From Planctomycetota bacterium (GTDB lineage Bacteria; Planctomycetota; UBA1135), in assembly GCA_018671175.1 (NCBI GenBank), contig JABHIE010000021.1:1-43563 (forward strand): a stretch of 43,563 bases of DNA. The letters are read 5' to 3'. The notes beneath the pieces were generated by a model that saw only the letters and a program-made list of their open reading frames with translations, had not been told where the DNA came from and searched no databases. Of this stretch, positions 1 to 43,563 are shown in pieces (positions within the stretch are counted from its first letter, which is position 1; every line of letters starts with the position of its first letter). A program made the position numbers and the translations under genes.

Positions 1-1875
1 CCCATAAGCCGCCACCAAGCACTCGGGCAGATCTTTAATATGCCTCAGAATCTCCCAGCCGCCGACGCCAAACATGTTGGGCAAAATACCTGCGGCTTTG
101 GGGTCGATGCCAAGCATGTGGACACGGATGCCGTCCGCCCGGGCTTCGCGAGTGGCTTGGCGGACATCGGCTAAACCGTACGCGCCCTCGTAGCGATCAA
201 AATCGGTTGGCTTGCCGTCTGAGATTAAAATCAAGTGCTTCCGTCGTGCGGGCGTCTTCGCCAACTCAGCCGTTGCGTGGCGAAGTGCAGGGCCGATGCG
301 TGTGTAGCCTTGTGGTTTAAGACCGCCGAGCCTCGCTCGCCCCAGCGCCCATGGCTCACGCCAACCTTTTATTTCCCACGCTCGGCAGAGGTTTCGCGTA
401 TTTGACGCAAAGGCGATAACTTGCAGTTGATCCCCCAACTTGTCGGCGGCTTCACCCAAAACCATGACCGCTTCGCGAGCGACATCTAAGACGCGGCGAT
501 TATCAATCCAGCTATCGGCGGACAACGAAAGGTCGAGCAAAACCGTAGTCGCAAGATCGCGCTCAACGCGTGGGGTGTCGGCGTAAAACCGACCCTTGCT
601 TGGCTGACCCGCCGCGACCTCGGCGCGGTCTTCGATAACGGACGACAAATCAATCTCAGGGCCATCAAGCAGGCGATTGCGATTGGCGCGCTCGGTGCGG
701 AAGGCTTCGAGCCGGCGAGTTAATTTTGAAATCGCGGACCGCATTTCGCGGCGGAGGTTTGCCCCCCACTCGGCATCTTTCTCTTGGATAACCGTTGGGT
801 AAACCGTGACCCAATTACGGCGATAGGCTCGCGCGACCTCATCCCACTCATCGTATTTTTGGCCGCGATCACTCGGTAATATTTCATGCACATCTGGCAC
901 GCCAGTCGCCCCGTCAAGGTCGGCGCGATAAACGCTATGCACCTCTGGCCCGCCACGAATGAGCTCGCGTAAATCTAATTCATCGAGTGCCTCTTGATGG
1001 TCTTCTAAATCATCTGCGCCATCCATGTGTCGCATATTTCCTGCGAAATTGTCAAGGCTCTCGACTTTTTCAAACACATGCTCTGGCATAGCTTCTTGCT
1101 CGGATTCTTCGTCGACCATCGTGCGATGAACCTCGTCTTTAATAGGCGCTTCTTTTTCGGTTGCGTCTTCTGCGACACCCTCTTCCGATTCGCGCGCAGC
1201 CTTGTCAGCGGCGGCGGCATTAGCACAAGCCAGCTCTTCAGATGGAGAAAGCCAGCCACCCCACAACGCAACACCAGGTGAATCGTTACCCTTTGATGAT
1301 GCACGATTCCAGGATTCTTCAGACCACTTTGGCGTGGAGTCAAAATGATGAAGTAATTCCAAACGGTAAGCCTCTATTAATGCACCGCGTGCACATAATG
1401 AATCGATGGTCGGGCGCGCCGCGATTTCAAGCTGAAGCGCGTGTTCATAACGAATAGAAAAGCCTGGGTATTCAGCACTCAAAGTCAACGCAGCCGCACG
1501 CGCCTGAATCATGGCTTCGCGCTCGTTTGCGGGCGAGGGAGCCTCAGCCAATGCCGCCGCAATCGCAACGCGCACCGTGAAAAACTCAAAGCTCTCTTGA
1601 GCGTCGGCGCCTCGGTCAATGGCCTTAGGCAAACTTAATACGCGCCCGCGCACCCCGCCATTATCTTCGGCCTCACGCACCACAACAGGCCGGCCGGCAA
1701 AAACTTGCGCCAAGGGGGCGAAGGCATCTTGGTGATTTTTGAGCCAAGACGCGCACTCGGCATCATATTTTGGCGGAGGCTCTGGACGGAAACGGCCAAG
1801 CCATTTCCATAAACGCTTAAATGTTTTTTCTTCCCATTCAATAGGAAGCTCGGGCGCTTGCTCTCTAGAAGGCAA
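1..1875 (-). CDS. norD: NorD, nitric oxide reductase activation protein (3' end cut by window edge)
   Basis: This frame is open from the left window edge, so the C-terminus is missing; 625 codons are visible. The C-terminal half is a von Willebrand A domain with a MIDAS motif of the form DxSxS (DLSLS), followed by the NorD-like block LILISDGKPTDFDRYEG. The middle is acidic and low in complexity. NorD works with the AAA+ protein NorQ to insert the non-haem iron into NorB, and the order norC-norB-norQ-norD is the classical one. No ATG lies near the start. I chose TTG at 1875, inside the end of norQ, because GAGG stands nine bases before it; the 11-base overlap suggests translational coupling. 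The function is secure from domain and context; the start is moderately certain. Confidence 0.9.
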   Translation of the reverse strand, partial: MPSREQAPELPIEWEEKTFKRLWKWLGRFRPEPPPKYDAECASWLKNHQDAFAPLAQVFAGRPVVVREAEDNGGVRGRVLSLPKAIDRGADAQESFEFFTVRVAIAAALAEAPSPANEREAMIQARAAALTLSAEYPGFSIRYEHALQLEIAARPTIDSLCARGALIEAYRLELLHHFDSTPKWSEESWNRASSKGNDSPGVALWGGWLSPSEELACANAAAADKAARESEEGVAEDATEKEAPIKDEVHRTMVDEESEQEAMPEHVFEKVESLDNFAGNMRHMDGADDLEDHQEALDELDLRELIRGGPEVHSVYRADLDGATGVPDVHEILPSDRGQKYDEWDEVARAYRRNWVTVYPTVIQEKDAEWGANLRREMRSAISKLTRRLEAFRTERANRNRLLDGPEIDLSSVIEDRAEVAAGQPSKGRFYADTPRVERDLATTVLLDLSLSADSWIDNRRVLDVAREAVMVLGEAADKLGDQLQVIAFASNTRNLCRAWEIKGWREPWALGRARLGGLKPQGYTRIGPALRHATAELAKTPARRKHLILISDGKPTDFDRYEGAYGLADVRQATREARADGIRVHMLGIDPKAAGILPNMFGVGGWEILRHIKDLPECLVAAYG

Positions 1876-2659
1876 GGGCCACCACCTCGCGCAAGGCCGC
1901 TAAAACCTCAGGCTCGTCGGTGAGCGGCTCAAGAATGGCGGCTTGACATGCGGCGCGTGGGGTCATCCCTGCGCTCAAGAGGCGGCAAGCATCGACGAGC
2001 AGGCGAGTCGACGCGCTTTCGGCTAAACCGAGCTCATCGAGGCCACGCAATTTGCCTGCCAGTCGGACGAGGCGCTTGGCAACGGCTTCTTCTACGCCCG
2101 TTTCGCCGACTAGAATCGATGCCTCAAGCTCGGCGCTTGGGTAATCAAAACTCGCACCGACAAATCGTTGGCGAGTCGATGGCTTGAGTTCTTTTAAGCC
2201 ATGTTGATATTGAGGGTTAAAGCTCACGACCATCATGAAGTCGTCGCCGGCCGTTAAGGTCTCGTTGTGGCGATCAAGATACAGCTCTCGCCGATGATCG
2301 GTGAGTGGGTGCAGCGCCACGACCACATCGGGTCGCGCCTCAGCAATCTCGTCTAAATATAAAATCGCGCCTTCGCGCACGGCCCGCGTAACGGGGCCAT
2401 CTTGCCAAACAGTGTCGCCACCGCGAATCAACCAACGCCCCAACAAATCGGTCGCGCTCGTGTCATCGTGACAAGGAACAGTGATGAGCTGGCGGCCCAT
2501 GCGAGCCGCCATATGCTCGATGAAACGAGACTTCCCACACCCCGTTGGCCCCTTGAGCATCAGCGGCAGTTTTTGAGAATGGCACACCTCAAAGAGAGTG
2601 CATTCATCGCCAACGGACTGATAAAACGGGAGCGTCGAAGTGTGGGATGTCGTTTCCAT
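1865..2659 (-). CDS. norQ: NorQ, MoxR-type AAA+ ATPase for nitric oxide reductase maturation
   Basis: This 264-residue protein is a full-length member of the CbbQ/NorQ group of AAA+ ATPases. The Walker A motif GPTGCGKS is near residue 37, the Walker B motif LYLDEIAEA is near residue 95, and a sensor-type stretch with SFNPQYQ and an arginine-rich STRQRF motif follows. It acts in the cytoplasm with NorD to activate the NorCB complex, probably by helping iron insertion. The gene lies 19 bases after norB and overlaps norD by 11 bases, so it is an internal gene of the hemerythrin-norCBQD operon. Confidence 0.93.
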   Translation of the reverse strand: METTSHTSTLPFYQSVGDECTLFEVCHSQKLPLMLKGPTGCGKSRFIEHMAARMGRQLITVPCHDDTSATDLLGRWLIRGGDTVWQDGPVTRAVREGAILYLDEIAEARPDVVVALHPLTDHRRELYLDRHNETLTAGDDFMMVVSFNPQYQHGLKELKPSTRQRFVGASFDYPSAELEASILVGETGVEEAVAKRLVRLAGKLRGLDELGLAESASTRLLVDACRLLSAGMTPRAACQAAILEPLTDEPEVLAALREVVALAF

Positions 2660-2678
2660 GACTACTTATAGTCGAAGA

Positions 2679-4016
2679 TTAATCTTCTTGACCTAATGTT
2701 TCGTCGTTGGGCATGCCGTATGAACAGAAGTTCATGAAAAACAGCACGATGCCCATTGTGAAAAGTGCCGCAGCAATGACCAAGCCGGCGGCGTGAACAT
2801 GAAGTTGCTCTTGGACTTCGAGGAAATCCATGCCACCTTTACGCTCAAGGTAAACCTGCACAACACCCATGACTGCAAACGCGCCGACCATGCCGGTCAT
2901 GCCAATGTTGCTAGTCCAGAATGCCCACTCGGCTTTCCAGTCGGTGTAACGCTTGCGGCCTGTAACTTGCGGAAGAACATAAGCAATCATCGCGAGGATC
3001 AACATTGCATACGCACCCCAAAAAGCCATGTGCCCGTGCATACCCGTGATGAGCGTGCCGTGCGTGTACATGTTTACGGATGGAAGCGTGTGCGCAAAAC
3101 CCAAGAAGCCAGCGCCGACGAATGACATCACGGCACAGCCGATCGTCCAGGTCAGAGCGATTTTGTTTGGATGCTTACGACCACCTTTTCTCGCCATCGC
3201 AATCGCGTACATCGCCATCCCGAGGAAAGCTAGCGGCTCAAGCGCGGAGAAAATACCACCAATCATCAACCAGTAGCCTGGGGCGCCTGTGTAGTAATAG
3301 TGGTGACCCGTGCCGAGGATGCCCGAAAGGAAAGTGAAGCCAACAATGATGTAGAGCCACTTTTCGATAACCTCGCGGTCAACGCCCGTGAGCTTAATCA
3401 AGAGGTAAGACATGATGGCGCCCATGATGAGCTCCCAAACGCCTTCTACCCAGAGGTGAACTACCCACCAGCGGAAGAATGAATCGAAAACAATGTTGTC
3501 GAAAGTAATCATGCCAGGCAGATACAAAAGTGCTGCCGACAGCAAACCAAAGAACAGCACTGAGGCCGTCGTTGTAATGCGCTTGCCTTTCCAGATGGTC
3601 ATCAGCAAGTTGAAGAGGAACGCTAAAACATTAACAACAACAAGGAAGTCAAGCTCGCGCGGAATCTCAAGGAACTTACGGCCTTCCCACCAGTTGAGGT
3701 GGAAGCCAATGACGGCTGTCACGCCTACGAGAAGTAGGGATGCAAGTTGAACCCATGCTAATTTAATCGACCAAAGCTCTCGGCCAGATTCTTCTGGAAT
3801 GATCCAGTATGCCGCGCCCATGAAACCCGCGAGGAGCCAAACGACGAGCAGGTTTTTGTGAGTAGCGGAAGCTGCATTAAACGGAATGATGTCATGCAGG
3901 CCGTCCATGCCCATGTGCGCGAAGCCCATGATGAAGCCGTAGACCAATTGCAAAAGGAACAAGCCCATGCAAGCGGCGAAAAAGTACCAGGCGATTTTTT
4001 GTGATTTGTATTTCAT
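2679..4016 (-). CDS. norB: NorB, catalytic subunit of cytochrome c-type nitric oxide reductase
   Basis: This 445-residue, twelve-helix haem-copper oxidase relative reduces two NO to N2O at a haem b3/non-haem iron centre in the inner membrane. Ligands known from cNOR structures can be seen: the low-spin haem histidine in ATHKNLLV, the FeB histidine and glutamate in HLWVEGVWE, the histidine pair in GTGHHYYYTG and the haem histidines in HVHAAGLV. The length matches cNOR NorB; there is no N-terminal extension as in the quinol-oxidising qNOR, which agrees with the separate norC upstream. It is 12 bases downstream of norC in the same operon. Confidence 0.97.
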   Translation of the reverse strand: MKYKSQKIAWYFFAACMGLFLLQLVYGFIMGFAHMGMDGLHDIIPFNAASATHKNLLVVWLLAGFMGAAYWIIPEESGRELWSIKLAWVQLASLLLVGVTAVIGFHLNWWEGRKFLEIPRELDFLVVVNVLAFLFNLLMTIWKGKRITTTASVLFFGLLSAALLYLPGMITFDNIVFDSFFRWWVVHLWVEGVWELIMGAIMSYLLIKLTGVDREVIEKWLYIIVGFTFLSGILGTGHHYYYTGAPGYWLMIGGIFSALEPLAFLGMAMYAIAMARKGGRKHPNKIALTWTIGCAVMSFVGAGFLGFAHTLPSVNMYTHGTLITGMHGHMAFWGAYAMLILAMIAYVLPQVTGRKRYTDWKAEWAFWTSNIGMTGMVGAFAVMGVVQVYLERKGGMDFLEVQEQLHVHAAGLVIAAALFTMGIVLFFMNFCSYGMPNDETLGQED

Positions 4017-4028
4017 CTTTTTGTCCGG

Positions 4029-4781
4029 TTACTTCAGGGTCAAAAGGAAATCGACGAGCTCTTTGACTTGCGCGTCGCCTAGGCCCAGGTTGGGCATTGT
4101 GGTGTCAGCCTTAATGGTGCTTGGCTCTTGAATCCACTTAGTGAGGTACTTAGCGTCGAAGCGGTTTGCGACACCTGCGAGGTCTGGGCCAACAAGTGCG
4201 CCGCCGCCAATCGTGTGGCAACCTGCGCAAACGGCATTTAAGCTGCGAAGCGTTGCGAGTTGATCGACGCTTGCAGAAGCTGCGGCCGTTGGGGCTGCGG
4301 CCTTTGCTGCTGCTTTTTCAATATCTTGCTCAGGGCCATTATTTGGGTCACCCGTGAAGCCGTTGAGGTCGATATCGCCAACCCAGTTGAAGAAAGCAAT
4401 GGTGTCTGCAATATTCTTTGCGGCCTCTTCTTTGCCAACTTTTTTGGCATCGTAGAAATCGTATTGGACCATCTTGCGACGATTTGGGTAAAAGGCCTGA
4501 GGGTCTTTCAAGAATTCGGTCATCCAGGCCTCGCCGCGGCGGCGGAACACCTGCGTGAGTTCAGGTGCGTAATACGCGCCCTCGCCCATGAGCGTGTGGC
4601 AGCCCATGCAGTTGTTTTCGGTCCAGATTTCAAACCCATGAATCACCTCTGGTGTCATGTTTTCCTCGTGCGAACGGTCGGGAAATTGTGCGATGGTGTC
4701 GACCGTCAAAAAGACGAACGCCGCCGCGCAAATCACCGTGCCGCCCAAGAAGAAGGCTTTCGCTGCTGATTTAGTAAGCAT
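4029..4781 (-). CDS. norC: NorC with an extra C-terminal cytochrome c domain
   Basis: The first 150 residues are a typical NorC: an N-terminal membrane anchor (about residues 9-30) and one haem c site, C58-M-G-C61-H62, followed by the conserved GEGAYYAPELT block. An Ala/Pro-rich linker (about 155-172) then leads to a second class I cytochrome c domain with C185-A-G-C188-H189 and a methionine ligand candidate in TTMPNLG. Usual NorC proteins have about 150 residues and one haem; this one has 250 and two sites. The extra domain probably receives electrons from periplasmic donors or replaces a separate cytochrome. The gene starts 17 bases after the hemerythrin gene. Confidence 0.95.
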   Translation of the reverse strand: MLTKSAAKAFFLGGTVICAAAFVFLTVDTIAQFPDRSHEENMTPEVIHGFEIWTENNCMGCHTLMGEGAYYAPELTQVFRRRGEAWMTEFLKDPQAFYPNRRKMVQYDFYDAKKVGKEEAAKNIADTIAFFNWVGDIDLNGFTGDPNNGPEQDIEKAAAKAAAPTAAASASVDQLATLRSLNAVCAGCHTIGGGALVGPDLAGVANRFDAKYLTKWIQEPSTIKADTTMPNLGLGDAQVKELVDFLLTLK

Positions 4782-4798
4782 TTGTTTATTAAGGGGGG

Positions 4799-5299
4799 TT
4801 AGTGACGAGGCTCGGACTTGCCGGCCTGTTCTCCTGACAGGGCTCTTGGGAAGAGCACCTGATTTTCAAGATGGACATGCATTTGCAGGTCGCCCTTGAA
4901 GTTGGCAAACTCATGATTCAGTTTTTGCCAAGTTGAATTGTCGATGTGAGTCGCACCGAGCTGCTGAATCAGTTGCTCAAGTTGCGCAAGATTCTCGTCG
5001 TGCTCGTGGTGCTCTTGCTCCATTACGCTGATGGGCGCGGCGGCATCATCGCCCATGTCGTCAAGAATCATAGGGAAGAGAACTTCTTCCTCTTTCGCAA
5101 GGTGATCGTGTATTTCAAATTGCCAATTTTCAACAAACCGCAAGACGGCCGCACCGTCCGTGCCAAGCTCGCCTGCCAGCTCGATGAGTCGCGGCAATTG
5201 CTCGCGATGCACCGCATGAAAACGGTCGAGGATGTGCTCGACCAAGGCGCGCAAGCTGCGGCCGGACCAATTTTCGCCTTCGATTGTGAGGGATGTCAT
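4799..5299 (-). CDS. Hemerythrin-domain protein, first gene of the nor operon (RIC/YtfE-like)
   Basis: This is a 166-residue four-helix hemerythrin-like protein. Di-iron ligand candidates occur in the expected order: HILDRFHAVHRE (helix 1), IHDHLAKEEEVLFP (helix 2), EQEHHEHDEN (helix 3) and HVHLENQVLFP (helix 4). YtfE/ScdA/RIC proteins respond to NO by repairing damaged iron-sulfur clusters or handling NO, but this protein lacks the short ScdA N-terminal domain with its cysteines. It leads the norCBQD genes and sits under the sigma-54 element at 5311-5327. The ATG at 5299 is so close to the predicted transcript start that the mRNA may be leaderless. An NO-protective role is inferred. Confidence 0.85.
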   Translation of the reverse strand: MTSLTIEGENWSGRSLRALVEHILDRFHAVHREQLPRLIELAGELGTDGAAVLRFVENWQFEIHDHLAKEEEVLFPMILDDMGDDAAAPISVMEQEHHEHDENLAQLEQLIQQLGATHIDNSTWQKLNHEFANFKGDLQMHVHLENQVLFPRALSGEQAGKSEPRH

Positions 5300-5310
5300 C
5301 CCCAGCGTTA

Positions 5311-5327
5311 TTCAAGCGGCGTGCCAA
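5311..5327 (-). promoter_or_regulatory. Sigma-54 (-24/-12) promoter for hemerythrin-norCBQD
   Basis: Read on the minus strand, the sequence TTGGCACG-CCGC-TTGAA matches the sigma-54 consensus YTGGCACGRNNNTTGCW with correct spacing; the main departure is A for C in the -12 element. It lies 12 bases before the hemerythrin ATG and downstream of palindromes that could bind NorR, a sigma-54 activator encoded divergently. Predicted transcription starts near 5300. Confidence 0.75.
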
Positions 5328-5373
5328 GTTTTGGGGTGAAAAAAGGGGGTTTTTTCTGTGCTCGTTGCGGTTT

Positions 5374-5430
5374 TGACAACCGGCGGCGTTGTCATTAAGA
5401 TAGCGGCGTTGTCTCGGTGGCAACGCCGCT
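5374..5430. promoter_or_regulatory. NorR-type enhancer sites between divergent norR and nor operon
   Basis: Two inverted repeats are seen. One is TGACAAC-N7-GTTGTCA (5374-5394), a perfect 7-base palindrome with a 7-base spacer. The other is AGCGGCGTTG-N9-CAACGCCGCT (5402-5430), ending just before the norR GTG. The 11-mer GCGGCGTTGTC recurs at 5383 and 5403, exactly 20 bases apart, so the sites lie on one face of the helix. They sit about 50-110 bases upstream of the sigma-54 element, a suitable distance for enhancer sites. NorR recognition centres on GT-N7-AC; assignment to NorR is inferred from position and symmetry. Confidence 0.6.
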
Positions 5431-5433
5431 GCT

Positions 5434-7047
5434 GTGAAATCAATCTCTCCCGAAGAATTTAACTTGCTCATGCGTCTTTCTGTAGACCTGAGCTCCTCAC
5501 TCGATTCCGACGACCGCTTTCAGCGACTGGTCGACATCGTAACCGAGGCTCTGCCTGTAGATGCCGTTACGGTTTTGAGTCTCGATGACGACTTGCTAAC
5601 CCCTGTAGCCCAGCACGGGCTGAGCGATGACGCAATGGGGCGTAGTTTTCTTATTTCGCAACACCCGCGCCTTGCACGCATTTGCGAGGCAGGCAAGCCA
5701 GTGGTTTTTGAGCCTGATTGCGAGATGCCCGACCCCTTCGACGGCCTCCTTGCTGCCGCACCTAATCTGAACGAACACATTCATGCTTGCGCGGGATGCC
5801 CGCTTTGGGTGCACGAACGCCTCACGGGAGTGCTGACGCTTGACGCTCTTAAACCCGACGCGTTTGCAAAGATGAGTCGACCATTTCTTGACGCACTCGG
5901 CGCGCTAACTGGCGCGACGCTTCACACTTCTTTGCTAATGCAAGCACTTGAGCAGAGTGCGAAGCGCAGTGGGCTGATTGCGCAAAATTTAATGCAAAGC
6001 GACCGCGCGCGACACGGATCTTACCTTATTGGTAGCGGAGATGTGATGAAGCAGCTTAAAGACGAAATACGCATGGTTGGTGGCTCGCAACTACCCGTCT
6101 TAATTACGGGCGAAACAGGGTCGGGTAAAGAGTTGGCCGTGCAAATGTTACATAAAAGTTCACAGCGGGCCGACCGCACGCTAGTCTATGTAAACTGCGC
6201 CGCATTGCCCGAAACCGTGGCGGAAAGTGAGCTTTTCGGTCATGCCGCCGGTGCGTTTACGGACGCGAAAAACACTCGGCTCGGCAAGTTTCAAATTGCA
6301 GATGGCGCGACTTTGTTTTTAGATGAAATAGGTGAATTACCGCTTTCAGTTCAAGCCAAGCTTTTACGCGTTTTGCAATTCGGCGAGATTCAACGCATGG
6401 GTAGCGATGACCTGAGTCGAGTTGATGTTCGCGTTTTTGCCGCAACAAACCGCGACCTAAATGAAGAAGTTAAAGCCGGGCGTTTCCGCGCGGACTTGCT
6501 GCATCGACTTGATGTTTGCCGGCTGCATGTACCGGCACTTCATGAACACGCGGACGACATCCCTGCGATTGCTGGGCACTTTTGTGATACCGCACGCCTC
6601 CAACTTGGTTCGGGGCGCATTCACCTCACTCCGCAGGCGCGCGAAGCATTGCAAGAATACTCTTGGCCAGGGAATGTCCGAGAATTGGAAAATGTGATTT
6701 CCAGGGCAACCCTGCGTGCTGCGGCTCGTGGTGAGAGGGGCGCGCCTATTTTGCTCAGTGCCCGCGATCTCGGGGAAGACTTTTCCGTGGCTCGTCAGGC
6801 AAATCAAAACGCGGGCGTGCAATTGGCCGCGCCGCTCGAGGCGGAAGGAGTTGCAGCGAATCTCGAGACTCAAACGATGACCGAAAACCTAGTCCTTGGC
6901 GACCTCAAAGAACTTACGACCAACTTCCAAATTCAATTAATCCAACGCGCTATCTCAAAACAAGCTGGGAATCGGTCTGCCGCGGCACGCGAGCTCGGGA
7001 TGCACCGAAGCAACCTTCACCGGTTAATGCAGCGGCTTGAAATGTAA
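5434..7047 (+). CDS. norR: NorR, NO-responsive sigma-54 activator with a GAFTDA variant motif
   Basis: This 537-residue protein aligns along its length with NorR: an N-terminal GAF domain (about 15-170), a central AAA+ domain (about 200-440) and a C-terminal Fis-type helix-turn-helix (about 495-535). Walker A is G226-ETGSGK232 and Walker B is LFLDE ending near 298. D103, in PDPFDG, corresponds to the iron ligand D99 of E. coli NorR, and the HPRL arginine (E. coli R75) is kept, but the position of R81 is Glu. The sigma-54-contact loop reads GAFTDA (273-278) instead of GAFTGA. The start is GTG at 5434, directly after an inverted repeat, so autoregulation is plausible. It is divergent from the nor operon. 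Confidence 0.93.
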   Translation: MKSISPEEFNLLMRLSVDLSSSLDSDDRFQRLVDIVTEALPVDAVTVLSLDDDLLTPVAQHGLSDDAMGRSFLISQHPRLARICEAGKPVVFEPDCEMPDPFDGLLAAAPNLNEHIHACAGCPLWVHERLTGVLTLDALKPDAFAKMSRPFLDALGALTGATLHTSLLMQALEQSAKRSGLIAQNLMQSDRARHGSYLIGSGDVMKQLKDEIRMVGGSQLPVLITGETGSGKELAVQMLHKSSQRADRTLVYVNCAALPETVAESELFGHAAGAFTDAKNTRLGKFQIADGATLFLDEIGELPLSVQAKLLRVLQFGEIQRMGSDDLSRVDVRVFAATNRDLNEEVKAGRFRADLLHRLDVCRLHVPALHEHADDIPAIAGHFCDTARLQLGSGRIHLTPQAREALQEYSWPGNVRELENVISRATLRAAARGERGAPILLSARDLGEDFSVARQANQNAGVQLAAPLEAEGVAANLETQTMTENLVLGDLKELTTNFQIQLIQRAISKQAGNRSAAARELGMHRSNLHRLMQRLEM

Positions 7048-7054
7048 GTTATGC

Positions 7055-7084
7055 TTGACTTTTCCTTATTGAGACCTATTCTCA
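7055..7084 (+). promoter_or_regulatory. Sigma-70-type promoter with overlapping palindrome
   Basis: TTGACT (7055-7060), a 16-base spacer and TATTCT (7077-7082) form a reasonable sigma-70 promoter just after norR. The palindrome TGAGA-N5-TCTCA (7070-7084) covers the -10 box and could be a repressor site. The following ATG at 7092 is about 9 bases from the -10 box and has no Shine-Dalgarno sequence, which suggests a leaderless or nearly leaderless transcript for the next gene. Confidence 0.45.
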
Positions 7085-7091
7085 TGTCGCG

Positions 7092-7586
7092 ATGACACAC
7101 CAAATCCTTGTTCTTCTCCACCTCATTGGTGCGATCTTCTTCGTCGGCGCTATTGCGCTTGAGGTTTTGTGCCTCGACTCCATGCGCAAACACCTCGGCG
7201 AAGAGATGTTCCAAAAGGTCGAATTCTTGCTTTTCCGCCGAATTAAGCGCGTTTACCCGCTCTTTGTTCTGCCGATGTATGCGATTGGTTTTCATTTCTA
7301 TTTCCAATACGCACCCGACAGCTGGGAGCTTTACACCCAATGGCTCGGCACGCATTTTGGCTCAATGCTGACCCTTAAAGCGATTTTGGCAATTGTGCTT
7401 TTAGGTGTTTTCCTGACCTCGCCCTTTACATTTATGCGACCGCAACCCAACAAACTGAAGCACTTCTTTGTGATTACGGGCGATGCAAAAGACATGAAAA
7501 CCGAGCATTTTAGATTCATTCATTATGGCGTCTTTACGCTGGGGCTGATTATTGTCATCCTCGCAAAAATGATGTTCGTGGGTTAA
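7092..7586 (+). CDS. Four-helix integral membrane protein in the NO-reduction cluster (CopD/DUF2269-like)
   Basis: The 164-residue protein has about four hydrophobic helices (near 5-25, 50-70, 90-112 and 142-160). A histidine in the first helix (LLHLIGAIFF) and one before the last helix (FIHYGVFTLG) are placed like haem b ligands of CopD-type membrane proteins. I do not recognise a named family with certainty. It is followed after 5 bases by norE and then norF, so it probably belongs to a small operon supporting NO reductase or respiratory electron flow. The role is inferred only from position. Confidence 0.6.
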   Translation: MTHQILVLLHLIGAIFFVGAIALEVLCLDSMRKHLGEEMFQKVEFLLFRRIKRVYPLFVLPMYAIGFHFYFQYAPDSWELYTQWLGTHFGSMLTLKAILAIVLLGVFLTSPFTFMRPQPNKLKHFFVITGDAKDMKTEHFRFIHYGVFTLGLIIVILAKMMFVG

Positions 7587-7591
7587 TAGGC

Positions 7592-8200
7592 ATGATGAAT
7601 CCTTCGAGTGAGGCAGCTTTGTCGGGCAAATCGAGCAACGCATCAACTTGGCGACCGCTACCTGGCGATGCCGCGTGGTGGATGTTTCTCACAGCAGAGT
7701 TTGCGACGATTTGTATTTTTTGTGTGACCTTTGCGGTCATGCGGGCGGCAGACCCTGTTGGCTTTGCGGCTAGTCAGGCGCACCTCGACCCGACGCTGGC
7801 GTTTACGAATACTCTCATTCTCATTACAAGTGGCTGGTGTGCAGCGCGTGGAGTCTTAGCTATCAAGGGTGGTCGCGCAAAGGCGACTAGCTATTGGTAT
7901 GGTGCAGCTCTTTTGCTGGGTGTCGTCTTCTTATTCATTAAGACTTCGGAATACTCGGCTAAGTCTGCCGAAGGGATTTCACTCGGCACCGACACTTTCT
8001 TTTTCTTCTACTACTTTTTAACGGGCTTTCATTACTTGCATGTCATGCTCGGCGTGGTTTTTTTGGGCTACATTATTGTTAAGACAAGTCGTGGCGCAAT
8101 CGATGAAGCCACTGTGCACAACACCGAATCTTCTGCGGCCTTCTGGCACATGCTCGATTTGGTTTGGGTCATTCTTTTCCCGCTTCTATATTTGCTCTAG
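7592..8200 (+). CDS. norE: NorE, cytochrome c oxidase subunit III-like protein
   Basis: This 202-residue, five-helix membrane protein has the features of the short subunit III family: WWMFLTAEFATICIF near the start, FTNTLILITSGW, and FYYFLTGFHYLHVMLG followed by SAAFWHMLDLVWVILFPLLY at the end. NorE is not needed for catalysis but improves NO reductase activity in Paracoccus-type systems. It lies in a norR-adjacent operon with norF, which supports NorE rather than a subunit of an aa3 oxidase; no oxidase subunit I or II genes are present. Two adjacent ATG codons occur; the first, at 7592, was used. Confidence 0.88.
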   Translation: MMNPSSEAALSGKSSNASTWRPLPGDAAWWMFLTAEFATICIFCVTFAVMRAADPVGFAASQAHLDPTLAFTNTLILITSGWCAARGVLAIKGGRAKATSYWYGAALLLGVVFLFIKTSEYSAKSAEGISLGTDTFFFFYYFLTGFHYLHVMLGVVFLGYIIVKTSRGAIDEATVHNTESSAAFWHMLDLVWVILFPLLYLL

Positions 8201-8202
8201 CC

Positions 8203-8454
8203 ATGAAGACTCTCCTCAACATCATTTGGGCCTTGCTCCTCGCGCTCTCTGCGGGCAGCTACCTTGTTGGCGAAAACTATGTCGGTGGCTCAACGGCAGC
8301 ATGGCTACTTATGGGTGCTGCTTTGATCAAACTGATTTTGATTAGCAGTGTTTATATGGAACTGAAATATTGCCGGCCTCTTTATTTGCGGGTCGCTATG
8401 GGCCTCTATGCACTTACTCTCGGTTTGATTGCCTGGGTAAGTTCTGGGATCTAA
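8203..8454 (+). CDS. norF: NorF-like small membrane protein (cytochrome oxidase subunit IV type)
   Basis: This 83-residue protein has three hydrophobic helices and the pattern of the bacterial COX4 (COX4_pro) family, including an LLMGAALIKLILISSVYMEL core. In denitrifiers norE and norF are adjacent, as here; NorF may stabilise the NO reductase complex. I placed the start at ATG 8203, two bases after the norE stop, rather than at an in-frame upstream codon inside norE. Its stop overlaps the convergent pxpC stop by 4 bases. Confidence 0.8.
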   Translation: MKTLLNIIWALLLALSAGSYLVGENYVGGSTAAWLLMGAALIKLILISSVYMELKYCRPLYLRVAMGLYALTLGLIAWVSSGI

Positions 8455-9296
8455 TTTCGCTTGAGCTGAAAACGAATCGGGTCGCGTGCAATTTTTTGGC
8501 TGACACGGCAAATCGCCGATTCACTTAATTGCAAGACTCTAGGGTAACCCCCGGTAACGGGTGCGTCGCGCATAAGAATAATGAGTGTACCGTCAGGTGT
8601 TAGCTGAACCGTGCCAGGCAAAACGGCTGATGTAAGGATTGGCTCTAATTCGTTATTTAGACTTTCGACAAGTCGGTAACCGACTCGGTTATTGTCGACC
8701 GAAACTGAGAAACTGCGAAACAATCTTGTCTGCTGCTCCAAGTTGAGCAAACGAAACTCTGGGCCAGGTGTGCACTCTAAACTCGCCGACAAGAACTCCT
8801 GGTGTTCTATTGCTGGCTGAAGTTGCGTGTCGAACGGGTCGGCGCTACTTTCTTGAATCGGCAAGCAATCGCCCGATTCAAGCCGATTGGGGGTCATCCC
8901 AGGGAAATAGCTTCGGCTGCCCAGCACAAGGTTTGAGCGAATGCCGGCAGCAACAGAAAGATAGACGCGCGCACCAAACTGCCGCTTTCCAAAGCCCATG
9001 GTTTCGCGTGCTGCAGCCTGATAAACCTGATTAGGTTTAAGTGGCCGGCCGTCAAGAGTGGCTGAAAAATCAGCGCCTGTCAAACTGAATGCGCAGCTTT
9101 TCGTGAACTGGAAACGACCTAAACCAAAAGTGATTTCGGTCACGGCGGCATCAGCGTCATTGCCCAAAAGTTTATTGCCGAGCGCGGCCGACTGCGCATC
9201 CATTGACCCGGCTATTGGAATGCCAAGCCTCGCGTGGCCCACCCGACCGCGATCTTGAATCGAGCAATGCACTCCTGGCTGAATGACTTTAATCAC
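8451..9296 (-). CDS. pxpC: PxpC, 5-oxoprolinase subunit C (KipA-like)
   Basis: This is a 281-residue member of the KipA/biotin-dependent carboxyltransferase-like family. It begins with IKVIQPGVHCSIQDRGR and GHARLGIPIAGSMD, both hallmarks of the family. PxpABC together convert 5-oxo-L-proline to glutamate using ATP. The open frame extends upstream to 9512, but homology starts at the GTG at 9296, which overlaps the pxpB stop by 8 bases as expected for coupled subunits. It ends 4 bases into the convergent norF gene, so two operons meet with no terminator gap. Confidence 0.92.
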   Translation of the reverse strand: MIKVIQPGVHCSIQDRGRVGHARLGIPIAGSMDAQSAALGNKLLGNDADAAVTEITFGLGRFQFTKSCAFSLTGADFSATLDGRPLKPNQVYQAAARETMGFGKRQFGARVYLSVAAGIRSNLVLGSRSYFPGMTPNRLESGDCLPIQESSADPFDTQLQPAIEHQEFLSASLECTPGPEFRLLNLEQQTRLFRSFSVSVDNNRVGYRLVESLNNELEPILTSAVLPGTVQLTPDGTLIILMRDAPVTGGYPRVLQLSESAICRVSQKIARDPIRFQLKRN

Positions 9297-10008
9297 GAGT
9301 GGTACGGCTGAGTTGGAAGTGGCCTTGCTCAACTTGCTCTTGTAGTTCAAGAAAGGTTTGGCGCGAGACGGACTGAAAGCGAAGGCCATCGCCCGGCTTT
9401 GCAAAAACGGGTTCGGCAAGCTTAGGGTCGAAAAACGAAATAGGCGACTTCCCGAGGATGTTCCAACCGCCGGGCGTATCACTCGGATAGACACCTGTTT
9501 GCTGGCCGCCAATAGCCACCGAGCCGCGATCCACTCGTAATCTTGGAGATGGTCGGCGCGGAGTATGAAGAGATGGGTTGAGCCCGCTCAAATACAAAAA
9601 GCCGGGCTGAAAACCGATGAAATGAATCAAATATTCAGGTTGGCTATGCAGGCGAATAACATCGTCGATTTCCATTCCGTTGCGGCTTGCAACTTCACGG
9701 AGGTCAATGCCAAAATCTTGATCGTAGCAAACCGGGATTTCCCAAATGGTTTGCGTCGTTGCCGACGGAAGTGTAAGTCTTGCGTAAAGCTCTTTCAGAA
9801 TCGAGACTTCATGCGAAAAGTGAACCGCATGAGGAAAACAAATCGTGAGTGAATGATAAGCAAGAATTAAATCGGTCGCACGAGCACCCTGCCTGACCAC
9901 TGCTTCAAAAGCGAGGATGTCAACCAAGATGTCTTTCGACAAAACCTTCGGCCACTCAACAAGGATGGCCGAGTCGCCAAACAGTTGGTACTGCAGATCA
10001 AACTGCAT
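9289..10008 (-). CDS. pxpB: PxpB, 5-oxoprolinase subunit B (KipI-like)
   Basis: This 239-residue protein matches the KipI/allophanate-hydrolase subunit 1 fold. Diagnostic stretches are YQLFGDSAILVEW at the start, IPVCYDQDFGIDL, HSQPEYLIHFIGFQPGFLYL and the glycine-rich GSVAIGGQQTGVYP with DTPGGWNILGKSP. It forms the PxpBC complex that phosphorylates and opens 5-oxoproline delivered through PxpA. It overlaps pxpA by 11 bases and pxpC by 8 bases, so the three subunits are probably translated in coupled fashion. Confidence 0.93.
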   Translation of the reverse strand: MQFDLQYQLFGDSAILVEWPKVLSKDILVDILAFEAVVRQGARATDLILAYHSLTICFPHAVHFSHEVSILKELYARLTLPSATTQTIWEIPVCYDQDFGIDLREVASRNGMEIDDVIRLHSQPEYLIHFIGFQPGFLYLSGLNPSLHTPRRPSPRLRVDRGSVAIGGQQTGVYPSDTPGGWNILGKSPISFFDPKLAEPVFAKPGDGLRFQSVSRQTFLELQEQVEQGHFQLSRTTRD

Positions 10009-10717
10009 TTAACTTTGGATGCCGCCGAATGTTCTTCAGAATGGAAAGGACATTCGGGTTGTCGCCATGCACACAAAAAGTTGACGCGCAGAGAGTTAGC
10101 TCTTTCCCTGTAACGGTTGTTACAACTGAGTCGTGATACAAAGAAATCAAATGCTTCAATATCTTGCCCGGGTCTTTCACTAGGGCTGATTTGCTTTCTC
10201 TTGAAACCAAAGACAAGTCGTCATTGTAGTTTCGGTCTGCAAAAGCTTCGTAGACCACCTCGCACTCATTTTCTAAAGCGACGCTTGCCAAGACGGATTG
10301 AAAAGGCGCGTATATTTTCGCTTCGGGGAAAATCTCTCGCGCAACGGCGACAAAGGACTGAGCCATTTCGCTGTCTTTACTAAGAGCGATGTAAAGTGCG
10401 CCATGTGCTTTGACATGCTCGATTTTGACATGAAGGCGCCCTGACCTTTCATGCATCAGGCCTAACTGCTCACGCAGGGTTTCCTGCAAAGCTGGAATCG
10501 AAAGTTGCATTGCAGCGCGGCCAAAATTTTCACGGTCGGGGAAAGACGGGTGCGCGCCGACCGTAAGGTCATGCCCAACCGTTAGGCGTAAGACTTCATC
10601 GATTGAGGTGGCATCACCTGCGTGGCCTCCGCACGCAATGCTGCAAGAAGATAAAAATGGAATGAGCAAGCTTTCGTTGCCAAGACCTTCGCCGATATCA
10701 CAGTTGAGATGAATCAT
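9998..10717 (-). CDS. pxpA: PxpA, 5-oxoprolinase subunit A (LamB/YcsF family)
   Basis: This 239-residue protein is a LamB/YcsF family member. It opens with LNCDIGEGLGNE and shows CSIACGGHAGD and VGAHPSFPDRENFGR, which carry the family's conserved acidic and histidine residues. It is close to the usual length of about 250 residues. With PxpB and PxpC it makes the ATP-dependent 5-oxoprolinase that recycles this damage product of glutamate and glutamine. Its ATG follows the stop of the Nramp-like gene with no gap (TAA then ATG), so both are surely cotranscribed. Confidence 0.93.
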   Translation of the reverse strand: MIHLNCDIGEGLGNESLLIPFLSSCSIACGGHAGDATSIDEVLRLTVGHDLTVGAHPSFPDRENFGRAAMQLSIPALQETLREQLGLMHERSGRLHVKIEHVKAHGALYIALSKDSEMAQSFVAVAREIFPEAKIYAPFQSVLASVALENECEVVYEAFADRNYNDDLSLVSRESKSALVKDPGKILKHLISLYHDSVVTTVTGKELTLCASTFCVHGDNPNVLSILKNIRRHPKLNAV

Positions 10718-11947
10718 TTAAATGGCTCCAAGTGCCTTTAAAATGGCCTTTAACCCTAGAGAGAGGCTTAGCAGTAAAATTGCCATGCCGATTATGTTTT
10801 GTGTTTTTGTATTCACGAATTTGCCCAAGACGGTCTTTTTATTGACCACCCAAAGAAGGACCCCAGCAATGAGGGGAAGTAAGAAGCCGTTTGCAATTTG
10901 TGCAAACTGGATGATTTCGATGGGCTTCACGCCAAACGAAGAGAGTAAGACGCCAAAGAGCAGGACGAACATCCAGACCAAGCGAAAAGCGCGAGAGTGC
11001 ATGTTGCCGTTAAACCCAAGGCACCCTTTTGCGACAAATGCCGCGGCTAAAGGGGCGGTGATTGCCGAAGTGATGCCCGCCGCAAATAGACCGACTGCTA
11101 GGAACGACTTGGCGTATTCACCGTAAAGAGGTGCGAGGGCTTCCGCCAAATCTGCCGCTGAATGCACATCGGTCAAGTTGGCTGCCGATGCAGAAATGAT
11201 AATCGCCATCGAAACCACGCCACCCAAGATAATTGAAATTGTCGTATCAATACGGACGGCTTTCAGGTCTTTCAGGCCGCTCCATTTTTCTTTTACTAAA
11301 GATGCGTGAAGAAACAAATTGTAAGGAACAACCGTTGTTCCGATTAAGCCAACAATGGTTAGAAAACTACCGTCCGGAGACTTTGGCTGCAGCAGACCTT
11401 TGGCAATCAAGCCAAGGCTAGGTTTCGTCGCGATTGCCGCAAGTACAAATGAAAAGCTCATCAAAACGACTAGGGTGATAAACACTTTCTCTAAAGCTTT
11501 GTAATTTCCGAAATACAAAATCAGAAATGCAATAGCTCCCATAATCAGCGTGATGAGATTGACTGGCTGACTAAAAACCGTGAGGTGGTGCTGGCCCGCG
11601 AGCGCCTCTAGACCTAATGAACCACCGCTGATATTTCCAGCCTGATAAGCTGCGTTACCCACAACAATCGCAGCCAAAATCAAAAACATCATGAAGCGAT
11701 TAACCACGGGGTGACTGATTTCCGCACGGACGACTTCCGCCAAACCACGCTGAGTAACTAAACCCAATCGCGCGGCCATTTCTTGCAAGGCAATCGTTGC
11801 AAAGATGGAAAGCGCCATCGCCCAAAGCAAGTCAAAACCAAAACCAACACCCGCTAATGTGCAGAGCGTGACCGTGCCTGGCCCAACAAAAGCAGCGGCG
11901 ACCAAGGCCCCTGGACCAATGTTTCGAAACCATACTTTGCGACTCAT
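10718..11947 (-). CDS. Nramp-family transporter lacking the canonical metal-site motif
   Basis: This 409-residue, roughly eleven-helix protein has clear Nramp features: NIGPGALVAAAF near the start, QEMAARLGLVTQRGLAEVV in the second-third helix region and VVPYNLFLHASLV in the sixth helix. Two metal-binding motifs are altered. The first-helix DPGN reads GPGT (residues 22-25), and the sixth-helix MPHN reads VPYN. It is unlikely to be an ordinary Mn/Fe importer. It directly precedes pxpABC, as the Nramp relative ycsG neighbours ycsF in Bacillus subtilis, so transport of 5-oxoproline or a related compound is possible. Start ATG 11947 was chosen because the Nramp core begins there and the gene then lies 7 bases after the phosphorylase stop. 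Confidence 0.85.
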   Translation of the reverse strand: MSRKVWFRNIGPGALVAAAFVGPGTVTLCTLAGVGFGFDLLWAMALSIFATIALQEMAARLGLVTQRGLAEVVRAEISHPVVNRFMMFLILAAIVVGNAAYQAGNISGGSLGLEALAGQHHLTVFSQPVNLITLIMGAIAFLILYFGNYKALEKVFITLVVLMSFSFVLAAIATKPSLGLIAKGLLQPKSPDGSFLTIVGLIGTTVVPYNLFLHASLVKEKWSGLKDLKAVRIDTTISIILGGVVSMAIIISASAANLTDVHSAADLAEALAPLYGEYAKSFLAVGLFAAGITSAITAPLAAAFVAKGCLGFNGNMHSRAFRLVWMFVLLFGVLLSSFGVKPIEIIQFAQIANGFLLPLIAGVLLWVVNKKTVLGKFVNTKTQNIIGMAILLLSLSLGLKAILKALGAI

Positions 11948-11954
11948 CTTAAAA

Positions 11955-14180
11955 TTAAATCTCGCGCTCGTGCATATACATAGCCGCATAATCAACAAGC
12001 ATACGATGAGAGCTGAATTCAGCGGGAATGCTCATCAAGGATTGCTTGCAAAGCTTGAGCCACTTTTTAGGAATGCCCGACCGATTTCGGTCATAAAACA
12101 AAGGCACCAATACATTTTCGAGCAACTCATAAAGTGCACTGGCATCGGCTTCATCGCGAGCTCGACCCGACTCGGATAGTGCGCGTGTGCGCCCCTGCAA
12201 AACGGCCCACTTGTCGCCGTCAATCACCCAACCGTTTTTACCGTTGAAACCCTCTGGCCACCACCCATCGGCAATCGACAAATTAAGCCCCCCATGCAAA
12301 GGCGGCTTCATGCCCGATGTTCCCGACGCCTCATGCGGACGGATTGGAGTGTTCAACCAAACATCACAACCTGAAGTTAGCATACGGCCGATGTGCATAT
12401 CGTATTCTTCCAGAACGGCCACGGAGCCTCGGAAACCCTCTTTTTGAGCCATCTTGTAAATTTTTTGGGCATAAGCCTGACCCGCCTCATCGCGTGGGTG
12501 TGCCTTGCCCGCAAAAATAATTTGCACGGCCTGCCCCTTTGCTTGCATGAGTTTTTCAAGACGCGCGGCATCCTTGAAAATAAGTGGAGCGCGTTTGTAG
12601 GTCGCGAAACGACGAGCGAACCCAATCGTGAGTGCGTCTTTGCTAAGTGTATGCCTGGCATCAGAAATCATGCTCGCCGTAGCGCCGCGCCTCAACATTT
12701 GCTCACTCATCCGCTCGCGAACGAAGTGAATTAAATTGTGGCGCAAAGTGTTGCGAAGAGCCCACAACTCTTCGTCAGGAATTTTTTTCGCCTTGTCCCA
12801 CCACGGCTGCGCTGGGTCGATGCCCGACCACCGAGGTGTAATGTGCTTCGCGTACAACTCGTTTGCTTCCGGCGCCAACCATGTTTGGGTGTGCACTCCA
12901 TTTGTAACATGAGAGATTGGGACATCTTTCGATTGCTCTTTCCCGTAAACCTTCTTCCACATTTCACGACTAACTTGACCATGAAGCGAGGCGACCCCGT
13001 TGACTTGCCCGCAAGTGCGCAGGGCCAAGACCGTCATGCAAAGTGGCTCGGCTTTATCGCCAGGTGTTTCGCGACCTAAATCTGCAAGACCGTGCATGTT
13101 TAAATCTAACTCTCGCATAAGAGGGCGCAGCCACTTAGCAACCATTTGCGGCTCATAGCGATCATGGCCTGCAGGAACGGGTGTATGGGTTGTAAACAAA
13201 CTCGTTTGACGCAGGCGGTCAAAACCTTTTTCCATGGAGCGACCTGCCTCTAATTCCATGCGCATGCGTTCGAGATTGGCGAACGCCGCGTGCCCCTCAT
13301 TAAGGTGGCAGAGAGTTGGTTTTTCTCCGACCGCAACCAGCGCCTTGACGCCGCCGACGCCTAATAAAATTTGTTGGCGCAGCCGCAACTCAGGCTCGCC
13401 TTTGTACAAGCCTTCGGTCAATTTTCGATCATCAGGCTTATTGCCTGGCAAGTCGGCGTCGAGCAAATAAAGTGGCACTCGACCAACATCTAATTTCCAT
13501 ACTTTCGCGCGAACCGTGCGCGACCCGATTGGGCATTCAATCTCGACACCTGTATTTTGCAGTGGCCAATCTGCAAAATCTGGCTCAGGGTACAACACAC
13601 GAGTCGTGCCGTCTTGACGAAATTCTTGGCGGTAATAACCATGCTTATAAAGAAGCCCGACTGCACAAAGAGGGATACCGAGGTCGCTTGCCGACTTTAG
13701 GTGGTCGCCAGCCAAGACGCCAAGGCCTCCAGAATATTGAGGGATGGACTCGTGCAAGGCATATTCAGAGCAGAAATAGGCCACGCGCATTCGCCTCATG
13801 CCTTTGCCTGCCGCACCAACTTTTGCGCGTCGACGAGCCTTGCGCAATCGATCGAACCAGGTGCTCGATTTAAAGTAGTCGCGATGCAATTCTTCCACCT
13901 TGGCGAGACGCTTCAAGAAGCCCGCGTCAGCAATTAGCTCATCGAGGCGACACCCACCATCGCCTGCACGGATTTGAGCCGCTGCAGAAATTGCGACGAG
14001 CGGAGCGTGATTGGACGCGCGCCACGCAATCGGGTCGAGCGAGGCAAATAAACGCTGGGCCTCTGGTTGCCAAGACCACCACAAATTGGCTGCCAAATCG
14101 CTGAGTCTCTGGTGAAGAGCGGCCGCCGAGGACGGCGTTTTAAAGCTGCTCTTTTTGCTGGAAGGCTTCTTAGAAGGCAT
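11955..14180 (-). CDS. glgP: Alpha-glucan (maltodextrin/glycogen) phosphorylase, GT35
   Basis: This 741-residue enzyme belongs to the shorter GT35 subgroup that carries an N-terminal DUF3417 region (here about residues 18-110, LSDLAANLWWSWQPEAQRLF). Substrate- and phosphate-binding landmarks include YFCSEYALHESIPQYSGGLG, LCHLNEGHAAF, HVTNGVHTQTW and the PLP-lysine motif EASGTSGMK. It releases glucose-1-phosphate from alpha-1,4-glucans in the cytoplasm. The N-terminal 17 residues are Lys/Ser-rich and show no secretion signal. It follows the CotH/LTD gene after 25 bases, in a run of glucan genes with malQ and an amylase, so it probably acts on imported maltodextrins or stored glycogen. Confidence 0.93.
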   Translation of the reverse strand: MPSKKPSSKKSSFKTPSSAAALHQRLSDLAANLWWSWQPEAQRLFASLDPIAWRASNHAPLVAISAAAQIRAGDGGCRLDELIADAGFLKRLAKVEELHRDYFKSSTWFDRLRKARRRAKVGAAGKGMRRMRVAYFCSEYALHESIPQYSGGLGVLAGDHLKSASDLGIPLCAVGLLYKHGYYRQEFRQDGTTRVLYPEPDFADWPLQNTGVEIECPIGSRTVRAKVWKLDVGRVPLYLLDADLPGNKPDDRKLTEGLYKGEPELRLRQQILLGVGGVKALVAVGEKPTLCHLNEGHAAFANLERMRMELEAGRSMEKGFDRLRQTSLFTTHTPVPAGHDRYEPQMVAKWLRPLMRELDLNMHGLADLGRETPGDKAEPLCMTVLALRTCGQVNGVASLHGQVSREMWKKVYGKEQSKDVPISHVTNGVHTQTWLAPEANELYAKHITPRWSGIDPAQPWWDKAKKIPDEELWALRNTLRHNLIHFVRERMSEQMLRRGATASMISDARHTLSKDALTIGFARRFATYKRAPLIFKDAARLEKLMQAKGQAVQIIFAGKAHPRDEAGQAYAQKIYKMAQKEGFRGSVAVLEEYDMHIGRMLTSGCDVWLNTPIRPHEASGTSGMKPPLHGGLNLSIADGWWPEGFNGKNGWVIDGDKWAVLQGRTRALSESGRARDEADASALYELLENVLVPLFYDRNRSGIPKKWLKLCKQSLMSIPAEFSSHRMLVDYAAMYMHEREI

Positions 14181-14205
14181 ACCAAATTATGCCGTTGCCG
14201 CCGCC

Positions 14206-17200
14206 TTATTGCCCAGGAGAACCGTGCGGTGCAGCAGAAGCCTGCCAACTCTCGGCCAGACTGTTATCAAACCAAGGGCTGATTAGCTCAAGCGTCGGGC
14301 CAAGGCCATCTGGCTCGGTCGGCCACGGCGCCTTGTCGTTGAAAGCAACGATGTCGATTAAGTTCTCAAGCGGGTCGAAAAGACGGACGGTATCACCCTT
14401 TGCACTCAAGCCAAAACCCAAATCACCGATGAGTCGTTGAGTGGGGAAGCTCGGCCACTGAGCGAGGAACATCGCCTGGTTAGACACGAAAACCAACTGA
14501 CTACCAGCGGGCAAAATCGTGCCAGCGGGGATGATGAAAATATTGCTGTCCTTGTCATCTCGGAGTTGATAACCAGAAAGATCGAAATCAATTTCGCCTG
14601 GATTGTGTAGCTCGATCCAGTCGTCCGTATCGAACCCAATCTCGGAGTTGTAATTAATCTCTTGGATGACCGCCGAACCGGGAATAGGTACTCGATTGAA
14701 ATAAGCCCCTATTTGTCGGTTGCCCGTAGCCGTAAAAGTGACGGATGCCGTTTGCGGTAAAGTTGCATCGGTCCAGCGGTCAAATTCCCAACCAGGGTAA
14801 GCGACGGCTTCAAGCGTCATCGGTGTGTTCAAAAAGTATGTGCCTTTAAAATACCCGTGTGCTTCAACGGCGGCTAGCTTTACAAACCCAGCTTTATTGT
14901 TCATCGGGCCACACTCTAATTGCCAAGTTCCAGGCAAACCAAAATGAGTCGAAACATGCTGGCGAGCGTAGGCAACCCGTTGCTCAAGGAAGGTTGCTAT
15001 ATCGCTCATGTTCCATCGCCAAACCGAAAAAGTGCTCGCCCAGCGGATTTGCGAATTGACTATCTCTGGGTGAATTTTCAAAGCCATCTCACGCGCCACC
15101 GGAATGGACTCGTCGGCAGATAGATTTGTATTCATGAAATCGGAATAGCGATTCACGAATCGGTTCAAGAAGTCTTGTGAGTCAAGCAGGGACGAGAAGA
15201 CTCCCGTAACTTGATGCCCGCCACCAAGAATTTGGCCGAGCATATCATGTGATGCCGTTGCGCCCCAATTTCCGAGGCCCCCATCGGCATCGTAAAAGAA
15301 GTATCGCCACTTCCCGTCATTGGTGCGAGGGCGCCAATACTTTACATTATTGTGCGGCCAATCTAAGTTGTTAAAAAAGATTTCGCAAATCATGTAGTCG
15401 CAAAAACTATCAATATCGAGACGCGATGAAACAAGCGCGTAAGCAGTCGGGTCAGCCATACTGTGCGAACTGATGTAATCCATAAGCTCAAACCAGGCAA
15501 GGTTGTCGCCTTCGTGCACATCGTGGCCAGCAAACTCAAGCAGGTCGACAGCGCTCTCATCAGCTGCATGATGCCCCGCGGTGTAGTACTTGTCGATGCG
15601 CTCGCGGATATTGTGGATACCCCAATACTCGCCGTTAATGTACACAACGGAGGGCCTGTATGCCATCACATCAACATCGGCGGGTTGCATAAGGGTGTGC
15701 GCTAAACCATCGCGCATCATGGATTGCGTCCAGTCTTGACCAGAGTTGCGCAACAGCAGGCGCTGAAATTTTTGTGGCTGGTCGGCGCCAAAAATAGGCC
15801 AAGCCATATTGGACTCTTCGTAACCAGAACGAAAAAGTAGGGCTAAAGTTTTTTGGGCGTAACCGCGAGTTGCGCCCCCGTGAATTTTTGCACCGGCATC
15901 ACTACTAAAAACTCGTTGGCCGTTTTCTTCAAAAAACTCAACATGAAATGGGCGCTCCATGTCGGACATAAAGTTTGAGTAAAGGCCCTCGTTTGAGTCC
16001 CACATGTTATATGGATCGGTCACAATCGACCAAACAGGCATATCGTGCTCAGTAATCTTAAAGAGATAAGATTCGGTCGCCGTGCGTGAGGGCCACATGC
16101 CTTGAGCAAACGCGGCGGCACGCACAGGGATGACGCCAGTCAAACTTGAGCTGCCAACTTGAAAAGGTGCCGTATAAGAAAAGGCGGACGGGCCGGATGG
16201 TGTTGGCTCGGTGCCATCAAGCGTGTACCAAATGTCAGCCGTAGGGTCGACGCAATCTAGTGCGACCCATGTTGTTTGTGCACGATGCGCGCCGGGCGGC
16301 GTAATCGTAACGATTGCCGTATGGTCTGGCCGACCTTCAGCCGTGTTAGCTGACCCTTGCGTTGGTTCCAAGAAACGCACAACTCCACCAGTCGTGGCGT
16401 CGCGGCCCATTGTTTGGTCGCAGTACATACGCCCTGTGAGCATGACATCTTGCTGAATGCCAAAACTGTCGGTCAAGATGACTCGATCGCCCGAGGTGGA
16501 CAATTTAAAATTGGTGTGCAATTCAGTCCCACTTTCGTCAAAGCTTAAAGCCGACGATGGCGACCCGGGCGCTGAAGCCCATGAGCGACCCAAAGACAAA
16601 AACGGAGTCAAGGTCATCATGCCGCCGGAGCCTTGATTGTGCGTCTCGATGGCCAACACATTTACGCCAACTCGTAAAAGCGAGGCAAATGAATCAACGC
16701 GGAAATTAGGCGGCGCACCATTCCACTGCAAAACGCCGTCATGATTATCAGTCGCACTTTCCGACCAAGTTGGATTATGCCCCTGCACGCCAACATGGTC
16801 GCGGACGACTTCCGTGCCGTTGAGGTAAGCTACAAAACCGTCGTCATAATCGATGTCGAGGCGGACTTGTCGCAGGTCGTCGATCTCAAGCTGAGTTAAC
16901 GAAAATGTATACCGAGCCGCAATCGTGTCGCTGGAAATGGCGGTGGCCGTGTGGCTGTAACCTTTGCCAAATGGGCTGTTTCCTCTAGACCAACTGGTGT
17001 CGTCAAAAAGAAAATCGCGCCACGCTGAGTCGGGAGCATTTGGGCTTGCCCAATAAGCACCAACATCGCCCCAATTAATGACCGTATCCCAGTTGAGGTG
17101 TTGGCCGCGATCCTTGTCTGAGGCGAAAACTGTGAGGAACCCATTAGCCGGGAGGGTGACATCTGGGAAAACCCACATCCCTGGTTTCGCGGCATCGTCG

Positions 17201-17400
17201 GAAAGTGACCAGTTAAAAAGACTTACGGGAGTTGCCCCGGTGTTGTGCAGCTCAATCCAGTCTGGCGTGGCGCCGTCGGAGTCGATTGCACTCTCTAAAT
17301 TGGAGGCACATACCTCATTAATCACAACCTGTTGGGCAGGTAGGTTGAGGGCGGCAAGCAGCGTAAACGCGGCTGTAGTCAGGCTTTGCAGGGGGTTCAA
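14206..17400 (-). CDS. Large secreted LTD/CotH-domain protein
   Basis: The 1064-residue protein begins with a hydrophobic signal-like segment (TAAFTLLAALNLPA). Domains in order: a lamin-tail domain (VVINEVCASN to about residue 110, with DWIELHNTG), a jelly-roll domain with FVAYLNGTEVVRD, a chitobiase-type Ig-like domain (WYTLDGTEPTPSG), a CotH kinase-like domain (about 440-790, with YFFYDADGGLG as the acidic metal-binding segment), a short InlB/SLH-type beta repeat (EFDRWTD) and a second lamin-tail domain (DDWIELHNPG). CotH proteins in Bacillus are surface protein kinases; activity here is not shown. The frame opens further upstream into malQ, but a hairpin at 17445-17474 argues for a later start; TTG 17400 was used, GTG 17445 is possible. 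Confidence 0.82.
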   Translation of the reverse strand: MNPLQSLTTAAFTLLAALNLPAQQVVINEVCASNLESAIDSDGATPDWIELHNTGATPVSLFNWSLSDDAAKPGMWVFPDVTLPANGFLTVFASDKDRGQHLNWDTVINWGDVGAYWASPNAPDSAWRDFLFDDTSWSRGNSPFGKGYSHTATAISSDTIAARYTFSLTQLEIDDLRQVRLDIDYDDGFVAYLNGTEVVRDHVGVQGHNPTWSESATDNHDGVLQWNGAPPNFRVDSFASLLRVGVNVLAIETHNQGSGGMMTLTPFLSLGRSWASAPGSPSSALSFDESGTELHTNFKLSTSGDRVILTDSFGIQQDVMLTGRMYCDQTMGRDATTGGVVRFLEPTQGSANTAEGRPDHTAIVTITPPGAHRAQTTWVALDCVDPTADIWYTLDGTEPTPSGPSAFSYTAPFQVGSSSLTGVIPVRAAAFAQGMWPSRTATESYLFKITEHDMPVWSIVTDPYNMWDSNEGLYSNFMSDMERPFHVEFFEENGQRVFSSDAGAKIHGGATRGYAQKTLALLFRSGYEESNMAWPIFGADQPQKFQRLLLRNSGQDWTQSMMRDGLAHTLMQPADVDVMAYRPSVVYINGEYWGIHNIRERIDKYYTAGHHAADESAVDLLEFAGHDVHEGDNLAWFELMDYISSHSMADPTAYALVSSRLDIDSFCDYMICEIFFNNLDWPHNNVKYWRPRTNDGKWRYFFYDADGGLGNWGATASHDMLGQILGGGHQVTGVFSSLLDSQDFLNRFVNRYSDFMNTNLSADESIPVAREMALKIHPEIVNSQIRWASTFSVWRWNMSDIATFLEQRVAYARQHVSTHFGLPGTWQLECGPMNNKAGFVKLAAVEAHGYFKGTYFLNTPMTLEAVAYPGWEFDRWTDATLPQTASVTFTATGNRQIGAYFNRVPIPGSAVIQEINYNSEIGFDTDDWIELHNPGEIDFDLSGYQLRDDKDSNIFIIPAGTILPAGSQLVFVSNQAMFLAQWPSFPTQRLIGDLGFGLSAKGDTVRLFDPLENLIDIVAFNDKAPWPTEPDGLGPTLELISPWFDNSLAESWQASAAPHGSPGQ

Positions 17401-17444
17401 TTGTGGTGTTGGTCGCTGTAAGTCGTGTAGGACAAAGAATATCA

Positions 17445-17474
17445 CGAAATGCAGGTTTATGCCCCTGCATTTCG
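17445..17474 (-). terminator. Hairpin after malQ, possible terminator or attenuator
   Basis: The minus strand carries CGAAATGCAGG, an 8-base loop and CCTGCATTTCG, a perfect 11-bp stem that starts 4 bases after the malQ stop codon. The sequence after it (TGATATTCTTTGT) is T-rich but has no long T-run, so termination may be partial. It separates amylase-malQ from the CotH-phosphorylase genes. Confidence 0.55.
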
Positions 17475-17477
17475 GTT

Positions 17478-18572
17478 TTACAACTTTGTAACTAGACGCT
17501 CTGCGTGGTCGAGTCGTTCCCTTATTTGATCCGCTAAAGCAATGGAAAGTGAGCCCTGCGGCAATTTCCAGGCCCATTGATCAACAATCGCACCAGGAAT
17601 GTTCATTCGAGCCGACGCGCCCAAGCCGAGCAAGTCTTGCATCGGAGTGATTGCGAGGGCCGGGTCACTATGCCAAAGGGTTTGCAGAGCCTGGCCGAGA
17701 GATGAAAACGGTGAACTCAAGCCACGCTCGGCAAACCCGTCCAGCCAACCAAGAGTCGTGTTGTTGTCGTGTGTGCCGGTATAGGCGACTGCGAAAACCT
17801 CGTCGAGCTCATCGCCATTTTGCAGCAAGCGCATGCCGGGCAAACCGAAGTCATCGCGCAGAGCATCGACCTCTGGCGTGAGCAAACCTAAGTCTTCAGC
17901 AACGAGCGGGAGAGCGCCGCCTAATCTTGCGTCAACCAAAGCTTGCAAGATTTCACGACCAGGCGCCAACTGCCAAGAGCCGCTTTCAGCCGTTTGCGCT
18001 TGACCCTCTATTTCATAGGCATGGTAAAAGCCAATAAAGTGATCAACTCGGACGGCATCAAACCACTCTAATTGAGTTTGAATACGCCGCACCCACCACT
18101 CAAAGTTTTCGGCGCGGTGCGCTGGCCAATCATAATGCGGATGCCCCCAAAGTTGCCCCGTCGCGCTAAAGCAATCTGGAGGCACTCCGGTCTGCACCTC
18201 TGGCCGGCCCAAGTTATCGAGTCGAAATAGCTCAGGTTTTTCAAGCACATCGTCTGAATCTGCTGGCACGAAAATAGGTAAATCCCCCATCAATCGGATA
18301 CCAAGACCTTGACAATGTTTTCGAAATGCATCCCATTTTCCTTCTAGGTAATCGCCACGGCAAAAGGACGATTTGGCCGAATACGGAGAATGACTATTGT
18401 CAGGCAAAGGGCCAATCGGCAACATCTGCCACCAACGGAAGCCTGCGCTCGCAAGCCAATCTGCAAACGCACAAGCCTCGCTTAATGAACGCCCGCCATC
18501 TGGTAGGGAAGTTAAGTGCAACAATACGCCGGCACATCGCTCTTCGAAAAATGGGTGACGAGGTAAGCTCAT
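17478..18572 (-). CDS. malQ: Compact 4-alpha-glucanotransferase (GH77)
   Basis: This GH77 enzyme disproportionates maltodextrins. Family landmarks are AGVLLHLTSLP, WWQMLPIGPLPDNSHSPYSAKSSF, LMGDLPIFVPADSDDVL and GQLWGHPHYDW. The catalytic set is complete: nucleophile D177 (VRVDH), acid/base E226 (AEDLG) and D269 (GTHDNN, with Asn where HDND is usual). The length is 364 residues against about 500 for Thermus amylomaltase. The loss is concentrated before the nucleophile: SSFCRGDYLEG (68-78) runs straight into WDAFRKHC, where family members have over 100 residues of helical subdomain. The ATG overlaps the amylase stop (ATGA), so translation is coupled. Confidence 0.92.
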   Translation of the reverse strand: MSLPRHPFFEERCAGVLLHLTSLPDGGRSLSEACAFADWLASAGFRWWQMLPIGPLPDNSHSPYSAKSSFCRGDYLEGKWDAFRKHCQGLGIRLMGDLPIFVPADSDDVLEKPELFRLDNLGRPEVQTGVPPDCFSATGQLWGHPHYDWPAHRAENFEWWVRRIQTQLEWFDAVRVDHFIGFYHAYEIEGQAQTAESGSWQLAPGREILQALVDARLGGALPLVAEDLGLLTPEVDALRDDFGLPGMRLLQNGDELDEVFAVAYTGTHDNNTTLGWLDGFAERGLSSPFSSLGQALQTLWHSDPALAITPMQDLLGLGASARMNIPGAIVDQWAWKLPQGSLSIALADQIRERLDHAERLVTKL

Positions 18573-20917
18573 CGGCTACGCACCCAAACACAACCTGTAA
18601 GAGGCGGCAGCAAGCAGCGGTCTTTTTCTTGTGAAAAAACCACCCGCCAGCCATCACCCTTGGGTTGCCAATTTGACTCTTTAGAGTTTGATGCGTTTAG
18701 GGCTACAACAACCTCTTGTGTTTCGGCAGAACGCAAAAACGCAAACAGGCGCTCGTGAGTGTCGTCCGAATGTAAAATCTTGAGTGAACCATCTTGTAGA
18801 GCGGGGTGGCTGTTACGGAGTGCGATGACTTCCTTGTAAAACTCAAGGTGCTCTTCATGAATATAATAATCTTTTGATGCGTATGGCCCTAAATCATTCC
18901 ACAACATTGGGCGGCGGCACATGGGGTCATCGGCCCCCCAGAGACCGACCTCGTCGCCATACCAAATCATGGGTGCGCCAAGCCAGGTCATCTGAAACAA
19001 CACAGCGAGCCGCGCGCGTTGGTATGAGCTAGGGCTTGGACGGCCGTCGTAATAATTTGGGTTGGTATCTTGAACCCGATTTTGTTGATCATAATTTCGG
19101 CCAGGATTTTCCATCATTGAAACTAAACGGTCGGTGTCGTGGCTATCAAGCAGGTTCATCATGACTGCCGTGTTTTGCGCTGAATACACCAATTGGAGCT
19201 CGCTCAAGCGCTTTGCCAAATCAGCCGTTGGCATCGCGGGCTTCTCGACCCCACACCATTCAACGACCGCAGACGCAAACGGATAGTTCATCACAGCATC
19301 AAAACGACCACCGCCAACCCAATCATCTGCACGATGCCAAATCTCTCCAGAGATATAAGCATCAGGGTTAATCGTTTTTACATGTGCGCACCAATCATCC
19401 CAGAAAGGCATGGGGACTTCATTCGGCACATCAAGTCGCCAGCCGTCAATGCCGTCAGATGGGTCGCCGTCGGCATCAGGGTCCATCCATCGTTGTGTCA
19501 CATCGAAAATATGTTGCTTGACGGAAGCGCTGGCAAAACCATTTGATGATTTCTTAAAAACGGGGAGTTCGCCAAAGCCGGCCCACCCCTCGTATTGAAA
19601 TGGTTTCCAGGACCGTACATCAAACCAGTCGGCGTATTTTGAGCTCTCACCCTTTTTTTGCACATCGATAAAAGCAGGGTGTTTCTCGCCAACATGGTTC
19701 CAGACGCCGTCGAGAATCACACGGAAGCCCATTGCTTTAGCCTTGCGAACAAACTTTAAGAACCGCTTGTCGGCGGTCGTCCATACCCAAGTAGACGGGT
19801 CGAGCAAATCTTCACCGGCAACTTCTGCCGCGTAGTCGCCACCGCCAAGGACATCATCGATATGGATATAGTCTGTCGCGTTGTAGCGGTGGTGGGAAAT
19901 AGACTGGAACACCGGCGTCAAGTAAAGGGCGTTTACGCCAAGCTCTTTAAGGTAGGGCAACTTGTCTTCAAGGCCGACAAGATCGCCTCCGTAACGACGA
20001 TTGAAAACTGAATACTTCCAATAACTCTTTCCATCTTTCGATTCAAAGCTTTCGGCCTTTTCATAAGGAGCCTTCCATGTATTTACTGGAGTTGGGTCCC
20101 AGGACGGTTCGCCGTTACGAAACCGGTCAGGCATGATTTGGTACCAAATCGCGTGGCGTGCCCAACTTGGCGGCGAAGGGTAGGTCGTATCTAATTTCGG
20201 CATAGAATAAAGCTGGTAGTCCGTTGCTCTAAGTTCTGAATCTTGGAAAACAAAGGTGTAAGGTGTTCCCTCATCCGTCGCGGGAAAAGTGACTTCCCAG
20301 GTTTCTAAAGGATCGCCGTAATGCGCACGGCTCATCGGTATGTCATCAAAGCCCTGCATAGTTAAGTCAACGCGCTCTACATCATTGGCCAGACATTGCA
20401 CGCGCAACACAACACGGCCATCGCCTGCGCTTTGGAAGAAAAAGGTCGAGCTTACATCGTGCCGAATTGCGGCGGCCATGATTTGGCCATCTCCTCGGAG
20501 TGATTCAGACTTCGACAAGTCTTGTTTCTGCCAAAGCTCGCCCAAACGCAAAACCGAGTTTGATCCGCCATGCCCGTCGGGCAACGCATCCGCATTTTTT
20601 GTGTCGGTCAACCATTGCTCGCCATTCACGACAAATTTGTAGTGATGCACGCCTTCTTGCAAAGGCACCTCGACCACCCACTCGCCATTCTGGCGTTGCA
20701 TTGGTGTCGCGTCTTTGCTCCACCCATTGAAACTACCGGCCAAATGCACTGTTTGGGCGTTTTTCAGGAACCGAAAAGCCACCAGCCACTGCCCAAGGTC
20801 GCTCTTTTTCGCCTCAAAGCCCTGCGGTAGCGAGCCAGCCGAAAATACTGGTTCTGGCAAGGGAGGCAAAAGAGGCCATGAACTCTGGGCCAGCGCAAGG
20901 AAGATGAGGGAGATCAC
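18569..20917 (-). CDS. GH13 alpha-amylase/neopullulanase-type glycoside hydrolase with CBM48
   Basis: This is a 782-residue protein with a short hydrophobic N-terminus (MISLIFLALAQSSWP) that may be a signal peptide. A CBM48/E-set domain follows (about 40-125, VHLAGSFNGWSKDATPM and HHYKFVVNG), then a second beta domain and the GH13 barrel. Barrel motifs are YQIMPDRFRNG, LDGVWNHVG, GWRLDVPNE with nucleophile D496, ISGEIWH with E525 and LLDSHDTDR with D594. YLTPVFQSISHHRYNATDY is typical of the neopullulanase/cyclomaltodextrinase branch. It should cleave alpha-1,4 and perhaps alpha-1,6 links in starch or pullulan oligomers. It leads the leftward glucan operon and is divergent from the ABC importer genes, 66 bases apart. 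Confidence 0.92.
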   Translation of the reverse strand: MISLIFLALAQSSWPLLPPLPEPVFSAGSLPQGFEAKKSDLGQWLVAFRFLKNAQTVHLAGSFNGWSKDATPMQRQNGEWVVEVPLQEGVHHYKFVVNGEQWLTDTKNADALPDGHGGSNSVLRLGELWQKQDLSKSESLRGDGQIMAAAIRHDVSSTFFFQSAGDGRVVLRVQCLANDVERVDLTMQGFDDIPMSRAHYGDPLETWEVTFPATDEGTPYTFVFQDSELRATDYQLYSMPKLDTTYPSPPSWARHAIWYQIMPDRFRNGEPSWDPTPVNTWKAPYEKAESFESKDGKSYWKYSVFNRRYGGDLVGLEDKLPYLKELGVNALYLTPVFQSISHHRYNATDYIHIDDVLGGGDYAAEVAGEDLLDPSTWVWTTADKRFLKFVRKAKAMGFRVILDGVWNHVGEKHPAFIDVQKKGESSKYADWFDVRSWKPFQYEGWAGFGELPVFKKSSNGFASASVKQHIFDVTQRWMDPDADGDPSDGIDGWRLDVPNEVPMPFWDDWCAHVKTINPDAYISGEIWHRADDWVGGGRFDAVMNYPFASAVVEWCGVEKPAMPTADLAKRLSELQLVYSAQNTAVMMNLLDSHDTDRLVSMMENPGRNYDQQNRVQDTNPNYYDGRPSPSSYQRARLAVLFQMTWLGAPMIWYGDEVGLWGADDPMCRRPMLWNDLGPYASKDYYIHEEHLEFYKEVIALRNSHPALQDGSLKILHSDDTHERLFAFLRSAETQEVVVALNASNSKESNWQPKGDGWRVVFSQEKDRCLLPPLTGCVWVRSR

Positions 20918-20983
20918 AAATTCATTCTAAAATACCCAAGCGCGGCTGACACTTTTTCTCTGCCGCCACGCCGATAAGACCCC

Positions 20984-23344
20984 TTGTTCAACTTCTTCTC
21001 ACGCACAGCTAGCGCGCTTTTGATTGCCATCGCAATCATCCTCGTGGCTTGGGCGTTTACGCGAGTCGCAAATCGGCCCGACCACCACGCGCAAATCGAG
21101 GGCCAAGAAACGCTCACGCTCATGCACTGGTCTGGTGATGCGGGCCAAGAAGAAGACGCAATCGTCGCCGACTTGATTGCCGATTTCGAAGCCGACAATC
21201 CCGGCACTCGCATCCGCCGCATCAACCCTGGAGACGCTGGATCTTTCTACACCAAACTCCAGACGATGATGGCCGCCGGCTCGCCGCCCGATGTTTTTTA
21301 TGTTGGCGCCGAGAGACTTCCTGCCTTTGCCTCGATGGGTTTACTTGCTCCCACTCCAGAATCTGATTTTAATTTAACCGACTTTTACCCAGCCACGGTC
21401 AACGCCTTTCGCTTTAATGGAACTCGCGCCGGGCGTGGCACTCTTTATGGTGTGCCAAAAGATTTCACGACTCTTGGCTTTTATATTAATTTAGATTTAT
21501 TCCAACAAGCGGGCATACAAGTACCGACCACTTCATGGACATGGCAAGAGTTCCTTGACGCCGCACTAGCCATTGGCCAAATCGAAAACTGCACGGGTGC
21601 CGAATTCGTCACCTGGCCAATGATGGTTCGCCTTTTTCTGCGCACACATAATCTTGATGTCGTCAGCCCTGATTTTGAGCAACTGCGCTTCCGTGAGCCC
21701 GCCGTCATGGCGACGCTTCAAAAACTTCGCGATTGGCGCCATGACCGCACGGCTTACCCAAACGCACTCACCAGCGGCAAGTCAAAAGTTGCCAGCGGCT
21801 CTTCGGTTTTCCTGACCGGCAAAATAGGGATGGCAGGCCCATTTGGCCGCTGGGTTGTTCCTAGTTATCGCAAGACTAACTTTCGCTGGGATTTCGCCCC
21901 TCTCCCCCACGCAAAAGGTTTAGCACCGGCAAATGCTATCGCAACCGTTGCTTGGAGTGTCGCGGCGGCAAGCCCACGACAGGCGGCATCTTGGGCACTC
22001 GTCCGCCACTTGACGGGTGAGAAAAGCCAACGCCTGGCAGCGCCACTAGGGTTAGCGATTCCAACTCGTATAAGTATTGCGGAAAGTTCCGCATTTATCG
22101 ACCCGGCACAAGCTCCGGCAAACGACCGCGCCTTCCTTGACCAGGCCAACAACGCTTCCGTTATCGCTTGGCCTGCCGACGCTCGCTTTGAAGCAATCTT
22201 TCAAGCACGCATGGACCAAGGCCTTAAAACCGGTGATCAGACCCTTGAGCAGGCCGTTGCGACTTTCGAAAAAGATTGGTCTTTGGTCAAAAACTCACCA
22301 CTCGCCAAAGAAGATTGGCCGCTTGTAAATTGGGCACGCATCTCATTGTGGGGTTCACTCACCCTTATCGCTTTACTGACTGCCCTTGCCATACGATGGT
22401 GGCGCACTCGACCAGGCGCGCTCGAATGGAAAGAAGAGCTTTGGGGGTGGGCGCTCCTATCGCCATGGCTTCTTGGTTTTATTTTCTTCCTAGCCTTACC
22501 AATAGCGCTTTCTCTGGTTCTTTCATTTTCAAAATGGAATGGCGTCAGCACACTCGACCACGCGCAATTTGTTGGCCTTAACAATTACACTCAACTTCTT
22601 GCGCACGATGATCGTTTTTTAACAAGCTTACGCGTCACGCTTTATTACGCGTTACTTGCCGTGCCACTCGGGCAAGTGATGGCGCTTGGTGCCGCCATGC
22701 TTATGAATTCGAAAGTGCGCGGCATCGGCTTCTTCCGTGCTGCATGGTATCTGCCAAGCGTGTTGGCCGGGGTCGGCATCGCCGTTCTGTGGCGATGGGT
22801 TTTCGATGGCGACCACGGCCTAATGAACGCAGGGCTACAACCCATTCTTGACTCGCCGATTCTTTCATGGGCAAATCTAACGGCGCCAGAATGGTTTGGC
22901 GCAGATGCCGCATGGTTTGGTCCACCCGCATTTGCGCTCATGAGCCTCTGGGCAGTGGGCGGCCCGATGATGATTTATTTGGCCGGCTTGCAGGGCATCC
23001 CACAATCATTGCATGAAGCGGCCGAGCTTGACGGCGCGGGTCGTTGGGCGAAGTTTCGTCATGTCACATTGCCGATGTTGTCGCCCGTTATTTTTTTCAA
23101 CACCATCATGGCCGTCATCGGTAGCTTCCAAGTATTCACGCAAGCCTTTGTCATGACCGGTGGCGAGCCTGGTGACCTGACGCGCTTTTATGTGTTGTAT
23201 CTTTACAACCAAGCGTTTGAATTCCACGAAATGGGCTACGCATCAGCAATGGCGTGGCTGCTACTCATCATCATCCTCGCACTCACGGTCATCATGATGC
23301 GCGGCTCAAAACGATTCGTGCATTACGAATCCCTCTCTTCATGA
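20984..23344 (+). CDS. Fused sugar-binding protein and ABC permease (MalE-MalF type)
   Basis: This 786-residue protein joins two usually separate parts of a sugar importer. After an N-terminal membrane anchor (about 8-26) comes a family 1 extracellular solute-binding domain (about 40-430, with TLMHWSGDAG, DVFYVGAERLP and ATVAWSVAAASP). A hydrophobic segment at about 450-468 leads into a MalF-type permease (about 480-780) with PWLLGFIFFLALPIALSLVLSF and the EAA loop EAAELDGAGRWAKFRHVTLP that docks the ATPase. The binding domain would face the periplasm while tethered at both ends. The start is a TTG. It is followed by the malG-type gene with an ATGA overlap. The substrate is probably maltodextrin, inferred from the divergent amylase operon. 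Confidence 0.92.
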   Translation: MFNFFSRTASALLIAIAIILVAWAFTRVANRPDHHAQIEGQETLTLMHWSGDAGQEEDAIVADLIADFEADNPGTRIRRINPGDAGSFYTKLQTMMAAGSPPDVFYVGAERLPAFASMGLLAPTPESDFNLTDFYPATVNAFRFNGTRAGRGTLYGVPKDFTTLGFYINLDLFQQAGIQVPTTSWTWQEFLDAALAIGQIENCTGAEFVTWPMMVRLFLRTHNLDVVSPDFEQLRFREPAVMATLQKLRDWRHDRTAYPNALTSGKSKVASGSSVFLTGKIGMAGPFGRWVVPSYRKTNFRWDFAPLPHAKGLAPANAIATVAWSVAAASPRQAASWALVRHLTGEKSQRLAAPLGLAIPTRISIAESSAFIDPAQAPANDRAFLDQANNASVIAWPADARFEAIFQARMDQGLKTGDQTLEQAVATFEKDWSLVKNSPLAKEDWPLVNWARISLWGSLTLIALLTALAIRWWRTRPGALEWKEELWGWALLSPWLLGFIFFLALPIALSLVLSFSKWNGVSTLDHAQFVGLNNYTQLLAHDDRFLTSLRVTLYYALLAVPLGQVMALGAAMLMNSKVRGIGFFRAAWYLPSVLAGVGIAVLWRWVFDGDHGLMNAGLQPILDSPILSWANLTAPEWFGADAAWFGPPAFALMSLWAVGGPMMIYLAGLQGIPQSLHEAAELDGAGRWAKFRHVTLPMLSPVIFFNTIMAVIGSFQVFTQAFVMTGGEPGDLTRFYVLYLYNQAFEFHEMGYASAMAWLLLIIILALTVIMMRGSKRFVHYESLSS

Positions 23345-24192
23345 AACTCAAAATCTCGCGTTACGCCCCACTCGTGCTTGGCGCGATGGTCATGCTGTTC
23401 CCCCTCTGGTGGATGACAACCATTTCACTCGAGACCGCCGCGCGCGCTGGTGCGGCAACAGCCGGCGGTAAAGTCACTCTTTGGCCGAGCGACCCGCAAT
23501 GGTCAAACTACACCGACGCCCTCAAAGAGTTTGGCTCGACTCCATGGGTTGGCTTCCTTGATGCGCTCGCAAATTCAATCGTGGTCACAGTTTTGGTCGT
23601 CATTGGGCAGGTGCTTTCTTGTTCTTTAGTTGGCTATGCCTTTGCGCGCATTCGTTTCCGCGGGTCAAAAGTTCTATTTGGGTTGATGCTCACCACGATG
23701 ATGCTGCCGCCACAGGTCACCATGATTCCGCTCTTCCTTTTCTTCCGCAGCTTAGGTTGGGTCGACACATTGCTGCCACTTGTCGTACCCGCGTTTTTCG
23801 GTAATGCTTTTTACATTTTTATGTTTCGTCAATTTTTCGCAAGCGTGCCAGAAGCCTTAATCGAAGCCGCTCGCATCGACGGGTGTGGTCATTTCCGCAT
23901 CTGGTGGAGTCTCATGTTGCCAATGTGTAAGCCCGTCATCGCCATCTGCGCGATTTTCACTTTTCTATTTACCTGGAATGACTTCATGGGGCCACTGATT
24001 TATTTGCACAGCGAAGAGTCTTCCACTCTTGCGGTCGCACTCAATTCATTCCGCAATCAATATGGTGGGCTTGATGATGTCCACTTACTCATGGCCGCGA
24101 GCATCGTGACCATGATTCCGTGCGTGCTGCTCTTTTTCTCCGCGCAAAAACATTTTGTCGAAGGTCTCGGCAAAGGAGCCGTTAAAGGTTAA
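23341..24192 (+). CDS. Sugar ABC transporter permease (MalG type)
   Basis: This 283-residue, six-helix permease is of the MalG class. It shows LVLGAMVMLFPLWWMTTISLE at the N-terminus, TTMMLPPQVTMIPLFLFF mid-protein and the EAA motif EAARIDGCGHFRIWWSLMLP. It pairs with the fused MalE-MalF protein to form the membrane channel. The start ATG 23341 overlaps the previous stop by 4 bases (ATGA), which decides against the longer in-frame start inside the upstream gene. The ATPase gene starts 3 bases after its stop. Confidence 0.94.
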   Translation: MKLKISRYAPLVLGAMVMLFPLWWMTTISLETAARAGAATAGGKVTLWPSDPQWSNYTDALKEFGSTPWVGFLDALANSIVVTVLVVIGQVLSCSLVGYAFARIRFRGSKVLFGLMLTTMMLPPQVTMIPLFLFFRSLGWVDTLLPLVVPAFFGNAFYIFMFRQFFASVPEALIEAARIDGCGHFRIWWSLMLPMCKPVIAICAIFTFLFTWNDFMGPLIYLHSEESSTLAVALNSFRNQYGGLDDVHLLMAASIVTMIPCVLLFFSAQKHFVEGLGKGAVKG

Positions 24193-24195
24193 ATC

Positions 24196-25194
24196 ATGGC
24201 AAAAGTCGTCCTTAAGAATGTGGGTAAAACTTACTCTGGCAATGTGCGCGCCGCGAGTAATGTAAATGTATCGGTCGCTGATGGTGAGTTTTTGGTTTTG
24301 GTTGGCCCCAGTGGTTGCGGTAAATCGACAACTCTGCGGATGGTTGCTGGCCTTGAAGCTGCCACAGATGGAACCATTCAAATTGGTGAGCGCATTGTTA
24401 ATCAGGTCGCTCCAAAAGATCGCGACATCGCGATGGTCTTTCAAGATTACGCGCTTTACCCACACATGTCGGTGCGCCGCAACTTAGCCTTTGGTCTTGA
24501 GCGGCGGAAGACGGAAAAAATCGAAATCAATCGGCGCATTAGCGAAGCCGCAACTTTGCTTGGCCTAAACGATTTGCTTGATCGCAAGCCGGGTGCTCTT
24601 TCGGGTGGACAGCGGCAGCGTGTTGCTCTGGGCAGAGCGATCGTGCGAGACCCAGCGGTTTTCCTTTTTGACGAGCCGCTTTCTAATCTTGACGCTCGCC
24701 TACGAGTCGAAATGCGAGCCGAGTTAAAAGCACTTCATCAACGATTGGGTGCAACAATTTTATATGTCACTCACGACCAAGAGGAAGCCATGACTTTGGG
24801 CGACCGGCTTTTGGTAATGCATGATGGAGTCGTACAACAAATCGGAACACCCGACGAGATCTACAATCACCCCGCGAATCGATTTGTTGCGGGCTTCCTC
24901 GGCACGCCACCCATGAATTTATTCGAAGGCGGCGTTTCTGGTCTTGAGGAAAAAGAAATGATGACTCTTGGTCTTAGACCCGATGCAATTCGGCTCACGC
25001 TAAACATGAAAGAAACGGGGCCAACGGCCGTCATCCGGGCGGTTGAATTTTTGGGTGACTGCAGCGACCTGCATGCTGTTCTTGAATGCGGCGCGACGGT
25101 CGTCAGTCGTGTATCGGGTAAATCAGATTTCAAGGTCGGTGATTCCTGTGTAATCACCGCGGACATGAATCAGGCCCATTGGTTTGCCGATTAG
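24196..25194 (+). CDS. Sugar ABC transporter ATP-binding protein (MalK/UgpC type)
   Basis: This 332-residue ATPase has Walker [10 protein letters not shown], the Q-loop in [13 protein letters not shown], the signature [14 protein letters not shown], Walker [13 protein letters not shown] and the switch histidine in [12 protein letters not shown]-terminal TOBE-type region (about 235-330) is typical of MalK/UgpC/MsmK, which serve sugar importers. AAAGG stands seven bases before the ATG. It completes the importer encoded by the two upstream genes. Its stop overlaps the convergent CotH gene stop by 4 bases. Confidence 0.95.
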
Positions 25195-27890
25195 GGCTGC
25201 ACGATCAAGTGCAATGCGTTTGTAAATGCGCCCGCATAGGCGTCATAGGCTTGTAGCCAGACATCCATGCCGGCTACTTGCGTTGGCACGGAAACTGGTA
25301 AAAGAACCGCACCAAAGGCATTTGCGTTAACCATGGGTATTTGCAAAATCGGCATCGACAAATCCACTATGCCGTACGGAGTGCTTGTCGGCCCTGCGCC
25401 CGTAAGCGAATAGGCCACAACAACGGGCCCATTCGGGCTGGCGCCAGCGACAACGATTTCACTGGTAACTCCTGCCTGAAAACCACGAACGACCAAAGCT
25501 GGCCCGTCGGTTGTTGCAGAAAGAAAACCGTCCCCGTCAATCAGGTGCAGCGGTTCTGTCGCGGTAAGTTTGCCTAACGAGCTGCCAACGACGAATAGGC
25601 CTTGGCCGCCAGATGGCCCCGTGAGCCGAGCGCGGAAAGCGAGCGGGTTAGGGCTCACATAAACGGAATGCCCGGGGAGCAAAACGGTGCCCGGTGCAAA
25701 GTCAAAAGCGATGCCGCCCTCAAGCGACCAACCTGTGAGATCGACGGCAAATGCATTGCCGTTGACAATCTCATAAAACTCTTCTTCGCTATTGCCAGAA
25801 ATCGGATCTGTAACAACTTGGCCGAAACTCAAAACAATAACCGCTGGTTGAGCTTGAGGGATGAGCCCACCTGCTCCTCCGTAAGTTTCGTAAAGATGCA
25901 CTCGACGGCGAGGTAAATAATCTTGGTCAATTTGATCAAGCCCCAAATGGAAATTCATGGTGCGATCGCCATAGCGAGGAACTCCCCAAACAATTTCATC
26001 AGCAGCGGCTTCATCTGCAAGAGAAGCTTCGAGCTCGGTCAATCGCGCTTCATATTTCAATTCGGCGCCAGGGGTCAATGGGCTTTGCAAAGATAAATCC
26101 ATGACCGAGCGCAATCGTGCAAGGTACATCGCCTGCACCCGTGAGTCGCGGTAGCACGCATCGATAAATCGGTTCCAGAGCAAATCGATTTTTTTATGAC
26201 TCTGGTCGCCGTAAAACGGATGACCATAAGGGTCTAGGTCTGCCCAAATCGTGTCATTAAGCACTTGTCCAACCAAAGTATAGTTACGACCAAAAGTGAG
26301 GTCTTTATCCCACCCCAAGATACGCCACTCTTTATCGCCCTCAGTATCGCGATAAAGGAAATAATTTTTGGCGACATGATCATTGTCGTGCACCACACTC
26401 GTTGCTGCTAAATAATTTACAACCGCAGGCAAATCGATGTTGTCAAACAAGTATTGCGTGAGCGCGTTGCCGGTTAATGCAACGCCATCAATAACCTCTT
26501 GCAAATCGGTATTGTCTTCCCACTCGCGCGTTTTTTTGTCTACACCTTGCGTTGAAGAAGTAAAGGCATTCTCCATCTTATATAGTGCGCCCGTCTCGCT
26601 CAGCCCATTGCGATTAAGCCAGCGTTTATCCATGTGTTGGTCAAAGTGGGCTAAAGAATAAAACTCGCCATTCAGCTCAACTCGAATCGGGAAACATGCG
26701 CCCACATCTGCGCCAGCATCGGTGTAAGTTTCTTGAGCCAAAATGCGGCGGACGAAAGACTTATCTGACCAAGTGGAATTAATATTAATTTCTTCCGCTT
26801 CGTCTTCGACATCACTCCAAGAAAAATGGTGACCGGAATGGAAATCAAACTTTAAGTTAGGCTTCGTCCACCAAAGCGACGATGCGCCTCTGCGGTAATT
26901 TTCGACATTGTCGTAGAAGAGCCCTTGATACCACAACGAGGCGTAACCTCCGCCTTGCCACAAGACTGCATCATCTTCAATAAACCAATGCAAAATCGGA
27001 ATATCAGAGACAACGGTTGGGTCTGCGACCATGCAGCCAAAATATTCAGGGCTATTTGTCGGGTCAAGGAACAAAGGCGCGCGCACCGTTGCGGATTGCG
27101 CATCTTGCGCATGCACAAACCAACGCAACATCTCTCCTGGTTGGGCAACACCGGCTGCAATTTCGGCTGACCATACGCCATCTGATGCAATCAAATCAGG
27201 CGCAATCCCGTCATCGCGCATGGCTAGAGCGACTTCAGCGCCGTACATGACTCGCCAAGTTAAGTCTGCGGAGACAATCGCAGCTGATGGCGAGGCGGCA
27301 ATTTCGGCCGTCACTAGAATCGAATCTGCGAGCGTTGGCTCAATAGGCCAATAGCTGACATCCATCACGACTGCGCCGCCACCGCCATTGGCCGCACCCG
27401 GTGTTGGGGACGAAAAGTAAGTTTCGTCGGTCGTAACAATGCCGCCGACGAAAGCGAGGCCATAAGAAATGTCGGTAAACTGAATGGGGTATTCAGGTGC
27501 ATATTCATCTGAAATCGTCACACCATCAGACTGAACAAGCGCGAGATATTCGCCGCTCGATTTCAATTTGAAATTAGTATGCAATTCAGCGCCAGCGATT
27601 TGCCGATTCTTGCTTGAAGCAAAAACCAACATAAACTCTCCAGGCGCCAAAACCATCGGGGCCGGAATCTGCCACGCATTGAGCGCGAGATCGTCGTCCG
27701 TTAAAAACCAACCGCCGAGATCGACCGCAGCCGACCCCGGGTTGTGGATCTCAATCCAATCAGACGCTTCGCCATCTTCATCAAGAAGTACATGGTCATT
27801 TGAAGCCATGAATTCGGTCACCATCGGGCCGCCCCCAGTCGTTTGGGGAGCGGCGACGATGGTGCACAAAAAAGCGAGCGCCCACATCAT
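25191..27890 (-). CDS. Secreted LTD/CotH-domain protein with shared C-terminal domain
   Basis: This 899-residue protein starts with a signal peptide ([16 protein letters not shown]). A lamin-tail domain follows (about 20-130, [18 protein letters not shown] and [10 protein letters not shown]), then an Ig-like region and a CotH kinase-like domain (about 290-640) with [26 protein letters not shown] and the acidic segment [14 protein letters not shown] second lamin-tail-like region follows ([20 protein letters not shown]). The last 80 residues ([27 protein letters not shown]) match the end of the neighbouring protein at 27903-28952. It is the last gene of a leftward set of secreted proteins. The function is not established; a cell-surface or matrix role is likely. 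Confidence 0.85.
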
Positions 27891-27902
27891 GATTTTGCTC
27901 GA

Positions 27903-28952
27903 CTACTGAACAGTTGGGGCAAGAGCGTTGGTCAAAAGGCCGCCGCCACCTGCGAATAATTCAGCCGCTTGCGTGTAAATCGTTACGCCAGCGATACCGG
28001 CGGGAACATTAACTGGGAGCGCAAGTGCACCACTTCCGCCAATGGCCATTGGAGGCATTTGGTTAATCGGCATGCTCATCGCAACTGGGCCGAAAGGTGT
28101 TGGCGTTGGGCCTGGGCCTGAAACGGAATATGCAAAAATCACATTCGAGCCAGGTGTCATGTTTTGCACCTCAAGCGACGCCGTTTGACCCGCGACCAAG
28201 TTATTGATTTGATAGGAAGGACCAAGGCCCGTCGTGTCAGCAGAGATCATAATCCCATCAAAACTAAACGCTGTAGCTGCGCCGCCAGAACCTGACTGCA
28301 AACGAATTTCGTTGAAAGTGAAATCAGGAAAAACGGTATCAAGATCAGCAACTGTTACAGGGTGATCGTCGCCTGGGCTCACCCACATGCGAACGCGGTC
28401 ATCGCCAGGAAGGAAGTCAATGCGCACAACAAGCCGCGCTTGAAGCCCACAGTCGGTATTTGGAACCCAAGTTGGTGTAAGAACGAATGACAAGTCTACA
28501 CCCCACCAATCTTGACCGTAAGGAGAGCCGATAAACAAACGCTCGCCGCCCCACTGCTCGAAGAGTGAAAGGCCGCCGTAAAAATCATCGGAGATAGATT
28601 CTCGCACGCAATCAAATGCAATCCAAATCGTGGTGTTGTCTTTGCCGTACTTATCGTTAACCGTTAAGCCTGGAAAAGCTGAAGTGTCTAGGGTGCGATA
28701 TGAACCAACGTGCTCAAGATTCGTGGTCGCCTTATTGCCAACCATATCTAAGCCCGGCGAAGCAACGACCGCGTCGTCAAGAGTTACGCCAGACCACCAA
28801 TCGCTAGACCAACCAGTTCCACCGGCGTGATCGCCAAGCGGGCCCGCGGTGTATTCAAAAGTTTCAGCCGCCAAGGTGGAGTATTGAGCACTCATGGGTG
28901 CGGTTAAGCCAACCAAGACAAGCAAGGTGAGGGGGAGAGTTAAGTTTTTCAT
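27903..28952 (-). CDS. Secreted protein of unknown function with shared C-terminal beta domain
   Basis: The protein has 349 residues from ATG 28952, where a clean signal peptide begins (MKNLTLPLTLLVLVGLTAPMSAQ); the frame is open further upstream but without signal features. The middle (about 30-265) looks like a concanavalin/LamG-type jelly roll, with FEYTAGPLGDHAGGTGWSS near the front and FNEIRLQSGSGG near the end. The last 80 residues (FGPVAMSMP, LPVNVPAGIAGVTIYTQA, TNALAP) form the same C-terminal domain as the next gene. It lies 19 bases after the GH13 gene, so it may bind or accompany the secreted glucan enzyme. I do not recognise a named family. Confidence 0.75.
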   Translation of the reverse strand: MKNLTLPLTLLVLVGLTAPMSAQYSTLAAETFEYTAGPLGDHAGGTGWSSDWWSGVTLDDAVVASPGLDMVGNKATTNLEHVGSYRTLDTSAFPGLTVNDKYGKDNTTIWIAFDCVRESISDDFYGGLSLFEQWGGERLFIGSPYGQDWWGVDLSFVLTPTWVPNTDCGLQARLVVRIDFLPGDDRVRMWVSPGDDHPVTVADLDTVFPDFTFNEIRLQSGSGGAATAFSFDGIMISADTTGLGPSYQINNLVAGQTASLEVQNMTPGSNVIFAYSVSGPGPTPTPFGPVAMSMPINQMPPMAIGGSGALALPVNVPAGIAGVTIYTQAAELFAGGGGLLTNALAPTVQ

Positions 28953-28971
28953 GATGTTGAAAGGATGAGGG

Positions 28972-31137
28972 TTATCGGGAAAGAATGAGTGCCGTGTAAG
29001 GGCCGATGCTGATGGCGCCATGATTTGGCATTCCATCTTGCCCGCCCGTTTGGGCGCTCACATCCGGGGAGTTATGCCCCGTAAAAAATGCGTCATAGCC
29101 AATCCAATCACTATTGAATCTGACTTTCCATGTGCCCGCAGATGGCAGACCGATGTCGTATGCGCTTAGCACCTGGTTCGACATATTGACGACAACGACG
29201 ACATCGTCTCCTGGGCCGCCTTGATCCCAGCGGTGGAAGGCGACAACTTTTTGCGTATTGTTCACATGGAAAACATTGCAGCCTTGCCCTTTTAGGCCAG
29301 CCGTTGTGCCATGTAAATTGCGACGCAGCGCAATGAGGTCACGATACAGCAAAGCAATGCCTTGAAAGGTCGTAACCTTAGCCCAATCAAGCGGTCGATC
29401 ATCGTGGAAGTATCCTTCTTCCAAGAACTCTTGGCCTTGTAAGAGCATCGGGATGCCCGGCGCCGTAAAGGTCAAAGCCGACACCATCGTAGACCGCTTT
29501 TTCGAATAATACGAATCGGCGTTACCCGGCCAAATGTCTTCTGGCACGCGCGATTTGCCGTTTGAAGCCTCATCGTGAGACTCGGTGTAAATCACTCGAC
29601 CAAAAGCATCTCCGTTGTAACGATATTCAATCGCGTTTTTCACGGCCCACATATCACGATAAGAATCACTTGGTTGAATCGCAACTTCACGAATAGGGTG
29701 CACAAAGTTTGGGTCCCATTGCGCATCAAAACCCGCACCGCCCGCCCATGTTGGTTTTGTGATCCATTCATTTGACCACATGTCTTCGGCGATGGATATT
29801 TTCCAGCCCTGTCGTGAATCAATTTCATCATTAATCCATTGCATCAAAGTCCAGGCCTCAGGGATGTCACCGGAATTGCCGTTGCGCATATACGACGTTG
29901 AATCCCAGCGCAAACCGTCACACCAATAGTCTTCGAGCCACTGCAAGGCATTGTCGCGAATGTATTGCCTGACTTCCCCGCGCGTGTAATCGGGGCGCGT
30001 GTCTCCCCAGGGAGTAATTGCGCGGTCATCATTAAAGAAATAGATGCCGCCGAAACCATTTTCTGACCAGCCGTCAAACTGCCATAAATCCATTTCTGTT
30101 GGGCCCCAGTGATTGTAAATCACATCAAGAAAAACAGCGATACCGCGACGATGCGCCTCTTTGACAAAAGTTTTAAATTCGGCCGGCGTGCCGTAAGAAG
30201 ACTCAACCGAATACGGGTGGGAATAGTTATACCCCCACGACCCCGAACCCGGAAACTCACATACCGGCATCAGTTCAATTGCTGTTACGCCAAGAGCCTG
30301 AATGTAATCAAGCTTTGCAATCGCTTCCTGAAAAGTGCCGGCCGTAGGGCTATTGGTGGGATTAAAAGTGCCGATATGCAATTCATAAATAATGAGATCA
30401 TTCCAAGCGGGCGTTGAAAAGCCAACGCCGCTCCAATCAAAATCACCATGATCCACCACGACGGAATCGCCCAATGAATTCGTCACGCGCATGGCACGAG
30501 GGTCATTACGCCAAACCGTATTACTGCCCGTATTAATCACATATTGATAATGCTCGCCGTGACCAACACCTCGCACAAAAACCGACCAATTGCCGTCACC
30601 GTCATCAACCATCTCAGTCGCTTGGCCAGACCAACCATTGAAGCCGCCCGCTAAATTTACGCCCTGGGCATTAGGCGCCCAAACGCGAAACGATGTGCCG
30701 TCGGGCTTCACAATCGCGCCCATTCCTGCGTGTTGAGAACCACTCGCCTCGGTCCAGTAATGAATGTCGTAAGAAACCGAGCGCGGGTGCAAAACCGCAA
30801 TATGCCAACTACCCGTTTGGATGTCATCCCCCGTGACCACCACGCGCTCTTTGGCCGTCGTCGGGTCTGCTGATTTAAAATCGAAATGCCTTGGGCTGGC
30901 GGGTGCGCCAAAACGCACAAAAATATCGACTTGCTGCCCGTTTACATGTGATGTTTCAACAATCAGCGTGCCTGCCGAGCCATCCACCGGCGCGACATAG
31001 GCATCAAGCTTCCATTCAGATTTTGCCGACCCTGGTGGAAGGGAAGATTGCGTGCCGCCTGGTTGGACAGTCGTTGATTGCCACGCCAGCGGCGCAAGCA
31101 AAAGGAGGGGAAGGAGGGCGAGCATTAAGGGGGTCAA
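28972..31137 (-). CDS. Secreted GH13 branching-enzyme-like glycoside hydrolase with CBM48
   Basis: This 721-residue protein has a signal peptide (PLMLALLPLLLLAPLAW). A beta domain (about 40-135) precedes a CBM48 domain (about 140-235, FRVWAPNAQGVNLAGGFNGW) and a GH13 barrel. The barrel shows ELMPVCEFPGSGSWGYN, FLDVIYNHWG, LRWDSTS with nucleophile D412, IAEDMW with E451 and YTESHDEASN with D522. The GxGSWGYN and SHDE motifs resemble GlgB/GlgX-type enzymes rather than simple amylases. GlgB is normally cytoplasmic, so a secreted version is unusual; debranching or hydrolysis is an alternative. The TTG at 31137 was chosen because AGGAAG stands seven bases before it; ATG 31125 is also possible. Confidence 0.88.
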   Translation of the reverse strand: MTPLMLALLPLLLLAPLAWQSTTVQPGGTQSSLPPGSAKSEWKLDAYVAPVDGSAGTLIVETSHVNGQQVDIFVRFGAPASPRHFDFKSADPTTAKERVVVTGDDIQTGSWHIAVLHPRSVSYDIHYWTEASGSQHAGMGAIVKPDGTSFRVWAPNAQGVNLAGGFNGWSGQATEMVDDGDGNWSVFVRGVGHGEHYQYVINTGSNTVWRNDPRAMRVTNSLGDSVVVDHGDFDWSGVGFSTPAWNDLIIYELHIGTFNPTNSPTAGTFQEAIAKLDYIQALGVTAIELMPVCEFPGSGSWGYNYSHPYSVESSYGTPAEFKTFVKEAHRRGIAVFLDVIYNHWGPTEMDLWQFDGWSENGFGGIYFFNDDRAITPWGDTRPDYTRGEVRQYIRDNALQWLEDYWCDGLRWDSTSYMRNGNSGDIPEAWTLMQWINDEIDSRQGWKISIAEDMWSNEWITKPTWAGGAGFDAQWDPNFVHPIREVAIQPSDSYRDMWAVKNAIEYRYNGDAFGRVIYTESHDEASNGKSRVPEDIWPGNADSYYSKKRSTMVSALTFTAPGIPMLLQGQEFLEEGYFHDDRPLDWAKVTTFQGIALLYRDLIALRRNLHGTTAGLKGQGCNVFHVNNTQKVVAFHRWDQGGPGDDVVVVVNMSNQVLSAYDIGLPSAGTWKVRFNSDWIGYDAFFTGHNSPDVSAQTGGQDGMPNHGAISIGPYTALILSR

Positions 31138-31268
31138 AGTGCGACTTCCTAGTTTGACATAGAATTAACTCTGCGCCCGACTTTCATGGACACTTTTGCC
31201 GCTCGCGACCGCCAGCAGCGCCGCAAAACACTCCAACACAAGCCGCTTGGCTTGTTGTCGCGCAACCC

Positions 31269-32723
31269 TTAATCTCGAGCAGATGCCCGCTCAGCAGAGA
31301 GTGCATCGATATGCTCAACCGCATCGGCCGTCGGGTATTCTCCCGTGAAGCAACCTGTGCAAAAACCCTTAATTTCAGGGTTGCCGACCCGCGCGCAATC
31401 TACCATGCGGTCTAGCTCTAGGTAAACCAAATGATCTGCGCCAATCGCTTGACGCACCTCGTCAACCGACCGACCTTGAGCGACGAAGTCTTTTTGCGTG
31501 GCCATGTCGATGCCGTAAGGACAAACCGCGACCAAAGGCGGAGAGGTCGTTGCGAAATAAACATTGCGTGCACCAGCCGCGCGTGCGGCCTCGATAATGC
31601 GACCCGATGTGTTGCCGCGCACGATGGAGTCGTCAACGAGCAAAACATCTTTACCCTCAAACTCAAGAGGAATTGGATTCAGTTTACGATGAATCGATTT
31701 TTTGCGTGCCTCATTATTGGGCATGATAAAAGTACGGCCGATATAACGGTTTTTTACAAAGCCTTCTCGATAGGAAACATCGAGCGCGTGCGCCATCGAC
31801 AAAGCCGAGTCGCGCGCAGAATCAGGAATCGGTATCACGACATCAGGCTTAGGTGCGCCGCTCGCGACCCACTGCTCGGCCAACGACTCACCAAAACGCC
31901 GCCGCGTTTTGTAAACCGAAATTTCATCAAGAAAAGAATCGGGACGAGAAAAATAAACGAGCTCAAAAATGCAAGGCGTGTGCGGTTTGTCGCCGACCTG
32001 AATAAACACAGGCTCTTTGCCCGTTTCGAGAATAACGGCCTCTCCGGCTCTTAAATCACGCACTCGGTGGAAACCGAGAATATCAAGCGCAACCGATTCA
32101 GAGGCCAGCGCCCACTCGACACCTGCGTCAGAATCACGGCGACCCAAAATGCATGGCTTAATACCTGCTGGGTCGCGGAAGCCAAACATAACGCCCTCGC
32201 TTAACAAACCACAAACGGAATAAGCACCCTTGGCCATGTCGAACGCAGAAGCCGTGCCAGATCGCACTCGATCAACCAAAGAGGCGCCGGCGCCGGCATC
32301 TTGCAGACCTTTTGCAAAGGCATAAAGAATCGCCTCGACATCGCAGGATGATTCCATGCAAATGTTGACGGCTGGGAATTGCCGTGACCTTAAATCAACC
32401 CAGTTAGTCAAATTTCCATTGTGCGTCATGCCGACGCCAAACGGAAAGTTAATGTAAAAAGGCTGCGCGTCTTGATCGCTGCCCATGCCAACCGTCGGGT
32501 AACGCACATGCGCAATCGCAAGATTACCTTGCAGGCGTGTCATGTCTTGCGCGCGAAAAATATCGCGCACCATGCCGTTTTGTTTGCGCAGGTGAAACAT
32601 TCCGTCAAACGACAAAATGCCTGCCGCGTCTTGCCCGCGATGCTGCAATGCAATCAACCCCTCGTAAAGCTCTGGGGCTGCGTGAGTGCCGGGCAGGCCG
32701 ACGATGCCGATGAATCCACACAT
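31269..32723 (-). CDS. purF: Amidophosphoribosyltransferase, first enzyme of purine synthesis
   Basis: This 484-residue enzyme makes 5-phosphoribosylamine from PRPP and glutamine. The mature N-terminal nucleophile would be Cys2 (MCGFIGIVG). The Ntn glutaminase domain carries IALQHRGQDAAG and LAIAHVRYPTVG; the phosphoribosyltransferase domain carries the PRPP motif VLLVDDSIVRGNT. The four cysteines that bind the [4Fe-4S] cluster in Bacillus-type PurF appear present: HTPCIFELVYFSR, VAVCPYGID and the pair in FCTGCFTGEYP. It is the last gene of the leftward chain, 6 bases after mnmH. Confidence 0.96.
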   Translation of the reverse strand: MCGFIGIVGLPGTHAAPELYEGLIALQHRGQDAAGILSFDGMFHLRKQNGMVRDIFRAQDMTRLQGNLAIAHVRYPTVGMGSDQDAQPFYINFPFGVGMTHNGNLTNWVDLRSRQFPAVNICMESSCDVEAILYAFAKGLQDAGAGASLVDRVRSGTASAFDMAKGAYSVCGLLSEGVMFGFRDPAGIKPCILGRRDSDAGVEWALASESVALDILGFHRVRDLRAGEAVILETGKEPVFIQVGDKPHTPCIFELVYFSRPDSFLDEISVYKTRRRFGESLAEQWVASGAPKPDVVIPIPDSARDSALSMAHALDVSYREGFVKNRYIGRTFIMPNNEARKKSIHRKLNPIPLEFEGKDVLLVDDSIVRGNTSGRIIEAARAAGARNVYFATTSPPLVAVCPYGIDMATQKDFVAQGRSVDEVRQAIGADHLVYLELDRMVDCARVGNPEIKGFCTGCFTGEYPTADAVEHIDALSAERASARD

Positions 32724-32729
32724 GGTCGG

Positions 32730-33875
32730 TTATTTTAGGTCGGCGGACGCCATCATTTTCGATCGTAGTGCTGACAAATCAGCAATCAAGCTGCTGCTTG
32801 AAGCGTCAAACCTGGCAAGCCAAGTGCGCCTCTCATCATGGTGCCCATATCTTGGGTCATACCAGCGTTCGAGCAAAACTTCGGCGACCTCTTGCCACCG
32901 ACCGGCGGCTAACCACTCGCGCAGTCGCCCCACCCACTTGGCGCCGAGTCGTTTTTCTAGGAATTGGAGCTGGTCGGCGAGCTGCTCGACATGGTGAGAG
33001 GTTGCCAAATATTCGCGGGCAAGCAGCGCGGTGCGATACCCCATGCTGGCTTCAAGCCTCACATGGGCGCCGTCTTCCATGCCGAGAAAAAAGGTGGGCG
33101 GGATTTCGACATCGCCAACTTTGCGGCTTTCGCCCTCGACAAACCATGGGCGTGGGCCAAGCTCACTTAATCGCTCAAGCAGCCTAGAATCGAACTCTGG
33201 TTTACTCACGGGCTCTAACCCAACCGCGCCCAGGACGGAAGATCGATGCTGAGCCAGCCCCTCAAGGTCGATGGTCGAGCCAGGGAGCTCTTTTTCGAGT
33301 TGATGCAAAATTTGAGTTTTTCCAACACCTGTGGGGCCTCTCAAAATGATGAAAGAATGAGCGTATGAAATTAATTCGAGTGAGTTGCGAACCCACTGTC
33401 GATAATCTTTATAGCCACCTTGAACTAAGACTACATTTTCTATACCAAGGGCAAGCAACAAGGCCGCAACCGAGCGTGAGCGCATGCCTCCGCGCCAACA
33501 ATAAACGGCAAGGGTCGCGCCGCCGACATCGGCAAGCGGCTCAAGCGTTACGGCCGAAACGCCGGCTTTTAGACGCGTCGCCAATTCATCAAAACGCTGA
33601 CGCAAATCATCCGCAGCAATCGGATAACCCAAAATAGAGGCAAGCAAATCACCTAACTTTTTTTGGACCATTTCAAGGCCGTGCTCGAATGCCGCATCTG
33701 GCGACTCTTGCTTATATAGCGTGCCAACTACCGCGCGCTGGTCGTCGTCAAACAGAGGCACATTCCATGCACCGCGCACATGATCTCGCGCAAATTCGGA
33801 TGGGCTGCGCAAGTCAACCTTCCGCACGGATGGCAGAAGAGCGAGTTGAGCGGGCGTAACAGTTGAGACTTTCAA
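32730..33875 (-). CDS. mnmH: tRNA 2-selenouridine synthase MnmH (SelU/YbbB)
   Basis: This 381-residue protein has an N-terminal rhodanese domain (about 1-140) with the active-site cysteine in VYCWRGGMRSRS and a C-terminal P-loop domain with LRGPTGVGKTQIL. The linking segment IENVVLVQGGYKDYRQW is typical of YbbB. MnmH replaces sulfur by selenium in 2-thiouridine at tRNA wobble position 34, using selenophosphate. No selD lies in the window. Many bacteria carry mnmH without selenoproteins. The gene lies between a lipoprotein gene (22-base gap) and purF (6-base gap). Confidence 0.93.
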   Translation of the reverse strand: MKVSTVTPAQLALLPSVRKVDLRSPSEFARDHVRGAWNVPLFDDDQRAVVGTLYKQESPDAAFEHGLEMVQKKLGDLLASILGYPIAADDLRQRFDELATRLKAGVSAVTLEPLADVGGATLAVYCWRGGMRSRSVAALLLALGIENVVLVQGGYKDYRQWVRNSLELISYAHSFIILRGPTGVGKTQILHQLEKELPGSTIDLEGLAQHRSSVLGAVGLEPVSKPEFDSRLLERLSELGPRPWFVEGESRKVGDVEIPPTFFLGMEDGAHVRLEASMGYRTALLAREYLATSHHVEQLADQLQFLEKRLGAKWVGRLREWLAAGRWQEVAEVLLERWYDPRYGHHDERRTWLARFDASSSSLIADLSALRSKMMASADLK

Positions 33876-33897
33876 GAGCGCCTATTTCAACACCGCG

Positions 33898-34794
33898 CTA
33901 TCGCCTTTGCATCATTCCGCCTTGCATTCTGCGCTCGCCCGGTGCCACGCCGCGTTTATCGGCTGGCACTCGACGCCTGCCTGGGCGCGTTTGCTGCATG
34001 CCCTCGCAGTTTTCCGTCTCGCAAACGCAACGCTCGCAAACCTCAGCGCTTGGCACGCCAGCACGCAACATCATGATTGCGCGGACGAAAAGCTTGGGCT
34101 CAAGCCCAACGATAATTTCTTTTTGCTCAGCATTAACCCCGCAAGAGCCCCAAAAACCATGGGCGTCTGCAGAGGCGATCATTTCTTTTTTACGCAAGTC
34201 GCCAAGCACGGCGACGACCTCTTCGACGGATGCGTCTTTGAGAGCGGATGCCTCTTCGACAGAAATTTGACCGGCAAGTGTCGCTTGATCAAGAGCTTGC
34301 ATGGCAATGGGCTCTCTCTTTTCGCCGACAAGGCGCTTTGACTCGCGGAATCGATCAGGCAACGCCAATTGACCGAAAGCATTATCGCCACAGCCGCCCG
34401 TGGAGCAAATTTCGTCGCTGCGCTGAACCATCATTTCTTTGAGGCGGCCCTGCAATAAAGCTCGGCGCTCATGCGGCGGCAAAGACATCAAGTTGCGGCG
34501 ATCTGTTTCGCTCATGCTGGAGTGCATCGCCCGCATGCGGTCGCCTGCGTAGGACGCGCGCTGACGGATTTCTTCGCGGTCATCATCGGCAAGCCCACGC
34601 ATGGTTTGCATACGGTGCATCATTTGATCTTGCTGCTCACTATCAAGCGACGCCCACCATGCCGAGGCCTCGTTTGACACATCATCTAATGACAACTCTG
34701 CCGTCGTGTCGACCCCGTCGCTACAACCCAGAATCGCAATGGCGGTAAAACCCAATGTGAAAACCAGTCTGCGGAAAGGAGATTTGGATGGCAT
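33898..34794 (-). CDS. Predicted lipoprotein with Cys motifs, next to ECF sigma/anti-sigma pair
   Basis: This protein has 298 residues from ATG 34794, where the sequence MPSKSPFRRLVFTLGFTAIA leads to a lipobox (ILGC). The N-terminal half is charged, rich in Met, Arg and Gln and predicted helical, with MMHRMQTMRG and MLPPHERRALLQG-like segments reminiscent of periplasmic sensor or ZraP/CnrX-type helical hairpins. Two small Cys clusters follow, CSTGGCG (about 134-140) and the later group with CERCVC and ENC. I do not recognise the family. It starts 4 bases after the putative anti-sigma factor stop, so it may be a third component of an envelope-stress or metal-sensing system; this is inference. 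Confidence 0.6.
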   Translation of the reverse strand: MPSKSPFRRLVFTLGFTAIAILGCSDGVDTTAELSLDDVSNEASAWWASLDSEQQDQMMHRMQTMRGLADDDREEIRQRASYAGDRMRAMHSSMSETDRRNLMSLPPHERRALLQGRLKEMMVQRSDEICSTGGCGDNAFGQLALPDRFRESKRLVGEKREPIAMQALDQATLAGQISVEEASALKDASVEEVVAVLGDLRKKEMIASADAHGFWGSCGVNAEQKEIIVGLEPKLFVRAIMMLRAGVPSAEVCERCVCETENCEGMQQTRPGRRRVPADKRGVAPGERRMQGGMMQRR

Positions 34795-34798
34795 AAAA

Positions 34799-35209
34799 CT
34801 ATTGACCGAGGTCGCCCTCTTGCTCAAAAATGAAACTGCCAGATGTCGCATCGGCGAAGCCCATCTCGGCTTTGCCATCAAGGACTAATTCCCACGACTC
34901 AAGCGACACTCGATTTTCGAAAAGCTCGTCAACCGTTAGGACGGCTGACTCGCCAAGCACGCCGCCCGAAATCGAACGATAGATTGGCTTAGCCCCAGCG
35001 CCTGCCCAAAAACCGACGGCAAGCAACAAACTCGCGGCGATGAATGCAGCGGCGACCTTGGGAAAAACACCGACCAAAAGCTTGCCTCGCTTTTGGTGAG
35101 ATTTTGCGCCGCATTCACGGTCGACGCGAGCGCGGACGGCATCAGCGAAACCTGTTGGTACAGGTTCGAGGGGAAGTTCATCTAGAGAGTTTGTGAGCCA
35201 GTCAGTCAT
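34799..35209 (-). CDS. Probable membrane-bound anti-sigma factor
   Basis: This 136-residue protein has a cytoplasmic N-terminus of about 55 residues, one transmembrane helix (about 56-76, AAAFIAASLLLAVGFWAGAG) and a short outer C-terminal part. The ATG at 35209 overlaps the sigma factor stop by 8 bases, the usual arrangement for an anti-sigma factor; an ATG three codons earlier is possible. It lacks the HxxxCxxC zinc motif of ZAS-type anti-sigma factors, so the assignment rests on position and topology. The longer upstream frame to 35311 lies inside the sigma gene and was not used. Confidence 0.65.
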   Translation of the reverse strand: MTDWLTNSLDELPLEPVPTGFADAVRARVDRECGAKSHQKRGKLLVGVFPKVAAAFIAASLLLAVGFWAGAGAKPIYRSISGGVLGESAVLTVDELFENRVSLESWELVLDGKAEMGFADATSGSFIFEQEGDLGQ

Positions 35210-35789
35210 TTTCGGCATCTCGTTGGGGGGCGAGAATGTGGCGCATGCTTTCGCGAGCGCGGTGAAGGAGGGATTTGGTTGCTTTTGTAGAGATGGACAA
35301 CACCTCTGCAATTTGAGTTAAATCTAGGCCTTCGTAATGCTGTAACACCAATGCGCATCGCTGGTTTTCCGGTATTTTAGCTAGAGCCGCGCCAACCAAA
35401 TCAGACCAATCGGCATCGTGCGTGCCTTGAGATGGGGCTTCGGCAGCGTGATCAACATGCTCAACTTCAACGCCTTCGTCATTTTTCGGCATTGAATACA
35501 ATGGCTTGCGCTTGTTTCTGCGGATTTCGTTAAGGCCAAGGTTAAACAAAATGCGATAAAACCAGGTTGAGAACTTCCCTTTGGGCACATAGCTTTCGCG
35601 AGCTCGGTAGACCCTAATGAAAGCCTCTTGCGCTAAATCTTCGATCGTTGCGTTGGGCCCGATCACCCTGCGGAGCACAGCGAAAGCCATGCCTTGGTGA
35701 GCCAGCACCAGCTCGTCGAAAGCCGACTCATTGCCTGCCTGAAAATCTAGCATCAGGCTAGTGCCGACATCTGGGTGCTCAGACTTCAC
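35202..35789 (-). CDS. ECF-type RNA polymerase sigma factor
   Basis: This 195-residue protein has the two ECF domains. Region 2 (about 20-90) contains IEDLAQEAFIRVYRARESY and KFSTWFYRILFNLGLNEIRR. Region 4 (about 130-185) contains ENQRCALVLQHYEGLDLTQIAEVL and ATKSLLHRARESMRH. The start was set at GTG 35789, whose GTGA overlaps the lepB stop by 4 bases; an in-frame GTG at 35801 is the alternative. It is followed by a membrane protein and a lipoprotein that may control it, and preceded by lepB, linking it to envelope functions. Confidence 0.93.
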   Translation of the reverse strand: MKSEHPDVGTSLMLDFQAGNESAFDELVLAHQGMAFAVLRRVIGPNATIEDLAQEAFIRVYRARESYVPKGKFSTWFYRILFNLGLNEIRRNKRKPLYSMPKNDEGVEVEHVDHAAEAPSQGTHDADWSDLVGAALAKIPENQRCALVLQHYEGLDLTQIAEVLSISTKATKSLLHRARESMRHILAPQRDAEND

Positions 35790-36814
35790 TGCCAGCCCCA
35801 CTCATTTCGATTGTCGGCAAAAAGACGCCCACGCACCACCCCGACCATTTGGTCGAGATGGACAGCGCCGTATTGACGCGAGTCGCGGCTTTTGGAGGGC
35901 TGATCACCAAGGAGATAATACTCACCCGCGCGGAGTGAGAGTGGGCTAGCGCAACCAAACGCCCCGCGAGAGATACGGGAGATGGAACGCCCGACGCGCA
36001 CCGAGTCAATCATCGCGCCAGCCGTGTGGTGAATTCTGGGCTGACCCGATCGCCCAAACTCAATCGGGGCATCGGCTAAAACGCGTTGTGGAGAAGGGGT
36101 GAAAGGAAGAGCTTCGAACAATAAGTCATCATTCCAGTAAGCATGAATCATTTGCCCTTGCAACGATAAAAACGCTCGGCCATTGCGCAACGCTGTCGGC
36201 CAAGGCGACTCGTTGAGTAAAACACTTTCGCCCGGTGCGACGCGCACTAGAGTAAGGAGCGATTGGTTGTTGTCAAAGCGCAGTTGAAAAATATCTTCGC
36301 CGGCACGAACCTCAAGAGTAACGCTTGATTCATTTTCAGGTAAAGAAAACCCAACCTCAAGACCTAGCCCCATTGCGGGGTGCAAGCTCTCGACAAAAAG
36401 CCCATCTTTCAAAAATCCATCGATCGAAAACAAACGGAAATCACGAAACTCTTGAATCGCGCTCTCACCCGTCGCCTCGAACATTGCGATTTGTTCGCGC
36501 ACATTTGATGGGGCCATCTCTTTGACGCGACCATCAACATAAAGCTTGCCGTCAATCAACTGGACCGTCTCGCCAGGCAACGCACAAACCCGCTTCACAA
36601 CCGCACCGCCTATATCTGGTTCTCGAAAAACAACCCAGTCGCCAAATTGAATTTTGGCGTCGCGATCAACAAAAAGCCAATCACCTTCTTGTAAAGTTGG
36701 CGACATCGAAGGGCCATGGACAACAAAAGGTCGTTGCATCCACGCAAAGAGAGCCAAAACGCCAATCACGGCGAAAACGACTCTAAATAGACGGTTCAGG
36801 CGTCTTTTACTCAA
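35786..36814 (-). CDS. lepB: Signal peptidase I with large insertion
   Basis: This 342-residue protease removes signal peptides at the outer face of the inner membrane. It has one N-terminal membrane helix (about 10-26), the catalytic Ser36 in GPSMSPT, the catalytic Lys74 in VVKRVCALPGE and the C-terminal box GDQPSKSRDSR. Between these boxes lies an insert of about 190 residues (about 95-285) with beta-rich, LamG-like sequence such as SVTLEVRAGEDIFQLRF, which is much larger than in typical enzymes. The start is TTG 36814, whose TTGA overlaps the mgtE stop by 4 bases. High capacity for secretion fits the many secreted proteins nearby. Confidence 0.92.
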   Translation of the reverse strand: MSKRRLNRLFRVVFAVIGVLALFAWMQRPFVVHGPSMSPTLQEGDWLFVDRDAKIQFGDWVVFREPDIGGAVVKRVCALPGETVQLIDGKLYVDGRVKEMAPSNVREQIAMFEATGESAIQEFRDFRLFSIDGFLKDGLFVESLHPAMGLGLEVGFSLPENESSVTLEVRAGEDIFQLRFDNNQSLLTLVRVAPGESVLLNESPWPTALRNGRAFLSLQGQMIHAYWNDDLLFEALPFTPSPQRVLADAPIEFGRSGQPRIHHTAGAMIDSVRVGRSISRISRGAFGCASPLSLRAGEYYLLGDQPSKSRDSRQYGAVHLDQMVGVVRGRLFADNRNEWGWQ

Positions 36815-38220
36815 TTCAGTAACAAGCTAGCAACGCCGAAAAACAAAACGACAGCTGACAAATCGCTCACGGCAATCATCACGGGGCCGGCAACTAAAGC
36901 GGGGTCAAGGCCGATTGCCTCAGAGCCCATCGCAATCGAGCAAGATGCAATTGCGGCCCAGCTCATCGCCAAGAAAAGCGCGATGCCCATCGATGCGCCG
37001 GCGTCCCAGTCGCTGACAAAAAGTGCCATGGCTGGGGCGGCCAAAATGGCGCACAAGAAACCGAGCGCAACACCAACTTGCACTTCGCCCGTAAAGGCAC
37101 TTCCGCGACGGCCTGGGCCGATTTGCCCTACTGCAAAACCGCGCACTACAACCGCTGAAGTTTGCGCGCCGACCGTGCCAGATAAAGCCAACACCATCGG
37201 GATAAACGAAATCAAAACGCGCCAAGGCGACTCAGCGGCGTCGGCGGTTTCAGAACCTGGCGCGAAATATTCCATGACGCGCGACATCATCAAGCCCGCC
37301 ATAACTGTAATTAACAACATGGGGCCGCGGCGCCACACCTTTGTCAATAAAGGTTCGCTGGCATCGGCCGAGCCACCCGCACCAGCCAAAAGCAAAACAT
37401 CTTCGGAGCCTTCGTCTTCGAGAACCTCTAATGCGTCGTCGGCGGTAACAATGCCGACAATGACTCCGCGTGGGTCGACTACGGGAATCGAAGATAAGTT
37501 GTAATGCAAAATACGGTGCGCCACAGCTTCTTGGTCTTCGTCAACGCGCGCCATGATGACATCAGGAATCATGATGTCGCCAACTGGGTCGTGGATGCCC
37601 GCCTCAAGTAACTCTCGGGTCGAAACCACACCCAGCATCGTGCCCACTTCGTCTGCGACATAAATCGCTGAAATCGTTTCACTCTCGCCCTCGTCGCGCT
37701 TAATGGCGCGCAAAATATCGCCCACATTTTCGTCTTCGCGGGCGGTCAGAAACTCGGTGGTCATCAAACCACCTGCTGACTCGGCTGGGTATTCAGATAA
37801 GTGCCGCAACTCGGCGGCGTCTTCGGGCTCGACAAAGCAAATGACCTGAAGCCGGATTTCTTCGGGCAGCACCTCTAAAACATCGGCGCCGTCGTCGGCT
37901 GACATCTCGGTTAAGACGGGGCCGATCGCCTCAGGAGACCACCCATCAAGCAAGCGGCCCTGCAACTTGGGCTCGGCCTCAGCCAAAACCTCGGCTTGGT
38001 GCTCAAGAGATAATGCGCAAAAAACGCGATTGGCCTTGGCCGAATCGAGGTCAAACCACATGACATCGGCCAAGTCGGCGGCGTGAACGGCCAAACCCAG
38101 CTCGAAGGGCTCACCCTCGGGCTGATTCAGAAAATCGCGTAAAGTGCTGAGCACCTCTTGGCGCAACTCGCGGCGACGCTTTTTGACCATGCGTTTATAG
38201 TAGCGTCTACCTGCCATCAT
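36811..38220 (-). CDS. mgtE: MgtE-type magnesium transporter
   Basis: This is a 469-residue protein with the standard MgtE layout: an acidic superhelical N-domain (about 30-145, with SADDGADVLEVLPEE), two CBS domains (about 150-275, with ESAGGLMTTEFLTAREDE and SSIPVVDPRGVIVGIVT) and five transmembrane helices (about 300-469). The pore motif is visible as PMVLALSGTVGAQTSAVVVRG. It imports Mg2+ and is gated by cytoplasmic Mg2+. The ATG at 38220 overlaps the divergent gene start by two bases; ATG 38190 is an alternative, since a -10-like TACTAT lies just before it on this strand. It heads the leftward chain to purF. Confidence 0.93.
   Translation of the reverse strand: MMAGRRYYKRMVKKRRRELRQEVLSTLRDFLNQPEGEPFELGLAVHAADLADVMWFDLDSAKANRVFCALSLEHQAEVLAEAEPKLQGRLLDGWSPEAIGPVLTEMSADDGADVLEVLPEEIRLQVICFVEPEDAAELRHLSEYPAESAGGLMTTEFLTAREDENVGDILRAIKRDEGESETISAIYVADEVGTMLGVVSTRELLEAGIHDPVGDIMIPDVIMARVDEDQEAVAHRILHYNLSSIPVVDPRGVIVGIVTADDALEVLEDEGSEDVLLLAGAGGSADASEPLLTKVWRRGPMLLITVMAGLMMSRVMEYFAPGSETADAAESPWRVLISFIPMVLALSGTVGAQTSAVVVRGFAVGQIGPGRRGSAFTGEVQVGVALGFLCAILAAPAMALFVSDWDAGASMGIALFLAMSWAAIASCSIAMGSEAIGLDPALVAGPVMIAVSDLSAVVLFFGVASLLLN
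38196..38202. promoter_or_regulatory. Shared -10-like element between divergent genes
   Basis: TATAGT (38196-38201) on the plus strand and TACTAT (38202-38197) on the minus strand are offset by one base and could serve divergent transcription of the gene at 38219 and of mgtE. No strong -35 box can be seen in either direction because each would lie in the opposite coding region. This is a weak call. Confidence 0.3.
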
Positions 38221-39310
38221 GAACCCATCTCATACTGCTCTCGAAGGCATTCTTAGCCTCTGCGATTCTTTACGCCGCTCGCTCGACGCTCAATTGCGCG
38301 ACCCTGGCCCGCAATCCGAAACTCTTGCCGAGACCACGCGCTTACAGGCGCAGCAGCAAGGGCCTGATTTGCTCGCCCTCATCCCCGGCCTTCCGCATCA
38401 GCCCGAGGCGGCTCGGCTCCCCCACGAAGACCTTTTATTGCTCGCGCTTTTGTTTCATCGCACGATTGATGGCGGCGCGGACGCCCTGGCCGGCGCAGAG
38501 CTAGTCGCGCTTCTGGGCATTGCCGGTTTCGACCGCGGCGCTTCGCTCGGCATGCTCAACCCTGGCAGCCGCTTGCGCACGGGCCCTTGGCTGTTGGCCG
38601 AAAACCCACAGCACGCCTTCGACCCGATCGACACGCAATTCCGGCTTTCGCACAGTTCCCTTGCCTTGTTTTGGCCGGGTTACGCCGGCGAAGCGGGTAA
38701 GACAGGCTCCAAAAGCACTTCCTCAGCGGCGGCCGATCACCCTGAGCCAATCGAGCCCTATCGCTCAGAAGAGCAACTCCTCTGGGATCTCTACACCTGG
38801 CGCAACCTCAGTCTCCAACGCGCCGAGGCTCTTTTCGAGCAGGGCAAACGCAAGCTGAGCCAGTCTCCGCGCTTCCGCGATTTGCGGCGTGAAGCCCGCG
38901 GCATGCACCTACGCATCCGTGCGCGGATTGGCCGCACAGCCAAGGGCCGCGATTTTGGCATCGAAAAATTCACGCGCGATCACAAGCTCGACGCCGATGA
39001 GTTGCTCATTGTTGTGCATTTGCTTTTTTGCGAGCTTGCCGAAATGGAGCCCTATGTGCCCGCGCCCGAGTGCCTTCGCCTAGTCGCCGATAGCCGCAAC
39101 GATCTTTTTCGCAAGCGCCGCCTCTTCACACCCAAAAGCCGCTTGCGCAAAACGGGCATCATGCAGGCCGAAGGCGAAGAATACTCCAAGCTGCTCGCCG
39201 CGCACTTTTCACTTGCCGACTGGGCGGAAGACCGCATCTTAGCTGGCGTCATCGAGTTGCCACGCTTCGACGAAAAAGATCTTGACGACTTTTTCCGCGG
39301 CGAAGGCTAA
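38219..39310 (+). CDS. Unrecognised protein, possibly winged-helix adaptor region of an AAA-type system
   Basis: The 363-residue protein is soluble and mostly helical, with no signal peptide. The N-terminal half contains hydrophobic stretches such as DLLLLALLFHRTIDGG and GAELVALLGIAGF followed by PGSRLRTGPWLLAEN, which recall the helical, winged-helix-like front part of some bacterial AAA ATPases. No Walker motifs are present. A low-complexity Ser/Ala linker (about 160-175) leads to an Arg-rich helical C-terminal half (RFRDLRREARGMHLRIR) that ends in an acidic tail. I do not recognise the family. It starts head-to-head with mgtE. Confidence 0.7.
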   Translation: MNPSHTALEGILSLCDSLRRSLDAQLRDPGPQSETLAETTRLQAQQQGPDLLALIPGLPHQPEAARLPHEDLLLLALLFHRTIDGGADALAGAELVALLGIAGFDRGASLGMLNPGSRLRTGPWLLAENPQHAFDPIDTQFRLSHSSLALFWPGYAGEAGKTGSKSTSSAAADHPEPIEPYRSEEQLLWDLYTWRNLSLQRAEALFEQGKRKLSQSPRFRDLRREARGMHLRIRARIGRTAKGRDFGIEKFTRDHKLDADELLIVVHLLFCELAEMEPYVPAPECLRLVADSRNDLFRKRRLFTPKSRLRKTGIMQAEGEEYSKLLAAHFSLADWAEDRILAGVIELPRFDEKDLDDFFRGEG

Positions 39311-39403
39311 CCCGCCACAAACCGAGTCGCGCCGATTTTTCTATCCGCGCCGAGATGCACTCGCCATACTTGCAGGGCCACCATTCCCTAGCCCCTGCTA
39401 CCC

Positions 39404-41605
39404 ATGACCGATGTGTGTGAACCTGCCCCTGCCAGCAACGACGAAAATGTCAGTGCTGTCAAAAAATACTTTCAAGACTTTAAAGTTTTAAAAGAAACCA
39501 AACGCGAATATTGGGGCCTACAGCTCGTCAATATTCTCGACTGCCTAGCCTACTTTGCGATGTTCAATATCGCGACCGTTACGCTCTCGCAAGACTTTGG
39601 TTTTTCCGATGAAATGGCCGGCTGGATTTACGCGCTGTTTTCCGGGCTAACGACGATTTTCCTTTTCTTCTCGGGCGTCTTCACCGATTGGCTCGGCATT
39701 AAAAAGGCGCTGATTGTCGCAATGCTTGGCTTGGTGCTTTGCCGCGCGGGTGTCGTGGTCGCTGAGCAACTTGACGAGCCCATCCGACTCAACGAAACCC
39801 ATGCGGTCGCTGAGCTTTTTGACGGCCGAGGTTTGGGCGCGATTGAAGGCAGCAACGATTTAATCATCACGGGCCACAACGATGTTACTTTTGAGGTCGA
39901 CCTCTACGGGGCGGCCACAATCGGAGATGTCTTGCAGCGCATTGATTCGGCGAGCGGCAACGACGGCGCGATTCGTGCGAGCATTGCCCCTGGCTGGGTG
40001 AGTCTGCGCCTCGAAGACACCATTCAGGGCGATTCTTATGGTGGCATTAAAGTTACAGGCACCGCGTCTAACCCCGACATGGCCAAGCGATTGGGTTTGC
40101 AAGACGCGCAAGACGGCGACGGCCCGCTTGACGGCAAGCGTTTGGTTTCTGATTTAAATGGTGTGCTGGTTGCCAAACTAAATCAGGGCGATGGCCTGTC
40201 GGGTGGTGATTCGATTCACATCACCGACGGCTGGGGCAACGAAGGCACGATTTCGGGCTTGAGCAAGATGGTTTATGTCAGCGATCTGCGGCAGCATATC
40301 GAAGATAGCGCCAAATCAGCGGGCCTAAAAGTCAATGTCAATCTCAATGTCCCCGGCAATGGTTTAATGATTTCGAATCACGCCAAACAGCTCGGCGAAG
40401 AGTTGAGCGGCCTTAGCATCGACGGCGACGCGGCCGATGCTCTTGGCATTTTGCGCACAGGCGATGATGCGACGAATGATTTAGTCGCTGGCGAAAACAT
40501 CAAAGAAAACAAATTCCGCAGTTGGCTCGTGATTGGCCTGCTCGCTTTGATGGCTCCTTTCATGGCCATGCTCCAGACTGTTTTTCAGGCCGGCAACAAA
40601 CGGTTTACGACAAAGCGGTCGCGCGGCGCGGGCTTTAACTTGTGGTACCTCTTTATGAATGTCGGCGCGGCTGGCGGTGGTTTCTTGATTGACATTCTTT
40701 ACATCAAGATGGATTTGCCGCTTTACCATGTGTTTACTTTTGGCTTGGTCACGGGCATTTTGAGTTTGGTTTCCATCATGCTCTTCATTCGCAACACCGA
40801 TCAGCTGCTAACTCCCGAAGAGGAAGCCGAGCTGGCCGCCGCACCACCGGCCGAAGAAAAAGAGAAACTCAGCCCATTTCAAATTGCAAAGGCTGTGCTT
40901 TCCGAAAAGGCCTTTTGGCGCTTCACAACACTCATCACTTTGCTTTTGGGAGTGCGAGCGGTGTTCCTTTATCTCGGTTTGCTCTTTCCAAAGTTTTGGT
41001 ATCGAGTCATCGGGCCAGAAGCCAAAGTTGGTTTGATGCAGGCGTTTAACCCCGTACTTGTCATTATTGGTTTGATTGTGGTGATTCCGCTTTTGCAAAA
41101 ATTCAATGTTTACAAAATGTTAGTTTTTGGCGCGTTGATTACATCGATTTCGATGTTTATCCCTGCGATTCCGTTTACGGCTAGCTTGGGTTTGTCGATT
41201 TCCGATTTCACCTACATCACGACAGGGCTGTTCTTGCTGGTCTTGACGGTCGGTGAGTTAATTTGGTCACCGCGACTAAGCGAATACACGGCAGCGATTG
41301 CGCCCGAGGGCCAAGAGGGCACTTACCTTGGCTTGACGATGGTGCCTTACTTCTTGGCCAAGCTGATTATCAGTGCATACTCCGGCACACTGCTCGCGAG
41401 ATACTGCGCCGAGTCAGCACCCGGCGAGCCAAATGTTGGCGAACGGATCGCCGCAGGCAATGTGGCCTTTACCGATTCGCCCTACTTCATGTGGGCAATT
41501 CTCGGCACGGTCGCACTGGTCGGCACACTCGCCGCCATTTTCGGGAAGTCTTGGTTCACGCAGGGCGCTTCGTTTGATAAAGAAGACGAGGCTCAAACGG
41601 CCTAA
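39404..41605 (+). CDS. MFS transporter with a large flagellin-IN-like insert
   Basis: This 733-residue protein has about three N-terminal helices (residues 38-122, with SGVFTDWLGIKKALIVAMLG, the typical MFS loop) and the remaining helices after about 365. The later part includes FNLWYLFMNVGAAGGGFLID, which recalls peptide (POT) transporters. Between the two lies about 240 residues of soluble, Asp/Gly-rich sequence (about 125-365). It holds two repeats of the form VDLYGAATIGDVLQRI...VSLRLEDT...AKRLGLQ (about 164-235) and ITDGWGNEGTI...DLRQHIED...ALGIL (about 271-350), resembling the IN motifs of flagellin hook and cap proteins. If the topology holds, the insert faces the periplasm. The substrate is unknown. 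Confidence 0.85.
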   Translation: MTDVCEPAPASNDENVSAVKKYFQDFKVLKETKREYWGLQLVNILDCLAYFAMFNIATVTLSQDFGFSDEMAGWIYALFSGLTTIFLFFSGVFTDWLGIKKALIVAMLGLVLCRAGVVVAEQLDEPIRLNETHAVAELFDGRGLGAIEGSNDLIITGHNDVTFEVDLYGAATIGDVLQRIDSASGNDGAIRASIAPGWVSLRLEDTIQGDSYGGIKVTGTASNPDMAKRLGLQDAQDGDGPLDGKRLVSDLNGVLVAKLNQGDGLSGGDSIHITDGWGNEGTISGLSKMVYVSDLRQHIEDSAKSAGLKVNVNLNVPGNGLMISNHAKQLGEELSGLSIDGDAADALGILRTGDDATNDLVAGENIKENKFRSWLVIGLLALMAPFMAMLQTVFQAGNKRFTTKRSRGAGFNLWYLFMNVGAAGGGFLIDILYIKMDLPLYHVFTFGLVTGILSLVSIMLFIRNTDQLLTPEEEAELAAAPPAEEKEKLSPFQIAKAVLSEKAFWRFTTLITLLLGVRAVFLYLGLLFPKFWYRVIGPEAKVGLMQAFNPVLVIIGLIVVIPLLQKFNVYKMLVFGALITSISMFIPAIPFTASLGLSISDFTYITTGLFLLVLTVGELIWSPRLSEYTAAIAPEGQEGTYLGLTMVPYFLAKLIISAYSGTLLARYCAESAPGEPNVGERIAAGNVAFTDSPYFMWAILGTVALVGTLAAIFGKSWFTQGASFDKEDEAQTA

Positions 41606-41627
41606 TCGATTCAAGGAGCTCGATTTT

Positions 41628-41659
41628 TTTGAGGGGCGTTGCTTGCAACGCCCCTCAAA
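41628..41659. repeat. Perfect inverted repeat between MFS gene and DGR
   Basis: TTTGAGGGGCGTTGC (41628-41642) and its exact complement (41645-41659) are separated by two bases. The stem lies 23 bases after the MFS stop and downstream of the DGR template on the other strand. Seven T residues end inside the left edge on the plus strand, so neither strand shows the hairpin-then-T-run of a standard terminator. It may block transcription in both directions or mark the end of the template RNA. Confidence 0.6.
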
Positions 41660-41805
41660 TGCTATCGGCCAAAAAAGACGGTGCGGTTTTCGAATCGGCT
41701 ATCCGGCTCGACCTACTCACTACACCGCCTTGAATTCGGATTTGCCCTCAATGAGGGGCTGGACGAGCGCCCTGTTCATTGTCTGCCATCCGGCTAGACA
41801 TTGGG

Positions 41806-41930
41806 CTGAGAGCAAGCGCAAGCCGATGTTGTTGTTGCGGTTGTTCGGGTTGTTGTTGTTGCGATTCGCCGAACGCAAGTTGACGGCAGAATTGTTCCAA
41901 CTCCCGCCGCGGATCACACGGTTCGAGCCT
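41806..41930 (-). repeat. DGR template repeat (TR)
   Basis: Read on the minus strand, this segment encodes RVIRGGSWNNSAVN followed by an Asn-rich run and IGLRLLSA, with 13 Asn codons (11 AAC, 2 AAT). This is the signature of a DGR template whose adenines are copied with errors. The matching variable repeat at 43511-43563 aligns over its visible 53 bases with 12 differences, all at template adenines. The 3' end (41806) is fixed by the alignment; the 5' end (near 41930) is estimated from protein homology, because the rest of the variable repeat is beyond the window. The TR overlaps the last codons of the reverse transcriptase gene. Confidence 0.93.
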
Positions 41931-42933
41931 TGGGGCGTGCCCATTCCGATTCTAGCAAGCATTTCTCTCGAAAACGGAAAGACCCCGCTCTTTTCACAAA
42001 ATCTATCATGGGCTCTAAACGAGTCGCCAACTCTTCTTCTGAACAATCTCCTGCATAAAACCTCTCAAACAATTTTTTCGTCTTGCGCCGGAATCTATCT
42101 CGCGAGCGCCTAGATAAACCGACACGGTTCGGGAATATCCTATACCCCAAAAAGGTCAAACCACGCTGCATCCGATTCAAGCGAGCGTATTTCAAATCCA
42201 AGTGCAATTCCTTTTTTAGGAAAATCTGAACAGCATCACGCACTTCGAGCAACTCGTCTTTTGAGTCGCCCCAAACCACAAAATCATCCATATAACGCAC
42301 ATAGCGTTTTTTTCGCAACCTCTCTTTGATAAAGCGGTCGCACCGGGCCAGATAATGATTCGCAAAATACTGGCTTGTCAAATTGCCAATCGGAACACCT
42401 TTTCCTGCTGCCGTTTGATAAGTGGCCAAAACTGAAGTCAGTAACTGCAAAACAACCGGGTCTTTAAAGCGGTGCGCAAAAGAACGATTCAAAACCGCGT
42501 GGTCGATATTGTTGAAGTATTTACGGATATCCATCTGCAAATACCACTTTGATTTCTTCGCATACTTTTTCGCTAATCGCATCGCGCCATCTAAACCGCG
42601 GCCAACCCGGCAGGCGCAACTCTCATCGATCTGGTATTTTTCAAAAATCGGCCCACAGATATTCAGCAAAGCATGGTGCCCCACATGAGAGCGAAAGGGT
42701 GCAGCATAAATCGCTCGCGGCTTTGGATCTTGCACCTGAAAGACAAAGTACTCACCCCAATCCACTTTCCCAGCCCGCAGTTCTTGGCCTAACCGCCACA
42801 ATTCATCATCAAGGTTTTCATGAAAACGAATCACCTCAGGTTTTGCTCGCCTACCACGACACGCTTTATAAAAAGCAAGGCGCATGTTGTCATAGTCGCA
42901 AATACCCTCAATCAGATTTCCGGCTCTCTTCAT
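41914..42933 (-). CDS. DGR reverse transcriptase
   Basis: This 339-residue reverse transcriptase has motif A with D135 in MDIRKYFNNID, motif B as I182-G-N-L-T-S187-Q188 and the catalytic box Y214-M-D216-D217. The IGxxxSQ form of motif B separates DGR enzymes from group II intron enzymes, which usually have QGxxxSP. Upstream is FRSHVGHHALLNICGPIFE, and downstream LTFLGYRIFPNRVGLSRRSR, typical of the thumb region. There is no maturase or endonuclease domain. The enzyme makes error-prone cDNA from the template RNA and transfers it to the variable repeat. The start ATG 42933 overlaps the HRDC gene stop by 26 bases, and the 3' end runs into the template repeat. Confidence 0.96.
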   Translation of the reverse strand: MKRAGNLIEGICDYDNMRLAFYKACRGRRAKPEVIRFHENLDDELWRLGQELRAGKVDWGEYFVFQVQDPKPRAIYAAPFRSHVGHHALLNICGPIFEKYQIDESCACRVGRGLDGAMRLAKKYAKKSKWYLQMDIRKYFNNIDHAVLNRSFAHRFKDPVVLQLLTSVLATYQTAAGKGVPIGNLTSQYFANHYLARCDRFIKERLRKKRYVRYMDDFVVWGDSKDELLEVRDAVQIFLKKELHLDLKYARLNRMQRGLTFLGYRIFPNRVGLSRRSRDRFRRKTKKLFERFYAGDCSEEELATRLEPMIDFVKRAGSFRFREKCLLESEWARPKARTV

Positions 42934-43372
42934 CCGATACTACTTTTAAAAAGCTCTCGCCAAATTTTTCAATACTCTTCTCGCCAAAGTCTTTGATTTT
43001 TTTCAAGTCCGCCACGGTCTTGGGGCGGTCTTCAGCCATGCTTGCTATTTGATGGTTATAAGCCACATTCCACATGGACATACCTTCTGCCTTGGCTAGT
43101 TCATTTCGCTTGTCGCGCAAAGTTGAATAAAGAGCAAAATCTTTGTCCGACAAAACTTCTCTGTAATCAATCGTTTCTTTTTTCTTTTTTCCGATTGTCT
43201 TGATTTTCCCGCCAAGCATTTCCTCGATGCAATACGACCAATAGGATTCGCCAGCATCTTGCACAAGCTCTTTCCGCACATTCACGATACTGCGCGATCG
43301 CAAGAAGTGGTTAAGCTCCTCTTCTAATTCCGCATTGCCTTTTGCAGGTATGTAAAAAGTATGAAATTGCAT
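42908..43372 (-). CDS. HRDC-domain DGR accessory protein
   Basis: This 154-residue protein has a mixed alpha/beta N-terminal part (about 1-70, starting MQFHTFYIPAKGNAELEEEL) and a C-terminal HRDC-like domain (about 75-145): ALYSTLRDKRNELAKAEGMS, WNVAYNHQIASMAEDRPKTV and DLKKIKDFGEKSIEKFGESF. HRDC domains bind nucleic acids in RecQ helicases and RNase D. HRDC proteins are known as accessory factors in some DGRs where the Avd protein is absent, and no Avd gene is seen here. It lies between the target gene and the reverse transcriptase and overlaps the latter by 26 bases. The region looks more A+T-rich than the surrounding genes. Confidence 0.85.
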   Translation of the reverse strand: MQFHTFYIPAKGNAELEEELNHFLRSRSIVNVRKELVQDAGESYWSYCIEEMLGGKIKTIGKKKKETIDYREVLSDKDFALYSTLRDKRNELAKAEGMSMWNVAYNHQIASMAEDRPKTVADLKKIKDFGEKSIEKFGESFLKVVSDEESRKSD

Positions 43373-43396
43373 GAAATTTAGTGGGCCTTGCGTTCC

Positions 43397-43471
43397 GGCG
43401 CGAATGGAGACTTGCGGCGGGCGTGTCGCCGGCTGTGGCCGGCGGCCCTTGCAATTGTCTCCATTCGCGCC
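43397..43471. repeat. Hairpin downstream of the DGR target gene
   Basis: A perfect 15-bp inverted repeat (43397-43411 with 43457-43471) encloses 45 bases that can fold further: TTGC/GCAA next to the stem and GCCGGC-TGTG-GCCGGC inside. It begins 31 bases after the target stop codon on the minus strand and 39 bases from the end of the variable repeat. Hairpins or cruciforms just past the variable repeat promote retrohoming in the Bordetella phage DGR. No T-run follows on the minus strand, so a simple terminator is less likely. Confidence 0.7.
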
Positions 43472-43502
43472 TGCACTTGTTTCTTGTTCTGGTTCAGCCC
43501 AA

Positions 43503-43563
43503 TCAATGAACTGAGAGCAAGCGCAAGCCGACGGAGTTGCCGCGGCCGTACGGGGCGCTGTAG
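43503..43563 (-). CDS. 3' end of the DGR target gene (5' part beyond window)
   Basis: Only the last 19 sense codons, the stop and one base are visible. They read YSAPYGRGNSVGLRLLSVH and then TGA. The template version of the same stretch is NNNPNNRNNNIGLRLLSA, so Pro, Arg and the GLRLLS tail are fixed while Asn positions have become Tyr, Ser, Ala, Tyr, Gly, Gly, Asn and Ser. By comparison with the full template, the target should end in a formylglycine-generating-enzyme-like C-type lectin fold, where the changed residues form the binding surface. The identity of the rest of the protein cannot be seen. Confidence 0.85.
   Translation of the reverse strand, partial: YSAPYGRGNSVGLRLLSVH
43511..43563 (-). 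repeat. DGR variable repeat (VR), partial
   Basis: The segment aligns without gaps to 41806-41858. The first 21 bases from the 3' end (43511-43531) are identical and would include the initiation-of-mutagenic-homology region. Of the next 32 bases, 12 differ and all differences fall on template adenines (minus strand), with changes to G, C and T. Homology stops at 43511, where the two flanks diverge. The VR continues past the right window edge. Confidence 0.95.

Follow-up and report, generated by a model that had tools for sequence, protein, structure and literature searches.

The closest described systems to the locus reported here are the diversity-generating retroelements (DGRs) of Bordetella phage BPP-1 and of Treponema denticola. 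The BPP-1 DGR combines a reverse transcriptase (RT) with a template repeat (TR) and a variable repeat (VR) that share the sequence of the VR 3' end, and its mutagenesis is specific to adenines. Its accessory protein is Avd (PMC12875486), and a hairpin built on 8-bp inverted repeats follows the VR (PMC3240598). Downstream of its TR lies a folded spacer that brings in bRT-Avd and contains the internal adenine that primes cDNA synthesis (PMC12875486). In the Treponema denticola DGR, an HRDC accessory gene overlaps the RT gene and is reported to be situated between the TR and the RT (PMC4891356). Remote targets are recorded for other DGRs (PMC10907252).

The window analysed here, the 43,563 nt of contig JABHIE010000021.1 (contig C2 of 36) in the Planctomycetota assembly GCA_018671175.1 (2,386,131 bases, 89% complete), ends in what is almost certainly a chromosomal DGR of the HRDC-accessory type. 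It resembles the BPP-1 DGR in its RT family, in adenine-specific mutagenesis, in the TR/VR pair with its shared VR 3' sequence, and in having both a hairpin after the VR and a structured spacer 3' of the TR. Unlike BPP-1, in which the TR is annotated before the RT, the window has a TR that follows the RT gene and overlaps its stop codon, an HRDC protein rather than Avd, a hairpin of about 85 nt, and in its spacer an RNA element that was not detected in that of BPP-1. With Treponema denticola it shares the overlap of HRDC and RT genes, whereas its own order is target/VR, HRDC, RT, TR. There are known precedents for the DGR itself as well as for its HRDC accessory, its hairpin and remote VRs, and what the window adds is one well-preserved case, with several putative targets, from an uncultured planctomycete.

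Layout of the locus and comparison of its repeats

Read along the minus strand from the contig end at 43563, the locus runs from the VR through the hairpin, the HRDC gene, the RT gene and the TR to a spacer that holds the RNA element. Because the contig ends at 43563, the VR is represented by its 3' part (43511-43563, minus strand) and the remainder was not assembled. The TR, about 124 nt long (41806-41929, minus strand, 5' end approximate), was delimited by alignment with the VRs. In one correction to the first-pass annotation, the TR is not a free-standing unit: its 5' end overlaps the stop codon of the RT gene (41914-42933, minus strand).

An ungapped alignment places the 53 bases of the window VR against the 3'-terminal part of the TR (41806-41858) and shows 12 differences. 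Our recount agreed with the first-pass annotation that all 12 fall at template adenines (adenine makes up 18 of the 53 template bases; hypergeometric p = 7e-8). In codon frame the TR reads NNNNPNNRNNNIGLRLLS and the VR YSAPYGRGNSVGLRLLS, and comparison of the two gives the changes from AAC to TAC, AGC, GCC, GGC and TCC that had been described. The alignment of a full VR with the TR, which had been proposed as a check, was run on a copy found on contig C9. Over 125 aligned bases there were 15 mismatches, 14 of them at adenines (p = 8e-9), so the many non-adenine mismatches that would count against a DGR are not present; the single exception is a T-to-G change adjoining an A-to-G change. For both VR fragments together, 26 of the 27 differences from the TR lie at adenines. 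A chance repeat was rejected on the strength of this restriction in each VR. The last 20 nt of the TR (41806-41825, minus strand) are identical in the VR copies on C2 (43511-43530), C9 and C27, and beyond them the flanks of TR and VR diverge, as at an IMH*-like sequence.

Between the repeats, as the first-pass annotation had stated, lies an RT (339 aa) with the motif IGNLTSQ at residue 182 and YMDD at residue 214. It matches Pfam RVT_1 (E 2.1e-17), and its best PDB match is 8ub7 (E 5.6e-44), which we take to be the RT of the BPP-1 DGR, with a group II intron RT behind at 2.1e-14. The protein is 35% identical to the annotated BPP-1 brt. Judged by its best PDB match and these motifs, the RT is of DGR type. 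A phage origin of the locus was set aside as a matter that annotation, in which the named window genes are those of an open reading frame list plus one MFS transporter, does not settle; no relative was confirmed in IMG/VR, and the related RTs of 123 phage records are all less than 60% identical.

The HRDC gene (42908-43372, minus strand; 154 aa) overlaps the RT gene by 26 bp, and the earlier identification of its product held up in Pfam (HRDC, PF00570, E 4.8e-15). An AlphaFold2 model (mean pLDDT 81.5, pTM 0.50) consists of an N-terminal beta-alpha-beta-beta domain and a C-terminal HRDC domain. The best PDB matches of the protein are HRDC domains, and Foldseek returned one match at E below 0.001, a RecQ HRDC domain that aligns to the HRDC half. 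In a family alignment of 14 relatives and 162 columns, no Pfam family other than HRDC matched all 14 members. With E values up to 1 allowed, an iterated HMM started from BPP-1 Avd picked up accessory frames in other loci, 32 in all, and the window protein was absent from these. The domain composition of the model, the PDB matches to HRDC domains and the lack of an Avd HMM match rule out a disguised Avd; the HRDC protein presumably does Avd's job. At six other loci (L054, L050, L056, L099, L104 and L112), tblastn found HRDC matches farther upstream of the RT, with E values between 4e-10 and 6e-7. An Avd-like frame stands next to the RT in all of these except L056, and some DGRs may, to judge from these frames, carry both HRDC and Avd.

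On the far side of the DGR from the contig end, the neighbouring gene (39404-41605) encodes a 733-aa MFS transporter. Residues of about 125-375 of this protein (39776-40528) matched no Pfam family and, by eye, seem to us to resemble flagellin-type repeats. The interval between the MFS gene and the DGR contains a strong inverted repeat with T-runs (41622-41660), which by eye looks like a two-way terminator.

Target gene, hairpin and VR copies in the genome

The first-pass annotation had predicted a C-type-lectin/FGE-like target outside the window. Used as a query against the same genome, the TR matched a full VR on contig C9 (9061-9184), in the last codons of a 344-aa gene that matches Pfam FGE-sulfatase (E 2.4e-57). 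The reading frame of this gene is intact, where a broken one would have counted against the system. Its start is lipoprotein-like by eye, and the product is probably a surface lipoprotein.

Between the VR and the HRDC gene, an inverted repeat (43392-43476, no strand assigned) is predicted from its arms and from DNA folding to form a hairpin or cruciform of about 85 nt. The arms are 20 nt long and 90% complementary, and the DNA fold of 43385-43485 has an energy of -37.4 kcal/mol (z -7.5). C9 matches the window exactly over 95 nt, a stretch that begins with the final 20 nt of the VR and runs to the end of C9 inside the hairpin, and on this identity the predicted target can be linked to the locus: C9 probably carries the target directly upstream of the window, on what are two contigs that are not physically joined. 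Within the VR, the two contigs differ at 12 of 53 sites, and the assembly therefore contains at least two VR variants. The simplest reading is that C9 and the window form one locus, of which two VR variants were present in the population that was sampled; the break in the assembly at this place would then have the same cause.

The hairpin also occurs on contigs C27 and C13, in a form (variant B) that differs from that of the window (variant A) by one compensated C-G to G-C swap in the inner stem and by altered loop letters. At the end of contig C27, the final 21 nt of a VR are followed by variant B, and C13 ends inside variant B. From these ends, at least three VR-hairpin sites can be inferred in the genome.

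Relatives, alternative readings and proposed mechanism

A scan of genome contigs yielded 17 loci with related RTs, with labels that include Planctomycetota, Verrucomicrobia, Acidobacteria, Bernardetiaceae and more. The nearest relative found was locus L028 of the Planctomycetota MAG Arabian9_MAG_53 (the same locus as L046, and present also in genome G012), whose RT is 67% identical and whose HRDC protein is 43% identical to that of the window. Like the window, it has the order target, VR, hairpin, HRDC, RT, TR, with an FGE target and a TR at the RT stop codon. Unlike the window, it has no match to the RNA model (searched as L046 with filters off), and it carries, downstream of its TR, a second copy of part of the HRDC gene: the 98-nt stretches at 5669-5766 and 7421-7518 are 93% identical, which looks like the trace of an earlier duplication of the DGR core. 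The VR of L028 differs from its TR by 17 adenine and 2 non-adenine mismatches. Three remote VR copies elsewhere in that genome have adenine and non-adenine mismatches of 22 and 0, 24 and 4, and 16 and 12, respectively. By eye, the copy with 22 and 0 shares the hairpin region, which was not seen at the two remote VRs on contig C22 of that genome.

Two alternatives bear on how the window and its VR copies are to be read. The VR fragments on C2 and C9 could belong to two separate target genes that share one downstream hairpin variant. The VR-hairpin unit is evidently duplicated in this genome, given the other contig ends on C27 and C13, and the nearest relative does have remote VRs, so this arrangement deserves consideration; it is nonetheless the less probable one, as the 95-nt identity gives C9 the letters of variant A whereas C27 and C13 carry variant B, and no other strong TR match falls in an FGE gene of this genome, which is 89% complete. 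We thus favour a single locus with two VR variants. The DGR could, moreover, be dormant, with its mutations in the past and an RT or target that no longer works, and the uneven adenine restriction of the remote VRs in the relative would fit such decay. We consider dormancy quite unlikely: the RT, HRDC and target frames are intact, the catalytic motifs are kept, 26 of 27 VR-TR differences are at adenines, and the one assembly contains two VR variants.

The claim that the system has been active was borne out by those two variants, and the DGR may be active at present. The earlier description of a DGR core likewise stands, with a DGR-type RT, TR/VR differences confined to adenines apart from a single site, a target of FGE/C-type-lectin type, an accessory gene, a shared VR 3' sequence and a hairpin. 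The points that count against an HRDC-type DGR of this kind are the one non-adenine mismatch in the C9 VR and the remote VRs of the relative that have 12 non-adenine to 16 adenine mismatches and 4 to 24, together with the separation of target and core on two contigs.

By analogy with BPP-1, the region would be transcribed, and the TR and its structured 3' spacer would form the template RNA. The RT, together with the HRDC protein, would copy the TR and misincorporate at adenines. The sequence shared at the VR end and the hairpin beyond the VR would then direct the resulting cDNA to the FGE-fold gene, whose 3' end it would replace.

The RNA element downstream of the TR

Downstream of the TR, the relatives share a stem, an internal loop of [A/C/G]GUA opposite GA[A/G], and an inner stem, often followed by a U-tract. 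In the window, this conserved 3' RNA element of the DGR transcript lies at 41669-41737 (minus strand) and consists of stem 1, AGUA, stem 2, GAA, the return strand of stem 1 and a U-tract; it was located by cmsearch with model R1 and by covariation across relatives. The AGUA/GAA loop seems to us to resemble the bulged-G (loop E, sarcin-ricin) signature. Between the TR and the element, the spacer at 41738-41805 (minus strand) is predicted from its sequence and from RNA folding to form the hairpin UGUCU-A-GCC-GGAU-GGC-AGACA (RNA fold of 41660-41818, z -2.4), and by analogy with BPP-1 it may be the region that primes cDNA synthesis. Across the 28 loci in which both were located, 15 of them seed loci, the element starts 69-132 nt after the TR end (median 95.5).

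Model R1 was built from alignment A1, which has 18 sequences including that of the window. RNAalifold found 14 pairs in A1, 13 of them with compensatory change, and the named 15-pair structure was 91.5% paired, versus 58.5% in shuffled and at most 50.2% in slid alignments. The invariance of GTAG and GA in A1 is a product of construction, because the script that made the seed demanded these letters together with at least 6 stem pairs. The element was therefore tested outward on new genomes and loci, with later rows fitted to the model. Covariation in rows so fitted gave 93.0% of pair cells paired, versus 56.1% shuffled and at most 49.6% slid.

When 392 Planctomycetota genomes were scanned with R1, we obtained 9 matches in 8 genomes, including that of the window; none of the other 8 is in the R1 training set. 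Five matches share a strand with a DGR RT match and follow it at a distance of 262-342 nt. Three have no RT in the DNA examined: a contig-edge near-copy of the L110 spacer, a match with a TR-like repeat just upstream, and an orphan. Loci were also collected by RT protein alone, which among the matches listed gave 30 loci from 40 places, 4 of them already in the set and 26 new (L096-L121). An element match on the same strand at E < 1e-3 was present in 17 of the new loci, and the matched rows covary (93.9% paired, fitted to the model); L120 matched on the opposite strand, L111 reached E 0.064, and the other 7 gave none. With a second model, R2, made from 42 sequences and run with filters off on 8 unmatched or weak loci of this collection, 2 reached E < 0.01 (L115 and L097).

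A scan of the same 392 genomes with R2 returned 16 matches in 14 genomes, 11 of which are in its training set; the window's own match was missed by the strict filters. Eleven of the 16 are beside an RT on the same strand, nine at 236-437 nt after the RT match and two just before the RT frame. Three directly follow a TR-like repeat, in G178 and G292 (neither with an RT in the DNA examined) and in G310 (RT on the other strand), and the remaining two are the contig-edge copy and the orphan already noted. The places outside the training set are G178, G378 twice, G396 and G310 at 3297; three of these adjoin an RT and two follow a TR-like repeat. Among 15 phage DGR loci, namely BPP-1 and 14 from the 30 rows listed for the 123 phage records, three match at E < 0.01, all just before the RT: YPCBV-1 (E 5e-8), Bise (6e-5) and cr55_1 (0.005). 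At that threshold and position, BPP-1 and the 11 other phage loci have no match. With matches lacking in both L046 and the BPP-1 spacer, the element is common but not universal. It is not specific to HRDC-type DGRs, as Avd-type loci have it too, nor to loci in which the TR follows the RT, since in G378 and in phage YPCBV-1 it lies between Avd and RT.

The ends of the internal loop were compared in 26 A4 rows outside R1 training, a count that omits one partial second match in L050. In 23 of these, the first and last loop bases are A/A, G/A or C/G (the exceptions are L103, L112 and L032), and C at the first base is accompanied by G at the last in 6 of 7. The rows were found by a model that rewards GUA and GA and has no pairing between the first and last loop columns. 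A search of Rfam 15 with 10 loci at E up to 1 found no family for the element; the one match (L056, E 0.22) lies away from it. The open-access DGR literature, covered mostly at the level of titles, gave no description of this post-TR RNA element, which may be new.

The position of the element in the region equivalent to the BPP-1 spacer makes docking or definition of the RNA 3' end its likely role, and by this analogy we lean, with modest confidence, towards a docking or 3'-end module of the template RNA. More broadly, we give a slight preference to the hypothesis that a single conserved module (stem 1, [A/G/C]GUA, stem 2, GA[A/G], stem 1) forms the end of many DGR template RNAs in Planctomycetota, Verrucomicrobiota and some phages, whether the system is of HRDC or Avd type and whether its TR precedes or follows the RT. 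On this hypothesis, the module, which was not detected in BPP-1, the prototype behind current views of the mechanism, would dock the RT-accessory complex or set the 3' end of the RNA. A GC-rich stem followed by U, as seen in the window and in many relatives, is also what one would see if the element were simply an intrinsic terminator of transcription and did nothing particular in the template RNA. We regard that explanation as unlikely, since the inner loop is kept beyond the needs of a terminator (three base combinations account for 23 of the 26 A4 rows), some copies lack a U-tract (that of L052 has no T in the 16 nt around its 3' end), and the R1 model, with its 9 matches in 392 genomes, does not match terminators in general. 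As a candidate docking or 3'-end module, a covarying element whose position is tied to the TR, and which occurs with both accessory types and in either gene order, offers a ready test of what DGR template RNAs share and raises the question of how representative the BPP-1 RNA is of other DGRs. A searchable RNA model could, in addition, find DGR RNAs even when the RT is off the contig.

Several individual loci merit mention. The single contig C1 of G378 carries two near-identical DGR copies about 7 Mb apart, L150 (491608) and L156 (7468506), both in the order Avd, TR-like repeat, element, RT. In L122 (G292 C31:76000-84000), a TR-like repeat is followed by the RNA element, and no RT, HRDC or Avd was found in the 8 kb; this is perhaps a decayed or split DGR. 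L088 has a strong match to the RNA model at 1208-1262 (E 3.6e-6), with no RT, HRDC or Avd in the 2.8 kb examined and no TR by eye. Contig C133 of G310 has two copies of the element about 950 nt apart (L120, 2341-2402; L148, 1501-1559), both on the other strand from the RT. A TR-like repeat with the same orientation as the second copy immediately precedes it, so that TR and RT may point in opposite directions in this DGR.
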